DNA of 64,000 nucleotides from Halobacteriales archaeon YIM A00010 (GTDB taxonomy: Archaea; Halobacteriota; Halobacteria; Halobacteriales; Haloarculaceae), in the NCBI GenBank assembly GCA_025041175.1, contig JAKCFJ010000004.1:496001-560000 (forward strand), in the 5' to 3' direction. Below are positions 1 through 64,000 of this stretch, one piece after another (position 1 is the stretch's first letter; each line of letters starts with the position of its first letter). Position numbers and translations under genes: made by a program. The notes under the pieces were generated by a model, which was not told where the DNA came from, ran no database searches, and saw only the letters and a list, made by a program, of their open reading frames with translations.

Positions 1-1529
1 CCATCGGGTAGGGACGTCGGCTCGGTGTCCTGCAGTGTCTGTGCAGTCTGGAAAATGGTGTTCATCCATGCATAGAGATCGGCTGATTCGACGTGCTCTC
101 GGAGCTGTCGCATTCGCGTTCGCCGCTCGGCCGCTGGCATCGTCAAAGCGGTACTAATCATTTCGACAACGCCTTCTGTGTCATACGGATTGATCGTTAC
201 CGCATGGGTTCCAAGTTGATCATGAGCACCGGTGAACTCGCTGAGCATCAGAACGCCCGGGTGGTCACCCTGCGCGGCGACATACTCTTTCGCCACGAGG
301 TTCATCCCGTCGCGGAGTGAACTCACGAGGGCCACGTCGCTCTGATGGTAGAGACCAGCCATTGCCGCCCGTGAAAGCATGTCGTCTGTATAGATAATCG
401 GTTGCCAGTCGGCAGTGCCAAATCGTCTGTTAATTCGCTCGATCGCGGTCGTCACCTCCTCCTGCACTGCTTGATATGCCGGGATTTTCGATCGGCTTTC
501 GGAGGCTTTTTGGATGTATGTCATCTGCTCGCGCCACTCTGGATGTGTCTCCCAAAAGTATTCGAGCGCATCAAGGCGCTTGATGATACCTTTGGTGTAG
601 TCAAGTCGATCGACCCCGAGGACGATGGCGGTGTCGCTGGCAATCCCGTGATCGTTTGTGAATCGTTGCCAGAACGTCCGCGCGTCCGGCGAGCCACTCA
701 GTCGCGTAATCTGGGATGCGTCGACCCCCATTGGGAACGCGCGGACCACTGCCCACTGACCGTCATAGTGGATGCGACTCCGGGGCCAATCAACGGTAGC
801 ATCGTCGAGCCCGGCCGCGGCACAGCTGAGAAACTGCGCACAGTCCCGCTCAGTGTGGAATCCGAGAAGATCGTTCGCAAGCAGGCCGTTAAGCAGAGTA
901 TCGTAGTGGGGACAGACCCGAAAGGTGTCCCACGTCGGCCACGGGATGTGCCAGAACTGCATGAGGAACTGGTTCTCAGACACCTGTGAGCGGACTCGAC
1001 GCGGAGCCAGCGCAAGATGGTAGTCCTGAAACCAGATCAGCGAATCGTCTGCCGCTTGGTCGGCGACTGCATCGGCGAACGTGGTATTCACGTGGCAATA
1101 CTGCTCCCAGAACTGGTCGATGAGTCGCAAATTCGCCAGAAAGCCATGACAGAGTGGCCAGAGGACCTGATTGCTATAGCCATAATAATAGTTATCCACT
1201 TCATCGTCGCTCAACCAGAGCCGCTGGAGCGTGTATCCGGGATCACTCGGTGGCACGCGGACACGGCCGGCCTCATCCGTGACAGCTGCGTCGGCATCGC
1301 CGTCTCCCCACGCGATCCACGTGCCATCGGTCTGCTGTACTACTGGATCGAGTCCCGCTGTCAGCCCGCCAGCTGGTTCCTCAACGACGATCTGCCGCTG
1401 GCCATCGGTCTGTTCGTAGGTGTGGGCGTAGGGCTGGCGATTCGAAGCGACGATCAGGTCCTTGTCACTGAGGAGGGACGTGATGACATCACCTGATCGC
1501 TTAGTGGTAAGCTGATCGAATTGAGTCAT
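1..1529 (-). CDS. otsA: Trehalose-6-phosphate synthase (GT20), 3' end outside window
   Basis: The frame stays open from the ATG at 1529 to the window edge (about 509 codons), so the C-terminus is missing here. GT20 landmarks are visible: VASNRQPY (residues 27-34, acceptor loop), QFWHIPWPTWDTF (about 191-203), GFHTERDCAQF (223-233), DRLDYTKG (307-314, donor-phosphate binding) and SSLRDGMNLVAKEY (403-416). Family members transfer glucose from a nucleotide sugar to glucose-6-phosphate, giving trehalose-6-phosphate, a cytosolic step in making a compatible solute. The HIPWPTWD segment departs slightly from the usual HIPFP..E form. The start overlaps the stop of the upstream small gene by 4 bases, so the two are probably cotranscribed. 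A trehalose phosphatase may lie beyond the left edge, but this cannot be seen. Confidence 0.95.
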   Translation of the reverse strand, partial: MTQFDQLTTKRSGDVITSLLSDKDLIVASNRQPYAHTYEQTDGQRQIVVEEPAGGLTAGLDPVVQQTDGTWIAWGDGDADAAVTDEAGRVRVPPSDPGYTLQRLWLSDDEVDNYYYGYSNQVLWPLCHGFLANLRLIDQFWEQYCHVNTTFADAVADQAADDSLIWFQDYHLALAPRRVRSQVSENQFLMQFWHIPWPTWDTFRVCPHYDTLLNGLLANDLLGFHTERDCAQFLSCAAAGLDDATVDWPRSRIHYDGQWAVVRAFPMGVDASQITRLSGSPDARTFWQRFTNDHGIASDTAIVLGVDRLDYTKGIIKRLDALEYFWETHPEWREQMTYIQKASESRSKIPAYQAVQEEVTTAIERINRRFGTADWQPIIYTDDMLSRAAMAGLYHQSDVALVSSLRDGMNLVAKEYVAAQGDHPGVLMLSEFTGAHDQLGTHAVTINPYDTEGVVEMISTALTMPAAERRTRMRQLREHVESADLYAWMNTIFQTAQTLQDTEPTSLPD

Positions 1530-1933
1530 GGGCTTTCTGGGTGGTATCGATGTTCGGTGACGTTTGAGATCGGTGGGTCCTGCTGTCCGCCGCTCTCCTC
1601 GAACATCGTCGTGAGAGCGAGCCCCTCCGTCGATAGCGTCTCTTGTAAGGCATGATTAATTTGTTCCATGCCCGTTCGCAGCGCAGCACGCGCTGTTTCC
1701 TGTGTCGTGACACGAGCAATGAGGACATCACTCGTGAGTTCTCCACGGCGCTGGTGGGCTCTCACTTTCCAGTAATCGCCTGGCTGACGGCCCGTCTGAT
1801 TCGACCCGACCATGGCCGCTGTGGCTTCAACCTCAAACCGACCGTTATCGCGCCTGAATACGAGTTTGTTTGGCTCACATTGCGTGCATGTCCATCCCAC
1901 TGGCAGCTCGAAGTCAGCCGGAAGCGTGTTCAT
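1526..1933 (-). CDS. Hypothetical protein in the otsA operon
   Basis: A 135-residue acidic protein whose TGA overlaps the otsA ATG, a typical translationally coupled arrangement. The N-terminal third contains WTCTQCEPNKLVF (a single CxxC) followed by a charged region that reads like a small alpha/beta fold. There is no signal peptide or membrane segment. I recognise no named family. Position and coupling suggest an accessory role with OtsA, but that is inference from context only. The reality of the gene is supported by the overlap, the codon pattern and the absence of a competing frame. Confidence 0.75.
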   Translation of the reverse strand: MNTLPADFELPVGWTCTQCEPNKLVFRRDNGRFEVEATAAMVGSNQTGRQPGDYWKVRAHQRRGELTSDVLIARVTTQETARAALRTGMEQINHALQETLSTEGLALTTMFEESGGQQDPPISNVTEHRYHPESP

Positions 1934-2478
1934 ATCTCAATGAACGCAAAGGCCGATCCAGAAGGTTATGCTTGCATCAGCCGATAATTTCTGATCACAC
2001 TGAACTTCGAATACGGAATCGACGCAACCGAGTCCCGCTGGTCGATGTGCTCCATGCACTGAAACTACTGTAATAAGCAGAAAAAATTACAGCCCGTATT
2101 TCACTGTTGTTCAAATTCATTCCTTATATAGAAGCTACCGTTTGTACTACCCTTTTTGCAACCACCGATAGAAACACGTTTGGCGAATTGTCTTGAACCT
2201 GCTGATGATAGGGTGACTAGTCATCGGTCGAAGCATACGTTATACGATCGGTTCGATTACCGGTTTCACGTTATGGGCTCTAGCGGGGGGAAGACACCGG
2301 TTCTCAGTATCAGCGATTATTGTGAGTACGACACCGAAGGAGCACGATATTCCTATCGAATTCGTCATATGGAATATTTTTGGCAATGCCTCGATCAGTA
2401 CCGTGTCTTCTTCGACAGGGCCCACCTGCAGTCGTCTGACAACATAGCACTTACGTACCGCACGGATCAACTGGACAT
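1934..2478. other. Intergenic stretch, 545 bases
   Basis: Between the divergent otsA operon and the small Hsp20-like gene. It becomes AT-rich around 2075-2160. Open frames here have no coding character that I can support. It probably holds the promoters of both flanking units. Confidence 0.5.
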
Positions 2479-2721
2479 ATGGAAACGCCGAGCCAGCTTC
2501 GTTCGGCTGCGAACACGCGAGAGGACATTGCGATTACTCACCGCGAATATGATGAGAAAAACGTCATCGCTGTTGACTTCGGACCCGACGCCATGCCATC
2601 GCTCGACATCGTCGGCGAGTCGGTTATTGTCGTTGCGGGTGATCGCCAGTTCGAGTTCGAGCGGCCAGCGGAAGCAACCGACATCACCACCAACGACGGT
2701 ATGCTCATCATCAAAGAGTAG
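2479..2721 (+). CDS. Small Hsp20-like haloarchaeal protein (DUF7127 type)
   Basis: An 80-residue protein opening METPSQLRSAA and ending in a beta-rich tail (VIAVDFGPDAMPSLDIVG, then TTNDGMLIIKE). It resembles the short haloarchaeal proteins annotated as Hsp20/alpha-crystallin-like or DUF7127; this naming is from memory and moderately certain. A clear paralogue lies at 41117-41359 on the other strand, with the same opening (GTPSQLQSAANK) and the same ending TTNDGMLIIKG, which strongly supports both as real genes. The alternating hydrophobic pattern of the last 45 residues fits a beta-sandwich. A larger frame starting upstream at 2156 is rejected because it lacks coding signal. Confidence 0.8.
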   Translation: METPSQLRSAANTREDIAITHREYDEKNVIAVDFGPDAMPSLDIVGESVIVVAGDRQFEFERPAEATDITTNDGMLIIKE

Positions 2722-3316
2722 CGTGTTCCCAATGTATTTGTGGCTTCGGGCACGCGGGGGGAGGTATAACTATTGCTCTCGATTGTGGTACTGTTGACAT
2801 AGTACCGATCTGATTCCTCGCATTGGCTTAGTCTTTCGACCGATAGCCCTAGTTGAAACACCTGCCGAACCACGATCTAGGATGGATGATTATTGGAATT
2901 CATTCAGAATGATGGATTATCTCTAGGTTCGAGTCTCGCTGTGCCCTGAATCGAAAGCTGTACCAACGCGTGCTTGCAGTGCCGTCCACCACTATTGATG
3001 ACTTAGGCGGGGCACCGCAATTCTCATGCAGTTGTCCTGGGACAGAAGTGCCTACCAAACGTCGGTCAGATGTCTGAAATCCTATAATACGAAGAGAGTT
3101 TTATTAGCAAGGAACGCCCCGTGTCGGGTACCGCCAAGATCGCAGTCGATTCGTGGCCAGACCAGACACTACTATGAGTACGAGAGAGCAACACTAATAG
3201 TGGCGACTTGTATTTACTCCCGTACTATTGTAATGGCTACTCGTCAAGTAGGGACGTAAACAGTATCGTTTTCTCATCTGAGAAGGGACCGACTCACCCA
3301 GCATCTTCATTACTGA
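2722..3316. other. Intergenic or degenerate stretch, 595 bases
   Basis: Nothing recognisable on either strand. Short open frames show no family signal. A GGTTCGAGTC near 2926 resembles a tRNA T-loop, but no tRNA fold forms around it. Confidence 0.4.
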
Positions 3317-3526
3317 CATGAGGCCGACACGATCGCCGACCTTCGGGGGGAATATGTGCTCGGTGATTGGGCGACCACGCAGGATCGGCCTTCGGGGCGG
3401 CTGTTCGCTGCCGAGCCGCCGGAGGAGAGCGGTCCCTGGTCAATGGAGGAACTGGAGGTGGCTACCACCGAGAGTGGCCGTATCGAACGCAATGTTTTGG
3501 GTTCAGCCGTGACTCCTAGGGTGTAG
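3317..3526 (+). pseudogene. C-terminal remnant of PQQ-dependent sugar dehydrogenase
   Basis: In the frame that follows the TGA at 3314, 69 codons read with clear similarity to the end of glucose/sorbosone dehydrogenase-type six-bladed propellers: DLRGEYVLGDW, then SGRLFAAEPPEE and WSMEELEV. Family members have PDLRGRYVFGDW and GRLF...P followed by W.ME at the same spacing. There is no start codon in the frame and the rest of the roughly 400-residue enzyme is absent, so this is a 5'-truncated relic. It is the first of five relics packed between 3.3 and 7.3 kb. Confidence 0.75.
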
Positions 3527-3582
3527 ACAGTACTCGGGCAACGCCGAGGAAGTTGACGAGGGTTAGTTCGTGGTCGGTACTG

Positions 3583-3996
3583 TCACTGACGGAGGAATAG
3601 TAGGCCATTCACCCAGATGTGCCACACGGCTCCGAATACGATCAGTAGGGAGAGTCCAACGAGTATGAATCGTTGGGCCGGTAATGCCCAGCCCGGTGCC
3701 CGAAACACATCGAGACGCGACGTGACTGCCCACACTAACATGATAAGGAAAGTAAACAGGCCAAGGCCGAGAACGATCCCTGCGCTAAGATGCGTCGAAA
3801 TGAAGTTTTCACGCGCAGCGGCGAACGCGATGAGTATTCCAAGCACGAGAACTCCGGCAAGCAGCGGATTGAGCATTCCCCCTCTGTAGTAGGTAGTAAT
3901 GCCAGAGGGAGGCTTTACGACGTATGGCCATACCAATATGACGAGAGAGAGTAGGCAAGCAGCGATGCTGATGACGGCTCCAGCACGGTTTCTCAT
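3583..3996 (-). CDS. Four-helix integral membrane protein (haloarchaeal, DUF7548-like)
   Basis: A 137-residue protein with four strongly hydrophobic segments (about 6-27, 43-62, 70-92 and 108-133). Between the first two is a loop with YYRGGMLNPLLAG, a sequence I associate with the haloarchaeal DUF7548 family. No catalytic motif is visible and the function is unknown. It starts at the ATG at 3996 with the motif MRNRAGAVISI. It stands alone among decayed genes, and nothing in its own frame is broken. Confidence 0.75.
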   Translation of the reverse strand: MRNRAGAVISIAACLLSLVILVWPYVVKPPSGITTYYRGGMLNPLLAGVLVLGILIAFAAARENFISTHLSAGIVLGLGLFTFLIMLVWAVTSRLDVFRAPGWALPAQRFILVGLSLLIVFGAVWHIWVNGLLFLRQ

Positions 3997-4493
3997 ATCC
4001 TCAAAGAAGCAGGTAAATGAGATAGAAGTTGGGACCTGACTTCCGGTCGTATTAAGTTACGAACCAGGCAGTCGAGCTTCGAGCACTCTATGTTCGAAAT
4101 CGATCGCCACGTATTTCCGTCGAATAACCCGACCTCAGCGTCGTCAGGTTCCCAGCTACGCTTTCTACCGCGCTCTTCTACCTGCTCCCGCACCGAGCAG
4201 AGGTTTTCGCGCCGAGTGGCTGCCGCAAACCCCGCAGTCGGCCACTCGAAATCAGCGTCGCGTTGATACACTGGAAAACGGGTCTGTGTGGGTTTCCCCG
4301 CCCGACGCTGAACCGCTGCTCTCGAACCATCTGGCAGCGTCGACTGTGGGTATGATCAGTCAATCGTATCAGGTACTGACCGGAGCAGATGGTACCCACG
4401 CTGTCTATTACAAGTATCTGTTTGCAATGCTCGTTTGATGAATACCACACACGCTTATCTGTAGTATTAAAATAAGGAGAATATGAACGATGA

Positions 4494-4939
4494 GCGGATC
4501 GAATCCCATCGGCGGGCGATCGTATCACGATCGTAGACGCCGAGAACGACGACTTCGCTGTCTCGGCGAATCCGATCATTCCGATCACCCACAGAGATGG
4601 TATCGGTCGAGAGATCAGTCCAGCCAGCAAGCGCGTGCTCGCAGCGGCGACGGGAGCGAATATCGGCAACTGAATCATGATCGTCGAACCTGTTCCCGGC
4701 ACAGCCCCCGACGTTGCGGGCGAGAACACGGCGAATCGACGGCGATGATGCTCTTCAGTACGATCATTATCGACTACATCGGTTAGGAGGAGCCACGCAG
4801 CTCGTTGTGGATGCGATCGAACGACCCTCAACGCGAAGAAAGAACGATCGATATCGCACCCGAGTTCGAGGATGACGAGCAACTGGGCACGGACGAGTTC
4901 GCCGACCTAGTTGTTGCGACTATCGAATTGATGACGTAA
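4494..4939 (+). pseudogene. icd: Isocitrate dehydrogenase relic with internal deletion and frameshifts
   Basis: The first part, in the frame beginning after the TGA at 4491, reads RITIVDAENDDFAVS, then NPIIPITHRDGIGREISPA. This is the N-terminus of haloarchaeal NADP-isocitrate dehydrogenase. After about 48 codons it joins directly to ATGANIGN and, after a stop at 4671, to EPVPGTAPDVAGENTAN, AMMLFSTIIIDYIG and finally LGTDEFADLVVATIE in shifted frames. These correspond to the C-terminal region (GANIGD, EPVHGTAPDIAGE.VAN, AMLLSG..LDYIGW, TSEYADKVVE). Roughly 300 central residues, including the isocitrate- and metal-binding sites, are missing. The deletion end points lie close to Ala/Gly-rich stretches of both halves. 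Confidence 0.8.
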
Positions 4940-5065
4940 CACTCCGTTGTGCACACCGACGTCCCCCGAAGGATCCGAAGGACGGACAATCAAGAGATCG
5001 ATCGCTCACCAGGTCAGTTTTCTCCCGGTCTTCTTTTTGCTATCGGGCTTACAGAGGAATTGAAG

Positions 5066-5425
5066 ATGGCACACGACTCAGCGAAAGACGTCGATTCGAC
5101 CGATGCAGACCACCGCGAAATCGGCAGAGGGCTGTTAGAGGAAGAGATGGGCCCAAGTTCGTCGCTCGCTCACCTCTATCGCGGAGAGATTCATCGGATC
5201 TACTTGCTATTGTTCTCGATCACACTGAGCGCGTGGATAATCCGCGTCGTGGCGTTCGCAGGTCAACCATGGCCCACCAGCGCTGCAATCGGACGGATTC
5301 CGGGCCTCGCAGTGACCGCTGTAGTCGCCGTATTCTATCTCATAGTTGTTGTTATCGCTGTACGACCTCGAACGTGGCAAGCAGAAGATGAATTCCATTC
5401 ACAGGCCATCGGCAAGCATCGGTAG
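5066..5425 (+). pseudogene. DUF2270 membrane protein with in-frame internal deletion
   Basis: The N-terminus reads MAHDSAKDVDS, then REIGRGLLEEEMGPSSS and LAHLYRGEIHRI. This is diagnostic of the haloarchaeal DUF2270 family, normally about 220-240 residues with several membrane helices. Directly after RIYLL the sequence jumps to what is normally the C-terminal third (FSITLSAWIIRVVAFAGQPW, then IGRIPGLAV and RPRTWQAEDEF). About 100 residues are missing but the frame is preserved, leaving a 119-residue protein. I start it at the ATG at 5066 because the family begins there; the frame itself is open from 4949. It may be expressed but is unlikely to keep the original fold. Confidence 0.7.
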
Positions 5426-5464
5426 CGAAGACGGCAGCAATATAACGATCGTGCAGACGGAATG

Positions 5465-6010
5465 AACGCTATCGTTCAACGCTCCGTCGTCGATAGGAAA
5501 GACGTTCAGCTGCTCTTCGTTGGAGACGGGAGCACGTACTGTTCCACTTGTGAACATCCGGTGCGCCGTAGTCCCGATATCGGAGTGGCGCGGTATATCG
5601 TCGTATTCGGCGAGTCGGTCACGGATCACACGGCGAGCGTGCTGTCCGCCTCGGTATCACTACCGAGCCCGTCGAACATCCACCGTAGTTGGATTGTGAT
5701 TTCGAGATCGTAGGGGGTGTGCCGACTGTTCGGCGATCGTAACACGGCGCTTGTGCCACAATGAAGATCGGCTCACCGTCGTAGCAGAACTCCCACTCTG
5801 GGTCGGCTGGATCTGCCGGAATCTCGTCAGGTCACGGGAATGGATCGTGGCGATGGGGGTGATCGAAGAGCTCCCAGAAACGATTCTGATACACGTCGAG
5901 TGAGAGCGATTCTGCCGGCGGTTCGAAGAAGCGACCAGTGCAGTGATATCGCCGATACGCGCGTTCGGAGACGCGTCATTTGGTTCGTAGAACGAGACGT
6001 AGCGTATAAA
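5465..6010 (-). pseudogene. YqcI/YcgG (GntA-type) family relic with frameshifts
   Basis: Reading leftward, three frames give collinear pieces of the YqcI/YcgG family: RFFEPPAESLSLDVYQNRFW, then ELFDHPHRHDPFP, a stop, PDEIPADPADPEWEFCYDGE, PIFIVAQAPCYDRRTVG, and after a further shift VIRDRLAEYDDIPRHSDIG. Intact members have W.LLQ.LH..D..PWP..V, WEFCFDGEPIF and a C-terminal RDRI..YD..P.HPDLG. Some relatives are described as haem-dependent guanidine N-hydroxylases (GntA). At least two frameshifts and one stop make this copy non-functional. The N-terminal end is unclear beyond about 6010. Confidence 0.7.
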
Positions 6011-6190
6011 TCACAGATGATCACGACTCTGACGTGCCGTCTCGCTCCTGCATCGAGAGCGATGACAGTCGTAGGCTGGCGCTCTACAGTCAAGTCCGTA
6101 AGACTTGTCGGCATCACACGCCGAGCGGACGCTTCGTTTGCAGGGTTGTTGTTTATTGAAATTGCCAGCATTTTCACGAGTGGATCACGT

Positions 6191-6685
6191 ATGTGTGCTA
6201 ATACCCTAGAGGACCTGTTCGAGGACGGATTGAAACACATGTATTACACCGAACAGCAACTCGTCGACGCGCTCGATGAGTTGGAGAGTCAGTCCTCGGA
6301 AGAGGAGATCATGGACGCCTTCTCGGAGCATCGCTCAGAAACCCAAGACCACGTTCAGCGCCTTGAGGGGGCCTTCGAAGCGATCGACGAAACGCCTGAG
6401 GCGAAGACCGACAGCGCAGTCGAAGGGCTGATCGAGGACCACGAAGCGTTCGTCGAACAAGATCCAGACCAGAACGTCCTCAACCGATACAACATCGCTG
6501 CCGGACAGAAATCAGAACACTACGAGATCGCCGCCTATGGCAATCTCATTCCCATCGCCGATCAACTCGGCATGGATGAGGTCGCCGACACGCTCGAACG
6601 CTCCCTCAGGGAGGAACAGGACGCGCTCGACGAACTCTCAACGCTCGGCGAGGAGTTCGATTACGGCCAGATCTCGTCTGACTAA
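6191..6685 (+). CDS. DUF892 / YciF-like ferritin-fold protein
   Basis: A 164-residue acidic all-helical protein beginning MCANTLEDLFEDGLKHMYYT. DUF892 (YciE/YciF, ferroxidase-like) proteins form a ferritin-like four-helix bundle. The expected metal-ligand pattern is visible: E in LYYTEQQ, E/H in EHRSETQDHVQRLE, and E/H in QKSEHYEIAAYGNL. The exact function is unsettled; members are stress-induced in bacteria and are proposed to bind iron. The start is the ATG at 6191, although the frame is open further upstream. A paralogue with the same architecture sits at 43684-44187. It lies alone between the YqcI and TrkH relics and is the only intact gene of this stretch. Confidence 0.9.
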   Translation: MCANTLEDLFEDGLKHMYYTEQQLVDALDELESQSSEEEIMDAFSEHRSETQDHVQRLEGAFEAIDETPEAKTDSAVEGLIEDHEAFVEQDPDQNVLNRYNIAAGQKSEHYEIAAYGNLIPIADQLGMDEVADTLERSLREEQDALDELSTLGEEFDYGQISSD

Positions 6686-6766
6686 CCGTGATAGGATACG
6701 CAGTACGCGAGATGGCATGTCTGCTCTCATCGGTATCGGTTCCACGAACCCGAGCGGTTCATATCG

Positions 6767-6958
6767 TCACTCATTCTCGTCCGCTTCTCCGTCTTCGGGG
6801 GGGTCAGCGGTTTCAGAGATATCGGAGCCGTCCGTCTCCTCCCATCGCCGTATTCGGATAGCGACGTACATGACGATAAACAGGTACAGTATGACTGCTC
6901 CTGTCGTGGTAGGCGAGCGTCCAGCAATGGTGACACTAGCGAATACAACGACACCCAC
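6767..6958 (-). CDS. Small two-helix membrane protein
   Basis: A 63-residue ORF with a GTG start. It has one hydrophobic segment at the very start (GVVVFASVTIAG), a second (GAVILYLFIVMYVAI), then a basic RIRRWEE and an acidic tail ending EDGEADENE. Hydrophobic codons continue upstream of the GTG (IEPIVLILFLVG), so a longer ancestral form is possible. It lies just downstream of, and in the same direction as, the TrkH relic. I do not recognise the family. The acidic tail and helix pattern favour a real, perhaps remnant, protein. Confidence 0.45.
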   Translation of the reverse strand: MGVVVFASVTIAGRSPTTTGAVILYLFIVMYVAIRIRRWEETDGSDISETADPPEDGEADENE

Positions 6959-7024
6959 GAGAAACAGTATTAAAACGATAGGTTCGATGCAGCCTCAAAC
7001 AGCATCTCGAACAACGATTCGAAG

Positions 7025-7327
7025 TCAATTATCTAGAGCACCTCTTACGACTGTCTTTACGGTAATTATTACGGGAATGAATTCGAGGCGTCCAGCCCAC
7101 ATCGAGATGACGAACGCGGCCTTCAACGGAGCGGGAAGCGTCGGTCCAACGATTCTGGTGCTGAGACCGACGTTACCCTGGATACTGGCCACTTCGAACA
7201 GCACGTTCGCCACCGTGTATCTGGATAGGCCGACCGTCAGAACGAGTAGTGCGATGAACCCTGTGATCAGCAGCGACGTGAACCAAAAAAGGGCTATCGC
7301 CGCCCATCGTTCGCTGCATCGATAGTA
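7025..7327 (-). pseudogene. trkH: C-terminal remnant of TrkH-type potassium transporter
   Basis: The frame reads WFTSLLITGFIALLVLTVG, then VANVLFEVASIQGNVGLSTR, IVGPTLPAPLKAAFVISMW and AGRLEFIPVIITVKTVV. This corresponds to the last pore-loop and final helix of TrkH/KtrB potassium-uptake proteins, whose signature is QGNVGLS (selectivity-filter glycine) followed by MW.GRLE..P. Only about 95 of the expected 500 or so residues remain and there is no start codon. The 5' truncation falls near 7327. No TrkA partner is nearby. Confidence 0.75.
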
Positions 7328-7426
7328 GGACTGTTCTCAGATGGTTCAGAATTTCATTATTTTACTGTTATATTGTCTAGTGATAGCCCTCACATCCGAG
7401 CGAATCACGATAGCACCCAGAGCCTG

Positions 7427-7449
7427 CTATTACAGGCATACGTTTGTAA
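7427..7449 (-). repeat. Palindromic motif copy 1
   Basis: Core TTACAGGCATACGTTTGTAA preceded by CTA. It is a near-palindrome shared with 14576, 17572 and 29213. Here it lies between the TrkH relic and the NAD-binding epimerase gene. This is the most divergent copy: one substitution in the left arm, and no GGGA stretch next to it. Confidence 0.7.
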
Positions 7450-7599
7450 TCCCTCTGCTAGTAGATATCACGCACCGGTGTTCTTTGAGTATCGGAGGAA
7501 TGAGAGATCAGTGCGTATCGATTTACGTCCGGTGATACTAGAATCGAACCTTCGGCTGCGCGCAGTGCTTTTACTTCGTTTCGACCGATACCGGTACGC

Positions 7600-8493
7600 A
7601 TGGACATACTCGTAGTGGGAGGCGATGGGTTCGTCGGTCGGCATCTCTGTGCTGCACTCGCAGACCGTGGTCATGATCTCGCTGTGCTTTCGCGGACACC
7701 AGATGCGTCGGTGCTTCCCGACGGAACGGAGACCATCAGCGGGGATGTGCGCTCGTACGACTCGATCAAGCACGCGTTCGGCGGTCGAGACGCCGTCGTC
7801 AATCTCGTGGCATTGTCACCGATGTATCAGCCGGCGGCGGACACGAGCCATGAGAAGGTTCACGTTGGTGGGACACGAAACGTCGTCGGAGCCGCCAGAG
7901 AACAGGGGGTGGACAAACTCGTGCAGATGAGTTCGGTAGGAACGAAGCCGGACGGCGCGACCGGTTACATCCGTGCAAAGGGACAAGCGGAGTGGGTCGT
8001 CCTCACCGCAGATCTCGATGCGGTCATCCTCCGGCCAAACATCATGTTCGGTGACGAGGACGAGTTCACGAACTTCATCAACCAAACCACGCTACCGTAT
8101 ATGACGGCGCTTCCTGGCGGAGGTAAGACACCGTTTCAGCCGCTCTGGGTCGGTGACACGGCTGCAATGGCGGCCGAGGCCACCGAGGCGAATCGACACC
8201 GCAATGAGATCTACGAACTTGGGGGGCCTGAAGCATTGACGGTAGCCGAGGTAACGAAGTTGCTCTATCAGGCACGGGGACAGTCGGTTGTGATCCTCCC
8301 GGTTCCGATGAAATTCGTCGAGTGGGGATTACGCGCCATCTCGCCGATTTCGTCCATCCCGTTCGGAGCTGATCAGGCACGGATGTTACACCTCGATCTG
8401 AAGAGCGAGAGGAACGACCTCGCTGCGTTCGACCGCAGTGAGGATGATCTCACGACACTCGAAGCGTACTTCCAGACCAACAGCGCGATGTAG
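7600..8493 (+). CDS. NAD(P)-binding epimerase-like protein (complex I NDUFA9 type)
   Basis: A 297-residue extended short-chain dehydrogenase. The N-terminal Rossmann motif is GGDGFVGRHL (7-16). The usual NAD-binding acidic turn follows (GDVRSYDS), then VVNLVALSP and the substrate-region motif QMSSVGTKPDGATGYIRAKGQAE, where the catalytic Tyr-x3-Lys appears as YIRAK. These sequence features place it among NDUFA9-like atypical SDRs, which in haloarchaea are generally of unknown substrate. The C-terminal part (TVAEVTKLLYQARGQ) is the family's small substrate-binding lobe. It is monocistronic, starting at ATG 7600. The next gene is about 200 bases away. Confidence 0.9.
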   Translation: MDILVVGGDGFVGRHLCAALADRGHDLAVLSRTPDASVLPDGTETISGDVRSYDSIKHAFGGRDAVVNLVALSPMYQPAADTSHEKVHVGGTRNVVGAAREQGVDKLVQMSSVGTKPDGATGYIRAKGQAEWVVLTADLDAVILRPNIMFGDEDEFTNFINQTTLPYMTALPGGGKTPFQPLWVGDTAAMAAEATEANRHRNEIYELGGPEALTVAEVTKLLYQARGQSVVILPVPMKFVEWGLRAISPISSIPFGADQARMLHLDLKSERNDLAAFDRSEDDLTTLEAYFQTNSAM

Positions 8494-8703
8494 CGTCCGG
8501 ACGAGAGCATAGTCACACGCGCCGCGGTGTTCGGCCTTGGCTGTATGGAGCACATGAATTTGCGGGCCAGGCATCCATGTAATCGCGGACCGAACGGTAT
8601 CGACTCAGGTAACAGTCAACTATGGATACGATCGCAGTAGCGAATCACACGTCCGACACGACTGCTCGGAACAGAAAGACAGAACGGAATACGCTATCGA
8701 ACC

Positions 8704-9363
8704 ATGCTCGAACTACCTCGCCCAGGAAACAGCGTCGATCGGTGGAAGCGAACGGACCTGGTAGCGGGCGGAATAGCGCTGGCGCTCATCGGCGGCTGGC
8801 TGTGGTACCGGACCAGCAACAATCACCGCTTCGATAGAAGCACCACGTCGGACACACGACACGCCGCTGGAGCGCCTGCCGACGCGATGGAGATAGAGCG
8901 CTCCATCACCATCGGAGAATCCCCGGACGAACTCTATCGATTCTGTCGCGATCCACAGCGTCTATCGCACATCGTGGGGCATGTTGCCGAGGTAACCGCG
9001 GTGGACGAGAATCGCCAGCACTGGGACGTTCCCCTCCCGCTCGGTCGGCTCGGGTGGGACGCACAGATCGTAGAAGAGCGCCCTGAAGTCCTGCGCTGGG
9101 AGTCACTCGCGGGAGCAGAGGTGCCAAACGAGGGATCGGTACACTTTCGCCCAGCACCGGGTAACCGAGGGACGGAAGTGACGCTTCGGTTCCGCTGTGA
9201 CCCTCCGGGAGGGTTGCTCGGTGACACAGCGATGAAGCTTCTGAACATCGGTCCCGGTCTGGCAGGCACGGCGCTCCGTCGCTTTAAGAGCCTCGTCGAG
9301 ACGGATGAGATCCCGACGCTGGAACGCAACCCCTCCGCTCGTGGATCCGGTGATACGATATGA
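8704..9363 (+). CDS. Membrane-anchored SRPBCC (polyketide cyclase/dehydrase-like) protein
   Basis: A 219-residue protein. A basic N-terminus is followed by one transmembrane segment (about 19-36, VAGGIALALIGGWLWY), then a linker and a START/SRPBCC lipid-binding-like domain from about residue 61: MEIERSITIGESPDELYRF, SHIVGHVAEVTAVD, WDAQIVEERPEVLRWESL, and GTEVTLRFRC. It is followed 34 bases later by a zinc alcohol dehydrogenase. The same SRPBCC plus dehydrogenase pairing is common in bacteria and suggests a shared pathway, but the ligand is unknown. The likely start is ATG 8704. Confidence 0.85.
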   Translation: MLELPRPGNSVDRWKRTDLVAGGIALALIGGWLWYRTSNNHRFDRSTTSDTRHAAGAPADAMEIERSITIGESPDELYRFCRDPQRLSHIVGHVAEVTAVDENRQHWDVPLPLGRLGWDAQIVEERPEVLRWESLAGAEVPNEGSVHFRPAPGNRGTEVTLRFRCDPPGGLLGDTAMKLLNIGPGLAGTALRRFKSLVETDEIPTLERNPSARGSGDTI

Positions 9364-9382
9364 TATGCTCTGTGATACCTGC

Positions 9383-9391
9383 GGAGGTGAT
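9383..9391 (+). promoter_or_regulatory. Strong Shine-Dalgarno deciding the start of the alcohol dehydrogenase
   Basis: GGAGGTGAT, fully complementary to the archaeal 16S rRNA 3' end, lies 6 bases before a GTG at 9398. This favours GTG 9398 over the in-frame ATG 9365 or the frame opening at 9305. Confidence 0.75.
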
Positions 9392-9397
9392 GCAAAC

Positions 9398-10567
9398 GTG
9401 AGAGCGCTGTGTTGGAACGGGATCAACGATCTGAGTGTGGAGACCGTCCCCGATCCAGAGATCGTCAATCCGCGCGATGTCGTCTTGCGGGTGACGATGT
9501 CCACGGCTTGTGGCTCAGATCTGCATTTCATCGATGGGTATCTCCCGACGATGCGCGAGGGGGACGTGATCGGCCACGAATTCATGGGTGAGATTGCGGA
9601 GGTTGGCCCCGAGGTGAAGACGGTGGAGAGAGACGACCGCGTGGTTGTTCCCTCATTCATCGGGTGTGGTGCCTGTAGCTATTGCCAGCAGGATCTCTGG
9701 TCGCTCTGTGCCAACACGAACCCAAACGTGGAGCTTCAGGAGCCGGTGCTCGGCTATCCGACTGCCGGAATCTACGGCTACACCCATGCATTCGGCGGGT
9801 ACGCGGGAGCACATGCCGAATACGTACGGATTCCCCATGCTGATGAGAACTGCTTTCACGTTCCTGAGGAGTTGTGTGACGAGCAGGTGCTGTTTGCGTC
9901 CGACGCTTGGGCCACCGGATATATGGGTGCCGACTTCTGTGACATTCAGCCTGACGACATTGTCGCTGTCTGGGGCTGCGGTGGCGTGGGACTCATGGCC
10001 CAACAAAGCGCCTCCCTCATGGGTGCCGAGCGTGTGATCGGGATCGACCGCTACCCAGAGCGGCTGCAGATGGCACGCGAGAAAGCGGGATCTGAGACTA
10101 TCGACTACACGGCGGTCGAGAGCGTCGTTGACGTGTTGAAGGGAATGACCGGCGGGCGCGGCCCCGATGCCTGCATCGACGCAGTAGGGATGGAGGCTCA
10201 CGGGACCGGGATCGGTTACGCTTACGACCGCATAAAGCAAGCGCTGCGGCTCCACACCGACCGCGGCGAGGCGCTACGCCAGGCAATCGTTGCCTGCCGC
10301 AAGGGCGGCACGCTGTCGATCCTAGGCGTCTATGGGTTGATGGACAAGTTTCCGATCGGCGTCATCATGAACAAGGGTCTCACTGTGCGCACCGCCCAGC
10401 AGCACGGACAGCGGTACGTGCCACAGCTGCTAGAGCACGCTGCACAGGGGGAGATGGATCCGTCGTACTTAGCAACGCATCAATTCTCGCTCGAAGATGC
10501 ACCACGTGGCTATGAGATGTTCAAGCACAAAGAAGACGGCTGCATCCGACCGGTGTTTACTCCGTAA
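9398..10567 (+). CDS. Zinc-dependent alcohol dehydrogenase (formaldehyde dehydrogenase-like MDR)
   Basis: With the GTG start the protein opens VRALCWNGINDLSVETVPDP, the usual opening of this MDR branch. Catalytic zinc ligands are in CGSDLHFIDGY and GHEF. The structural-zinc lobe has all four cysteines (CGACSYCQQDLWSLC). The NAD-binding motif is WGCGGVGLMAQ, followed by GIDRYPERLQMA. A long insert (GMEAHGTGIGYAYDRIKQAL) is typical of glutathione-independent formaldehyde dehydrogenase relatives, which oxidise alcohols or aldehydes with NAD. The start was chosen from the perfect Shine-Dalgarno at 9383. It forms a two-gene unit with the SRPBCC gene. The substrate is unknown. Confidence 0.92.
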   Translation: MRALCWNGINDLSVETVPDPEIVNPRDVVLRVTMSTACGSDLHFIDGYLPTMREGDVIGHEFMGEIAEVGPEVKTVERDDRVVVPSFIGCGACSYCQQDLWSLCANTNPNVELQEPVLGYPTAGIYGYTHAFGGYAGAHAEYVRIPHADENCFHVPEELCDEQVLFASDAWATGYMGADFCDIQPDDIVAVWGCGGVGLMAQQSASLMGAERVIGIDRYPERLQMAREKAGSETIDYTAVESVVDVLKGMTGGRGPDACIDAVGMEAHGTGIGYAYDRIKQALRLHTDRGEALRQAIVACRKGGTLSILGVYGLMDKFPIGVIMNKGLTVRTAQQHGQRYVPQLLEHAAQGEMDPSYLATHQFSLEDAPRGYEMFKHKEDGCIRPVFTP

Positions 10568-10708
10568 CACCCGCGGATCCAACACGATAGCGCCAACAAA
10601 GACACGGCGTAATGAACGTGTTCCGCATCAGCGACAGCTACGTCCGATAGCACCGCATCGTGGACACTCTCCTAGCATCTCTCGCTCGCAGAACACCATG
10701 AGTGACGG

Positions 10709-11150
10709 TTAGAGCGGCTCACAGAGTGGTTCTATGTTGGAGATAGCGAACATCAGGACGATTTTACGGAATTGTCGATACTAGCCGAGCGCTCGCTCGG
10801 CGATGCCGTGCGAGCGCTCGGTTGTCGAGTATGACGTCTCGGCCATCCAGCGCTGAGAGTAGCCGTTTGAGCGGATGAGCGCGTTATGTCCTCTCGTGAC
10901 CGGTCTTGATCCACGCTGTAAGATGAGTGGATCGACACCGAAAGCTGATCGAACTGCTCGTCTCCGAAGACCGGAAGAAAGGCCGGGTCTACGGCAGTAC
11001 CGAGCGGGGGATAGCAGTCTGGATGATCATCGACACCGAACAGTGCGCATGAGTACCGTATCCAGCTATAGCCACGCGTCCCAGGACACGCTCTTGAGCG
11101 ACTATTCCGGGGTGCCCAGTCATACCAGTCCCCGCTCGATGCCACAGCAT
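10709..11150 (-). pseudogene. IS5-family transposase remnant
   Basis: Leftward reading gives GVDPLILQRGSRPVTRGHN, then ALIRSNGYSQRWMAETSYST, TERSHGIAERALG, a stop, and YRQFRKIVLMFAISNIE. These match the C-terminal half of the two other IS5 copies in this window (at 44498 and 46999: HNARINDTLYNQRW.VETPYS, then YREFRE.ILMF). Stops and shifts disrupt the frame. No terminal inverted repeat is left on either side. Upstream towards 11330 the sequence is too decayed to align by eye. Confidence 0.7.
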
Positions 11151-11339
11151 CCGTGAGTATCCGCGGCGTAGCGCAGTCACGACCAGGACTGACCTCACCT
11201 CGATTCCGGCGGCAGTGGGTGACAGGGGCCGGTCGATACGGTGACCGACTATCAGTCGGACACTACCACGATCGCTCTTCTGTAGCACAGCGGAACTGAG
11301 ATCACGGAGGTTAGTGCATCCCGCCAACAGCAGTCGTAC

Positions 11340-12308
11340 ATGACCAATGAACGCGCTGCTCTCGGCGGGATGCTTGAGCAACTTGTCGAGCTTGGATCAA
11401 TAGAGTTTCGGCCGGAGCCGCTCGACGCCATCGTCGAGCGGCGACTCAAGGCCATTTGGACCGCCCGAGCCTGTCCAAACTGTGACGCCGACACGCTCCA
11501 CGCTCTCGACGGCTCCATGCGGATTTGGTGTGGCCGCTGTGACTGGAAAACCACCTACACTCGAGGGACACCCTTCAACGACTCGGAACTCGCTCCCAGC
11601 GAGTTCCTTGTCGCCTTCGTCCTCTACGCCGATACGCTCCTCAGCATCAACCAAATCGCCCCGCTGCTCGACCGTACCTACAAAACCGTGTTCGAGGCGA
11701 TCAAGGACGTGGAAGCCGCGTTCACTCGCGGCTTCCCCACCGTCTGGAATCGGATCGATCACACCATCGCCGGACCGACACAGGTCGATGAAACACAGCA
11801 GGTCTGCTCAGGATTCAAAGGGCAAGACCCGCCGCGGGACAGTCCGTCCCGCGGCGGGTCGCCTGAGGGGGGACGGACACGCTGGAGTGGTGACCAGGGC
11901 GACGATATGACGCTCGTCGCGGCGTGCCGCGACGTGCTGCGTGTCATCTCAGCCGAAGAAGGATCGGCGTATGACGAAAATCTCGACCCGGTGATCGAGG
12001 AAGCGGGCGATCTCTCCCAGCCGCTGGGAGAGATCTGGACCGACGAGTTACCCGCCTATCAGACGATGGAGCACGATCACCGAACCGTGGTTCACGATGA
12101 TGAGTACGTCTCAGATGAGGGTGTACATACGAATCAAGCCGAATGTCTCTGGTCGGTGTTGCAGCTGTGGCTGGCGAAATTCCGCGGCCTGTCCAAGCAG
12201 GGCTTGGAACAGGCCGCTCATACCTTCGGATTGCTTCGGTCGCTAACTCTTGTTGGAGCACCGGTCCACAGTCTCATTGATTGCGTCGCCGTCAATGCAT
12301 TCCGCTAA
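11340..12308 (+). CDS. IS1595-family transposase
   Basis: A 322-residue DDE transposase. The N-terminal zinc ribbon has CPNCDAD and WCGRCDWKT (about 45-72). The catalytic region has the first Asp in QVDETQQVCSGFKGQ, the second in IWTDELPAY and the third acidic residue in HTNQAECLWSVLQ. The family cuts and pastes short elements bounded by inverted repeats; I could not locate convincing ends here, so only the gene is marked. The coding region contains several near-perfect hairpins (about 11424, 11582, 11709, 11826, 12009 and 12184), described as a finding. The frame is intact, so the element may still be active. Confidence 0.9.
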   Translation: MTNERAALGGMLEQLVELGSIEFRPEPLDAIVERRLKAIWTARACPNCDADTLHALDGSMRIWCGRCDWKTTYTRGTPFNDSELAPSEFLVAFVLYADTLLSINQIAPLLDRTYKTVFEAIKDVEAAFTRGFPTVWNRIDHTIAGPTQVDETQQVCSGFKGQDPPRDSPSRGGSPEGGRTRWSGDQGDDMTLVAACRDVLRVISAEEGSAYDENLDPVIEEAGDLSQPLGEIWTDELPAYQTMEHDHRTVVHDDEYVSDEGVHTNQAECLWSVLQLWLAKFRGLSKQGLEQAAHTFGLLRSLTLVGAPVHSLIDCVAVNAFR

Positions 12309-12427
12309 TCTACACAAGAGCGTGAAGAGTAAAAGAATCCGCAGTTCAACCGAAGGTTCCCGCTTCGACAGTCGATAGCGACCAGTGCAAGCCAAAGAGT
12401 AATGGGTAACACACGTCAACACACAAC

Positions 12428-13453
12428 ATGGACAGAATGACAATTGTATTAGGATGGGATGCTCTCGACTACGAATTAGTCGAAACATTCGGGCTTACAG
12501 AGGCATTCGGTCCCCATTATTCACAGCTCGAAACGTTCAACAATTCCCATCTTGGAAAACCTCATACGTATGAAGTATGGCCATCAATTATTACCGGGAC
12601 AACGCCGGACGAGCACGGGATTCACGTTGAGTCACGAAATGGCGTTGATTGGAAGAACCCGGTCGTTGCAGGGATCAGTCGAGTGGCGCAGGGAATCGTT
12701 CCCCGACATATCCGAACCACATTCGGGAGAACCCTCCAAAACCAGGGCGTAAAGCTCGATTTCAAGTCCGCCGACTACTACACCGAACGAGGTATCTCCA
12801 CGATATTCGATGGCCGAACAGCTCGTCCAATTGCAATCCCAAATTACCGCGTTCCGGCCGATGACGAGCTCGGAATCGTCTTTGATCGAGGGGCACAGCT
12901 CAAACGGTTCCTCACCGTCAAAAATACTGGCAATGGGGAGAGCCAATCAGTTCCGACAGCATCACTCTCACGGCTCGAAGAGCGACTCGTCGCTGAAGCC
13001 TCGGGGAAGTTGGGCGTCGTCCGCTCCGCTATTCAGCGCGAGTACGATCTCGTATTCGTGTGGTTGGGATTTCTCGACACAATCGGTCACGTTGCACCTG
13101 TCGCGGCCGAGACCGAGCCGGGGTGGCAGGAACGTGCCTACCGAATGGCTGCGAAGTGGACGGCCCAACTCAAAAACGTTATGCAGGAGGAAGATCGACT
13201 GCTGTGTATTTCTGACCACGGCCTTCAAAACGGTGATCATACGCATGCCGCGTTTATCGGCGCGACTGAGAGACAGTACCTTGAGGGCGCAGATTCCGTC
13301 TGTGATGTCCGTTCGGTGATCGAACACATCACCCCAACCAATAGAACTGTTGCCGAACCAGCACTCAGAGATGGATATCAAGGAAACATGCGCGCTCAGG
13401 CTCGTACAGCCGAAGAGGTGAGGGAGCAATTAGACTCGTTGGGATACCTGTAG
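12428..13453 (+). CDS. Alkaline-phosphatase-superfamily protein (phosphodiesterase/pyrophosphatase-like)
   Basis: A 341-residue enzyme. The metal and nucleophile pattern of the alkaline phosphatase superfamily is visible: GWDALDYELV (first Asp ligand, about residue 11), ITGTTPDEHGIH (Thr nucleophile region), GFLDTIGHVAP (D..H ligands) and ISDHGLQNGDHTHAAF (DH plus distal H). Haloarchaeal relatives are annotated as type I phosphodiesterase/nucleotide pyrophosphatase or sulfatase-like; several sit in surface-polysaccharide loci, but no such locus is visible here. It starts at ATG 12428. There is no signal peptide, so it is probably cytoplasmic. Confidence 0.85.
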   Translation: MDRMTIVLGWDALDYELVETFGLTEAFGPHYSQLETFNNSHLGKPHTYEVWPSIITGTTPDEHGIHVESRNGVDWKNPVVAGISRVAQGIVPRHIRTTFGRTLQNQGVKLDFKSADYYTERGISTIFDGRTARPIAIPNYRVPADDELGIVFDRGAQLKRFLTVKNTGNGESQSVPTASLSRLEERLVAEASGKLGVVRSAIQREYDLVFVWLGFLDTIGHVAPVAAETEPGWQERAYRMAAKWTAQLKNVMQEEDRLLCISDHGLQNGDHTHAAFIGATERQYLEGADSVCDVRSVIEHITPTNRTVAEPALRDGYQGNMRAQARTAEEVREQLDSLGYL

Positions 13454-13673
13454 GCAGTGCTGTGTAGTCAATGACTGAGCATTCTCTCACCCGACGTTCG
13501 GTTCGTGGTCCTGTCCCCGGGCTTTCGATGATCCGACTGTCGGGTGTGCACTACAATCATGGAGATGATGTGCAATTATGGTAGCTGAAAGTACCAAGAT
13601 TATCTCGTATGGCTTGGCAGAAGTTTCTCATAATCCGCGGGCAGCACGGGCCCATCGAGCAGTGGATAGTTCG

Positions 13674-14288
13674 TTAGATAGACCGATGATAGATGCCAAA
13701 GCTTCTAATATATTTGTATTGATCTGTTCTGATCGCTCGAACCGGATTGTAGCGATCGTGCCAGATTATTTCTGCGAACAGTTGATTACGGGGGTAGTAC
13801 TCCTTGTCGGTCAACAGCGGCAGGAAACTCTGGCCTTCGATTCGCTCGGGGATGGTTTCGTCGAGGAGATCAAGCAGTGTGGGTAGTACATCGATGTTAC
13901 TCACGAGCTCTTCACAGCGCGGTCCACCATCAATCACGTCCGGGTAGTGCAGTAGGAGAGCGGCCTCGATACCAGGATCATAACACGATCCTTTTGCTCG
14001 GGGAAAGGCAATTCCGTGCTCAGTCGTGAATATGGGGAGTGTCTCCGTGGCGAGTCCGGCTGCTTCGAGCGCGGTAGTAATCGTGCCGACCGCGTCGTCG
14101 ATCGCTCGGATCATCCCGTTGAGTTCACCGAAGTCAATTCCCTGCTCGCGGTCATCTGTACTCATACCGTGATCCCCAGCAGCGAAGAAGAAACCAGTTG
14201 TGTTTGATCCTGCGTGGATTCGGAGCCATGCGATCAACCCACCCCCAGAAGGATAGTGCCTAGGGGGAATGGGAATACGACTCTTCAA
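13674..14288 (-). pseudogene. Sulfatase relic, truncated at both ends
   Basis: The 204-codon frame reads ELNGMIRAIDDAVGTITTAL, then FTTEHGIAFPRAKGSCYDPG and IEAALLLHYPDVIDGGPRCE, LVSNIDVLPTLLDLL and QLFAEIIWHDRYNPVRAIR. This is the middle-to-C-terminal section of N-sulphoglucosamine-sulphohydrolase-like sulfatases. The catalytic N-terminal third, with its C/S-x-P-x-R formylglycine site, is missing, as is the normal C-terminal tail after YIRSFGIYHRSI. The first 40 codons do not match the family, so the original start has been lost. Intact members are about 440-480 residues. Confidence 0.75.
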
Positions 14289-15051
14289 TGCACTAGCCGT
14301 CTGTTCTCATGGAACAATCGTTGGTGTCAAGAAACACGTGATTAGTAGTACATAGTAGTCAGAATTACCAGCTACAAACCTTGAATCGCTACGCTAGATC
14401 TAACTCACACTTGTGTGTCTTTTGTTGCTGTATTAAATAATTATATTTTTGTATGCTCTTGTGAAATGGTTGTTAGAAATTACTATTTTATATTGATAGT
14501 AATTATCATGTCGCAGAGAGTACCTAAGGTATTATCTCGGAACAGCGATGTAGCGACAGTTGTCGAACGTAGCCATTACAAACGTGTGCTTGTAATAGCA
14601 AGGGATATATAGAGACGAACACGATTCGAGAAGTTCTCGGTGGAAACGACTGGACGATCCGTAGTAGATGGCTATACTGTGCTCCGTAGTTTCACTAGGC
14701 TGTGGCACTCCAACTGGGTTATCTCGATTAAGCGAAGAGACAGAGCATTGTGACGTTCGAAACCCGTCTCTTCACCCTTCACAGCCGGCTGTGAAGCGGC
14801 AATCAATCTGCCTGAACTCAAATACTATAGAGAGTCGTCTCCTCGCAGTCCGAGGTAGTGTGGATTATGACTCATCTCTAAAACCGTAGGAGCGCAATGG
14901 GCATGTTTGCGTACTGGTGGCACATGCAGGCCGAGTGATCACGGCGATTGTGAGTATATATAACTAGCGATGACCGCTACGCGTACATGGCCATCTCGGG
15001 AAACAATAGGCCTTATACAAATATTTGCAGTCGAAACCAGAGGATAGATCC
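14289..15051. other. Non-coding stretch with a degenerate copy of the palindrome-linked small gene
   Basis: 763 bases, AT-rich at 14410-14520. From 14599 to about 14680 the sequence aligns with the region holding the 56-residue ORF at 17389-17559 (shared ACGAACACGATTCGAGAAGT, then ACGACTG and CGTAGTA), but the ATG is changed and the frame broken. The remainder up to the symporter gene shows nothing I recognise. Confidence 0.5.
14576..14598 (+). repeat. Palindromic motif copy 2
   Basis: TTACAAACGTGTGCTTGTAA plus TAG, the inverted form of the copies at 7427, 17572 and 29213. It is followed by CAAGGGATATATAG, which parallels the CAGGGAGTATAT that precedes the start codon of the intact small gene near 17559. 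Confidence 0.75.
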
Positions 15052-16557
15052 ATGGTCAATGTACTCGATCCCGTCATTTTGACCATGAGTGCGTACTTTC
15101 TCGGGACGATTTGTATCGCGTGGTGGTTTGGTCGCGGAGCGGGCGACGGCTACATCTCGTTCACCTTAGCCGGCAAGGATCTCGGCTGGCTCCCGTTCAC
15201 GATGACGTACTTCGCCACATTTGTCGGCGGTGGACTTACGATGGGTATCGCTCAAAAGGCCTTTATTGAGGGGATCAGCGCTCAGTGGTACGCGATGACG
15301 CAAGGTCTCGCGTGGATCACGATTTCGCTTTTCATCGTTCCGTTGTACTCGTTCGATGTCGTCAGCGTCCCAGATCTATTGGGTCGCGTATACGGTGAGT
15401 ACACGAAGTACTTCGCGGCCATCTTCACGCTCATCGGTCAGATTTCTCTGACGGCAGCGCAGACGATCGGGATGGCGACCATCATCGCAACCGTGACAGA
15501 CCTCCCGCTCGAAGTGGGATTCTGGATCAGTACGCTCGTGTTCGTCGGTATCACCGTCTGGGGTGGGATGAGTTCCGTTGCGTGGGCGGACACGCTTCAC
15601 GGCATTATTATCATCGTTGGAATGATCATTGCAACCCCGGTTGCCCTCTCGAACGCCGGGGGCTTGAGCGCAGTCACGGGCACCCTTCCGTCAGGCCATG
15701 TGAACTGGTTCGGAGTCGGGCTGATTCAAATCGCTAGCTGGTATCTACTGTACATTACCGTCGCAGGAGCTACCCAGCATCTCCTGCAACGGACGTGGGC
15801 TGCGAAGAGTCCACGGGTCGCCGCCGGCGGGATCTTCCTTTCCGGGCTGGTAATTACCGGCTACGGCATCCTCACCGGCACGGCTGGCCTGATCGCTAAG
15901 GCCCAGGGAGCGACAATCGACTCGTCGTTAGCGTTCGCCTGGACGCTCCAGAACACCCTGCCGCCCGTCGTCGCTGGGATGTTGCTCGCGGCGGCGGTCG
16001 GGGGTGTTATGAGCGGCGCGGATTCGTTTTTGCTCGCTGGCGCGACGACGTTCGTCAACGATCTCTACATCCCGGCCCGTGGCGGTACCGGAGCGATGTC
16101 GGAGCGTCACCTCGTCAGGGCAACGCGAACGGCGATACTTGTCTTCGGAATCGGAGCCGCGGTGATCGCACTTACCGGTATCAAGATCATCGCCATCGAA
16201 AGTATTGGATTAGGAATCATGTCTGTGCTGTTTGCCGGGATTCTTTCAATGTTCTGGGAGGGAACGAAACGGAAAGCCGGGCTTCCTGGGTTCCTAGTCG
16301 GGGGCGTGACGTTCGTCATCTGGCACTTCGGGCTAGGCGAACCCGCACTATTCAACCAAGGCCCGCTTGAGTCCGCAGTTCCAGCGACCCTTTCCGCACT
16401 CGTCACGATCATCGGTGTGAGCTATCTGCTTCCAGACGGAGAGACTTTCACGATGGAGGATATTCGACGCGCAGCGACACAGGATATGGAACGGTTCACG
16501 GGATCTGACGTGACGGTCGGTGATAGCAGTGACAGACCTGTCGCCGATGATGACTGA
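15052..16557 (+). CDS. Sodium:solute symporter family transporter
   Basis: A 501-residue polytopic protein with about 13 hydrophobic helices, typical of the SSS family (proline, pantothenate and urea transporters). The family region AGKDLGWLPFTMTYFATFVG (TM1-TM2) and the GGVMSGADSFLLAGATTFVND segment (TM8, sodium-site serines and helix break) are clear. It uses the sodium gradient to import a small organic solute; the substrate cannot be told from sequence. The start is ATG 15052, preceded by GAGGA. The hydrophilic acidic C-terminus ends in PVADDD. No partner gene is adjacent. Confidence 0.9.
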   Translation: MVNVLDPVILTMSAYFLGTICIAWWFGRGAGDGYISFTLAGKDLGWLPFTMTYFATFVGGGLTMGIAQKAFIEGISAQWYAMTQGLAWITISLFIVPLYSFDVVSVPDLLGRVYGEYTKYFAAIFTLIGQISLTAAQTIGMATIIATVTDLPLEVGFWISTLVFVGITVWGGMSSVAWADTLHGIIIIVGMIIATPVALSNAGGLSAVTGTLPSGHVNWFGVGLIQIASWYLLYITVAGATQHLLQRTWAAKSPRVAAGGIFLSGLVITGYGILTGTAGLIAKAQGATIDSSLAFAWTLQNTLPPVVAGMLLAAAVGGVMSGADSFLLAGATTFVNDLYIPARGGTGAMSERHLVRATRTAILVFGIGAAVIALTGIKIIAIESIGLGIMSVLFAGILSMFWEGTKRKAGLPGFLVGGVTFVIWHFGLGEPALFNQGPLESAVPATLSALVTIIGVSYLLPDGETFTMEDIRRAATQDMERFTGSDVTVGDSSDRPVADDD

Positions 16558-16890
16558 GGAATATTTATCGACATCGCTGTACGTCGAACGACCATCAGTT
16601 AGTTCCCCCATCTACTTATTAAATAATCTGATATTACATAAAGTAAATAATACTTTTAATAGTTATTGGTGATGGGATCATCGACGATATCTCGAGCCTT
16701 CAGCTTAGGCTGTATTCAACGGCGTACGTCCAATGGCTAATCGTCATTAGTCCGCTCCGCTAGTTCTCATTCACATGATGAATCGGGTGAGCTCCAGCCG
16801 AGCGAGTCAATATCGCTTCTTTGAAGGAGAAATGGCTCTGCGGCGAGGGTACGGAATGTAATGGTCGCGACTCGCATAATATACGCTGTC
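16558..16890. other. Intergenic stretch, 333 bases
   Basis: Very AT-rich at 16610-16670, then mixed. No coding signal is seen. It ends where the IS5 fragment becomes readable. Confidence 0.4.
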
Positions 16891-17112
16891 AGAATGAGAT
16901 AAGGGGCGAATTTCGCGAGAAATATCAGAAAGAACCAACGAGTGCGGTGATCAAACACTGTGAGCAGACACCGCTCCAAAAGACACAACGCACGGATTGA
17001 CGACAATCTCTACTACCAACGGACGATGAGCAAGATAGTGTTTTCGCTGTTGAAGGACGGTAAGGGCGACAAACCGCGTTCACGGAGTTGGCACGGCCAA
17101 TTTCGAGAGTGA
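16891..17112 (+). pseudogene. IS5-family transposase fragment
   Basis: The frame reads CQNEIRGEFREKYQKEP, then VIKHCEQTPLQK, and after a one-base shift HNARIDDNLYYQRTMSKIVF, then LLKDGKGDKPRSRSWHGQFRE. It is collinear with the C-terminal third of halophilic IS5 transposases (LRE.GVRPLIK, HNARI.D.LYNQR, FS.LK, R.WYGQFRE). It has a different flavour from the three other IS5 copies here (FSLLK instead of YSTTK), so it came from another subgroup. No inverted repeats were found. Confidence 0.65.
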
Positions 17113-17388
17113 TGTGGAAATGTATCGTGCGACCGCAGAGCCGTTTTCTGCATCATCCGTCATACCGAATCAATGGATAGAGACCCCGAAAGCTCCGTTC
17201 AAACACCCTACTACTTCGCCGTCCAGCGATCAACAGGGCAACTGAGAACAGTCGGTATCGAATACGATAAAGATACACGTTTTACGTTTACTCCCCCTGT
17301 CCACAACGATACGACGCTCACAGAGTGCCATCTTTCAGCTACCTCTCGTAACCAACTGCAGAGATTTTCCAAATATCGTTGATCCCCA

Positions 17389-17559
17389 TCAACCAAACTG
17401 TGATCTACTGACGACCTGCACTACAGCAGTGTAGCATACCCCTTCACTGCCAACAAATAGTCGAATTGACGAACCGTCAGGAGCAGTTACCAGCTCACCA
17501 TTTACTACGAATCGTTCAGTCGTTTCACTCTGAGAACTTCTCGAATCGTGTTCGTCCAT
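17389..17559 (-). CDS. Small acidic protein downstream of the palindromic motif (56 residues)
   Basis: The ORF starts MDEHDSRSSQSETTERFVVN, continues with GELVTAPDGSSIRLFVG, and ends VVSRSQFG. A GGAG lies 6 bases before the ATG, and the 20-bp palindrome ends 12 bases upstream of it. A second, broken copy of the same 5' region (palindrome, GGGA stretch and first 20 or so codons) is at 14576-14680, which argues that this is an inherited unit rather than a chance frame. I recognise no family. The protein looks like a short charged leader followed by a beta-rich segment. Function is unknown. Confidence 0.5.
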   Translation of the reverse strand: MDEHDSRSSQSETTERFVVNGELVTAPDGSSIRLFVGSEGVCYTAVVQVVSRSQFG

Positions 17560-17571
17560 ATATACTCCCTG

Positions 17572-17594
17572 CTATTACAAGCATACGTTTGTAA
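17572..17594 (-). repeat. Palindromic motif copy 3
   Basis: CTA followed by TTACAAGCATACGTTTGTAA. On the minus strand it sits directly upstream of the GGAG and ATG of the 56-residue ORF, in a position suited to an operator or a 5'-leader hairpin. Confidence 0.75.
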
Positions 17595-17988
17595 TCCCTA
17601 ACCACTACCGGTCACGGTGTTACTGTCCCGATGACGAGCCTGTTAATCAAATATTTATAAAATTAAATATAAATAAATGGGGGATATTGGTGTATTGCTA
17701 TTACGACTGCGGTTGTCGGATACCGAGATCCGAATCAGTATCTCGCCTAGCGCCTACTTAACTACCCCGACTTCATTCAATCGTTCGGCTAGATCTGGCG
17801 CTTCTCTTTGCTTGATACGGTTAGAGGGCCCACCGACTTATTCTCTACTGGCTCTGATGTATCTAGTGATGGCTGGGTACGAGTGAATCAACGCGGCTGG
17901 AGACAGTCCGTTTCCACCCCGTAACCGGACCAAGAACACATAAGAAGCTCTCGGCCCACAATCAGGCGCATATCCCTGTGACCGTGTA
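17595..17988. other. Intergenic stretch
   Basis: About 390 bases, AT-rich around 17640-17680. A 69-codon frame at 17677 lacks coding character. Nothing else is seen. Confidence 0.35.
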
Positions 17989-18135
17989 TTAGAGCACTCT
18001 CCGTGTCATGATAAATATCCCTATTAGCAAGAGTCCGATCCCCCAGTACAGCGAATCATACGGGAGAACTTTCAGTGCAAGTGTGACGATGCCCGAGGTG
18101 AACAGCGACCAGCCGATGGTTGTATCGTATCCCAC
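17989..18135 (-). CDS. Small two-helix membrane protein
   Basis: A GTG-started 48-residue ORF reading VGYDTTIGWSLFTSGIVTLA, then LKVLPYDSLYWGIGLLLIG and IFIMTRRVL. Two hydrophobic helices are joined by a short PYDSLYW turn, a pattern I associate with tiny haloarchaeal membrane proteins. It is too short to assign. The GTG start was chosen because no ATG is in frame. Moderate to low confidence. Confidence 0.4.
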   Translation of the reverse strand: MGYDTTIGWSLFTSGIVTLALKVLPYDSLYWGIGLLLIGIFIMTRRVL

Positions 18136-18564
18136 ATGGAGACTTGCGGTCGGATATACTTAGCAGTATAGCTTTATTGCATAGTGATTCCACTCATAGA
18201 CGTTTGTGAATTATCGTTACCTGCCGACTCCATCGGAACTCGATCAAAACAGCAAACCGGTCCACCGACGTTGTTCTGTTGATTCGTGTACCAATCCGAT
18301 TCATGTGCTCGGTGCAATCCTGTTTGTATTTCTGTTCCTGGACCTTCATCGTTGGAGGACTCGTGCTACTTATCGGTACGATTGCTCGTTTCCTGGGAAT
18401 ATGATTGATCCTCAATTCATGAGACGATCTTGTCCCCGACCGTGCTACCACAACTATAATATAGTGGTAGTTATTACCATACACATGGTCGATAGGAGTA
18501 GTCCAGATAGTATCAATCGATCCGTTTGGAAACAGGGGTCTACAGGATCTTCGAGGGAAAAGCG

Positions 18565-18777
18565 ATGATTGCCGCCACCTCCGCTCCCATTTCTATTGCT
18601 TCTGTCGGTCCCGTTCTCCAGGGTGGACAGTTCGCGTCCCTTGCGGTGGTATTCATCATCCTCGCGCTCGCTGCGTATGTCGTCGGAGCGCGCGGTATCG
18701 CAGGGATCACGATGAGAATCGCATACATACTCATCATCATTTTCATCGTACTAGCGATCATCTCAATTTTCATTTAG
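18565..18777 (+). CDS. DUF1328 small membrane protein
   Basis: A 70-residue protein. GGQFASLAVVFIILALAAYV is followed by VGARGIAGITMRIAYILI, a hallmark of DUF1328 (YtjA-like) membrane proteins, which have two helices around a conserved GA.G.AG turn. The function is unknown; bacterial members are stress-related. An alternative ATG at 18526 would add 13 residues, but family members begin close to the first helix, so 18565 is preferred. It is followed 68 bases later by a zinc-finger microprotein in the same direction. Confidence 0.85.
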   Translation: MIAATSAPISIASVGPVLQGGQFASLAVVFIILALAAYVVGARGIAGITMRIAYILIIIFIVLAIISIFI

Positions 18778-18845
18778 ACAGGAAATCATTCAGTACTGCT
18801 TCGACGGGTCGCCACATTCAGGTAGGCGCGACCAAAACAGGAGGT

Positions 18846-18989
18846 ATGAGTGTCGAAACGGTCTGTGAGATCTGCGCCCAGAGGAAAGCACAGAATACGT
18901 GTGATCAGTGTGGACGCGTGGTCTGTGAGCACCATTACAACGCTGCAGACGGACGCTGTGAGAAGTGTGCCGGGCCGCGGACGTTGTAG
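18846..18989 (+). CDS. Zinc-finger microprotein (47 residues, three CxxC)
   Basis: Reads MSVETVCEICAQRKAQNTCD, then QCGRVVCEHHYNAADGRCEK and CAGPRTL. It has CEIC, CDQC and CEKC pairs plus VCEHHY, giving enough ligands for two zinc sites in a treble-clef or B-box-like arrangement. Haloarchaea encode many such sub-60-residue zinc proteins; some affect swarming, biofilm or stress responses. The ATG at 18846 is preceded by GGAGG. It was missed by the usual length cut-offs. Confidence 0.75.
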   Translation: MSVETVCEICAQRKAQNTCDQCGRVVCEHHYNAADGRCEKCAGPRTL

Positions 18990-19052
18990 CGCAATCACAG
19001 CTCGCTGTTCGGTTTTCCAGACTGATCACCGATTCATTTCGATATCGTGAAG

Positions 19053-19355
19053 ATCGTCTACGTTCCCCCAGGCAGCGCTCCTTCTGGTAACTACTGTTCT
19101 CACAGGAGGTCCGATCTGGTTTCCAATCGTGTACTTCCTCGTTATGGATACAGTCCTAGATTTCATTATTCGCGCATATATCTCCGGGCGTCGCCTCCAC
19201 ACTGGTCTCGTCATATTCTCGTGTATTCTGAGTACGGTGGTGTTTGGGGGGATAGTATCTTTCTGGGGCCACTCCTGCTCGTTCCGATCATACAGTTTGG
19301 ATTTGTCGTTCTCCCGCTCGTGGTGCATGGAGATCAGAACGCAAGTAGCGTCTGA
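19053..19355 (+). pseudogene. Truncated, frameshifted membrane protein
   Basis: From 19053 one frame reads LLLVTTVLTGGPIWFPIVYF, then LVMDTVLDFIIRAYISGRR and TGLVIFSCILSTVVFGG. Shifting one frame at about 19245 continues DSIFLGPLLLVPIIQFGFVV and LPLVVHGDQNASSV. Together these make a three-helix protein, but there is a stop just upstream of the first codon and a frameshift in the middle. I do not know the family; the coherent hydrophobic pattern across the shift is the evidence. Confidence 0.45.
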
Positions 19356-19378
19356 GTGGCGAAATGAGCGTCTTGTCC

Positions 19379-20050
19379 TTACGGTGCTGATCCAGGGATG
19401 TATTCCGGACCGACGACGACGTCTACCGCATGGGGACGAACATGCAGCGACAACTGCTGATGGGTGCTCATTTCCCCGTCGAGGCTGAACTCGACAGGTC
19501 TGCCCTGCTGATTCGTGATTTCGAGATGCTCGGCGGTGAAGTGCGTCACATGTTCGGTATCGCCCCCGAAGAATCGCTGTATCGCAGCCTCTGTGAGCAG
19601 TTCGTTCGTCGGCATCTCTTCGACGATCGTGATATCAAAGAGTCCATCTTCCACGTTCGCCTGCCCACCGCTCGGAAACCGAAGGGCGTTGCCGATAAGA
19701 ATGCACAGCGCCTCCCCCATCCACGTTGATTCCGCTGACGCTGGAGACGCGGTTGCGGTGTCGATCTCCACGTGAAGCGGATCGAACTCGGTCGCTTGTT
19801 GGAACCCCGTAATCACGTAGTCGAGCGTACCGAACCGCTCTTTCAGATCCGAATCGGTTGCCGAACTCGTTTGTGCTGTGAGGCCGGCGATACAGGAATT
19901 TGTGAACGGTTCACCGTCGGCCACCCCCAGATCGATGCGTCGACGCGTACCGGTTTCGAGAAGGTCGAAGGCTTGTTCGATACTTATCACACCGATGTTC
20001 TGTGCGAAGTTGTTCCCGGTTCCAGCGGGAATGACGGAGGCATGTACTAT
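19379..20050 (-). pseudogene. YegS/diacylglycerol-kinase-like lipid kinase, N-terminus lost
   Basis: The open frame begins after a TAG at 20051 with ASVIPAGTGNNFAQNIG, the end of the catalytic glycine-rich motif (IPAGTGNNFA.N.G) of DAGK-type lipid kinases. It continues through DLLETGTRRRIDLGVADGEP and FTNSCIAGLTAQ into the C-terminal beta-sandwich, which carries DGLFDITIVEEMP and GRPVEFSLDGEM. Roughly 90 N-terminal residues, including the GG.GT ATP site, are missing, so the 224-codon remainder should be inactive. Downstream initiation at an ATA/ATG near 19990 would give a 203-residue C-terminal domain. Confidence 0.75.
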
Positions 20051-20188
20051 CTATGGAGAGTGTTCGTTGTTTTAAGTTATTATATACTATATATTTAATG
20101 TTTCAGATGGGTTGCTCTCTCGCTGTCAATCGGAATCGTTGGTGATGCAGGGTCAGAGAATAAATGGATTCCAGTCGTCCATTGAATC

Positions 20189-20563
20189 ATGGACGATATC
20201 GACGAATCATCGAACGCTTCACCCAAACAACGGGCTGTGCTCCAACGGACCCGAGCAGTCGCGCATATTCTCGACAAATCAGTTCGTGTTCCCGGAACGA
20301 ACTTCCGGATAGGGATCGATCCCGTCTTAGGTGTTCTTCCCATTTCAGGAGATATCGCTGCAGCACTCTCCTCCCTCTACATCGTGCTCGAAGCAGCAAG
20401 AGTGGGAGTCCCTCCGAGAACGCTCGCCCTAATGGGGCTTAATATCGCCGTTGATCTCGTCGTGGGATCGATTCCAGTGCTTGGAACACTGTTTGACGCC
20501 GTCTGGAAGGCCAACGTTCGGAACGTTGCGCTCCTCGAAGAACAGATCGAGAAAAGCGAGTGA
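20189..20563 (+). CDS. DUF4112 membrane protein
   Basis: A 124-residue protein. A charged N-terminus (about 35 residues) is followed by VPGTNFRIGIDPVLGVLPIS, then GDIAAALSSLYIV and LNIAVDLVVGSIPVLGTLFD. This is the DUF4112 signature (D..GL.P..GD, then D...G.IP..GD.FD) with two to three hydrophobic segments. The function is unknown. It ends in a lysine/glutamate-rich helix (KANVRNVALLEEQIEK). It starts at ATG 20189 and is not obviously in an operon. Confidence 0.88.
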   Translation: MDDIDESSNASPKQRAVLQRTRAVAHILDKSVRVPGTNFRIGIDPVLGVLPISGDIAAALSSLYIVLEAARVGVPPRTLALMGLNIAVDLVVGSIPVLGTLFDAVWKANVRNVALLEEQIEKSE

Positions 20564-20737
20564 ATGCATTGCTCTCGAACGGCTGTACAGCAGAGCCAAC
20601 TCACAGCCCTATAGGCGCTCTCTGTGCGTCGGTTCCCTGCGAACAAACCATCTGACGGTCGATGCAGCCGATAGCTAAACTCAGACAACAACATGAGTGC
20701 TGGAGGCACGTCAAGAGATAATCGAGTGAGGGACTAG

Positions 20738-23077
20738 CTACTGATCAGCGATCTGGTCGTCCCTTGGCGGACGGCGTTGTGACGTTAGTTGTTTGTAGTA
20801 CCGATAGAGAGGGAAGAGACGGTCCTCGATCCGCTGGCGCATGCCGGACTCGCTTGCATAGACGAGTACGGGGACACCAGCATTCGCTGCCAGATCGATC
20901 ACTCGGTCTGGTGTGCTGCCGAAGATCCATCGTTTCAGTTCCCGGGTGCGGGTAGCCCCGAGTATCAACAGTCCACCATTCTCGGCAGCGGTCGAAACCA
21001 GTCCGTCGGCAACGCTCGACGCGGTGACATCGTGGACGTGTGTGGATGCTGTGTCAGCAAGCCCGGCGAGGGTCGCATCGGTGCTTTCGGCCGTACCGCC
21101 CTTGCCTGTCGGCGTGACGCTGATGACGTGCAGGTCGGACCCTTGCTTGCCCATCGCGCTCACGAGCGGAAGGGCCGCTTCGTGGTGGGGCCCGCCGCCC
21201 GCGCCGATATTGACCGTCGAAACGTCCGTCGGGTCGTCGAACCCCTGGGCATAGAGCACGTCGCAGGGAGCCTCGACTTCGACCGTTTTGGCGACTTCAG
21301 GATGCTCTTCTGGATATCCCATGAGTATCAGATCCGCTCCGTCATCGCGAGCCGTCTGGAGGACATCAAACGCGATGTCCCGACAGATGTGTCCCTCGAT
21401 GAAGTACTCAGTGCTGATATTCTCGCTTGAAAGGATTTCTGTGATCCGCTTAACGCGGTCGTTCGCGTCGTCAACCACCATCTCGCTCGGCGTCTGCTCC
21501 GGGATCTTGGTGACGTTGACGACCTGCACAACCGGTGTCTTCCCGTAGAACTGCCCGAGAGTCGCTGCGAGCTTGACGTAGGTTACCGCCCGATCGATCC
21601 GACCGACCGGAACGAGGATTCGAAACCGGTTGTCCTCGCTCTCAGCTGCTGACCCATCAGCTTCGGGGACGTCGGCCTCCCAATTTGCGTCGATTGGTGC
21701 CCGTGCGGAAACCACGCGCTCGAATAACTCCTCGACGTCGGGGGCACCACCCCAGATGAGGTTCGCAACAATGAGTACCGCTGTCAGCACGAGCCCGACA
21801 GCCACGCCGATCGACGGGAGGTTGTAAATGAGCGCGACGTTGGCGACGATACCGACTGCAGGGACGACGGGGACGCCAGGGACGCGAAAGCCACGCTCGA
21901 TGTCAGGGTATCGCCGGCGCGAGTAGACCAACACCCCATTGACGACTGCCAGCGGCAACAGCAGGTTGAGGGTGGCAAAGCCGGTCAACGCATTCAACCC
22001 GAGTGTGAATTCCTCGATGGCGACAGTGATACCAGGAATGTCCATTTCGAAACCCACCGAAATCGGCGCAATGAGTCCGTGATCACCGAGCAGGGTGATG
22101 AACACCACGATGAGAGCACAGATGAGGGCCGTAGCCGTTGCCGTGCTCCAGACCGGTGTCCCATGAAGTGGGTGGAGCCGCGAGAACCGCCGAGGGGCCT
22201 GTCCCTGCCGACCCATCAGTGAACCGATGCCCGATGCGGCGAGGATGCTTGCGTTCGAGGCCGACACCATGCTGAAAACCGCTCCTGCAACGATGAGATA
22301 CGTCCCAACGGGAACGCCCACTACGGAGAGCGGGATGAACGCCTGTGCGACTGCTCCCATTGCCGTCTCGCCAAGTTGGAGGATCTGATCGGGGGAGCGC
22401 GCAAGCCGACTGGTGACGTTGGTGATGTTCACCATCGCTACGATCACGAACGTGTAGAGAACCGTCACCGTGAGAATCGAAGCAGCGATTGCGCGTGGAA
22501 CGGTCTTTCGCGGTTCGATTATCTCGCCGGCGGAGGCCGCAATCGCCGAAAAGCCGAAGAAGGTGATGAACGCGAGTGCTGCCACTGAGACGGTCCCTAC
22601 CGGTTCGAGTTGGAAACTGGTCGTGAACTCGCCGAGCGCTGGGCCGACACCCACGCTGGCGAACATCCCGCCGACGAACACGAGCAGGACAACCACCTTC
22701 GCGCTCGTCACGAGGACCTGGAACGTACCCGACTCCTCGGTGCCGCGTGCATTGAGCGTTCCGAGCAGAACTGCGACGAGCACGCCAAACGTCCCCCGCG
22801 GGAGGACATGGAAACTCTCCGGGATCAGGAATCGGAAAAACCACTCGTCCATCGTGGCGAGGTAGAAGGCTGTCGTGCCGGTGTACCCGAGAAACAGCGA
22901 CATGCCGACAGCGTAGGTCAGGAGATCGCGGTTTTCGAGGGTACGGGACGTGAATAGGTACCCGCCACCGTTCTCCGAATAGATCGAGGCAAATTCGGAG
23001 TACGAGGCAGCCGTGATCCCGGCGACGATGGCTGCAAGGACGAATGCCATCACGGCGGTCGAACCGATCCGGAACAC
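20738..23077 (-). CDS. APC-family amino-acid permease fused to two universal-stress domains (5' frameshifted)
   Basis: The 779-codon frame from the GTG at 23077 encodes helices 2-12 of an APC permease (NGGGYLFTSRT, GFSAIAASAGEIIEPRKTVP, FSMVSASNASILAASGIG, then RYPDIERGFRVPGVPVVP). Two cytoplasmic UspA-like domains follow, one from about residue 485 (FRILVPVGR, ILMGYPEEHPEV) and one from about 615 (LLILGATRTRELKRWIFGS). This layout is common in haloarchaeal amino-acid transporters, where the Usp domains are thought to regulate uptake. The first helix lies upstream in another frame (see 23078-23174), so the gene may be inactive, or a sequencing error may be involved. Confidence 0.85.
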   Translation of the reverse strand: MFRIGSTAVMAFVLAAIVAGITAASYSEFASIYSENGGGYLFTSRTLENRDLLTYAVGMSLFLGYTGTTAFYLATMDEWFFRFLIPESFHVLPRGTFGVLVAVLLGTLNARGTEESGTFQVLVTSAKVVVLLVFVGGMFASVGVGPALGEFTTSFQLEPVGTVSVAALAFITFFGFSAIAASAGEIIEPRKTVPRAIAASILTVTVLYTFVIVAMVNITNVTSRLARSPDQILQLGETAMGAVAQAFIPLSVVGVPVGTYLIVAGAVFSMVSASNASILAASGIGSLMGRQGQAPRRFSRLHPLHGTPVWSTATATALICALIVVFITLLGDHGLIAPISVGFEMDIPGITVAIEEFTLGLNALTGFATLNLLLPLAVVNGVLVYSRRRYPDIERGFRVPGVPVVPAVGIVANVALIYNLPSIGVAVGLVLTAVLIVANLIWGGAPDVEELFERVVSARAPIDANWEADVPEADGSAAESEDNRFRILVPVGRIDRAVTYVKLAATLGQFYGKTPVVQVVNVTKIPEQTPSEMVVDDANDRVKRITEILSSENISTEYFIEGHICRDIAFDVLQTARDDGADLILMGYPEEHPEVAKTVEVEAPCDVLYAQGFDDPTDVSTVNIGAGGGPHHEAALPLVSAMGKQGSDLHVISVTPTGKGGTAESTDATLAGLADTASTHVHDVTASSVADGLVSTAAENGGLLILGATRTRELKRWIFGSTPDRVIDLAANAGVPVLVYASESGMRQRIEDRLFPLYRYYKQLTSQRRPPRDDQIADQ

Positions 23078-23174
23078 GGCAATGCCAGAGAGAGAAGATA
23101 CCGGCTGCGATCATCGTACCGAGGCCGATTGCGAAGGCGACCGTGAAGTCGAGTGTCCGGGTGTGCTCTACCAT
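23078..23174 (-). pseudogene. Frameshifted first exon-like part of the APC-Usp permease
   Basis: From ATG 23174 the sequence reads MVEHTRTLDFTVAFAIGLGT, then MIAAGIFSL, the expected TM1 with the substrate-binding GAGIFSL motif. At 23087-23096 on the minus strand a TTCTCTCTCTGG tract then shifts the frame. Adding one TC unit would give GIFSLSGIAVFRIGS and restore one continuous protein of about 812 residues. Confidence 0.75.
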
Positions 23175-23778
23175 CCTACCAAGTCTGGGAACTCTGGCTG
23201 TATAAATCAACTTCATGTGCGTAGCCTGGCGTGCCTGAGTGCGCCACATTTGGCCGCTGACCTCAGCAAGGATGACGCCGAGCGGAGACTGTACTGTAAC
23301 GGTACGGCTTTGTGAGGCCTTCGAGCGCCGTCCCACTGAGTGATGAAACCGATAGCGAGTTCTGACAGTTCGGCGGCTGATCCAATATGAGTTCCGATGA
23401 TCACTAGAAGCATAGAGCCACGCTCGTTCTTACTTTGGCTACGTCGAGACAGCAGATCGTGTCGTAAACGCAGTCTGGTCGTCTGTAACGAACTGAGGTT
23501 CTTCAACCAGAGAGTGAGCAATAGAGTGTATGAGACATCGAAGACTCTACAGACGTCATATGAGCCTGAAAATATCTGATTAACTACTGAAGTAAGAGAT
23601 GTAGAACTGAATAATCAATATTTCTGATTGATGACACGTGAGCGTGGTGTACCAGGTAGTTCAGCGGTCGGGTGAGCTGTGCGGCCGAATTATAAAATAA
23701 CATAAGTATTGAATCCCTCCATCAACGGCCCCAATGAGCAAGCCGTATATTTTTGCTCTGTGCTCCTGTGGACGGCAT
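23175..23778. other. Intergenic or degenerate stretch, 604 bases
   Basis: On the minus strand near 23340-23410 a short hydrophobic reading (SMLLVIIGTHIGSAAELSEL, then AIGFITQWDG) hints at a membrane-protein remnant, but it has no start or family signal. The rest, up to the AT-rich 23580-23720 segment, shows nothing. Confidence 0.35.
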
Positions 23779-24030
23779 ATGGGAACCGAGACTACTGAAG
23801 AGACGCAGCTGTCTCGATCAGACGCTGCTGCTCGACTCCGAACCATTGCTGTCGAGCTCGATAGCGAGGAAAACATGGCTGTCGACATCGAAAATAAGAC
23901 GATTACCCTCCGACCGCCCGAGATGATTGATATGGAAATCGGTGTTCACGAAAGTTCATCGGTTCTTCAGGGCGAGCAGGAAACCCTCACGGTAACCCTC
24001 TCCTGGAGTCCTGTTGATGGAAGTGAGTAA
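23779..24030 (+). CDS. amphi-Trp domain protein
   Basis: An 83-residue protein: MGTETTEETQLSRSDAAARL, then RTIAVELDSEENMAVDIENK, TITLRPPEMIDMEIGVHES and ETLTVTLSWSP. It matches the amphi-Trp domain (LSR.EAA..L...A..L..., V.VP....LE.E, E.E..LSW). Function is unknown. An upstream ATG at 23734 adds residues that do not belong to the domain, so 23779 is preferred. Confidence 0.85.
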   Translation: MGTETTEETQLSRSDAAARLRTIAVELDSEENMAVDIENKTITLRPPEMIDMEIGVHESSSVLQGEQETLTVTLSWSPVDGSE

Positions 24031-24203
24031 GAGCTCCCTGCTGACGCTCGCAGTAAGGGTCCAAAGCCACGCGTTACGGATGGAGTTCGTCGCTCTCACC
24101 ATCATTCGGCCATGCTAGCGGGTGATTCTCACTCGTGACTGCGACCAACAGCCAGCCACGTCGTCCGTATGCTGTCCACCAGTACAGCAGTGTGAAGTGA
24201 GGG

Positions 24204-24611
24204 TTAGTAGGAGCGATTGACGAGGATTCCACTAAGACCTCCGAGGACCGCTACGATAATCCCCGAGATGATGTTACTCCAGTAGGGCAGGCCGCTACTC
24301 ACAGAGCCGCTCAGGACGAACACCGATACGATTAGCCAGAGCCCGACGAGTGCTGCAAGCCAGTTCACACTACGACCAGCATTCGTTCCTCGAGCTGTCA
24401 TGCCGGCGATCCCTGCAAGGATGGTGACAACAATGCCTGCGATGAGTGTCATCCAGAACGGATCGGTCCAGTTGACGGTCCCAGTGACGTTGCCGCTGCC
24501 GAAGGTGCCAGCAAGGACGAATGGTGATACTAATACCCAGAGCCCGACGAGCGCGGCAAGCCAGCTCGTAGCGATACTGACACCTCCAATTTCCCGGCTA
24601 CTGGTGCTCAT
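24204..24611 (-). CDS. SPW-repeat membrane protein
   Basis: A 135-residue protein with two similar halves. Each has W.AALVGLW...S.FVL: SWLAALVGLWVLVSPFVLAG at the N-terminus and NWLAALVGLWLIVSVFVLSG in the middle, each followed by a second helix (MTLIAGIVVTILAGIAGM and NIISGIIVAVLGGLSGI). This is the SPW repeat family: four helices, with SP in the first repeat and SV in the second. Function is unknown. It starts at ATG 24611. Confidence 0.88.
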   Translation of the reverse strand: MSTSSREIGGVSIATSWLAALVGLWVLVSPFVLAGTFGSGNVTGTVNWTDPFWMTLIAGIVVTILAGIAGMTARGTNAGRSVNWLAALVGLWLIVSVFVLSGSVSSGLPYWSNIISGIIVAVLGGLSGILVNRSY

Positions 24612-24943
24612 GCTGATGCGTTACGCGAGAATGCTAATTAACGCCAGTGCCGGAATATGCGCTGTGGGCGTGTCTAGTACAACGGTGCCACTCCCGCTCT
24701 GATGATTGCTGTTACCTAGGCGTCTATCTTAAAACTGACAATGATTGATATCTAGCTCGGTAGGTGGTGTGCATTGCTGTTCGCCAGTGTAGCCTATTGC
24801 TTTGCCGCTCGTTCCGTTCGTCGTAGCTGCGTGCCTATCTGCTCCGCCTTCTCACATCGCACAGCACACGCTCGCGATCGGGCCGTTCACTTTCCGCGAC
24901 ACCGAAGCGTTGGAAGCGGTTCGTCTCTCTGACAAATACGAGT

Positions 24944-25132
24944 GAGGTCCAGCACAGAGCACTCACAGCGGCAGCCGAGGCAAGGTACTATCACGTTCTG
25001 CGTGACACCACGCTGCAGGAGTTGGCTGCAGACCTCGACGTGTCTCATCAAGCCCTTTCCGAGCGGCTCCGGCGTGCAATCGATACGTTGCTTGCAGAGA
25101 CCGTCCTCGTGGGACCGCCCTCGGACGAGTAA
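24944..25132 (+). pseudogene. C-terminal fragment of an HTH-10 (Bat-type) regulator
   Basis: Reads EVQHRALTAAAEARYYHVLR, then DTTLQELAADLDVSHQALSE and RLRRAIDTLLAETVLVG. This is the HTH-10 domain, nearly the same as in the regulator at 52196 (TVAETLDISHQALSERLRRA). The usual LT..Q...L..A...GYF.VPR region is partly eroded. No start or upstream sensor domain is readable. It is a relic of a regulator related to those at 51-53 kb. Confidence 0.7.
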
Positions 25133-25483
25133 CCACGGAACTATGCTGATCGTCGGCTTGCAGGGCTCGATGAATATGCACGACTCCGTAGCCTATCGGG
25201 ACGAGAACGGACTCCATGCCGACGCGATGCCCGTCAACCGTATGCTGGCAGGGAAAATGATGGTGAAGCAGCGAACAACGAGAATAGTAAAGACGAATCG
25301 TCGCAAGGGTGCTGAGTTCGACAAGATGGCGCACTTCTGATCCTCCGCGTGATAGTAGTTTCGAACTATGCAGGCGATGTATCCCCTCTCTTCAGTCGCT
25401 CTGGGGAGGAAGGTGGCTTAACATCCTCACCGCGAAAGCTAGCAAATAGATAGAGACAACGAAAGCAGACGACCGAGCTGTGG
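25133..25483. other. Intergenic stretch, 351 bases
   Basis: A 65-codon frame starts at ATG 25144 (MLIVGLQGSMNMHDSVAYRD onward, ending KGAEFDKMAHF). It is basic and shows no family signal; I do not consider it supported. Nothing else is seen. Confidence 0.3.
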
Positions 25484-25723
25484 TTAGTGGTGCTCTTCGA
25501 GTCGAAGTTCGTCGTCTGTGATGGTATCGACCACGGTACTATCTACTCGATACGTATCTTCGTCGGCATCGCCCCAGCCGAGTTCTGCGGCCAGTTTGTC
25601 GGTCAGTCCGGGATCTGGCTCGACGTGAGCGGTGGTCTTGTCTACGTCGACGACCCTGCCGATGGTCTCGCCAGTAGTGGTAATGACAAGCTTCCCCTCG
25701 TCGCTCTCATCAATTGTTGCCAT
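25484..25723 (-). CDS. PRC-barrel-like small protein
   Basis: A 79-residue acidic protein: MATIDESDEGKLVITTTGET, then IGRVVDVDKTTAHVEPDPGL and LGWGDADEDTYRVDSTVVDT. The G..V....G..IG.V..V...TA.V..D pattern is the haloarchaeal PRC-barrel fold, common in small regulatory or RNA-linked proteins. The start at ATG 25723 is chosen because the domain begins there; the frame is open for 61 further codons without family signal. Divergent from the lipoprotein gene at 25849. Confidence 0.82.
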   Translation of the reverse strand: MATIDESDEGKLVITTTGETIGRVVDVDKTTAHVEPDPGLTDKLAAELGWGDADEDTYRVDSTVVDTITDDELRLEEHH

Positions 25724-25848
25724 ACCATCCGATACCACAGCATCGGATACTCTATAACTGGTGCATGCGTCTGCAATCTCAACAAATCGTTCAACCCTTG
25801 TACAGGTCACCATCGGTATTAAGCACTTTACTACCATCTGTAGGCATC

Positions 25849-26244
25849 GTGATCCAACGATATCGGCTTCACTTACTTGTCGCGGCCATGATCGTCGTTT
25901 CCGCAAGCAGTGGCTGTGTCACTCTCAATCCGAGAGTGAGTCTCAACACCACGGGTTCGACTGTCTTCGAGACAGCTTCCCACTCCGGTTCGTGGGCGAC
26001 AGGACAGGCTGCAACGAACGTCACACTCACGTCCAACGCGACGACCGACGAAGGAGTAACGCAACTGAACGTCATTACCGCAACCGGAACCACGTTCTAC
26101 AAAACATCGCTCGACAGCGGCGAATCGACTGCCACGGTGATGCTTCCGACGAACGGCACCGTGATGATCGTTGCTGTTAATACAGTTAACGGAACAACAG
26201 TTGAATCACGTAATGCCACCGTTACTGGTGAGCCACTCGTTTAG
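25849..26244 (+). CDS. Predicted secreted lipoprotein
   Basis: A GTG-started protein of 131 residues. A basic N-terminus (VIQRYR), a hydrophobic stretch HLLVAAMIVVSASSGC and a lipobox-like SSGC suggest lipid attachment at the cysteine. The mature part is rich in Thr, Ser and Asn (TGSTVFETASHSGSWATGQA, then NVTLTSNATTDEGVTQLNV), with many N-x-S/T sites consistent with glycosylation on the cell surface. No enzymatic motif. The frame is open to 25714, but the signal peptide fixes the start near 25849. Confidence 0.6.
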   Translation: MIQRYRLHLLVAAMIVVSASSGCVTLNPRVSLNTTGSTVFETASHSGSWATGQAATNVTLTSNATTDEGVTQLNVITATGTTFYKTSLDSGESTATVMLPTNGTVMIVAVNTVNGTTVESRNATVTGEPLV

Positions 26245-26277
26245 CGATGAGCACTCACCAACGACCTATCATACACT

Positions 26278-27219
26278 ATGAATAACGCAAAGAAGTGGTT
26301 TTTGATCGACGGAAATAGAGTAGTCGTCGCCAGTATCTTCGTGATTGGAACGTTCCTCGTCACGTACGGTCTCACGATACTCGGGTTCATCACCTTTCGA
26401 CCGGAGAGTGCTGTCTCGACGATGTTCGGGAGTGGTATCATCTCGGGAATCTTCTCGCTCATTACGATCACACTGACGGTCAACCAGATGATTCTCTCGC
26501 GGGTGTTTGGGACGATTAACGGCCTCACCGATCGCATCGATGGCTCGCTCGAGTTCCGTCACACAGTCGAAGACCTCGCCGAACAGCCGACGAGTCCGAA
26601 TCAGCCGGATCAATTTCTCGTCCTCATCGGCGAGACGATCACCGAGCGAGCGAACGCGTTCGAGACCGAGCTCGACGACGCGAACCGAGTGTTGAAGGAC
26701 GATACCGACGAGTACCTCTCGGACGTGTACGCGTACGCTGAACGCGTCGAGGGCGTAGAGGGAACTGAAGACACCCTCCAGATCGTCGCGACACTTCTCG
26801 GACCGGCCTACGCACAGAATCTCACGGCAACGGATCGTCTTCTTCGGAAATACGAGGGGAAGTTTTCTGAGGCCGCTCGCACCGAACTCGAAGCGCTCTT
26901 CGAGTTGATCAAATCAGTCGCGGTCGCCCGGCAGTTCTTCAAGACGATTGCAATCCAGCAAGATCTCGCACAATTATCACGTATGCTGGCGTATACCGGT
27001 GGTCCCGTCCTGTTGGGGACCTTCGTTGTAACGACGATGTATACGACGCTTCCGAGTACAACAGTTGCTCAACCAGTGCTGGCCGAAGTCGTTAGTCTCG
27101 GGATCGCTGTCGTGTTTATTCCACTGTCCATCCTCCTCAGCTACATACTCAGGGCCGCCTCGATCGCTCGATATACGGTCTCCGTTGGCCCATTCATTCC
27201 CCCAGAAGAGCAAACGTGA
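26278..27219 (+). CDS. Four-helix membrane protein with long cytoplasmic coiled region
   Basis: A 313-residue protein. Helices lie at about 15-38, 48-70, 233-257 and 267-293. Between them is a charged, mostly helical stretch of some 150 residues (ETITERANAFETELDDANRV, then LKDDTDEYLSDVYAYAERVE). It resembles uncharacterised haloarchaeal membrane proteins. No transporter or enzyme motif is evident. The start is ATG 26278, 33 bases after the lipoprotein stop, so the two may be cotranscribed. The IS6 element begins about 270 bases downstream. Confidence 0.75.
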   Translation: MNNAKKWFLIDGNRVVVASIFVIGTFLVTYGLTILGFITFRPESAVSTMFGSGIISGIFSLITITLTVNQMILSRVFGTINGLTDRIDGSLEFRHTVEDLAEQPTSPNQPDQFLVLIGETITERANAFETELDDANRVLKDDTDEYLSDVYAYAERVEGVEGTEDTLQIVATLLGPAYAQNLTATDRLLRKYEGKFSEAARTELEALFELIKSVAVARQFFKTIAIQQDLAQLSRMLAYTGGPVLLGTFVVTTMYTTLPSTTVAQPVLAEVVSLGIAVVFIPLSILLSYILRAASIARYTVSVGPFIPPEEQT

Positions 27220-27490
27220 AGCCGCTCGTTTCGCTGAGAGAGGCCGCCACCACTGTGAGTTACAGACATGAAGTGAGTGATAGCGAGCGTCTATTCGGGT
27301 ATGATTATGAGTTTCATCCTACATTGGATAGCGAGACCGACATCACCAGCGAAACCACCTATTTTCCGATCACGTGCAATCTGTATCAGCGAAGCGTTCT
27401 TCCCGCGGTGCGAACGGGCCGAACACCACGGTACGCCGTGTGACGGTTGCCAGGGGGAGCGCATACGAGAACAGAACAGACACTGGCGCG

Positions 27491-28250
27491 GGCACTGCTA
27501 GATTGAGGTTGAACTGAGTGGAGTTCTTCGAGGTAGTTGTGACCCAACTCAAAGAACTCCACGTCGAAGTATCGGGTTCATCGGACCTACCATTTTTGGA
27601 TGTTGACCGGACGCGCACGCCAGCCTGGCTGATCAGGCTGGCGTGCGCTGCGCATGCTTCGGCAGCCTCATTGGCTGAATGCCGCGATCTCTGCGAGTGG
27701 TTCGGCGTCAGCCGAACCCGAGCTACCATTCAGAACTGGTATCAGTCCTACGCCGAGCATTACGACCAAGACTTCACGGCTGAACCAGATCGTGTCGCCG
27801 TCGATGAGAAACAAATCCAACTCGGCGAGGAGGGAAAAGCGTGGCTTTACGCCGCGATTGATATCGAAACGAAGGTCGTGCTTCACGCACGACTTTCGCA
27901 GAATCGCGGGACAGACCCTGCAATGACATTTCTCCGGGAATTGAAAGAGAAACACCGCGTCGAAGACGCGGAGTTTCTCGTTGACGGAATGGGCTATCTG
28001 ACTGCCCTCGCAAAGACTAATCTCAGTGGCCACCTTGACTACTCCGACCGAAACATCGTTGAGAAGCTGTTTCAGACGTATACGATGCGTGTGGGTCGAT
28101 TTCACGAAACGTGGAACGGCAGTCAGCCAAGCGCCGAGCGCTGGCTGACTGCCTACACCGCCTATTACAATCATCACCGCAGCCATCAAGCGCTGGAGAA
28201 TCAGACACCAATCGAAGCACTCGAACGGGTGGGTTCAATCTAGCAGTGCC
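27491..28250. mobile_element. IS6-family insertion sequence
   Basis: Bounded by inverted repeats GGCACTGCTAGATTGA at 27491 (direct) and 28250 (complement), 760 bases in total, with one transposase gene filling it. IS6 elements normally leave 8-bp target duplications; the flanks CTGGCGCG and AGTGGGAG differ, so the ends no longer belong to one insertion event. The right end abuts a 5'-truncated IS4 transposase. Confidence 0.85.
27518..28243 (+). CDS. IS6-family transposase
   Basis: A 241-residue DDE transposase. It has an N-terminal helix-turn-helix (LAECRDLCEWFGVSRTRATI), then the core with first Asp in DRVAVDEKQIQL, second in EFLVDGMGYLTAL, and the C-terminal acidic residue in RFHETWNGSQ, followed by TAYTAYYNHHRSHQALENQT, typical of the family. 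The frame is complete. Coding hairpins occur at 27613-27648 (15-bp stem, 6-base loop) and 28118-28152 (16 pairs with one bulge). Confidence 0.92.
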   Translation: MEFFEVVVTQLKELHVEVSGSSDLPFLDVDRTRTPAWLIRLACAAHASAASLAECRDLCEWFGVSRTRATIQNWYQSYAEHYDQDFTAEPDRVAVDEKQIQLGEEGKAWLYAAIDIETKVVLHARLSQNRGTDPAMTFLRELKEKHRVEDAEFLVDGMGYLTALAKTNLSGHLDYSDRNIVEKLFQTYTMRVGRFHETWNGSQPSAERWLTAYTAYYNHHRSHQALENQTPIEALERVGSI

Positions 28251-28832
28251 AGTGGGAGCAATATCTGCTTCCAGAGACAAACGAGGAAAGCGTTGCTCGC
28301 TGTCCACTCCCAGAACGGTCATAGAATGACGACTACTCTCCGGCATGCGTTCCAGTTTAAGCAGTCCGATCAGCCCGACAGCGAGGAGGTACGAGTTACT
28401 GACGAGTACATCGAGTTGGGAACCGTGGGACGAAGGTATCGGAAGGTTACCATCATGCACGACGATGATGACGACAAAGTCTACCTCACAACACTGCCTC
28501 CCGACGAATTCGATGCCTTGGAGATCGCGCTGATCTACGGCGTCCGATGGTTGATTGAGATTATGTTTCGTGAACTGAAGCAGTACACGAACATTCCGAA
28601 ATTCCACAGTACGACTCTGAACGGCGTCCTTTTCGAGTTGTACTGCACGTTTCTCGCGTACATCCTTACCGACTACTACCGACGCCAGTATCCAGTCCGC
28701 GGCGGAATGCCGTGGACGTTCCGCGTGATCCGCAACTACTGGAACCAACCACTCGGTGAGTATGGATGGCTCCTGAGAAAGCCGCAGCGTTCGCCGCCGC
28801 TTATGAGCGGCGGCTCCGAGATGATTGCCTGA
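28251..28832 (+). pseudogene. IS4-family transposase, C-terminal fragment
   Basis: The frame is open directly from the IS6 boundary, with an internal ATG at 28326. It reads DPPDEFDALEIALIYGVRW-like sequence, with WLIEIMFRELKQYTNIPKFH and LFELYCTFLAYILTDYYRRQ. This is the YRxRWxIE...KELK motif carrying the final catalytic Glu of IS4 transposases. The first two catalytic aspartates are absent, because the 5' part was lost at the IS6 junction. An adjacent deletion mediated by IS6 would explain both the truncation and the missing target duplication. Confidence 0.75.
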
Positions 28833-29575
28833 AAATCCTGTCCTGGGCGTACTGGATTCGGTTGACGGATTCCTGCTGCTCTCAGTGATCCATTTCTCGC
28901 CCAGATCTAGCAGATTTACCAGGCAGATACCGGAATCTTGCTGAAGTGGCTATAAATACTCGAAACAGGAATAGTATACTCGCCCGTAGTAACCGAGTCT
29001 TCGATACTCATACAGAGCTCAATACAGCGATCGACGATACACCGGACCAGATCACTGTATTAAATGCAAGCAATTACTTCTATCGCTATATTCCCAACTG
29101 GGAGTCAAACGAGGTTCCTTCCGTGAGCACCGTACCAGCGTCGATCGGTACGCACATGGTTCAGTCGGTTCGTACTACGTATTGGCTGAATAAGGCGAGA
29201 CAATATTCCTTTCTATTACAAGCATACGTTTGTAACGTCTTATTCGGTGAATGCCACGACGCTCTATTTTGGACGATAACAATCAAATCGTTAAGACCGG
29301 TCTTCGTACGGTGAAGAGACGGTTGACCGATAGGTTCTTCCTGCACACGAACCGAAAGACGAGCATGCTTGTCCGCCGGCTGTGCCTTATCTATCGCTCC
29401 GTCCTGTTCCTGGCGAGAAGCGACGTTTGGTCTCTTTTCTCATCCAATCATTACGCTACGCTCACCTAAAGCACTACAAAGGTAACAACTGCACCCCATT
29501 ACAGACAATCTCTCTCTCGCCAGGTTGGGTAAGAGCGACTAGATATATGTGTTCGGAAGGGAAATAGGCTACCCG
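28833..29575. other. Intergenic stretch, about 740 bases, with palindromic motif copy 4
   Basis: Probably holds the right end of the IS4 remnant (ends not identified) and the palindrome at 29213. A 122-codon frame at 28946 has no coding character. Nothing else is recognised. Confidence 0.4.
29213..29235 (-). repeat. Palindromic motif copy 4
   Basis: CTA plus TTACAAGCATACGTTTGTAA, identical over 23 bases to the copy at 17572. On the minus strand it is followed by AAAGGAATATTG, resembling the Shine-Dalgarno-like stretch after copies 2 and 3, but no convincing ORF follows. Confidence 0.75.
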
Positions 29576-29752
29576 ATGGCTATCGATAAACCGACCATCC
29601 AAACCGTAAACGGCATTGTCGCGCTCTACGGACTGACGTTGATCGCCACCGTCGCGCGGCTCCAGCGACCGAATCGAACGCGACCGTACCCTACGCCAGG
29701 TTACGAGTACGTCCCCGCGAATCCGAGGAACAAGGACATCGAGTTGAGCTAA
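29576..29752 (+). CDS. Small hypothetical protein (58 residues)
   Basis: Reads MAIDKPTIQTVNGIVALYGL, then TLIATVARLQRPNRTRPYPT and PGYEYVPANPRNKDIELS. One hydrophobic segment is followed by a proline- and arginine-rich tail. Codon use resembles that of true genes and the tail looks constrained, but I do not know a family. It is isolated between the palindrome copy and the ISH3-like element. Confidence 0.45.
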   Translation: MAIDKPTIQTVNGIVALYGLTLIATVARLQRPNRTRPYPTPGYEYVPANPRNKDIELS

Positions 29753-29825
29753 GCTGAACGAAGCGCGCTACCGTTCCTCACCGAGCCGAACGCCACCCGA
29801 TCACCGTCGCTTCAGCTTGGTCTCA

Positions 29826-31296
29826 AAGCTAGGTAGTTCTCGATTCTATTTTCGATCTTCTGCGTCCGCACCCCGGTTACGGGGTGATTCGATGATGAGT
29901 GACGTTTGATGAGGATGAAGTAGACGTTCACACGCGTGAGCATCCCCTTCAACTGCTCTATCGATCCATGCAGCCGAAAGCTGTTGCTCGGGAGAGGCAA
30001 GCCAGCGGCCTGACCGAGGTCAGGCCGTGGCCGAACCGTAGCCCGGTGGTAGACCGACGCCGTTGGTTTCCCACGTGTACTGCCAGCCGAGCGCAGCGCT
30101 CAGATGGTCTCTGATCCATCCACACACCAGTTCGAACGTGAATCCCGTCGGACGGTCGCGCCCGCCCTTTTGCGGGCGGGCGACGACCGTCCACCGAACG
30201 ACCAGCCAGAGATTCCGCAAGAGGAAGCTCACAACAACGAATATGAACCGGATCAATGGATTTGGTGCGGCCGTTACCGCTCTCGCTTCGCGGTAGGTGC
30301 GGTAACTCGTTTCGATGGCTGAGCGTTTGTGATAGAGCGCCTCGACCTGTTTGGGCGTGCGATCGGTCAGATCGCACGCCACGTAGCCACGGACGACTTC
30401 GCCGTTCTTGTCGCGGTCGCCGTTCTGGTAGGAGACACAGACCGCGTGCGGGAACTCAAGCTCCCGGTCTTTGCCCTTGTACATCGCGTATTCGGTCCAG
30501 TAGGAGGCGTGCGTGTCAAGTTGCTCGCGTAGTCGTTCGCCCTTCTTCACGACTGGGAGAACGACAGGCGCAGTAGAACGAGCGCGTCGAATGACGCGCT
30601 CTTGGTAGTAGCCGCGATCCGCAAGAAGAGCGTCAACTTCGACGGATAACTGGTCGACGCGATCGAGGACGCGTCCAACCGCGTTGGCCGCGTCCTCGTC
30701 GCTCGTGACTGGCGTTATCGCCAGTGTGAGTGGCTTGTTGGTATCGAGAACGAACGCGGTACAGTAGCGGTGACAGTTGGTGGTGCCGTCCCGTGCCTTC
30801 ATCGAACAGATTTCGCTCGGCTCGTTAAGATACGTCCCGTGATAGGGGTTATCGACGAAATCGATGATGACGATCCTCGACCGCTCGGGGTCGAGGATCG
30901 TCGTGGCATGTTCAGCAAGGCGGTCGTTAACGGCGTCTTCGAGCGCTTCCGAGTCGATAGTTCGGAGCCAATCCATGACAGTTTCATCGTCATTAGGCGT
31001 CTGGTCAGTGTGTTCGACGACATGATGAACAGAGGTCGTGTCAGTGGCGGCTCGTTCGACGGTTTTCCAGATGATGTCGGCGTCGAGGGGCGATCCCTCG
31101 ACGCCTTCCATGGGCAGCGACGAGAGGAGCTCAAGCGACAGCGTTTCCATCTTGGCCGCCGAAATCTGCCCGTCTGGTTCGGTGAGTTCTTCGAGCACAC
31201 CTCATCGAGCCAGACACATTCTGAAATAGTCGCCGATTGAGCTTACAGGAAGAATTACTGTAATCGGCTCAGCCACAGTCGGGAACTACCTAAGCT
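29826..31296. mobile_element. ISH3-like insertion sequence
   Basis: Inverted ends AGCTAGGTAGTTCTCGATT near 29828 and, on the complement, AGCTTAGGTAGTTCCCGACT near 31294 bracket the transposase gene (element about 1.47 kb). End positions are good to a few bases. I see no clear target duplication. Confidence 0.7.
30020..31198 (-). CDS. ISH3-family transposase
   Basis: A 392-residue DDE transposase of the halophile ISH3 group (IS4 superfamily). Catalytic regions: IVIIDFVDNPYHGTYLNEPS (first Asp), VDALLADRGYYQERVIRRAR (second Asp in DRGYY) and ALYHKRSAIETSYRTYREAR (Glu in the YxxR...IE..YR motif). RFIFVVVSFLLRNLWLVVRW follows, typical of the family. A GTG start at 31198 is used because an in-frame TGA lies just upstream. 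The coding strand carries at least eight hairpins (for example 30354-30380 and 30871-30900). The frame is intact. Confidence 0.9.
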   Translation of the reverse strand: MLEELTEPDGQISAAKMETLSLELLSSLPMEGVEGSPLDADIIWKTVERAATDTTSVHHVVEHTDQTPNDDETVMDWLRTIDSEALEDAVNDRLAEHATTILDPERSRIVIIDFVDNPYHGTYLNEPSEICSMKARDGTTNCHRYCTAFVLDTNKPLTLAITPVTSDEDAANAVGRVLDRVDQLSVEVDALLADRGYYQERVIRRARSTAPVVLPVVKKGERLREQLDTHASYWTEYAMYKGKDRELEFPHAVCVSYQNGDRDKNGEVVRGYVACDLTDRTPKQVEALYHKRSAIETSYRTYREARAVTAAPNPLIRFIFVVVSFLLRNLWLVVRWTVVARPQKGGRDRPTGFTFELVCGWIRDHLSAALGWQYTWETNGVGLPPGYGSATA

Positions 31297-31494
31297 GTTT
31301 GTTTTGAAGCGTGTATTATCTTGTGAATGCCCGTGCTACTGCTTCAGCCGCTCTGGTAGCTTCTAATCGACATGATCATTGATCAAGCATGGCAACGTAC
31401 CAGTTTCTGAGTACAGATTTCTCTTCCCTCTACTTATACAAAATTGGTGAGCGTAACCGGTAGCTATTACTGAAACGCTGCTGGTTAAATATGT

Positions 31495-33057
31495 GTGGCT
31501 GGAAGCAGTGTAATCAAAGACGATCCGGTCGTTCGCGTTTCGACCGGCGGGGAGAACCGAATGCAGGGTCGGGAGGTACTCCACGCGGCCCGCGAGCCGG
31601 AGGTGTCCGTACCAACCATCGAGGTAGGATCGACCGGCGCCAGGGCGCTGGAACCGCTCGTGATGGCGACCCACGAAGGGAAGACGGCCTTTTATCCCCA
31701 GTGTTCCCTCATGCGGGCCCGTGACCTCGTGGCTGCGCTCGACGGCGGTTCGCTGCCGACTAACGGGGCGATGGCGGTCACAGAGCACGATTCGGACACG
31801 GCGACACTACCGACGCCGGACGAAGGAGTACTCGCCGTCGGCTGCCGACGAGTGCTTGGTGCGTGCGGGTGGGTGGTCCCGGCGAATGTTGACGACTACC
31901 TGACATCAGGGGAGTTCCTCGCGGCTACTGCAGCTAGTCGGGCGGACGAATGGCTCTCGGAGCTCCGTGACGCCGGGTTGCGCGGTCGCGGTCGTGGCGA
32001 TGGGTCGCGCGATACGCCAATCGCAGACACGTGGACGACAATTCAAGAGATCAGCCGCGAGCGCAACTCCGACCCGGCCGTCGTTGTGAATGCGAACGAG
32101 TCGGACCCGAACGCGGAGATGGATCGGCTGCTCCTCGAATCAAACCCGCTGGCCGTGCTCGACGCGGCGCTGACGGCGGCCCGGACCATCGGTGCGACGA
32201 ACCTCCTCGTCTACCTCAACGGGGAGGAGGATCTCGCCAGGGATCGCGTCGGTGCAGCGGCCGCCGAGCTAACGAACGAGATCGGTGCTGACATACCAAT
32301 CGAGGCCATCGCCGGACCCGACGAGTACAAAGCTGGCGAGATGACGATGGCGATCGAAGCGCTTGAGGGCAACCACCGCCTCGAAGCGCGACTCAGGCCC
32401 CCCTTTCCGCGTGAAGAGGGACTCTACGGGCGGCCAACACTGATCCATACACCTCGAACGTTGGCACAGGTCCGCGCCCTCTTCGCTGATAGTGGCGATC
32501 AAGTCGGTCACGTCTCCGGCCCAGGTAGCCGTCTCATCACGGTTGCCGGCGATGTTGAGACACCCATTACGATCGAACTGTCGACGGACGATACCCTCTC
32601 TCTCGTCAAGAACGCTGTCGATTTCGACGGTCAACTGAAGGCCGCCTGCGTCGGCGGTGTCTTCGGCGGAGTGACGCGCACCCTCGACGTGCCCGCCCAC
32701 GCGAACGCGCTTACAGCCGCGGGACTCGGAACAAACGGCGTCGTCGAACTCTTCGACCAGACCCGGTGTATGCTGTCGGTAGCCGGCCACCGAGCGGCCT
32801 TCGCCGAAGAGGAGAATTGCGGACGCTGCTATCCCTGCCGTGGGGGCAGCCAACAGCTCGCGAGCATGCTTCGTGACATCTATGACGGCGAATTCAACGC
32901 TGAAAAGATCCGTGAGCTGCTGCGCGTGATGCGCCGGTCGAGTATTTGCCAGTTCGGCCATGATGCACAGCGACCGGTTGCGACCACGATGAACGAATTC
33001 GAATCGGAGTTCCGCGTCCACGCCGAGGGACGCTGTCCAAACGACACATGTATTTGA
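31495..33057 (+). CDS. NuoF/FdsB-like iron-sulfur flavoprotein subunit of formate dehydrogenase
   Basis: A 520-residue GTG-started protein. The N-terminal 120 residues are unlike NuoF. From about 160 it follows NuoF: AGLRGRGRGDGSRD (FMN loop), VVVNANESDPNAEMDRLLLE, NLLVYLNGEED, LRPPFPREEGLYGRPTLIHT, and the 4Fe-4S site ENCGRCYPCRGGS plus a fourth Cys in SSICQFGHDAQ. It should pass electrons from the downstream formate dehydrogenase to a soluble acceptor. The FMN/NADH loop is degenerate: canonical LRGRGGAGFPTG is not kept. First gene of a three-gene operon. Confidence 0.85.
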   Translation: MAGSSVIKDDPVVRVSTGGENRMQGREVLHAAREPEVSVPTIEVGSTGARALEPLVMATHEGKTAFYPQCSLMRARDLVAALDGGSLPTNGAMAVTEHDSDTATLPTPDEGVLAVGCRRVLGACGWVVPANVDDYLTSGEFLAATAASRADEWLSELRDAGLRGRGRGDGSRDTPIADTWTTIQEISRERNSDPAVVVNANESDPNAEMDRLLLESNPLAVLDAALTAARTIGATNLLVYLNGEEDLARDRVGAAAAELTNEIGADIPIEAIAGPDEYKAGEMTMAIEALEGNHRLEARLRPPFPREEGLYGRPTLIHTPRTLAQVRALFADSGDQVGHVSGPGSRLITVAGDVETPITIELSTDDTLSLVKNAVDFDGQLKAACVGGVFGGVTRTLDVPAHANALTAAGLGTNGVVELFDQTRCMLSVAGHRAAFAEEENCGRCYPCRGGSQQLASMLRDIYDGEFNAEKIRELLRVMRRSSICQFGHDAQRPVATTMNEFESEFRVHAEGRCPNDTCI

Positions 33058-33164
33058 TATGATATCTGAACGTCGATACCGCCGACCGAACCGGCGGCGA
33101 GACCCGGTGACCGACGATCGGTGTACAGTGTACCGACCAATAGTCGATGGAGGGATACAACACA

Positions 33165-34160
33165 ATGAGCACAGATTCAGACCCCATTTGGAACGATAAC
33201 CGAGACACGACGGATATGGAATCGATATGGGAGAAGAACCGGCGCAGAATAGATGACCAAGTAGAGATCAACGCGATGCTCGCTACGGGAACGGCGACTG
33301 ACCCGGACGTGACCTCCAACGAGACGACAACGATCACGGTCGATGATCAAGCAATCACGTTAGAGTCGGACTCAACGTTGCTCGACGGCCTTACCAAGGT
33401 CGACACCGAGGAGGATGTCCCAGCCCTATGTTCGTACCAAAAGGACGATCGCATCGGCCCACGAAGCACGTGTCGGACCTGTATGGTCGAGACCGACGAG
33501 TACGGACTCGTCCCTTCGTGCAGTTTCCCCGCACGAGAAGGCATGGACATCCGCACCGATACGCCCGCTGCCTCGGAGACGCGCGATGTGAATCTCGATC
33601 TCGTGTTGAGGGGGCACAATCTCCTGTGTACGACCTGCGGGAAGAACGGTCGCTGTGAGCTTCAGGAGGTCTCGATCGAGGATGAGGTTGAGCACCCGCG
33701 CTACGGCGTGGTCCACGACCGCGACGAGTTGGACCCGATCGATGAATCCTCACCATTCATTCAGATCGACCGGAATAAATGTATTCTTTGTAACCGCTGC
33801 GTCGAGGCCTGTAACGACGTCCAAGTCGCCGGTGTCCTGCGAATGGAGGGCCAAGCCGGGGATATGCGCATTGGCTTTCAGAACGAAGCGGAGACAATGA
33901 TGGGATCGACCTGCGTCTCCTGCGGGCATTGCGTGACGGTTTGCCCGACCGGTGCACTCGTCGAGCAGGACATTGTTGAGGAGGCAACGATTCCGCTTCC
34001 GGGGTTCACCCATGCGAACTCGGTCGGGAAGGTGATCGGCGAGGAGTACACCTCTCGTCCGAGGCGGATGTCGCCGATGTATACCGAGGAACACACCGAA
34101 GAAGAACCGAAGATCGACGAACAAACCGATTCGATCTGGCAATACAGCGACAATGAGTGA
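33165..34160 (+). CDS. NuoG N-terminal/HoxU-like iron-sulfur subunit
   Basis: A 331-residue protein (ATG 33165). After a charged N-terminus it has a 2Fe-2S ferredoxin domain (ALCSYQKDDRIGPRSTCRTC, with a final Cys in VPSCSFPAREGM), a NuoG-type His/Cys cluster region (RGHNLLCTTCGKNGRCELQE) and two 4Fe-4S motifs (CILCNRCVEAC, then STCVSCGHCVTVCPTGALVE). It wires the catalytic subunit to the flavoprotein. It lies 107 bases after the NuoF-like gene and overlaps the start of the alpha subunit by 8 bases. Confidence 0.9.
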   Translation: MSTDSDPIWNDNRDTTDMESIWEKNRRRIDDQVEINAMLATGTATDPDVTSNETTTITVDDQAITLESDSTLLDGLTKVDTEEDVPALCSYQKDDRIGPRSTCRTCMVETDEYGLVPSCSFPAREGMDIRTDTPAASETRDVNLDLVLRGHNLLCTTCGKNGRCELQEVSIEDEVEHPRYGVVHDRDELDPIDESSPFIQIDRNKCILCNRCVEACNDVQVAGVLRMEGQAGDMRIGFQNEAETMMGSTCVSCGHCVTVCPTGALVEQDIVEEATIPLPGFTHANSVGKVIGEEYTSRPRRMSPMYTEEHTEEEPKIDEQTDSIWQYSDNE

Positions 34161-36570
34161 CGAGATGGATACTGATGGTGGCGACACCGAATTAAACGGC
34201 GTCGCCGGCTTCATGCAACGCGCGAGAGAACAGACCGAGTCGAAGCTGACTCAGCGAGATCTCAGTCGAAGCAAACCGGTACAGCTGATCGAGCACAGCG
34301 TCTCGAGGCTCGCTGCGAACACGCTCAGTGAAGGGAAACTGTTCCAGCTGGCGGAGGTACTCTATAACTATCGGCTCGAAGAGATCGACGTGACCGATAC
34401 AACATGTGGGTACTGCGCCGTAGGGTGTCGATTCGACCTCTATACGAAAGACGGCGAGGTGCTCGCCTCACGGCCCACCGACTCGGAGAATGCGCCGATT
34501 AACGGCATCTCGACCTGCGTCAAAGGCAAGTTCAGCTACGGGTTCGTAAGCAGCGACGATCGGCTTACCCAACCCCTGATACGGGAGGGCGGCGAGTTCC
34601 GCGAAGCCTCCTGGGAGGAGGCGCTCGACCTCGTTGCGGATCGCCTCGGCGGAATCAAAGGGAAACACGGGGCGAACGCCCTTGGCTTCGTCTCTTCGTC
34701 GCGAGCGACCAACGAGGCCAATTACGTGATGCAGAAGTTCGTCCGCCAGTCGATCGGGACGAACAACATCGACAATTGCAATCGGCTGTGTCACTCCCCG
34801 ACGGTCGAGGCGCTCTCGCAAACGCTCGGCTATGGCGCAAGCTCGGTTAGTCGCGATGATCTCGAGAACACCGATTGTTTCTTGATCACAGGATCGAACA
34901 CCACTGAACAGCACCCGGTGCTCGCAACGCTGATCAAGCAGAACGTCATTCGTGGCGCGGACATCTACGTCTTCGATCCCCGTGAGGTGAAGATAGCCGA
35001 GTTCGCACAATCACAGTACACCCGCGTCAAACCCGGGTACGATACAGTGTGGATCAACGGAATGATCCGCCATATCATCGAAAACGATCTGCACGATACC
35101 GAGTTCATCGACGAGCGCACCGTTGGCTTCGAGGAGCTACAAGAATCCGTCCAGAAGTTCACCCCTGAGTACGTCGAGGAGGTCACTGGCGTGCCGCCGG
35201 ACGAGCTTAAAATCGCCGCCGAAGGGATCGCCACCGCCGACAGTTGCGTGTTCTGCTGGGCGCTCGGACTTACCGAGCAGGTCAACGGAACGAAAAACGT
35301 GATCTCGATGGCAAATCTCGCACTCATCACCGGCCATGTGGGGGAACCCAACTCCGGAGTCTCGCCGTTCCGCGGGCAGAACAACGTCCAAGGCGGCGGT
35401 GGCGACATGGGACCGGTACCAGGAAACTTCCCAGGCTATCAGAAGGTGACGGACGACGAAATACGTCAGAAGTTTGAGGAAGCATACGGCGTCGAGATCC
35501 CCGACAAAGGTGGATTAACGATCACCGAACAGTTCCTCGCCGCTGGCAACGACGATATCAAGGGGATGTTCATTATGGGCGAGAATCCCGCCGTTTCGGA
35601 GCCAAACGTTGCCCACGCGAGGGAGATCTTAGAGACCCTCGATTTCCTCTGTGTTCAGGACATATTCCTGACCGATACCGCACAGTACGCCGACGTCGTG
35701 CTACCAGCGACATCGTTCGTCGAATCGAATGGCACCTTCACAAGCTCGACGCGTCGGGTTCAGCTCGTCAAACAAGCGATGAAGCCGAAAGGCAACGCCA
35801 AACAGGACTGGGAAATCGTTCAAGAACTCTCCCAGCGCTTCGGTCACGACTGGAGATACGAGTCCTCGGCGGAAATCATGGATGAGATCGCGGAACTCAC
35901 GCCAATCTATGCTGGAATTAGCCACCAGCGTCTCGAAGAAGACGGCGGCCTCAACTGGCCATGCTGGGGTGACGATCATCCTGGCACCCCGACAATCTAC
36001 CTTGATGAGTTCAACCATCCTGACGGGAAGGCCTTTCTGATCCCCACCGACACCGAGGGACCGGCGGAAGAGACCGACGACCAGTATCCACTGACGCTGA
36101 CCACCGGCCGAGTTCTCTATCAGTACCACACGGGGACGATGACCCACCGCGAGGAGGGACTCATGTCGATCGCCGGGGAAGCCTTTGTCGAGATCCACCC
36201 CGACACGGCGGTTGAATGCGGCATTGAGGATGGCGAGTATGTCCGGATCGAGTCACGCCACGGATCGGCAAGGGTGTTAGCGCAGATTACAAAACGAGTA
36301 GGCCTCGAGACAGTCTTCGTCCCGATGCACTACCTCAACGATGCACAGGTTAACCTACTTACCAATGAGGAATCCCTCGACCCGGATGCACACTGTCCCG
36401 AGTACAAGGCCACACCCGTGCGGGTCGAGCCCGAAACGACGGGAGACCGCACGCCAGCTAGCGCGTCCAGCGGCGGCCAATCGGCCACGCCAGCTGATTT
36501 CGAGCTCCCGGAGGTGGAGCCCCTCCCCCGCCCCGGCACCGAGGACTCCACCACGGAAGCGAACGACTGA
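34153..36570 (+). CDS. Formate dehydrogenase catalytic (molybdopterin) subunit
   Basis: An 805-residue molybdopterin oxidoreductase. The N-terminal 4Fe-4S site is TCGYCAVGCRFDLYTKDG plus ISTCVKGKFSYGF. The active-site residue is Cys in DNCNRLCHSPTVEALSQTLG (about residue 212), so there is no selenocysteine. PNSGVSPFRGQNNVQGGGDM-type sequence and VLPATSFVESNGTFTSSTRR are bis-MGD-binding features of FdhA/FdsA enzymes. A C-terminal dinucleotide-binding domain starts near 640 (LTLTTGRVLYQYHTGTMTHR). No Tat signal, so cytoplasmic. An N-terminal extension of 80 residues precedes the cluster. Formate is oxidised to CO2 and electrons go to the two upstream subunits. Confidence 0.92.
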   Translation: MSDEMDTDGGDTELNGVAGFMQRAREQTESKLTQRDLSRSKPVQLIEHSVSRLAANTLSEGKLFQLAEVLYNYRLEEIDVTDTTCGYCAVGCRFDLYTKDGEVLASRPTDSENAPINGISTCVKGKFSYGFVSSDDRLTQPLIREGGEFREASWEEALDLVADRLGGIKGKHGANALGFVSSSRATNEANYVMQKFVRQSIGTNNIDNCNRLCHSPTVEALSQTLGYGASSVSRDDLENTDCFLITGSNTTEQHPVLATLIKQNVIRGADIYVFDPREVKIAEFAQSQYTRVKPGYDTVWINGMIRHIIENDLHDTEFIDERTVGFEELQESVQKFTPEYVEEVTGVPPDELKIAAEGIATADSCVFCWALGLTEQVNGTKNVISMANLALITGHVGEPNSGVSPFRGQNNVQGGGGDMGPVPGNFPGYQKVTDDEIRQKFEEAYGVEIPDKGGLTITEQFLAAGNDDIKGMFIMGENPAVSEPNVAHAREILETLDFLCVQDIFLTDTAQYADVVLPATSFVESNGTFTSSTRRVQLVKQAMKPKGNAKQDWEIVQELSQRFGHDWRYESSAEIMDEIAELTPIYAGISHQRLEEDGGLNWPCWGDDHPGTPTIYLDEFNHPDGKAFLIPTDTEGPAEETDDQYPLTLTTGRVLYQYHTGTMTHREEGLMSIAGEAFVEIHPDTAVECGIEDGEYVRIESRHGSARVLAQITKRVGLETVFVPMHYLNDAQVNLLTNEESLDPDAHCPEYKATPVRVEPETTGDRTPASASSGGQSATPADFELPEVEPLPRPGTEDSTTEAND

Positions 36571-36731
36571 ACCATCCGATATGTATCCCGAAACACCACG
36601 ACCGGTAGCGTGCTCGAACTGGCGACAATGCACAGTCGGCTGTGTGCTCCGGTCATTCGCTTGGAAGGATCGACGGGATCCTGGATGTGCCGGTCAGCTC
36701 CCGATCGTGGTAGGAAGATACTCCAAAGATC
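36571..36731. other. Short spacer with Cys-containing frame
   Basis: A frame from ATG 36581 (MYPETPRPVACSNWRQCTVG onward) runs to 36745 and contains five cysteines, but it overlaps the better-supported zinc-finger ORF and has no family signal; left uncalled. Confidence 0.3.
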
Positions 36732-36830
36732 ATGAAACAACATGAATGTGACATGTGTGATGCATCGTTCGACAATGAAGAAGAACTGAGAGAACACGTC
36801 ATGGAGGTTCACGCTGATACAGAGAAGTAG
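36732..36830 (+). CDS. C2H2 zinc-finger microprotein (32 residues)
   Basis: Reads MKQHECDMCDASFDNEEELR, then EHVMEVHADTEK: a single classical C2H2 finger (C-x2-C-x12-H-x4-H, with F and L at the hydrophobic-core positions). Archaeal single-finger proteins of this type are known. It lies 161 bases after the formate dehydrogenase alpha gene in the same direction, so it may share the transcript. It was missed because of its length. The motif is exact, which makes a chance frame unlikely. Confidence 0.7.
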   Translation: MKQHECDMCDASFDNEEELREHVMEVHADTEK

Positions 36831-37305
36831 CCCATCACTGATATCGACGACACCGTGAAACAATCTCGTCGTGAGGAAAGACATCCGTGATTGATGGTTC
36901 ATATTTATGAGTCGGGAACAACGCCAGCTGGATCAAAGCCAAGCGTTTCTCCGGGTTCCGCTGTCGGCTGCAGCGTCAAATCGCACTGGCAGTACGGATG
37001 GCTCTTATTCGAGAAGAGTTCAAATCTACAGCGAGACTATACTGTTTCAACGGCTCAATCGAATCTACGAATCTCTGTAGTGTTCACACCTCTATTGCCC
37101 GTTCGACGTTGTGAAGCCAGCTATGAGCGTACTTTCCCGAAACTGGCGATACCAGTCGTACATTTGAACGACGAAGCCGTGTAAGTGTTTGACCTTTTTG
37201 CATTTCTCAATGCATTCACCAAGATCACTTCATCTAGTAGATATTTATGAAATTATATTAAAAATTAAAATAAGTTACTTCTGTTAATGGCTACGTCTAA
37301 TTCAC
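36831..37305. other. Intergenic stretch, 475 bases
   Basis: AT-rich at 37190-37300, presumably with the promoter of the DUF2243 pair. A 97-codon frame at 36891 is not supported. Confidence 0.4.
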
Positions 37306-37806
37306 ATGGAAGAGCGAACGATCACTCGCCGGTCGCTGCTGGGTGCCGGCGTTTTCGGGTTCGGATTCAGCGGGTTGATCGACGTGGTCATATTGCATCA
37401 TGTCTTCCAGCTACACCACCTCGTCTCGGGCATTTATCCTACGAACACCCTTGAGGGGCTTCGAATAAATATCTTAGCAGACGGTCTGTTTTCGACCGGG
37501 ATGATCATAATCGGTGGAATCGGGGCTGGGGTACTGTGGCAGTCCGAACGCCGTTCCACCGTTCCGTTGGCACTCCGTCCGGTGGCTGGCGCAGCTGTAA
37601 TCGGGGTCGGGGTGTTCGATCTCTACGACGTACTCGTTGACCACATCGCTTTGGGTCTTCACCAGCCGGCATCACAGGGTGGAGCCTACAATCCCCACTG
37701 GGCCGTCATTAGCCTCCTCATCATTGGCGCAGGCTTCTACGTCTATCGAACTGGAATAAGAAAGACCACTGTGGATGAATCAGTTACACCGGAAAACGAT
37801 CAATGA
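37306..37806 (+). CDS. DUF2243 membrane protein
   Basis: A 166-residue protein. ITRRSLLGAGVFGFGFSGLI, then DVVILHHVFQLHHLVSGIYP and LRINILADGLFSTGMIIIGG form the DUF2243 pattern: GF..SGL.DVV..H...Q.HH, then N..ADGLFH. Four helices with conserved His pairs at membrane faces suggest metal or haem binding; in other organisms the family sits beside cytochrome-oxidase assembly genes. A final helix pair carries LYDVLVDHIALGLHQ. It overlaps the next gene by 4 bases (ATGA). Confidence 0.9.
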   Translation: MEERTITRRSLLGAGVFGFGFSGLIDVVILHHVFQLHHLVSGIYPTNTLEGLRINILADGLFSTGMIIIGGIGAGVLWQSERRSTVPLALRPVAGAAVIGVGVFDLYDVLVDHIALGLHQPASQGGAYNPHWAVISLLIIGAGFYVYRTGIRKTTVDESVTPENDQ

Positions 37807-38018
37807 GAACGGCTCAGACCCACACAACAGTACCGGTAGCAACCGTCATCTGCGTTCTCTTGGGCATACCGAAGGCGACGGCTCATGGCGACAGCATATC
37901 ACTCGGAATTCCTAGTCAGATGCTCTTACTCGGAAGTGTTCTCGGACTCTGGATCGTTATTAGTGGTGGCGTCGCATTGGTTGATCAAATTCTAAGCCGC
38001 ATTCTTGGCGGTCAGTAA
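37803..38018 (+). CDS. Small membrane protein coupled to DUF2243
   Basis: A 71-residue protein with an N-terminal hydrophobic segment ending at ATAHGDSI, which could be a cleaved signal (VICVLLGIPKATAHG), and a second helix (MLLLGSVLGLWIVISGGVAL). Its ATG overlaps the DUF2243 stop, so the two are translationally coupled. Haloarchaeal genomes often carry such a small partner near DUF2243. No motif beyond the helices. Confidence 0.7.
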   Translation: MRTAQTHTTVPVATVICVLLGIPKATAHGDSISLGIPSQMLLLGSVLGLWIVISGGVALVDQILSRILGGQ

Positions 38019-38124
38019 ATCCGACCTAGAGTAGTCCATCCGATCAACAGTGTAGATCCGTGGTCCACACGACGAAGAAGCGCTGAATGTGCAAATACTG
38101 TCCCACCACTTCGGCGAAAACGTT

Positions 38125-38760
38125 TTATTCACATATAATAAGGATGGTAAAATCGATGTCTAACTGCTCTAGCTCCGTGATGTGCACTCGGTAGAAGCCA
38201 TGGTCGATGTAGACGTGCCGAATCGAGACATACTGGCGTGCCGTTTCCGCGAGTGAGCAAACAGCTTCACCTTGATACGAAAGCCGTTCGTAGCTATCGG
38301 CAGCACAGCCAGCGTAAACCGAGTTCGCGGATCGACGATACAGAGCATTGCGAAGCAAAACATCCTGTTCGTCCTAAATCAGGTTGCGTCGTGATGACGT
38401 GGTCCGTATCTGTGTCCTGAAGAAGCGCCACTCGTGGAAATCGATACGAAAAGAAAGTCCCCATTGTAAACGAAGGACCTCGAATAGCCGATCCCGGACG
38501 CCATCGAACTGGGTCCGGCGTTTGGTAAGAGATTTCGAAGATGGTAGAGCAGCAACTTCAGTGAGTTTCGATCCAGTTGAAGTTCTTTCCCCTGTGTTTG
38601 CGAACTCTTGCTCAAAGCGATACGAGAGGAGTTCGAGAAACGCCTCTCTTGCAGTTCCACGGAACTCGCGAACAATGGTGTTCCAACCATCTCGTCATCG
38701 ATAGCTCCGAGGTTCGATGTCAGCTATCCACCGAGGATACAGAGTGCGGTAGACTTCTCA
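38125..38760 (-). pseudogene. Degenerate IS transposase
   Basis: Leftward, one frame reads TIVREFRGTAREAFLELLSY, then RFEQEFANTG and VRDRLFEVLRLQWGLSFRID. After a stop near 38390 a second reads YQGEAVCSLAETARQYVSIR, then HVYIDHGFYRVHITELEQLD. The VYIDHGFYRVHI segment matches the D-R-GFY second catalytic motif of halophile IS4/ISH-type transposases (here R is replaced by H). Multiple breaks and no ends were identified. The family assignment is tentative. Confidence 0.5.
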
Positions 38761-39109
38761 ACGCCGTTTGGCCTAGTAAACTGACGATGTATCCCTCGGA
38801 CGGTGCCGGCAACCCGTTCTCACCGTACTGGTAACCGATTTACTCTACTTGACAGCCATCTAAACAATTTAATATATGTTATATATAATCTTATTTGTAA
38901 CGATTGATGCATCTTATCGGTCGTATGCCTGGATTAAATAAATGTAAGATGAATTATATTAATTTATATAAATATTTGTATATATTGAATAACTTAACTG
39001 TATTCAGTCCTTGCTTAACGTTAGGTTCGGTGGCTTCCGAGATTTTCGGGAAATTTCCGTCCGGTAGCCTCCGCCCTCCACCCTGGTCCCAATCGCAGGT
39101 GATACATCC

Positions 39110-39916
39110 GTGCCAGACACACGCATCCGAACCAACGATAAAGAGACTCAAGCAACGACCCAGGAAACTCAGACCACCTCCGACAGCACGGAGACCGTCT
39201 GCCCCGAGTGGGGTGGCTCACTCGCCACTGACGAGATTCATGGAGAGACTGTCTGTGAGACGTGTGGGCTCGTTGTCGATGAGGATAGCATCGACCACGG
39301 TCCCGAGTGGCGTGCGTTCAATCCGCAGGAAAAAGACGAGAAGAGCCGCATCGGTGCGCCGACCACGATGCTGATCACGACACGGGGCTATCGACGAATA
39401 TCGGCTGGCAGGACAAGGACGCCTACGGCAACTCGCTGAACGCGAACCAGCGACAAAAGATACAGCGTCTGCGCACGTGGAACGAGCGCTTTCGCCCCCG
39501 TGACTCTCAAGAGCGCAACCTCAAGCAGGCACTCGGTGAGATTGAGCGCATGGTAGCGCGTTCGGTCTCTCGGAAAGCGTCCGCGAGACGGCTTCGGTGA
39601 TCTACCCCCGGGCCCTCAATGAGGATCTGCTGCCTGGCCGGTCGATCGAAGGCGTCGCCTCGGCCGCCATATACGGTGCGGCCAGACAGGCAGGCACTCC
39701 CCGAAGCATCGACGCAGTCGTGAACGTCAGCCGGATCGACGAGATGGAGTTCAAGCGGACCTACCGCTCATCGTCCGCGAACTCGGGCTCGAAATCGAGC
39801 CCATGGATCCGGAGAGCTACGTCGCCCGGTTCGCCTCGGACCTCAATCTCTCGGATGAGGCCGAGCGTCACGCCCACGAGCTGCTTGACGCCGAAGGACA
39901 AACCCAAGCGCCGTAA
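39110..39916 (+). pseudogene. tfb: Transcription factor B (TFB) relic
   Basis: In three frames the sequence reads ETVCPEWGGSLATDEIHGET, then VCETCGLVVDEDSIDHGPEW, a shift to NIGWQDKDAYGNSLNANQRQ and QKIQRLRTWNERFRPRDSQE, a shift to IYPRALNEDLLPGRSIEGVA, and a shift to VRELGLEIEPMDPESYVARF. This is the TFB zinc ribbon, B-finger and cyclin fold 1, ending in the first part of cyclin fold 2. The second zinc cysteine is Trp (CPEW instead of CPEC). At least three frameshifts and loss of the last 80 or so residues make it non-functional. Haloarchaea carry many TFB paralogues. Confidence 0.8.
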
Positions 39917-40109
39917 CGGCGTATTTAGTGGAATTCGGTGCCTGTCCGATCGTGGTGCTAGCAGTATGCCCAGCAGAGACCCCCACCGTTTTCACCGAGT
40001 GACGAAGTTCCTGCGTCCTGCCGTGACGTTCGAAAGTAGGACCCAGTTCGTCTCCACCAACGACGAGTCTCTCTATCGTTCGTGTTCAACAGCACTAGGA
40101 TCCCTGTCG

Positions 40110-40625
40110 CTCCATTATCGGGATATCGCTTCGAAAAGGAGAGATGCCGTTACTCCGAAACAGATAGCGAATTCGAGTTGTCGAGCCGCCATACATCGAT
40201 CTCCGTGCCCATCTCCGGATCGCGCTCGGCGACGGTAACGAGAACCGTCCCGAACGAGCGACTCCACAGCATGGTCCATGTCCAGATCGGTTCCTCCAAC
40301 TCGGTTGAGCGCGATCTGTACGTAGCTTCCGACGGCTAGTACATCGGCATCGAAGACTCTCCCATCGCTGTCGACTTCGCGGATCCGGGCGGTCGCCTCG
40401 TCATCGTATGCCGAGACGATCGCATTGATGCCCGCAGTATCGGTGCAACAGTCGCCGATAGCGGCGAAACGCTGTCTCCATCTCTTCCACTCGTTCGGTC
40501 TGATCGTCCTGAATCTCGGATCCGAGCCCCCTACCGAACTCCTCGATTCTATCGGATGCGCTCATCGCTGCCGCTCCCACTGACGCGAAGCCAAACACTG
40601 GCCACTCGGTATCGCTCCGTACCAT
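40110..40625 (-). pseudogene. Frameshifted protein of unknown family
   Basis: From ATG 40625 or 40565 the frame reads SASDRIEEFGRGLGSEIQDD, then QTERVEEMETAFRRYRR. After a shift it continues NAIVSAYDDEATARIREVDS, then DGRVFDADVLAVGSYVQIAL and NRVGGTDLDMDHAVE, and in the third frame TVAERDPEMGTEIDVWRL. The coherent acidic coding pattern across the shifts is convincing, but I do not recognise the family. Confidence 0.5.
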
Positions 40626-40724
40626 GTGTCCGCTGGTTACCCGTTAGTCGTCTGCAAGGACGGTCCTGCTCTCGGTCTCAATACCGGCGGACGATACACG
40701 AGCGTGATCGATTACTGATATCGT

Positions 40725-40927
40725 TGATTCTCGACGAAGCGACCTCCCACATCGACAACAAAATGGAAGTGCCGATTCAGACCCTCCTTGGAGTTCAGCA
40801 CCACCGACCACCTTCGCTTGCCTACTGGCTCTCAACGATACGTCATGCGGAGATCGTTCTTATCCTTGATGTCGGCATGATTCACCAAGCGCAGGCGTTA
40901 CGAGCACTTTCCCGGAAAACCACATGA
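40725..40927 (+). pseudogene. ABC-transporter ATPase C-terminal fragment
   Basis: Reads LILDEATSHIDNKMEVPIQT, then LLGVQHHRPPSLAYWLSTIR and HAEIVLILDVGMIHQ. This aligns with the Walker B, D-loop and switch region of exporter-type ABC ATPases (LLLDEATSHVDTETE, then IAHRLSTIRDAD.ILVLDDG.I). The switch histidine of AHRLST has become Tyr (AYWLST). No Walker A or membrane domain is left. A short relic. Confidence 0.65.
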
Positions 40928-41116
40928 GTAACCGAGAGATCCTCAAATGAACTGTCGACGCCGATATGACCATCTCTGGCCGTAAGCGTACGTCGGTATC
41001 GGCTAAGAGGTATCTTTTCATGTCTACTGGATCTAAGCGTGGTATGAATCATTAATACCTAGGAGATCACATCCTAAACCGTCTAATTCCACTGATATCC
41101 GTCTATCCAGGAGACA

Positions 41117-41359
41117 TTACCCCTTGATAATGAGCATGCCATCATTCGTAGTAACCTCACTCGCTTTTGCTGGTCGGTTAAATCTGAACTGATAGTCGCT
41201 CGTAGCAACGATAACCGTCTTATCGACGATATCGAGGGATGGTTTAACACCAGGACCGAAGTCAATAGCGATAACGGTTCTCTCACCGTGGTCATGGTGA
41301 GCAATCACGATATCGTTTTGCTTGTTCGCGGCGGATTGAAGCTGACTCGGTGTCCCCAT
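41117..41359 (-). CDS. Small Hsp20-like haloarchaeal protein, second copy
   Basis: An 80-residue paralogue of the protein at 2479-2721: same length, opening MGTPSQLQSAANKQNDIVIA, then HHDHGERTVIAIDFGPGVKP and SLDIVDKTVIVATSDYQF, ending TTNDGMLIIKG. About 60 percent of positions look identical by eye. A beta-rich, probably Hsp20-like fold is inferred. It is monocistronic, starting at ATG 41359. Confidence 0.8.
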   Translation of the reverse strand: MGTPSQLQSAANKQNDIVIAHHDHGERTVIAIDFGPGVKPSLDIVDKTVIVATSDYQFRFNRPAKASEVTTNDGMLIIKG

Positions 41360-41597
41360 ATTTCTAGTTGGTCTGCAGCCTTCGTAAACACTATACTCAT
41401 AGTCTACGATTCTGAATATAATAGATTAATACTACAAGATTTTAATTCATATAATTAACATCACTGTTACTATTGTTATCTATCATATGGGGGAATATAA
41501 AATGATTCCTAATAATAAATACCAATATATGATATTCATTAAAATTGCCTGTGTATGAAGGCTGAATAAACTTCGCTAACGGCGGAGCACATGCGAG

Positions 41598-42419
41598 ATG
41601 CAGATGTTCCACCATAGCGACGAACTCCAGTACGAGGTCCGAGTCGAACAGCCAGATCCCGAGTTCGCAAAGATGCTTCAGCAGGCTATCGGCGGCGCTG
41701 AGGGAGAAATGCGCGTTGCGCTCCAATACATGTTTCAGGCGTTCGCTGTCCCGAAGGAGAAAAGTGAATTTAGAATGATGCTAATGGGGACGGCTGCAGA
41801 AGAGCTTGGCCATATCGAGATGCTTGCGACAGCTGTCGCGAAGAACCTGCAAGGTGCGCCCGAAGTAGATCGCCAAGAGGCCCGACAGGATCCAATCATT
41901 GCGGCCATGATGGATAGCGGGCAGCCTCGACAAGCACTTTCAGCTGGGCTCCATGCGATGCCGGTTGACAGTAATGGGGTCCCATTTAGCGGCAATTATA
42001 TCGTCGCAAGCGGCAATATAGCCGCCGATATGTATGCGAACGTGATGGCCGAGTCGACAGGACGGCTCCTAGCAACGCGTCTCTGGGAGATGACGGATGA
42101 CCCCGGCATGAAAGACATGCTCTCGTACCTCATTGCACGCGACACCATGCACCAGAACCAATGGCGCGTCGTACTCGAAGAGTGTTTTGAAGACCACATG
42201 CCCATTCCCGGTAATTTCCCCCAAGAGGAGGAGAACCAAGAGTTCAATTACGCATTCATGTCCACGATCTGTGGCGGTCGTAAAGATCCAGAGCAGCCGT
42301 GGACACAGGGTGAATCTCCTGATGGAAAAGGTGAATTCTCCTTCCTACCAGACCAGCCCGGCGGCGGGAAAGCGGATCTCGAAACGGTCATCGAGGAGAT
42401 GCACAACGAAGTGAACTAA
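41598..42419 (+). CDS. Manganese catalase
   Basis: A 273-residue protein with the di-manganese ferritin-like core: GGAEGEMRVALQYMFQAF (first Glu), GTAAEELGHIEMLATAVAKN (Glu and His), then NVMAESTGRLLATRLWEM (Glu) and YLIARDTMHQNQWRVVLEE (His), collinear with known manganese catalases. It converts hydrogen peroxide to water and oxygen without haem. A second ATG at 41604 (MFHHSDELQYEVRV) fits the family opening equally well. A PstS-like gene follows after 23 bases. The AT-rich region 41400-41560 probably holds the promoter. Confidence 0.93.
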   Translation: MQMFHHSDELQYEVRVEQPDPEFAKMLQQAIGGAEGEMRVALQYMFQAFAVPKEKSEFRMMLMGTAAEELGHIEMLATAVAKNLQGAPEVDRQEARQDPIIAAMMDSGQPRQALSAGLHAMPVDSNGVPFSGNYIVASGNIAADMYANVMAESTGRLLATRLWEMTDDPGMKDMLSYLIARDTMHQNQWRVVLEECFEDHMPIPGNFPQEEENQEFNYAFMSTICGGRKDPEQPWTQGESPDGKGEFSFLPDQPGGGKADLETVIEEMHNEVN

Positions 42420-42442
42420 GAGATCACCTAATACACATCCAT

Positions 42443-43336
42443 ATGACGCTCACCCGTCGAGACGTTCTCGTCACCATCGGCACCGTCATGAGTGGTGTCA
42501 CCGTGCAGGGTCAGGCGATAGATGAGACGTTTTCCGAATCGGTCACCGTCGTGCGCGACCGGACGCTTGTCCCTATCTCCGATGACCTTGAAGCACCGCT
42601 TCAGCGAAATGATATTTCCCTGTCGGTCAACACAGTCGGTACCCAGGAGGGGTTTGAGCAGTTTCTCGATGGTGATGTTGACGTTCTTCACGCAACTCGT
42701 CCAATGCTTCCCTCAAAAGCAGCCACTATTGAGGGAGATAGCACCAAACACCAGATGTTTGAGAGTATTGTCGATGGAGTAGCGTTACTGCGGTCCACCG
42801 AAGACTGGCGATCGACTTTCTCCACCGACCGGCTCAGGGGATTTCGGGAGTCAAATCCCGAGGGACAAACCTGGGCCGAACTCGTCCCACAGGATGTATC
42901 GTCGGATAGATCGGAGGCGGGGGCACCTACGGGAGTCACCGAATTCAGTGATCGGACGATCTCCACCATTGAATCAGGGACGGATCATCATAGAGTCGCT
43001 CCGCTCCCCGACGATACCGCTACTGTCACTGTTCGAGGTGTCCGTGCAGACCAGTACTCTGTCGGTCACGGGGGGCTTGGCTATTACAAAGCCAATGGCG
43101 CGGATCTAATGGCGATCGGAACTGCCGACGACCTACCGAGCTACACGCCCGTTGGTCGTCTTCGGTACACCTACGTGAACGCCGAGGCGTTCGCGACGGA
43201 GCGTGTCACATTATTTATGAGACACTTCACAACACGCGCCTGGAAGGCACTTTCTGCCGGCATTCCCTTCGCGGACCCTACCACCTCCTTTAGAACGCTC
43301 AGCGGTCGTCGATCGTCTGTTCGTCATCGATATTGA
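42443..43336 (+). CDS. PstS-like periplasmic-binding-type protein (possible secreted solute binder)
   Basis: A 297-residue protein. The N-terminal TRRDVLVTIGTVMSGVTVQG has the twin-arginine RR and hydrophobic stretch of a Tat signal. The body contains TQEGFEQFLDGDVDVLHATR, with the FCDGEADVA.SSR-like pattern of PstS-type phosphate binders, and later GLGYYKANGADLMAIG, then YVNAEAFATERVTLFMRHFT. It resembles the PstS family, but the phosphate ligands are not clearly conserved and no PstCAB genes are nearby. Close spacing to the catalase suggests cotranscription. Function uncertain. Confidence 0.75.
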   Translation: MTLTRRDVLVTIGTVMSGVTVQGQAIDETFSESVTVVRDRTLVPISDDLEAPLQRNDISLSVNTVGTQEGFEQFLDGDVDVLHATRPMLPSKAATIEGDSTKHQMFESIVDGVALLRSTEDWRSTFSTDRLRGFRESNPEGQTWAELVPQDVSSDRSEAGAPTGVTEFSDRTISTIESGTDHHRVAPLPDDTATVTVRGVRADQYSVGHGGLGYYKANGADLMAIGTADDLPSYTPVGRLRYTYVNAEAFATERVTLFMRHFTTRAWKALSAGIPFADPTTSFRTLSGRRSSVRHRY

Positions 43337-43683
43337 AATTGGCAAGCACTGGCGACAGTTGGAGGTGATATCTTCCCGCCGTATATGACGGCGATTCTAC
43401 ATCCTGTTACTCCTGTCCCGTGATGGATTCGCAGGCACCTAGTTATTTTCTGTTGATGCGCGCGTTCGAAGGCCTTCGTTTTGATACGGCGAACATCACG
43501 GCAATTGATGTTTTCGACAATCAATCCAGTGAGAGATCGTCGAAACGACATTACTAGATATATCGTTGGCCACTCAACCGTTTCGATCACGGCGTTTGAG
43601 GCCAAGACGGCACCGTATCTCTGTCCTAAAGATAGATTTTAGGGCCACACTTCACACAAATATTGGCGCAACCAGAACAATGA
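43337..43683. other. Intergenic stretch, 347 bases
   Basis: Between convergent genes. A 93-codon antisense frame is not supported; nothing recognised. Confidence 0.35.
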
Positions 43684-44187
43684 TCAGTCGATGAGTTGAC
43701 TGAACATCGATTTTATTTTCGAACCTTTCGAAAGTCCTTCAAGCTCCCGAAGAGCCGATTTTTCCTCTGAGAGATTGTCTTCGAGTGGGTCGGTCACCTC
43801 ATCGGAATAATCGAGTTTGCCTGCGAGCAGCAACAACCCTTGATAGGCCGTGATTTCGATGCGTTCGGTTTTCATGCCCGCCTGCATATCGTAGAGGCCG
43901 TGAAGTTGCTCGTCGGATGCTTCGACGAACGAATCGTGTTCCTCAACGAGTGCATCAAGCACACGGCTCCGTGTTTCTGTCGGCTCACGTTCGAGCGCGG
44001 CAAAAACGTGCTCAAGGCGTTCGACGTGGCCTCTCGTTTCGTCGCGGTGGTCTGAAAATCCGGAGCTGAGTTTATCGTTATTCGCCTCCTCTACGAGGTC
44101 CCCTAGTACATCGACGAGCCGGTTTTCGACGTAGTACATCTGTTCTAGTTCGTCTACGAATAGGTCTTCGAGATTGTTGATGGTCAT
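43684..44187 (-). CDS. DUF892 / YciF-like ferritin-fold protein, second copy
   Basis: A 167-residue paralogue of the protein at 6191-6685: MTINNLEDLFVDELEQMYYV opens as the other does, then DHRDETRGHVERLEHVFAAL and MKTERIEITAYQGLLLLAGK carry the matching putative metal ligands. The ending differs (KIKSMFSQLID). It probably binds iron in a four-helix bundle. Proximity to the manganese catalase may reflect an oxidative-stress theme. Start ATG 44187. Confidence 0.9.
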   Translation of the reverse strand: MTINNLEDLFVDELEQMYYVENRLVDVLGDLVEEANNDKLSSGFSDHRDETRGHVERLEHVFAALEREPTETRSRVLDALVEEHDSFVEASDEQLHGLYDMQAGMKTERIEITAYQGLLLLAGKLDYSDEVTDPLEDNLSEEKSALRELEGLSKGSKIKSMFSQLID

Positions 44188-44497
44188 CGAATCCCCGTTC
44201 AGAAGAACAAGGGGCAGCTGACTAAGTGCTGTGCCGACACTTGCAGGGATAGACCAAGAGGGCCAGCGATGAGTCCGATGGGGGCTCAGAACCGTGGGAC
44301 GAAAACCGCGTCACGAACCCATCTTCGTCCCGCGGCGATCCGTGTTCGTGGTCTCTATGGATCGAGTGCTAGGATATTCACTGATAATATTTTTCTTTTT
44401 AGTTTCCGATATCCTCTATGGGGAGAATAATTCACGGGGACTTCCACTCGTATCGAACGAGGGGTTCATTCGTTCTGGTCAGAGCTCTACGAATGGA
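44188..44497. other. Intergenic stretch, 310 bases
   Basis: Spacer between the DUF892 gene and the IS5 element; no coding signal. Confidence 0.35.
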
Positions 44498-45425
44498 TGC
44501 CGTGTTGAATAGGGGGACAGCGCGGTGATCATAGTGACTCACAAAGCTGTTCGTGTTCGAGATGGTGAACATCAGGTTGATCTCGCGAAACTCACGATAC
44601 CAGAATTGCGCTCGCACGGCGGAGCCGAGCGAGCGCTTAGTTGTCGAGTACGATGTCTCGAACATCCATCGCTGAGAGCACCCAGCATCCCGAATTAGTG
44701 CGTTATGCCAACTATTTCCAGTGAAGATCCGCGTTTGAGAACAAGTGGATCGGCGTCAAGCGTATAGAACTCGAACGTGCTCATCCAGTCCTGAAATCCC
44801 TTGTCAGCGGCGACTGAGAGCAGGTCGGCGGCGTTCCGCCGAACAATCTGCGGTCCGAGTTTCGTATCGTGTTTCCATTCAACCGAGCACTGCAAATCCA
44901 ATACAGCGAGTGACTCCGTATCGGTGAGAGTTGTGACTTTCAGCGTCTGTACGTCTCGATCCGACCGCTGGAGATAGTATGAGGGAGCATGACCACGTTC
45001 AAAGAACGTGCTGTCGAGGGCAACGTGACCGGACTGGGGGAGTTGCTCCGCAGAAACACGGAGCAACGCCCGCCACACCGTCATATTGGATCGGTCAAAC
45101 GACGTGTATATCGTGGAGTAATCCGGAACATCGGTGAGATCGAGTTCGAGGATCTGGCGTGGTTCGCTGAAACATCTGAGACGATTTTCCGTTTCACGGT
45201 AGCTGTGGTCATCTTCGAGCCGATACCCGTGAATGACGAGGTGTTTCCAGCGGGCAAGCCCGCCTTCAACGGACTTGCCCGCGTTGGTCCCAACGCTTGT
45301 TTGGCTAGGCGCTTACAGTTCCTCATGAAGTCGAGGAGATCCACTTCGACCATATTGGTCTTCCTCGGCTTCATCCGTACCGATGTGACGGACTATCCCG
45401 CCGCCGCACCCTATGCAACAGAGCA
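44498..45425. mobile_element. IS5-family element, decayed copy
   Basis: Left end TGCCGTGTTGAATAGGGGGA at 44498 and right end, on the complement, TGCTCTGTTGCATAGGG at 45425 match the inverted repeats of the copy at 46999 (TGCYTTGTTGAATAG). Length 928 bases, against 929 for the other copy. The flanking octamers CGAATGGA and GTAAACTC differ, so no target duplication is left. Confidence 0.75.
44522..45353 (-). pseudogene. IS5-family transposase, frameshifted
   Basis: From ATG 45353: MVEVDLLDFMRNCKRLAKQA; then in another frame MTVWRALLRVSAEQLPQSGH, VALDSTFFERGHAPSYYLQR (first catalytic Asp), LLSVAADKGFQDW (second Asp) and SQRWMFETSYSTTKRSLGSA (final Glu in RW.FET), YREFREINLMFTISNT. At least one shift near 45081 and another near 44700 break the frame. 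Hairpins comparable to those of the other copy occur inside it. Confidence 0.75.
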
Positions 45426-45515
45426 GTAAACTCATGAGCTCAGCCGGCGATACCGACGTCCACTTCTCCTCTCGACTGACTCATCTCAACAGCATAATCG
45501 TCGGAGGATGCCCCA

Positions 45516-46163
45516 CTAACAATGTCCTATATAAGAGCGTTCCATAGATCGTAATGCCAGTAACCGAACCTCAACGATTACGTGAGACGGATATCGAAGG
45601 AGGATACCGACCATCCAAATGTTGCCGATCGCGACTCCGGCGTTCAACGCGAGCGGAAGGGTCATGATCGATGCCTCCAGCGCGATCATGAGTGGTACCC
45701 CGATTACCGTGATGATGACGAGCGGAGCGAGCGAAACCGCGATGAACTGGTTGCGGCTAAGTCGTTGGGTCGTAGTCACGTACTCGTACAAGCACGAATC
45801 CGGCGATTCTGACGCCAACGGCACATCCCCACCGTACTGCCCGATCACGACGGCGTGGATCGCCTCATGTGTACCGAGTACCGCGGCGATGAGGAGAGAG
45901 ACCAAAGTGAATCCAGCAACCGTCGAACTGACGTCGCTGATCTGAAATCCGAAGGCGTAGACGACGCCGAATACGAAGACAGCGACGAAGGTCAGTCCGG
46001 TCGCGAGAACGGCCCACTCGATGATCACCCGTCGAGCCGACTCGAACTCCAGTAGCGGGCGATGGATAGCGGGATCGAACGTTATGTTTCGAATATTTGA
46101 TCTAAAATAATAAACGTATAGGTCGCGTCTTCGGTGGTCTGACGTCGAAGACGCCGGTTCCAA
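45516..46163 (-). CDS. DUF3267 membrane protein (putative metalloprotease-like)
   Basis: A 215-residue protein with four to five helices. After a soluble N-terminus, helices at about 46-72 and 82-100 lead into LGTHEAIHAVVIGQYGGDVP, an HExxH-like motif (HEAIH), followed later by RNQFIAVSLAPLVIITVIGV. DUF3267 proteins share this layout with site-2-protease-like membrane metalloproteases; activity has not been shown as far as I know. The start ATG 46163 gives a charged opening (MEPASSTSDHRRRD); a later start is possible. Confidence 0.85.
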   Translation of the reverse strand: MEPASSTSDHRRRDLYVYYFRSNIRNITFDPAIHRPLLEFESARRVIIEWAVLATGLTFVAVFVFGVVYAFGFQISDVSSTVAGFTLVSLLIAAVLGTHEAIHAVVIGQYGGDVPLASESPDSCLYEYVTTTQRLSRNQFIAVSLAPLVIITVIGVPLMIALEASIMTLPLALNAGVAIGNIWMVGILLRYPSHVIVEVRLLALRSMERSYIGHC

Positions 46164-46299
46164 ATGGTCGGCCCCATCGAAGACGCTCGAACGAATTCGC
46201 GGCCGGAACTGTCTTGAAAATTATTCCAATGAGACGTCTCGAATGAGGGTGTAACGCTCCCAATCCGACCGTTGTCCGCATCGTACCGAGAAAATGTAC

Positions 46300-46510
46300 G
46301 GGAAATAATGGCCGGGCACAGAAGAATCGAGGATTGCCATCGCGATCTAGCTCACAGAGGAGGCGATGCCAGCGAGCTAGCGCCGTGGACTGGCCTTGCA
46401 GTTCATCATCAGACAGTAGTGAAAACGGTCGAACGTCTCGCCATTCTTCTTCGTAGATCCATCGGTATCCGAGAAGCTGAAGGTACCTGGTTATCTTTGA
46501 AGAACCAATG
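46300..46510 (-). pseudogene. Coding-like fragment of unknown family
   Basis: Leftward the frame reads RYLQLLGYRWIYEEEWRDVR, then PFSLLSDDELQGQSTALARW and HRLLCELDRDGNPRFFCARP. Amino-acid composition and codon pattern look genuine, but there is no start codon after the TGA near 46527 and the C-terminal reading drifts. Probably the tail of a lost gene. I cannot name it. Confidence 0.4.
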
Positions 46511-46675
46511 ATGAGTATCAGTCAAAGATGTGGCAGTGGCTCATAGCTTTCGTCGAGGACAGTTGCCGCGGTTTTACCGGGAATCTCGTGGGGACGACTA
46601 CGGCATGTCGAGACCAACACCGATCGACGACTGTGGCGACGATCGGAGCGGGACGGTGTTCCCCGGTTGGACGGT

Positions 46676-46921
46676 CTAAAGACGGTACATGAGGTATAGT
46701 AGATAAAGTCCTGCAAGACCGACCAGCAGATACACGATCGCTTCGAGTATTGGTTCCCAGCCCAAGAGGAGATCGACGAGGTTCCAATTGGCATCGAGTA
46801 ACATCCCGATTCCGACAAGGCCCCAGTTCAGTGCCCCGATGGTCGTAAGGATAAGGGCTATCCAGTCGATTCCACCTAATTGCACGCGGTCGGCGTGGTC
46901 GGCGCGGTCGGTGGAAGCCAT
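46676..46921 (-). CDS. DUF378 membrane protein
   Basis: An 81-residue protein. GGIDWIALILTTIGALNWGL, then VGIGMLLDANWNLVDLLLGW and LVGLAGLYLLYLMYRL is a clear DUF378 match (GALNWGLVG, then N.VD...G......YxLVGLAGLY). Two to three helices; function unknown. Start ATG 46921. It lies just outside the IS5 insertion, whose left duplication begins 70 bases upstream of this start. Confidence 0.9.
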   Translation of the reverse strand: MASTDRADHADRVQLGGIDWIALILTTIGALNWGLVGIGMLLDANWNLVDLLLGWEPILEAIVYLLVGLAGLYLLYLMYRL

Positions 46922-46990
46922 GTGATGTTCTACAGTGCGGAGATCCGTAGTTAGAAACTACTTTAAAAACGAAACGCTTCGCTAGGCACT

Positions 46991-46998
46991 GGTTAGTC
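46991..46998 (+). repeat. Target duplication, left
   Basis: GGTTAGTC, directly repeated at 47928-47935 on the other side of the IS5 element; 8 bp is the usual duplication for ISH1-type IS5 elements. Confidence 0.85.
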
Positions 46999-47927
46999 TG
47001 CTTTGTTGAATAGGGGTACAGCGTCGGGGTCATAGTGCTGAGCAGATGCGTTCGAGGGTGGCGACGGCGAACATGAGGATGCATTCTCTGAACTCGCGGT
47101 ACCAGGTCTGCGCTCGCTCGGCTCCGCCGTGCGAGCGCTTGGTCGTTGAATACGGGGTTTCAACCAGCCAGCGTTGGTTGTAGAGGGTATCATTGATGCG
47201 GGCGTTGTGGGCGTGGTCGTACGGTGCGCGGATGCTGTATTTAATCAAGGGTCGAACTCCGCGCTCGCGGAGTTCGTCCCGGAAGGCAGTCTTGTCGTAG
47301 CCCTTGTCGGCTGAGAGCGTGTGCAGGTCACCCGCGTTCCGGCGGGTGACCTGCTGGCCCTCTTCGACATCCCCGGTCCACTGGGTACAACACTGCACGT
47401 CGAGCATTGTCTGGGAGGCGGTGTCGACGAGGAGTGTTGCTCTGAGCGTCTGAATCGTCCGATCAGACCACTGCCGGTACTGGAACGAGGCTCGCTCCGT
47501 TCGAAGAACGTTACGTCGAGCGCACCGTGGCTGGAGGTGGGCACCTGTGGGCACTGACGCCCAGCAGTGCCCGCCAGACGCCCATTGTGAACCGATCGAA
47601 GGCCTTGCACAGTGTTGATGGAGCGGAAAGCGTCCCGTCGCGGAGGTCTAAGACGGCCCGAACATCGCTCATATGGCTTACTCGGTCGATCACTTTACGG
47701 TCGGTGTACTCGTCTTCGATGCGAATACAGTGGAGAACGACATACTTCCAGGGGCAAACCCGCCGGAGGCGGGCTCGCCCGCACGTTTACCCAAGGTCTA
47801 TTGAGCCACGCGCGTACATTCTTTAATGACGTCGAGGAGGTTTACGTCCATACCATCTCTCCCTTCTCGGCGTCACACCACGAATCTCATGGTCGACCCT
47901 ATCGCTGTCTGGCTATTCAACAAGGCA
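46999..47927. mobile_element. IS5-family element with 8-bp target duplication
   Basis: Ends TGCTTTGTTGAATAGGGGTA at 46999 and, on the complement, TGCCTTGTTGAATAGCCAGA at 47927. It is 929 bases and flanked by GGTTAGTC on both sides, so the outer structure is intact. The transposase inside is broken, so the element would need a transposase in trans. Confidence 0.9.
47030..47851 (-). pseudogene. IS5-family transposase, frameshifted and with in-frame stop
   Basis: MDVNLLDVIKECTRVAQ is followed by TAG, then collinear pieces in three frames: FDRFTMGVWRALLGVSAHRC, SSHGALDVTFFERSEPRSS (first catalytic Asp), LHTLSADKGYDKTAFRDELR (second Asp), HNARINDTLYNQRWLVETPY (Glu) and YREFRECILMFAVATLERIC. Breaks lie near 47800 (stop), 47550 and 47480. 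Despite this decay the flanking duplication is perfect, so the insertion may have been by an already defective copy. An intragenic hairpin of 13 perfect pairs spans 47323-47354. Confidence 0.8.
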
Positions 47928-47935
47928 GGTTAGTC
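47928..47935 (+). repeat. Target duplication, right
   Basis: GGTTAGTC, identical to 46991-46998. Confidence 0.85.
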
Positions 47936-48536
47936 ACTGCATAAGCGATCCTGTTTCGGTGTATGGCCCTTCAAGAACCACCTCACGGGCTGGCAATCGG
48001 GGGTTCTCGATCGCCAAGCGGTGAGGGAGCGACGTGTGGCTTCCCCGAGCGGTCCGGGTCGAGGTTCACTACCTCGTCAATAGTCCGCCCTGTCGACGCC
48101 GGTGCCGTCAGCGACGCCACGAGTGGGTTCTATTGGTCGGCGAGGCGCGAGCGATTACCGCCCCGAGGACAGTCGCCGAATGCAACGTGTGCACCCGGCA
48201 ACACTCTGGAACCGATCATGAACGGCCTTTCGAGTGACCTAATCCGTATTCGGGAATCCAACAAGGAACGTGATCCGAAAGCGTCGCGCGCTATGCGCGG
48301 TTGCTCATACGACTATCCCGTATCACCGACGATCGACTTTCTCCGTGCTTCATCGTCCCTCGCCTCTATACGCCCAGACTACGGATCTGACTCGAATTCT
48401 AAGGATGCGCTACCCGGAACAGACAGTCCTCGCTTAACATTTATGCAGTATATATTTTATGCTATTATATATATTCAAATTATGGGTGGGATAAGCAGGC
48501 ACAATGGCTAAAATAATAGAATGAGACTCTCCGGTG
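47936..48536. other. Intergenic stretch, 601 bases
   Basis: GC-rich 47960-48260 without a convincing frame on either strand; AT-rich 48430-48500. The AT-rich part may contain the promoter of the gene at 48537. Confidence 0.35.
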
Positions 48537-48749
48537 ATGTCACAGCAAGATACCCAACCCACTGAGAAGGCATCGACAGCCGCAGTAGGTGCAGCAGCGG
48601 TCTCGGTTTTGTATTCGTGGTACATCTTCTTCATCCAGGGTGATCATCAACGGGGAGTGTTCGTCGGGTTATGGCCACCCACCATTCTCGCATTCGCCAG
48701 CTACCTCCAACAAACGGATATGGTCGAACAAGTGCAACAAGAGACCTAA
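48537..48749 (+). CDS. Small membrane protein
   Basis: A 70-residue protein: MSQQDTQPTEKASTAAVGAA, then AVSVLYSWYIFFIQGDHQRG and VFVGLWPPTILAFASYLQQT. Two hydrophobic segments around a GDHQRG turn, N-terminus polar. This resembles haloarchaeal two-helix proteins of unknown function. A GGTGAT Shine-Dalgarno-like stretch precedes the tandem ATGs at 48534/48537. It is convergent with, and ends next to, the UPF0718 relic. Confidence 0.65.
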   Translation: MSQQDTQPTEKASTAAVGAAAVSVLYSWYIFFIQGDHQRGVFVGLWPPTILAFASYLQQTDMVEQVQQET

Positions 48750-49434
48750 GACGAGCCCCGAAAGGGCCGCCGCGACAAAGATAAGCACGAACATCGTTGC
48801 GGCCATCCGCCAGCCGTAGAACTTGTGATACATCTGAACGATGTGGGGGATGATTAAGTCGGCGAAAATGTAAGACATCACGCCGCCGAACGGGATCCCG
48901 CTTGCCAGAGCACGAGCGCAAGTGAGACGTTCGCGACCGAGCAGGCGAACGTGGCGACACCGATCACCACCGAGGACGACCCACGCGAGCGTTCCCTCCG
49001 AGAAAATCGAGAACAGCTGGTCCCAGACTGACTTCGGCACGAACCTTTTGGTGCGACCATCGATGACGACCCCGACGACGAGCTCCTTCCAGAGTGTTCG
49101 CCACACTCCCATGGCGTTACTCGAAGCCTTTCGTCATCCAGTGACGGTGAGCAACTTCTCTCGCCAACTATGGTTCCGGACCCAGTCTTCGTCCGTTCCG
49201 TGCTCGTGAATGTCTCCCCGTAAGATTCCGGGCGTGCTCGCGGGCATCCTTGATCCAGCCGTCTGGGACGACATACTTAAACCCGCTCGCGAGCAGGATG
49301 ATGCGCATGAATCCACCGGCGAAGTCCGCAACCGTGAACGTTGGGCTGAGGACGATCCGGATGACGATCCCGATCTCGATGACGGAGTTGGTAGCTGCGA
49401 ACTCGTAGGCTGCCAGCGAGCAGTTCACGAGCAT
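48750..49434 (-). pseudogene. UPF0718 (COG0701) permease relic
   Basis: Leftward, pieces in several frames: SLAAYEFAATNSVIEIGIVI, then TVADFAGGFMRIILLASGFK and YVVPDGWIKDAREHA; a shift; TDEDWVRNHSWREKLLTVTG; VGVVIDGRTKRFVPKSVWDQ; VVIGVATFACSVANVSLALV in another frame; and SGIPFGGVMSYIFADLIIPH, IVQMYHKFYGWRMAATMFVL. These cover most of a UPF0718 permease, including the FACSVGN signature cysteine (here FACSVAN). The first 90 or so residues and the frame are lost. At least four breaks. Confidence 0.75.
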
Positions 49435-49471
49435 CTAACAGCTCGCAGATAACAGCGCGGATCGATCGATG

Positions 49472-50681
49472 CTATGTCTCCCCCTCCGGAGCGACAAGAT
49501 GCTCCGGTTGGGGAGCGTTGGGATCGCTACGCTCGTCCCGAAACGACAGACAGAGCCGATAGTATGTCGCCTTCCCCACACCACGATCGTCGATCTCTAA
49601 CAGGCCCAACGCTGCAAGGTCATTCCGATGCGTTCGGATCGATTCCCGAGAGATCCCTGCTCGATCGGCGAGTTCGCCGGTTGACAATCGTTCACTCGCC
49701 GTCAAGAGTGTATGGACAAGCCTCGATCGGGCGCTCTTCCGCCGTGTCCGTCTTCGTCCACATCCAGATTCGGGAGGAGAGACGTCGGATCTCGCCCCGG
49801 AGAGCGTCGAAACCGCGAACGGCATGCCGATGCTCGGGCTGGGGACGTGGCAGAACGAGGACCCCGATCAGTGCGTCGAGAGCACATAGCGAACTTCATC
49901 GAGTCTAATACGACGCTCGAACTCCGTCGTCGACGCCAACCCCACCAGTGCTCTCGCTGTGCCATAGACGCTCCTGTGAACACAGAGAACAGCGCCATCG
50001 CCGGGCGGGTCGATACCATGTTCTTCGCCCGGCACAGGCGGTCGACCACCTCACGACTGTTCTCTCGACACGTTGCTTGCCCGATCCGAAGATCAGCGTA
50101 GAACGCCACAAAGATCTCGCCATCCTCCTGTATCTCTAAGTCAGCATAGCGTTCGAGATGCGCTAGATCAGACGCTAACCGGTCGATCCCTGGCCCTCGA
50201 AGCATCCACGAGCCGATAGGCTCACCAACCGGCTCCACATCATCAACATCAGGAGCCCCCAGCGAACCAACCTGTTTGTCTTTCCGGTCCTCGAACAGCA
50301 CCCGGAATATCGGATAGTGGCCGTACCGAGAGGTGACAGCAATCTGTGTGCCGATCGTTTTGAGGAAGTTCTGGCTTTTTCATGGAAATGACGGGTGTAT
50401 TCGGGGAAGGTTAGCTCACGGACGACTGTCCATCCGAGGAGATCATAGATGTGGGTGATCACTCCTGCGAGGCCACGGCCTCGACGACACACCGATTGGG
50501 CCATCGACGGGTCGAAGTCATCACCCTCACCGATCTCGTCGGCGTCCTTGAGGAGATTGTGGAGTGCCGGGAGGAGCTGTTCGGAATAAGGCTTCGACCC
50601 TACCAGGGGTTCGACTGAAACCGGGGGCGAACCGGCGGCCTCACACGGGTGATACACCTGTATCTCCATCAAGATTACCAC
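49472..50681 (-). pseudogene. Frameshifted haloarchaeal protein with C-terminal winged helix
   Basis: From ATG 50666 the frame reads MEIQVYHPCEAAGSPPVSVE, then LPALHNLLKDADEIGEGDDF and GVITHIYDLLGWTVVRELTF. It shifts near 50385 to FEDRKDKQVGSLGAPDVDDV, then LASDLAHLERYADLEIQEDG and EIFVAFYADLRIGQATCREN, and ends in another frame with LLTASERLSTGELADRAGIS and RESIRTHRNDLAALGLLEID, a MarR/ArsR-like winged helix. Originally a protein of about 400 residues, probably DNA-binding and plasmid-associated. I do not know the family. Confidence 0.6.
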
Positions 50682-51075
50682 CGCCCCCGGGAGTTTCGGG
50701 GGGTCGATGGAACAACTGCAAGAATCTAAAGTTAGGTAGATGAATTTCTCATGTACGTCTAATGCTGAAACAATTGCGGTCTAAATTTCACAGATATCTG
50801 TGCGTGGCTAATCAATCTAGCCGACCTCTGTAGAACAAGGAATCACCCATGCCACCGACTTCAGTTGTTTCAGTGATTATTAGGGGTCCCACTGATATTA
50901 GGATGTGAGTACGCCATGGTGGACGGTAGATATCCAGCCGGATTCCGAGTGAAAGCACCCAATGAACGCACCGATTCCACGTCCCGCTAACGGCATTCTG
51001 AGTGGCAATTGTTAACGCGGATATCGTAGAGAAGGCCAGCACGGGTCTTATTGGCGTGGATGTCTATGCAGTAGC
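50682..51075. other. Intergenic stretch, 394 bases
   Basis: Upstream region of the HTH-10 cassette; no coding signal. Confidence 0.4.
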
Positions 51076-51744
51076 ATGAGTATCGTTGCAGATTTCACCG
51101 TCTCTGCCAAATCCTTCACTCTGTCTCAGGCACTGACGGCCGAACCAGATATGACCGTTGAGGGCGAACGGCAGGCGACTCACAGTAGCGAGTGGGCACT
51201 CCCGTTTCTCTGGGCCTCCGGTGGTGATTTCGAGACGTTTTACGAAGCGATGCAGGACGACCCGACGGTTGCCAACGTAACTATTATCGAGGAATCCAAT
51301 GATAGCATCTTGTATCAGATCGAATGGAGTAACGAGATTACCAATCTAATTGATGAAATTATAAACCAACATGCGAGTATTTTACGAGCGAAGGGGCACG
51401 GTGAGACATGGCGGCTTCACCTCCGATTTGCCGAGGATAAACATGTCTCATCGTTCCAGAAGCACTTCTCTAAACAAGGCCGTACATTCACGGTCAATAA
51501 ACTCTCTCGCCCGACTGCCCCACGACAGCGTGAGCATGGATTGACCGCGACACAGCGCGACACGTTAGCGACAGCACTACATGAGGGCTATTTCAACGTG
51601 CCACGCGACCTTACGATAGAAGAACTGGCGGATATCCTCGGCATCTCCTCAAACGCTGCCTCCCAGCGGATACGGCGTGCCTCTGCCTCTCTTATTCAAG
51701 ACACGGTAGTGATCAGCGCTGACGAGAGTAATGACGAAGAATAG
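51076..51744 (+). CDS. HTH-10 (Bat-type) transcriptional regulator
   Basis: A 222-residue protein. The N-terminal 150 residues (SIVADFTVSAKSFTLSQALT, then DDPTVANVTIIEESNDSILY) form the ligand or partner domain common in this haloarchaeal family. The C-terminal HTH-10 domain reads LTATQRDTLATALHEGYFNV, then PRDLTIEELADILGISSNAA and SQRIRRASASLIQDTV. Bat-type proteins control bacterioruberin/bacterio-opsin and other genes; the target here is unknown. It is first of three regulator genes in one direction. Start ATG 51076. Confidence 0.9.
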   Translation: MSIVADFTVSAKSFTLSQALTAEPDMTVEGERQATHSSEWALPFLWASGGDFETFYEAMQDDPTVANVTIIEESNDSILYQIEWSNEITNLIDEIINQHASILRAKGHGETWRLHLRFAEDKHVSSFQKHFSKQGRTFTVNKLSRPTAPRQREHGLTATQRDTLATALHEGYFNVPRDLTIEELADILGISSNAASQRIRRASASLIQDTVVISADESNDEE

Positions 51745-51834
51745 CCAAACGGATGATGCCGCGAAGACGGGGTATATAAAGACCGTTACTTTCGCGCCCT
51801 TAGACTGTTGCTAGAGCCGGTGTAAAACATCTCT

Positions 51835-52212
51835 GTGCAGCACCCTACAAGCTATTTGCCGGATGAGGCGTCCTCAAACGCCCCTGATAGAGAGATGTTA
51901 GTAGATGATTTCTTCGAGATACTTGCTAGCCCGCGTCGTCGGTACATCCTCCACTGCCTACGAACGCACGACTCCCCGCTAGCATTAGCTGATGTGGCAG
52001 ATGAAGTCGCGGTCTACGAGAACGAAAGCAACATAACGGACATTTCAGCGGAGGAGATCAAGCGCGTCTACATATCGCTCTACCACACGCATATTCCAAA
52101 ACTAGCGGAGCGGGGCCTTGTTACCTATAGCCAAGAACGGGATCTGGTGACACTGTCAGAAACCGGCAAGCAATTGGGCGCTATGGGGGTCACTAATGAC
52201 GACTATTTGTAA
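51835..52212 (+). CDS. DUF7344 winged-helix protein
   Basis: A 125-residue GTG-started protein. LVDDFFEILASPRRRYILHC, then LRTHDSPLALADVADEVAVY and VYISLYHTHIPKLAERGLVT is the haloarchaeal DUF7344 pattern (F..L..PRRRY.L..L, then LYH.HLPKL...G.V.Y). It is a probable DNA-binding repressor or partner. The C-terminal 17 bases overlap the next HTH-10 gene, so translation is probably coupled. There are 90 bases between it and the preceding regulator. Confidence 0.88.
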   Translation: MQHPTSYLPDEASSNAPDREMLVDDFFEILASPRRRYILHCLRTHDSPLALADVADEVAVYENESNITDISAEEIKRVYISLYHTHIPKLAERGLVTYSQERDLVTLSETGKQLGAMGVTNDDYL

Positions 52213-52924
52213 CCTAACCATATCCGCCGAGGAGTTCGGGCTCGCAAAGACGCTGCAGGCTGTGCCCGACGCGCAGGTCACCTGTGAGCCTGTCGCTGCT
52301 AGCAGGCCCACCGAAAGCATGCCGCTCATCCGCATTCGCGCTCTCAACCGTCAGGAGTTAGAGACCGCGCTGACGAGCGATACGACTGTCGCTGAGTGGA
52401 CCCGGCTAACGGATGGGGAGTCCAGCTGGCTCTATCGGATTGAGTGGGTGAGAAGGGTGTCGTTGATCCGACGGATGCTAACCGGGAAGGGGGCCACGAT
52501 ACTCTCAGCGGCCGGGAACGGCAGTGAGTGGTCTCTACGGCTGCTCTATCCCTCCCGGAAGGCATGCTCACAGATCTATACGGTCTGTGAGAACCACAAT
52601 CTCAGTCTCACTGTCGTCTCGATTCAGACCGTTGACAACGAGCAGTCCACACTCTACGGCCTGACCAACGCCCAACACACGGCCCTTACTCAAGCCTACA
52701 ACATGGGCTACTTCAAGGTGCCACGCGATGTTGGCCTTGATACGGTGGCCGAGACCTTGGACATCTCCCACCAAGCACTCTCAGAACGCCTCCGCCGGGC
52801 CCACCAGACGCTGATTGGGAGCACGATCGGACAGCAGGGAGTGGCACAGACCACAGCCACAGCCGAGACAGTCTCTACTGACGGCTCCGTGATGAGTAGT
52901 GGTCTGGGGCTCCCCATGGACTGA
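52196..52924 (+). CDS. HTH-10 (Bat-type) transcriptional regulator
   Basis: A 242-residue protein with the same architecture as the gene at 51076: an N-terminal sensor-like region (TTICNLTISAEEFGLAKTLQ, then WLYRIEWVRRVSLIRRMLTG) and HTH-10 (LTNAQHTALTQAYNMGYFKV, then PRDVGLDTVAETLDISHQAL, SERLRRAHQTLIGSTI), plus a low-complexity tail. It overlaps the DUF7344 gene by 17 bases. The pair of HTH-10 genes probably arose by duplication with DUF7344 in between. The fragment at 24944 is closest to this copy. Confidence 0.9.
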   Translation: MTTICNLTISAEEFGLAKTLQAVPDAQVTCEPVAASRPTESMPLIRIRALNRQELETALTSDTTVAEWTRLTDGESSWLYRIEWVRRVSLIRRMLTGKGATILSAAGNGSEWSLRLLYPSRKACSQIYTVCENHNLSLTVVSIQTVDNEQSTLYGLTNAQHTALTQAYNMGYFKVPRDVGLDTVAETLDISHQALSERLRRAHQTLIGSTIGQQGVAQTTATAETVSTDGSVMSSGLGLPMD

Positions 52925-54385
52925 TCACAGACGACATCGCCACGATCGGTTGAGAGCGACAGTAAGCGTTCGATCAGTGGGACCAGTTTCTGTATACACC
53001 GAATCCAACCGTGATGAGTTGCGCGATTGAGCTGGTTATTGCACAATACCTATTCGGTCTCAGACACACCAATCTGTGCCGGAAGCGATGGAACGAGACA
53101 TCAATCGAACGATCAGAGACGGACGAATCCATGATTAGAATATCATTTTCTTTAAGTAAAGTTACTGATTTATAGCGACAATCGGATTGTTTATGAGGGA
53201 CCGCCCACGCAGATGATGGCTCTTCGAGCAGCGTTGTATCGCTGTGATCTGAATGGAATATGCGATGGGGTGCTATGCGACTCTGTTCCCCGATATGCTC
53301 CGTAGTCTGTACTCCTACGTGACGATCTCCTCGACCACGATGACGCCGATCGACTGAATGCTAACAGGCATATCTATAGTGGGGTGCCAGCTGGTTGCAA
53401 CTGATCTGGGGGCCTCATAAAACATACACCGGATTTCACGAGCAAACCAACAGCCTGGATGCCAATGACGACGAGTACACGATCTCCTAGTCATCCCACG
53501 ACGACTGGCCCAGGGTGTCACTGTGTGCAACAGTGGGTGCCATCACTACCGACAACCGCGTCTAACTATCCCACCGAGTGGATCCTTGCTGATCAACCGA
53601 TGGCGATGGTGCTCCGACTGCCCACTAGCTGCATCTCTCTATCTGACCGCCACATCTCCCGTGGGACTGTCTGCCGGCGTCCAATTCCTCACCTGTCCCA
53701 GCACCAGCAATCAGCAATCCAACCGCTACCGTCCGAATTTCCGTCTGTCAGTGATAGACACAGGCGAACACAAACAACAACGAGGGAACCTAGGGCTGTT
53801 GCAACCGAACACGTCCAGTACTGACATCGACGAACACCGGTACCCAGAAGAGTTGCACCGATTTTGGTCACGAACAGACAATTGCTGGCCGCATCCCCGC
53901 AATCCGCAGACTACTCTCGGCGGCGACGAGCGGACGCAATAGGGCGCTGGGGACGGTCCCATAGCCTTTTAACACACCATCATGACATATGGAATCATTA
54001 AGTGTCGGGTCATCGATATCGTGACAGAATGCCTCAATACAGGAGGCAGTCGGGCCAGATGCGGAAATCACACCCACCAGCCCGCTCACGACTGAAGTTG
54101 TAACTCTAATCGACAGAATGAGCAGCCTGCATCAGCATGAATACGTCATCGAAGAGGTGACCGACTACAGGATTGATCCAACCCACTACAGGATTGAAAC
54201 TCATCGTGCCCTTGACACTGTCCTCGTCCCCCACCGTGCGAGTTGCAGAGTCAGTCGTGTTTGATGGCGGTTGTTGTTCTACAATGCGGATGGATCGGGA
54301 CGGGGGGTTCAACGGGTAACGCAGTCTCTGGGGCTATGGAGCGGTTCTCCGAGGAAAGTCACCGTCTGCCCCGTCGATTCGGGAC
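52925..54385. other. Long non-coding or eroded region, 1461 bases
   Basis: Several long frames (53459, 53523, 53726, 54106) exist on both strands, but none shows a consistent haloarchaeal coding pattern or a family I know. A minus-strand reading near 53460 (VLVVIGIQAVGLLVKSGVCF) has membrane character for 20 residues only. Two partial direct repeats CTACAGGATTGA occur at about 54165 and 54190. AT-rich at 53130-53180. Probably an eroded locus. Confidence 0.4.
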
Positions 54386-55699
54386 CTACTCTGTCGTACC
54401 AGTCAGCACTACCGGTCGGGTGCCACTGAGATAGACCCGTCCGTCAGCGACGGCGCCAAGTTGCCATCCAGGGCCGGTTGCGGACAGAGGGTGTGTCCAG
54501 ATGACCGCTCCGTCCGCCGGATCGATGGCCGCCGCGCCGCTGTATAACACGCCTCCGACCAATGCGAAGCTGTCGAGTGGAATCGTTCCCTCGGCCGGTC
54601 GGTCGATCGTCGTGCGCCAGCGCTCGCTCCCATCGGCACGGTCGAGGGCAATGACTGTTCGATCGATGCCATCCACGGTGATATACACCGTCGTCTCGTC
54701 TGCCGTTCCGATGGTCATATCTGGCGTTGCGGTCTCCGGCGCGTAGGCGGTCCGCCAGTGCTCCTCGCCGGTGGTTGCATCGAGGGCGATGAGCGTCACG
54801 CCTGGTTCGCCTTCCTCTGCGACGAACAGCGTGCCGTCGGCAACCATTGGGGTGGCCGCAGGCGCAAACCGGACCCTCGGGAGGGCAGTCCACACTGGCT
54901 CCCCAGTCGCCAGATCGAGCGCACGGATGCCTGTCGCACTCGGGATGTACACCCGCCCGTCCGCGACAGGGAGTGCTCCAGGGAACATCTCATCGACCTG
55001 CGTCCGCCAGCGCTCCGTGCCATCGGTAGCAAACGCAATCACGGTTCGCGTTGCAGAGCCGTCGCTCGCAGCCACACTCGTCACGACGGTGTCCTCAGCG
55101 ACAGTGACAGTGCTGAACTCGTCGTATGTCACGCCACCCGGGGTGTCGTGCCGCCAGCGTTGCTTACCCGTGGTCGCATCGACGGCAATGAGCGCACCGT
55201 TGTATCGCGATGGACGACCACCGGGGCCGACGAACGCGACGCTCGCATACACCGTCCCATCCACCACGGCGGGGTGACCAACATCGGGCTCTGCGTCACC
55301 TTTTGGATAGTCGTGGTCCGGAACGGTTGGCTCAAACCGCCAGCGAGGCTGGCCAGTTGCAGCGTTGACAGCGACGAGGTCTTGACTGCCGACGTAGATG
55401 GACTTCCCATCGACTGCTACGCCGTCATAGATGTAATCGGAGACGTCGTCAAATGCGTCGGGCGACACTTCACTGATATCGCCAGTAGGACCGACTCCCC
55501 CCTCAACTCGTCCAGAATGGCCCGCATCAGCCCGGTACTGGGGCCAGTTGCTCATTGGCGAGGCTGAGTGTGCCTGTGCCGTCTTGGGGGCTTCATCCGC
55601 AGCTCCTGATGAGAGATCAGACAGTAGTCCAATCCCTGCAAGCCCACCGATGCTCGTAAGAACCGATCGGCGACCAATTTCAGACAGTTGCTCTACCAT
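54386..55699 (-). CDS. Tat-exported PQQ-like beta-propeller protein
   Basis: A 437-residue protein. RRSVLTSIGGLAGIGLLSDL after a short N-terminus is a Tat signal (RR, hydrophobic core, then SGAADEAP). The mature part has repeated PQQ/quinoprotein-like blades: DLVAVNAATGQPRWRFEPTV, GALIAVDATTGKQRWRHDTP, TVIAFATDGTERWRTQVDEM, GIRALDLATGEPVWTALPRV, LIALDATTGEEHWRTAYAPE, VIALDRADGSERWRTTIDRP and AAIDPADGAVIWTHPLSAT. Seven AxDxxTGxxxW repeats fit a seven- or eight-bladed propeller. No catalytic residues are evident; many haloarchaeal members are of unknown function. Start ATG 55699 chosen from the signal. Confidence 0.9.
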   Translation of the reverse strand: MVEQLSEIGRRSVLTSIGGLAGIGLLSDLSSGAADEAPKTAQAHSASPMSNWPQYRADAGHSGRVEGGVGPTGDISEVSPDAFDDVSDYIYDGVAVDGKSIYVGSQDLVAVNAATGQPRWRFEPTVPDHDYPKGDAEPDVGHPAVVDGTVYASVAFVGPGGRPSRYNGALIAVDATTGKQRWRHDTPGGVTYDEFSTVTVAEDTVVTSVAASDGSATRTVIAFATDGTERWRTQVDEMFPGALPVADGRVYIPSATGIRALDLATGEPVWTALPRVRFAPAATPMVADGTLFVAEEGEPGVTLIALDATTGEEHWRTAYAPETATPDMTIGTADETTVYITVDGIDRTVIALDRADGSERWRTTIDRPAEGTIPLDSFALVGGVLYSGAAAIDPADGAVIWTHPLSATGPGWQLGAVADGRVYLSGTRPVVLTGTTE

Positions 55700-56489
55700 T
55701 ACTGATAGATAGTGTCGAGTATGTTGTATAGGCTTTCTGGCCACTCTTCTAGCAGTCCTTTCAAGGGAGAGGACCAAACTACGTTCCTCAAAGAACTTCC
55801 GGTCGAAATCGAAGCGTGGGACACTGTCCTGAACAGGCACCGTCGATGAGACCGAGCAGATAGAGTTGCTGATCACGGTGCCGACACCGAAGGACCCGGT
55901 CGGCCACTCACCGCATTCATTGATGCGTGAGGACGCCTTCAAAGATGTCGGTGATGGTATTGGGAAGGCATTCGGCACTGATGTCTACGACTTTGCGAAA
56001 GCGTACGCGCGCGGCAATGATGTAGACCTGAATCGTGACGACCCGCTGGGACAACAGCACGGGACTGTTGTGACGAACAGCTGTGAACGTACTCGCTGCC
56101 TGACCGAGGCGTGAAGCCTGCATACGTGAGCTGCAGCACAATGAACGGCGCGGATCGCGAATGGGTGTGAGGACAACTACCTCGACGAGCTTCAATCATG
56201 GTCCGATCGACGGGGTCAGCGCTCCGTAGCTGTCCACACATCATCTGGCAGCGTCGGTATCGGTGTGTTCCCATCTACTGGTGCATACACCCCTGATTAC
56301 AAGTGAAAAACCACGTGACGAGCCGGGGATCACACACCACCACTTCCAGTGTTTCCTGATCGTGAGCCAACCAATCAGTTGCGCTCGGAACACACCAACT
56401 CCAAGATGAAGAACGTCCCGATGGAACAGTTAGTGAGGTCTTCTCATCCGCCTCTCGGTTCGGTGGGCCGTCTATACGCGCGAGGATGG
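55700..56489. other. Intergenic stretch, 790 bases
   Basis: An 82-codon frame on the plus strand (55866-56114; REDAFKDVGDGIGKAFGTDV, then YDFAKAYARGNDVDLNRDDP) has some coding flavour but no start context or family. On the minus strand nothing is seen. Left as possible gene debris. Confidence 0.35.
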
Positions 56490-57011
56490 ATTTATCCAAG
56501 GTTTAGAACAGGCCCCGTGAGAGCGTTTCAAGCCCGCGCAGCGACTGGCCATAATCGACTAGTGGATCCCACCGGTGGGTGACTCCCGTGAAGAGATCTT
56601 CACAACCTGCTGGCCGCGGCCCTCGAAAAAGTCCACGAACTCATTTGTCTCGCTAGCCTCCGAGAGCGCATGCGCGATCACGGCCCCCTTGAAATCCCGC
56701 TGCTCAAGGCGGGCCTTCACGAACGATGTCTTGCCGTTACCCGTCTGCCCCAGCACCATACACGAGACATCGTCATCAAGCGACGGTGTCACCGGTCCCG
56801 CTGGATCGCGTTTGTCGATCCGTTCAACGGGAATATCACTGTCTGAGAGTTGGGAGCGAATCGACTCACCCATCCCCGTCGGTTCATACTGCTCGCGGCC
56901 CGACGTTGTCTGGATTGATGACTGCGATCGGAACAGCCACCACCCGAGCGCTACACCAAAACATAGTCCCCACACCCACAGCGAGAGGCGATCGAATAGC
57001 AACAAAACCAT
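56490..57011 (-). pseudogene. VirD4/TraG-like conjugation ATPase, truncated
   Basis: From ATG 57011: two hydrophobic stretches (VLLLFDRLSLWVWGLCFGVA), a linker, and a Walker A motif in CMVLGQTGNGKTSFVKARLE, then VDFFEGRGQQVVKISSRES. After a one-base shift at about 56575 it reads HRWDPLVDYGQSLRGLETLT, then GPVLNLG and a stop, which continues the family (normally KISS...RWNP). Walker B and all downstream motifs are absent. Intact haloarchaeal coupling ATPases exceed 600 residues. It marks an integrated or decayed conjugative plasmid. Confidence 0.7.
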
Positions 57012-57421
57012 TCCTAGTAACTCCTATATGATTACCATCAAATAGGTTATAAATCATGCGCCGAAAAAAGATGAAGGCGATACTTTCGGTGCTCCATCCA
57101 GACCACTCCTGGCATGTTTCCGCCCATTCCGCCCTCGTCGACGAGGACGTGGTAATCTTTGCACCCGTTGAGTACCTCTCAATATCCAGTCCGTGTGCGT
57201 CTCCATGTCTCCCAAAGCACTCATCGTTGTACCTGACTTGTGCCGAAAGGAACGAAGACGAACAAGAGGGATGTAGAGTAGTGATCACAGATATTTTCAT
57301 TATATAATAACTCCAAAAGACATCCCACCCCTATAAGTTATTATCGTATATGTCTTCTTGTTAGTATATTATTCAATAATCAGATATTGATATTTATATA
57401 TATCAGTATATAGCCTAGCAT
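57012..57421. other. AT-rich spacer with one weak ORF
   Basis: Divergent promoter region between the VirD4 relic and the excalibur gene. An 83-codon frame from 57056 (MRRKKMKAILSVLHPDHSWH onward) is uncertain. 57300-57420 is very AT-rich. Confidence 0.35.
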
Positions 57422-58180
57422 ATGGATTCCAAGACCGGACATCTACTGACTCTGCCGGGGTTCCACCAAAACAAGCCAAGAAGGAACGCCATCGTTGCCC
57501 TATCTTATCTGGTCGTCTTTACAGTTTTATTAGCAATTACAGTCTATTTACTCCCACTTATATGTGGCTTAGCTCTTGGTACCAACTACCGAGGGAGCGC
57601 CGATCGCCTCTCTCGATTGCCGGGAATCCAGAAGAACGGTGGGACGGTTACCACCATCGGTGGGTTTGGGTATGGTCTTGTCGTTCCCATTCTCGTCATC
57701 GCCCCTGGTGGGAGTCCGGAGACAGCCAGTCCCGCAACCAATACGACCGAAACAGGGACACCGACACCAACAATGACTATGACACCACCGCTAGCAAATA
57801 CTCCCGTCCCAACACCGACGTCGACTCCATCTCCAACGACCATGACGACAACTGTCGTGAGTTCTCCGCCCCCCACAGAAACACCGCCACCATCCACCCC
57901 AACACCGACATCATCCACACCAGAAACAACAAGGGAAACCCCTGAACCAGCTCCAACTCCGACGACAGACACACCAGCTTCCGTCCCACCAACGACGGAG
58001 CCATCGACCCCCGATGACTCGGTTGATCTCCCACCACCAAGCGGAGGCTCAAGTGATCCCTATGATTGTTCGGACTTTGATACCCACGAACAGGCCCAGA
58101 CTGTCCTTGAAGAGACACCTGGCGATCCATCGGGATTGGATCGAGATGGCAATGGCATCGCGTGTGAATCACTTCAGTAA
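57422..58180 (+). CDS. Membrane-anchored excalibur calcium-binding protein
   Basis: A 252-residue protein. One helix (about 24-51, [20 protein letters not shown]) is followed by a short region, a possible second hydrophobic stretch (85-95), and then a Pro/Thr-rich linker of about 120 residues. The C-terminal excalibur domain reads [20 protein letters not shown], then [18 protein letters not shown], with the DxDxDGxxC calcium loop and two cysteines. In bacteria excalibur domains sit on cell-surface or nuclease-like proteins. It lies 24 bases upstream of the membrane-anchored Mrr gene, suggesting a shared transcript. Confidence 0.9.
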
Positions 58181-58204
58181 ACGACGAACGTTCACATCAA
58201 TACA

Positions 58205-59116
58205 ATGACAACCACACACGATTCAGATACGCTACTCGACCAGTTGCAAACGATGGATGCCAACTCATTCGAATCATTCGTCGGTGAGCTCTGGGAGCGA
58301 CAGGGATGGACCACGACGGTCTCGCAACTCAGTAATGATGCTGGCATTGATGTCGTCGCAACGAAAAATGATCCGTTCGATCAAAAGCACCTCATTCAGG
58401 CAAAACGTTATGGACCAACGACAACTGTCGGGAGTCATGATATCCAACAATATGCGAGTCTTAAACAGCAAGTGCCCGACGCAGACGTGGTTGTGATAGT
58501 CACGACAAATCGATTTACCACTCACGCACGGGACCGGGCGACCGAGCTGAATGTCAAACTTATCAACGGAAACGAACTCATCGCACTTATCGATGAAGCT
58601 GATGCCTATGATCTCCTCGAAACCTATCTCAATACGACTGAAACCACATCCCGTCCGCCACAGATTCCGAGTCCAGATCAACAAGAGCGCTCCACGTATG
58701 AGCGAGTACAGGAAGCAGCGAGAGGATTTTCATGGGGAGACATATCTGCGGACGTATATCTCGGGTTTATCTTGATTGGCACCATCGCCTGGTGTATTGG
58801 TCTTCTGTTCGGGATTGCTGGTGTCAATGGTGTCTTTATTGGCAGGGCTGCTGGTGTCGTAGCAATTAATAGTTGGATCATCCTTCCGGTTGCCCTCTAC
58901 TATGAGGCAGCTCGTCTGGCTGAAGCAACTGCGTGGGCACCACAAGAAATGCTATATGCTGTTGGTGGTGGCATTCCGTTTGTGAATGCCATCGTTGGCG
59001 GATACTATCTCTACCGACGGCGACAGACATGTCTGGCTGAAGAGAACGAAGAACTTCTCGTTATAGAACGACGAGATGCGGCGGCTTCCCGTGAGGAAGA
59101 TCAACAGCGGCGGTGA
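58205..59116 (+). CDS. Mrr-type restriction endonuclease with C-terminal membrane helices
   Basis: A 303-residue protein. The N-terminal Mrr_cat domain reads MDANSFESFVGELWERQGWT, then VSQLSNDAGIDVVATKNDPF and DQKHLIQAKRYGPTTTVGSH, with the PD-(D/E)xK residues in GIDVVA and IQAKRY. It is followed by VVIVTTNRFTTHARDRATEL. A linker precedes three hydrophobic helices (about 190-212, 216-236 and 253-271). Mrr enzymes cut modified DNA; membrane-bound archaeal members are uncharacterised. The excalibur gene is 24 bases upstream. It may be a defence pair, but this is inference. Confidence 0.88.
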   Translation: MTTTHDSDTLLDQLQTMDANSFESFVGELWERQGWTTTVSQLSNDAGIDVVATKNDPFDQKHLIQAKRYGPTTTVGSHDIQQYASLKQQVPDADVVVIVTTNRFTTHARDRATELNVKLINGNELIALIDEADAYDLLETYLNTTETTSRPPQIPSPDQQERSTYERVQEAARGFSWGDISADVYLGFILIGTIAWCIGLLFGIAGVNGVFIGRAAGVVAINSWIILPVALYYEAARLAEATAWAPQEMLYAVGGGIPFVNAIVGGYYLYRRRQTCLAEENEELLVIERRDAAASREEDQQRR

Positions 59117-59535
59117 AATTTCAAAAATACCCACAAAGTAATCTGACATTCTCCCACGGCCAACCCGTGCAGTTCTCCCACTGGAGATTGAATACACAGA
59201 CCCGGAGCGAGTCTCAACAGCCTTGGGGTGCAGAAGGTGAGCTTGGCTAACTCAGTGTAGAGTAAGAGTGCTCTCTCCACGTTGTTGTTCTTGTCTCCGA
59301 TACTCATCTTCGACTGTTTTGTCGAAGTTTCGTTGCGCTTCACGCAACCGCTTGACTTCAGTTTGGTATCGACTAGGGTACATCTGGAACCAACGTCGGG
59401 CATCGTTTACGGCTGTTGTGTGGTCGCTTCAATCCGACTAGAGTACATCTGGATCCCATAGTATACGAGATGACAGAAAAGCCACCAAAGTATGGTTCAC
59501 GAAACATATACATATAACCACACGGTAACACTACT
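59117..59535. other. Relic region with short charged ORF
   Basis: On the minus strand 59252-59383 encodes 43 residues (MYPSRYQTEVKRLREAQRNF, then DKTVEDEYRRQEQQRGESTL), helical and coiled-coil-like; coding pattern continues upstream (HTTAVNDARRWFQ), so it is probably the end of a lost gene. A 22-base sequence, CGACTAG(A/G)GTACATCTGGA(A/T)CC, occurs twice, at 59370 and 59435. Confidence 0.4.
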
Positions 59536-60240
59536 ATGAAGATTGATAATATCCATCTCAAGACGGCCCACCTCACCGATCTCAAGACATTCTATACTGA
59601 CACCGTTGAGTGTTCACTCACGAATCTCTCCGCCAACGAATTCACTGTCCATATCGGAGCAACGGATGTGATATTTTCAGAAGTGCGTGATGGAACTGAC
59701 CCATCTTATCACTTCGCGATTAACGTCCCCCAGAATCAGTTTGCTGACGCCGTCACATGGCTCTCTGACCGAGTTGAACTACTTGCAGACCCAGAAACCG
59801 GTAACCAGGAAATCTTTTTCGAGGAGTGGAACGCTCATGCAGTCTACGGACTCGATCCTGGGAACAATTTGCTCGAACTCATTGCGCGACATGATCTTTC
59901 CAACGATGCAGACCGCCCGTTTGGGAGCGACAGCTTCCAGCGGGTAAGCGAGATCGGGCTGACAGTCCCGAATGTGAGACGCGCTGTCGAGGCGATCAGC
60001 AATAACGTTGGTGTGACCCTCCGAAAGAACCATCCCGCACCGATCACTGACGATACGTCATTCGCGGCTGTTGGGGATGATCACGGATTGATTATTGTCG
60101 TAGAGGAAGGGCGAGGGTGGTTCCCTGTTCCGACCTCCCGAAACCAAGCAGCAACGGCCTATCCTGTGAGCATTGGAACCACCGAGACAACCAATGAGTA
60201 TGTGTTCTCAAAGCTTCCCTACCAAATCGTTCCCTCATGA
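59536..60240 (+). CDS. VOC-family (glyoxalase/bleomycin-resistance-fold) protein
   Basis: A 234-residue protein. IDNIHLKTAHLTDLKTFYTD, then DPSYHFAINVPQNQFADAVT and AVYGLDPGNNLLELIARHDL form one VOC unit with the typical H...(D/E) metal ligands (His near residue 6; Glu in NLLELIAR). A second, partial repeat follows (RVSEIGLTVPNVRRAVEAIS, then DHGLIIVVEEGRGWFPV). Substrate unknown; such proteins handle small electrophiles or antibiotics. Start ATG 59536. Confidence 0.88.
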   Translation: MKIDNIHLKTAHLTDLKTFYTDTVECSLTNLSANEFTVHIGATDVIFSEVRDGTDPSYHFAINVPQNQFADAVTWLSDRVELLADPETGNQEIFFEEWNAHAVYGLDPGNNLLELIARHDLSNDADRPFGSDSFQRVSEIGLTVPNVRRAVEAISNNVGVTLRKNHPAPITDDTSFAAVGDDHGLIIVVEEGRGWFPVPTSRNQAATAYPVSIGTTETTNEYVFSKLPYQIVPS

Positions 60241-60549
60241 TGTAAGTATCCGTTTCCCCCGGGAGCAACTTCAGATATATGGACACGCCACCGCGGTCAC
60301 CCAAACATAGTCTGTGCTCAAAAACCTCACTGATGCTTGCGTATTTGTATATTAACGTGAAATTCACTGCGACTAGTGGCTAATTCGTGTTTCTATACAT
60401 TCACGCAACTGACTATAAGCTCACCCTTGCGCTCGAGGAGTGGTTCGAAGGTTCATGCTTATCCTGCCAGCCCTCCGGCCCTCTCAGGGCCGAGAGGCCT
60501 TGTGTAACACACAAAGGAATTAATCACTAGAGTGTGTACTGTCCCCGAA
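60241..60549. other. Intergenic stretch with a GC hairpin
   Basis: Contains GGCCCTCTCAGGGCCGAG plus AGGCC near 60477-60499, an imperfect stem that could act as a terminator or be IS debris. No coding signal. Confidence 0.4.
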
Positions 60550-60786
60550 ATGAACTCACTAAGCTGTCTGAAGCAATGGCTCGGAAGTCTCTCACCTATT
60601 TGGCAAGTAGTCCTTTTTGTAGTCCCGTTCCTTGCAGTTCGCCTGGCTCTCACGGTTCTGTTTCCGGGAGATAGTCCGTCTCTGGCATCAACATTTATAG
60701 TATCTATAATTGTCGCGGGAGTCACATATCTCGGCCTTATAGCTATAAGTTACTGGATCGAACGTCCTGACGGCCCTCCTTATTAG
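60550..60786 (+). CDS. Small membrane protein
   Basis: A 78-residue protein: MNSLSCLKQWLGSLSPIWQV, then VLFVVPFLAVRLALTVLFPG and FIVSIIVAGVTYLGLIAISY. Two helices joined by a GDSPS turn, with a polar C-terminus (WIERPDGPPY). No family recognised. The ATG at 60550 was chosen over the ATG at 60532 because the first residues of the longer form look non-conserved. Weak but plausible. Confidence 0.55.
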   Translation: MNSLSCLKQWLGSLSPIWQVVLFVVPFLAVRLALTVLFPGDSPSLASTFIVSIIVAGVTYLGLIAISYWIERPDGPPY

Positions 60787-61076
60787 AGTCTCGTCAAGCA
60801 CAGTGTCCCTGTCAGTAGACACATGACTATTGACAGACTATCAGTAACTCCGCTTCTTTATATAATTGCCACCCGGTCAGTAAGTCGTCCCAACATGGCT
60901 CGCTATGCTACCTACATTCATATCTGTAGAGGGAGACGGTCTCCAACATCCCAAGGTGGCATGTTCGTCGACACCAACAATTCTCAGATCAGACTCATTG
61001 AAAGAGCGCATAGAGCCTCTTCGTAGCAATGATCCGTAGGATATGTGGCATCGAACCGGGAAACTGCCGAGCAAGG

Positions 61077-61660
61077 TTAGAGAGAGTTGGGCAATCTAAT
61101 GAACGGCGCTGTCTCGTATATGTCTCGAAGTTCGCTATTTGAACGAGCTTCTCTATCTCGGAAACAACGCCGCGCACGGCCATTCGAATGCAGAATCTTA
61201 TGGTACTTGTAGAACTCGCATAAGCAGTTCTGGGTGTTTGCTAACGACAACTCCAACCAGCTTCCATCTTCTGTCTCAAGATAGGGGAACTCTATGTCCA
61301 AGCAGTCGAACTCCTGCTGTTGATTCTGGCGGAGCCACCGCATCACATCAAGACGGTCAAACCCGTTGAACTCCATGACAAGCTGTTTCAATCCCTTCTG
61401 TGCGCCCGGTCCAGAGGATGATCAGTCGTCCGGAGAAAATGGAAGGACGGAATCGCCATCATAGTAGTCAACGGGATACAGCAGATCAATCAAGACCTGA
61501 TATGAGAGGAAATTCCCGAATCCTGGCTGGGACCGGATCAGGTCGTAGGAACCTGCTAACGACTCGACCGAGAGCATATCATCGAAGAACGTCGGATTGT
61601 TGGTGATTTTCTCGAAAAGCGCGACCACGTTCTCAACTTTATCAGAGGACCCCGAACGGG
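61077..61660 (-). pseudogene. Alpha-glutamyl/putrescinyl thymine pyrophosphorylase-like relic
   Basis: Leftward in one frame: NVVALFEKITNNPTFFDDML, then SQPGFGNFLSYQVLIDLLYP, SVLPFSPDD, an in-frame TGA at about 61423, then SSSGPGAQKGLKQLV, LELSLANTQNCLCEFYKYHK. This matches the phage/archaeal family annotated as alpha-glutamyl/putrescinyl thymine pyrophosphorylase clade 3 (GVG.FLAYQ...DL, GPGA..G, D.E..LCE..KY). The N-terminal half is missing and a stop interrupts the rest. The family is tied to DNA thymine hypermodification in phages. Confidence 0.65.
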
Positions 61661-62866
61661 TTACTCGACGTGAAGTCGGAGCGACTCCACTCCATACACG
61701 ATCGGGCTGCTCACCGGGTGGAGCGGGTCATCGGTCGTCTCGATGGTGTCGTACCGATCGAACAGCACCGAGAGCGCGACATCGGCTTCCAGCCGTGCGA
61801 GCGGTGCCCCGAGACAGTAGTGGATACCGTTCCCGAACGCGATGTGGCGATTTGGCGATCGCTCGGGCTGGAATTCGTCAGGGCCGTCGAACACGCTTTC
61901 ATCGCGGTTGGCCGACCCGATCCACGCGGTGACGCGCTCACCCGCATCGATCTCGGTGCCATCAAGTTCGGTATCCTCGGTTGTGACACGAGACATCGCC
62001 TGGACGGGTGAACGAAAGCGAAGCACCTCCTCGACCGCCTGTTCGCGGTCGATGATCCCTGACGCAACGTCGTTGAGGATCCCCTGTTCGGCAAAACTCC
62101 AGATCGCGTTCGTGATGAGGTTCGTCGTCGTGATGTTCCCCGCAATGAGTAGTAGAATACAGAACCCGAGCTGTTCGGTTGGTGTGAGTCTCTCGGCGTT
62201 CGCGGCGAGCGTGACGAGATCGTCTCCATCGCCGCCACGGCGTTCCTTCAAGGCGTCTCGGAAGAACGACGCCATCTCCATCATCGACTGCTGTCGGCGC
62301 TGTTCGTTCTCCCGAAGGGTTTCCTCGGTCTGTTCTCTCGGGGCGGCGACCAGCGCGTCGGACCACTGCTTGAACTCATCGCGGCGGTCGGTGGGAATAT
62401 CTAGCAGTTCCGCGATGATGATGACCGGGAGCGGAAACGAGTACGCCGAGACGAGATTGAACGTCTCTCCCTCGATGTCGTCAAGCAACGATTCGGCGAC
62501 TGTTTCGACGTACGGACGCCGGTCACGGATGGCGCCCGGACGGAACCGGTCGTCAACGAATTGGCGCAGTCGCTCGTGTTCCGGTGGATCGACGTTGAGC
62601 ATCGATTCCGAAAGCGGGTTGGGACCATCCATTTCCGGAGCGTCTTGGGGTGTCGTGTCCGAGGAGAACGTCTCATGATCCGAGAGCACGGTCCGCACCT
62701 CCTCATACCGGAAGACATCCCACGCACGTCGCTCTTCGTCGTATGAGATCGGCTTCTCGGCGCGCATCTCCCGGTACCAGTCGAAGGGATCGAGACGCCC
62801 CGATCGATTCTGTAGTGGGGCAGGCTGACGGGCGAATACACCTGATATGTTCGATTCGTTGCTCAT
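61661..62866 (-). CDS. Cytochrome P450
   Basis: A 401-residue P450. Visible elements: helix K EEVLRFRSPVQAM (E..R), the PERF-like DEFQPERSPN, and the haem-binding loop FGNGIHYCLGAPLARLE with the proximal Cys. The oxygen-activating I-helix reads LLLIAGNITTTNLITNAIW: the acidic residue usually before the Thr pair (AGNETTT, AGHDTTT) is Ile. Short bacterial-type length, no membrane anchor, so a soluble class using a ferredoxin partner; none is visible nearby. The ATG at 62866 overlaps the TGA of the upstream chimeric ORF, and the HTH-10 regulator at 63348 is divergent. Confidence 0.93.
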   Translation of the reverse strand: MSNESNISGVFARQPAPLQNRSGRLDPFDWYREMRAEKPISYDEERRAWDVFRYEEVRTVLSDHETFSSDTTPQDAPEMDGPNPLSESMLNVDPPEHERLRQFVDDRFRPGAIRDRRPYVETVAESLLDDIEGETFNLVSAYSFPLPVIIIAELLDIPTDRRDEFKQWSDALVAAPREQTEETLRENEQRRQQSMMEMASFFRDALKERRGGDGDDLVTLAANAERLTPTEQLGFCILLLIAGNITTTNLITNAIWSFAEQGILNDVASGIIDREQAVEEVLRFRSPVQAMSRVTTEDTELDGTEIDAGERVTAWIGSANRDESVFDGPDEFQPERSPNRHIAFGNGIHYCLGAPLARLEADVALSVLFDRYDTIETTDDPLHPVSSPIVYGVESLRLHVE

Positions 62867-63276
62867 CGTGAGAATGATTTTCCGTGGGCGTGTCCTTCCT
62901 CGCTCAGTTCGTGTGCCTGCTGGGCTTCGGCCAGCGGAAACACCGTATCGAGCGTCGAAACGACGATGCCGTCTTCGAGGAGTTCGGAAATGTCTTTCAA
63001 CCATTCTAGTTCGGCAGTGTCCGCCTGTACCAACCGCCCCCGATTTCGGCCGATTATCGGAACGTTTGCTCCTGTCTCGGTGAGTTGAAAGCCGGTCGCT
63101 TTGTCGATTCCGCTATTTCCACTCGTGACGATGGCTCCCCGGCCATCGAGGTCGCCATTGATCGGTGGCCGTGTGTGCTTTCCGCCCGTAACGTTGGATT
63201 CGTAGTATCGTCGTCTAACCACACCGAACGCTACGTTTCGTATTCGGATGAGCTGATAACCCCAAAAATGGGGCAA
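62863..63276 (-). pseudogene. SDR/MDR chimeric dehydrogenase remnant upstream of P450
   Basis: The 137-codon frame joins two unrelated pieces. Residues 42-83 (DLDGRGAIVTSGNSGIDKAT, then GFQLTETGANVPIIGRNRGR) are the start of a short-chain dehydrogenase, with the TGxxxGIG motif altered to TSGNSGID. Residues 84-137 (ELEWLKDISELLEDGIVVST, then LDTVFPLAEAQQAHELSEEG) are the C-terminal end of a medium-chain zinc-type dehydrogenase/quinone reductase. The last codons are shifted: an extra A in the AAAA run near 62876 would give GHAHGKIILTM, the MDR ending. The two flanking enzymes have been deleted to a fusion. Confidence 0.7.
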
Positions 63277-63284
63277 TATTTAAG
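63268..63284 (+). promoter_or_regulatory. Probable promoter of the HTH-10 regulator
   Basis: GCAATATTTAAGCAGC contains a TATTTAAG TATA-like box about 65 bases upstream of the ATG at 63348, consistent with transcription toward the regulator. No operator is evident. Confidence 0.45.
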
Positions 63285-63347
63285 CAGCCCCTTCGTGAGC
63301 CGTAGCACAATGCACCAGTCGAATCGGACACTACAGGACGGTACCTC

Positions 63348-64000
63348 ATGAGATCGATAACGTTCGTCGTAACTTGGACTGACGGGTTTCACCCCACTGC
63401 CCACGACCTGCACGATACCAAATCTGCCCCCACTAGGAAATCGATTCTCCATTTCAACGTGCTGGACGATGGGACGATAGTCTTGTTGTTCCGGGTCCAC
63501 TCCGATGCCGACCGCACGCGCCAGCTGATCGAGCAAAATCCGAACGTAATCGACTATAGCGTTTCAGACGAAGAAGATGGTACCGGACTCGTGTACGTAC
63601 ACAGTCAGCTTCCCGGTCCGACTCGTGGAATCATCCGACCCCTCGACGAACACGAGGTGTTTTTCGAGTCCATCGAATACATTCGCGCGGACGCAATCCG
63701 CGTGACCATGATCGGCGAGACCAACGATGTATTGCAGCGAGCACTCGCAGAGATTCCCAAGGAGGTTAACACCACCGTTGAACGGATCGGTGTGTACTCT
63801 CCGGGGACAAGCGACCTCTCAGTGCTGCTGACCGATCGCCAACGGGAGATCTTAGAGATCGCCATGGAGCTTGGCTATTACGAGAACCCGCGGCGTGCTA
63901 CTCACGGAGAGATCGCCGAGTGTGCTGGGATCGACGCGAGTACCGTCAGTGAACACATGCGCAAGATCGAAACCCACGCATTCGCTTTCCTTACTGAATA
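63348..64000 (+). CDS. HTH-10 (Bat-type) transcriptional regulator, 3' end outside window
   Basis: The frame is open from ATG 63348 to the edge (217 codons). The opening RSITFVVTWTDGFHPTAHDL and the middle DLSVLLTDRQREILEIAMEL, then GYYENPRRATHGEIAECAGI and DASTVSEHMRKIETHAFAF show the sensor region and the HTH-10 domain of this haloarchaeal class (LT.RQRE.L..A...GYY..PR.....E.A...GI..STV.EH.RK.E). It is divergent from the P450 block, suggesting that it regulates it. The 3' end is not in the window. Confidence 0.9.
   Translation, partial: MRSITFVVTWTDGFHPTAHDLHDTKSAPTRKSILHFNVLDDGTIVLLFRVHSDADRTRQLIEQNPNVIDYSVSDEEDGTGLVYVHSQLPGPTRGIIRPLDEHEVFFESIEYIRADAIRVTMIGETNDVLQRALAEIPKEVNTTVERIGVYSPGTSDLSVLLTDRQREILEIAMELGYYENPRRATHGEIAECAGIDASTVSEHMRKIETHAFAFLTE

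Follow-up and report, generated by a model that had tools for sequence, protein, structure and literature searches.

Two adjacent same-strand genes on contig C4 of a 5.97 Mb haloarchaeal genome (G000) encode a membrane-anchored Excalibur protein (ORF1, 252 aa) and a membrane-anchored Mrr-type nuclease (ORF2, 303 aa), and they constitute a real, selected, genus-restricted operon-like unit in which known domain types appear in a new combination. The 24 bases separating the stop codon of ORF1 from the start codon of ORF2, as given in the original prediction for the 64,000-nucleotide stretch analysed here (hereafter the window), were confirmed (Table 1). A TATA-like element (TTTATATAT) upstream of ORF1 is the same in Halocatena pleomorpha (G042), the nearest named relative of G000 among the genomes compared, and its position points to an operon transcript without a leader. 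No second TATA-like element was seen between ORF1 and ORF2 when the sequence was read by eye, and this single element, together with the 24-base gap, argues indirectly for co-transcription. As far as can be read from sequence, the pair is best seen as an operon that might serve DNA handling or restriction at the cell envelope, defence being one of several readings. In the open PMC literature, no paper was found that joins Excalibur with an Mrr restriction endonuclease or that treats calcium-binding Excalibur in haloarchaea, and a query for an Excalibur domain with a nuclease returned an unrelated match only.

Table 1. Features of the locus, in positions of the window
Feature	Position	Strand	Basis
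Truncated type IV coupling protein (TraG/TraD/TrwB type), front part, divergent from the pair	56559..57011	-	Pfam on the G043 homologue
Block common to G000 and H. pleomorpha (G042:C27), 88.5% identical, 2.5 kb, flanks unrelated on both sides	56786..59304	.	blastn, genus DNA search
Likely archaeal TATA box TTTATATAT, 29 bases 5' of the ORF1 start codon	57393..57401	+	Inferred by reading the sequence
ORF1 (252 aa), Excalibur protein with membrane anchor at aa 1-97, Pro/Thr stalk at ~98-210 and Excalibur domain at 215-249	57422..58180	+	
Anchor module (hydrophobic hairpin, loop, helix); haloarchaeal display domain with many ectodomains	57422..57712	+	
Excalibur Ca2+-binding domain with both cysteines and a DxDxDGxxCE-type loop	58064..58168	+	
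ORF2, membrane-anchored Mrr_cat nuclease, 303 aa	58205..59116	+	
Mrr catalytic domain (PD-(D/E)XK)	58244..58591	+	
C-terminal membrane region, two strong and one weaker helix, end YLYRRR, common to membrane-anchored Mrr homologues	58742..59023	+	

Domain architecture of the two products

The description of ORF1 as a membrane-anchored Excalibur protein with a long Pro/Thr linker is borne out by its hydrophobic helices (aa 23-41 and 76-94), by a stalk in which 66 of 111 residues (aa 100-210) are Pro or Thr, and by a match to the Excalibur family (PF05901) at aa 215-249, which in the genome scan scores 25.6 bits, above the cut-off, and in hmmscan 21.9 bits, just short of the cut-off of 22. Within the Excalibur loop an Asn replaces the third Asp, as in other aligned Excalibur sequences, and the first cysteine lies in a DCSDF motif. 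On account of the charge distribution of the anchor (+3 at the N-terminus, +3 in the loop and -20 in the outer part), the Excalibur domain is predicted to lie outside the cell. A SNase domain was found neither in ORF1, by Pfam search, nor anywhere in the window (best E 0.84), and a plasmid search with ORF1 as the query gave no match.

There is no support for the idea that this domain senses calcium. In the only case with a solved structure described in the available portion of PMC5137146, that of the pneumococcal protein CbpL (PDB 5J8T), Ca2+ folds the Excalibur domain, which fits a structural role. ORF1 resembles CbpL, as presented in that portion, in its two cysteines and its DxDxDGxxCE-type loop, but differs from it in having the Asn at the third Asp position, in being an archaeal stalked membrane protein and in being without a choline-binding module. 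Further, in brine the Ca2+ site would be constantly filled, and hence a structural role is likelier than sensing.

ORF2 contains Mrr_cat at aa 14-129 (90.7 bits) with the D...QxK catalytic residues of Mrr-type enzymes: E23, D49, A66 and K67 are invariant in 12 aligned homologues, and Q65 is conserved in 11 of the 12. As to the three C-terminal helices ascribed to it, two are strong (180-198 and 201-219), whereas the third, near 247-270, is weaker and is present in homologues. The catalytic domain most likely resides in the cytosol, since there is no signal peptide and the domain precedes its helices; the charges do not settle the cytosolic side, those of the loops being near zero, with YRRR after the last helix. 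Beyond the catalytic domain, ORF2 consists of a linker and the membrane region. All Pfam families above the cut-off are nuclease-domain families; neither Mrr_N nor SRA nor any other recognition domain is among them, and the statement that Mrr enzymes attack modified DNA is therefore not transferable to ORF2.

AlphaFold models attained a mean pLDDT of 50.8 without relatives and 61.0 with one relative, with block means of 59-88 across the modelled Mrr core (aa 11-140). This modelled core appears to resemble MspJI and AspBHI, both of which are modification-dependent enzymes. Dedicated parts of the latter two read modified bases, and these parts have no counterpart in ORF2. Without them, the Mrr domain might act on whatever DNA is kept close to the membrane; alternatively, ORF1 or some other protein might guide it. 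A sequence search of the PDB returned 0 matches.

Two known kinds of protein offer comparisons with ORF2. It shares Mrr_cat and the conserved D...QxK with Mrr/type IV restriction endonucleases such as the Haloferax volcanii Mrr (HVO_0682), but, unlike that type, has no N-terminal recognition domain, its catalytic domain being N-terminal and its membrane region C-terminal. The H. volcanii enzyme limits transformation with methylated plasmid, according to the accessible parts of PMC6471742 and PMC7776575. The second is COG4741, which, in the available text of PMC1189080, is proposed to be a membrane-associated guardian against foreign DNA and, like ORF2, comprises an archaeal PD-(D/E)XK domain tied to the membrane and predicted to face the cytosol. 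However, as described there, COG4741 has a YraN-like domain with one N-terminal helix, whereas ORF2 has Mrr_cat, C-terminal helices and an Excalibur partner. Among the PADLOC-DB models, PDC-S02, mREase_IV and Zorya ZorD match ORF2 in its nuclease stretch only and none matches ORF1; filing the pair under a PADLOC system was rejected, as there is no full-model match and the partner genes are missing.

Linkage and selection within Halocatena

The genus set comprised seven Halocatena genomes (G000 and G039-G044), counted as six lineages since G040 and G041, which give identical match coordinates, were merged into one. By its own account, the original prediction would be refuted if the two genes were never found together elsewhere; it is not refuted in this way, for the pair is also present in H. 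pleomorpha and, in diverged form, in G041/G040. Neighbour statements here rest on tblastn against DNA because a codon-based gene caller missed such genes, both the Pro/Thr-rich anchor-stalk ORF of G041 and, as a neighbour, the window's own Mrr.

G000 and H. pleomorpha share the block listed in Table 1 and, apart from it, one further match of 113 bases by blastn. Within the block, the ORF1-ORF2 gap of H. pleomorpha is likewise 24 bases, and the non-coding stretch upstream of the pair is 88.4% identical over 622 aligned bases. Comparison of codons between the two genomes reveals 11 synonymous and 0 replacement changes in the 42 codons of the Excalibur domain, as well as a dN/dS of 0.12 for the Mrr catalytic domain (0.06 for Mrr aa 1-72), from which it follows that both genes are under purifying selection. 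The ratio is 0.29 for the membrane part of Mrr and 0.31 for the stalk, and the anchor is fast-evolving (0.70). The H. pleomorpha Mrr gene is frameshifted as deposited, within a run of seven G. This was rejected as proof of decay, given that the assembly derives from Ion Torrent data (IonXpress) and a sequencing error is equally likely in such a run.

In the G041/G040 lineage the Mrr is 46% identical to that of the window and the anchor 56% identical over 79 residues. A 285-aa same-strand ORF of G041 with the anchor and a Ser/Thr/Pro stalk is followed by 303 bases and then by Mrr; the genus DNA search and direct reading that recovered this ORF led to rejection of the earlier candidate views that the pair is a one-off and that the G041 Mrr stands alone. 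Past the stop of the ORF, in another frame, an Excalibur-like stretch scores 4.9 bits, a value equalled by 2 of 2000 shuffles, and a DNA-level search for an Excalibur relic there gave no significant match; the Excalibur part of this copy looks broken or decayed. The Mrr of the same lineage reads IRAKSY where the other 11 aligned sequences read IQAKRY, and it is possible that Excalibur and Mrr have been relaxed jointly. Loss of both parts would fit a joint function, as a single case (n=1).

Remnants extend to a fourth lineage. In the genus DNA search, G043 was seen to lack the pair but to keep that end of the block which holds the coupling protein, at 92% over 486 bases, and to carry elsewhere ~300 bases from the 3' end of Mrr (78%). 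The latter, at L230 ~7595-7698 (G043:C3), is without the rest of the gene and is a decayed copy of the cassette. The Mrr tree does not fix the order among G041, G184 and the G000/G042 clade and hence does not decide whether the pair had a single origin.

These patterns bear on a serious rival explanation, itself rather unlikely in our estimation, under which two unrelated accessory genes came to be neighbours on a conjugative plasmid and are co-inherited, with each working alone, the membrane-anchored Mrr as a stand-alone membrane restriction enzyme and the Excalibur protein as a surface protein. The linkage persists across a deep split (Mrr 46% identical), in all three Halocatena lineages with such an Mrr, and the 24-base gap is kept in the close pair G000/G042, which argues against mere passengers. 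On the other side, the G043 coupling-protein end without the pair, the position of the block beside a coupling-protein relic with unrelated flanks in G000 and G042, and the separate neighbourhoods of each gene in other haloarchaea all favour it.

Distribution across haloarchaea and association with mobile DNA

In scans of 391 genomes of the class, Excalibur was found in at least 31 and Mrr relatives (E <= 1e-10) in at least 131, these counts being lower bounds because only part of the first-look candidates was scored; a family scan of 146 genomes gave 14 and 45, respectively. Both families occur in at least 10 genomes of the class scan, and are adjacent by HMM in G000 and H. pleomorpha only. 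At 53 Excalibur places drawn from the family and class scans (an ORF with two domains being counted once, and G040 not being counted in addition to G041), tblastn with Mrr located an adjacent Mrr, besides the window itself, only in H. pleomorpha. Conversely, none of 26 Mrr loci outside Halocatena had the anchor nearby by tblastn, which covered several kb of flanking sequence where the contig was long enough, and Excalibur genes elsewhere have other neighbours. Thus the neighbourhood statistics proposed as a check on the pairing show it recurring in three Halocatena lineages and not outside the genus, and as far as seen the pair is a Halocatena feature. Another Mrr_cat gene (L082:11524-12180, G043:C5; 218 aa, 29% identical) lies ~4.5 kb from a short Excalibur ORF.

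The conjugation relic pointed out near the pair is real: the G043 homologue of the truncated gene, a long ORF, contains the Pfam domains TraG-D_C and TrwB_AAD_bind and is a TraG/TrwB-type coupling protein. This protein is cut to 150 aa in G000 and to ~75 aa in H. pleomorpha. The pair, lying next to such a remnant, was probably carried by conjugative DNA and probably retained when the coupling protein was lost. The intact homologue (L229, G043:C5:102000-120000) is on a contig with apparent cas1, cas2 and other CRISPR genes, judged by eye. The neighbouring hypermodification relic is likewise genuine, a decayed DNA-hypermodification gene being represented at 61077-61628 (-) by two pieces of the helical domain of a 5-hmdU DNA kinase (HMUDK_hel).

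This setting might indicate that the pair serves a conjugative or viral element as an exclusion module, blocking competing DNA (entry or superinfection exclusion). The coupling-protein gene adjoins the pair in the ancestral block, and membrane-anchored Mrr homologues are found ~3 kb from a phage integrase in G184 and in a tailed provirus. Set against this, the coupling protein is truncated in both G000 and H. pleomorpha while the pair is kept, and a comparison with PHROGs, the collection in which viral relatives of ORF1 were sought, yielded one weak match; such a function is accordingly very improbable.

Possible DNA handling at the cell envelope

Among the 53 haloarchaeal Excalibur genes, 30 are fused to SNase, and in three more the closest ORF upstream encodes a SNase, which in G000:C7 and G000:C4:206722 shares the strand of the Excalibur gene and in G043 lies 1.2 kb away on the opposite strand. 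Four SNase-Excalibur proteins share their anchor module with ORF1. This module, without a Pfam match of its own, was found in 60 of the 391 class genomes with a nine-row profile at E <= 0.001, many of the near-limit matches being short and doubtful. A set of 30 anchor proteins was assembled from 28 of 30 fetched loci (L258, with SNase by tblastn, and L261 being omitted as their ORFs were not clear) and two known paralogues. By Pfam, 8 of these carry Excalibur, 6 SNase, 3 a lamin-tail domain and 2 DUF4352, the first three counts agreeing with custom profiles, and these and other ectodomains are borne on low-complexity stalks. Given such varied ectodomains, the anchor is a general display module and not a defence marker.

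The pair might alternatively be a variant of the haloarchaeal surface nuclease pathway of the SNase-Excalibur, HVO_1477-like kind, in which DNA is food: the stalked Excalibur protein would capture external DNA and the membrane Mrr would trim or screen DNA as it enters. ORF1 shares the Excalibur domain with the Bacillus YokF-type surface SNase-Excalibur nucleases but, unlike YokF/HVO_1477-type nucleases, has no SNase domain, the nuclease being the separate Mrr protein. Additionally, Mrr catalytic domains are cytosolic restriction-type modules and are not known as scavenging enzymes. Both points weigh against this pathway, which is decidedly improbable, even though haloarchaeal Excalibur genes are largely surface-nuclease genes, some with the same anchor, and a SNase with a weak Excalibur match lies ~3.1 kb from the pair's Excalibur gene in H. 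pleomorpha. Further support comes from HVO_1477 itself, a SNase/lamin-tail lipoprotein homologous to YokF, which is needed for growth of H. volcanii on DNA according to the accessible text of PMC3929857; the same text reports that this organism uses methylated DNA poorly and does not grow on fully methylated E. coli DNA.

The explanation we favour, tentatively and at somewhat below an even chance, is that of one Halocatena-specific operon, spread with mobile DNA, whose products lie on the two faces of the membrane and cut DNA at entry. On its long stalk, ORF1 would present the Excalibur domain, stabilised by Ca2+, to the cell exterior; as the surface partner it would bind DNA, another surface protein or the surface layer. 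ORF2 would tether an Mrr-type PD-(D/E)XK nuclease to the membrane, most likely on the cytosolic side, and would cut incoming plasmid, viral or environmental DNA during or just after membrane crossing. The two products would be expected to interact physically, with entering DNA as the presumptive substrate and defence as a presumptive role. The SNase-Excalibur surface nucleases and the provirus copy of the membrane-anchored Mrr fit DNA handling at the envelope. Together with the MspJI/AspBHI-like core as modelled, the 24-base gap, the G041/G040 pair and the purifying selection, they were counted in favour of a unit; counted against it were the restriction to one genus, the lack of a recognition domain, the topology of Mrr, the H. 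pleomorpha frameshift, the fast anchor and the want of a PADLOC model. A further step is distinctly unlikely: here DNA would be intercepted across the membrane by a stalked Excalibur protein outside and a membrane-bound Mrr inside, the two having evolved in Halocatena from surface SNase-Excalibur nucleases by swapping a secreted nuclease for a membrane restriction nuclease; if true, DNA would be encountered outside the cell and cut where it enters.

Should the pair work as a unit, a restriction-type nuclease would be coupled to a surface protein and act on DNA just as it enters the cell, a stage little studied in archaea. Independently of the pairing, two poorly described haloarchaeal families come into view, namely the membrane-anchored Mrr nucleases and the display anchor for nucleases and other ectodomains. 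Membrane-anchored Mrr proteins occur without the anchor in many haloarchaea. One relative (L217:5956-6807, IMG/VR IMGVR_UViG_2913406730_000001; 283 aa, 43% identical) is encoded directly behind genes that by eye are tail- or baseplate-like in a haloarchaeal tailed provirus, a typical place for an exclusion gene. Others, of ~660-740 aa (L144:5265-7484 and similar proteins in G434, G191, G398 and G446), have a repeat-like C-terminal extension of ~400 residues, which in the one scanned has no Pfam match. In G000 itself, an Excalibur paralogue with a duplicated anchor (L071:5861-7804, G000:C7) is located 129 bases behind an HVO_1477-type SNase/lamin-tail gene.
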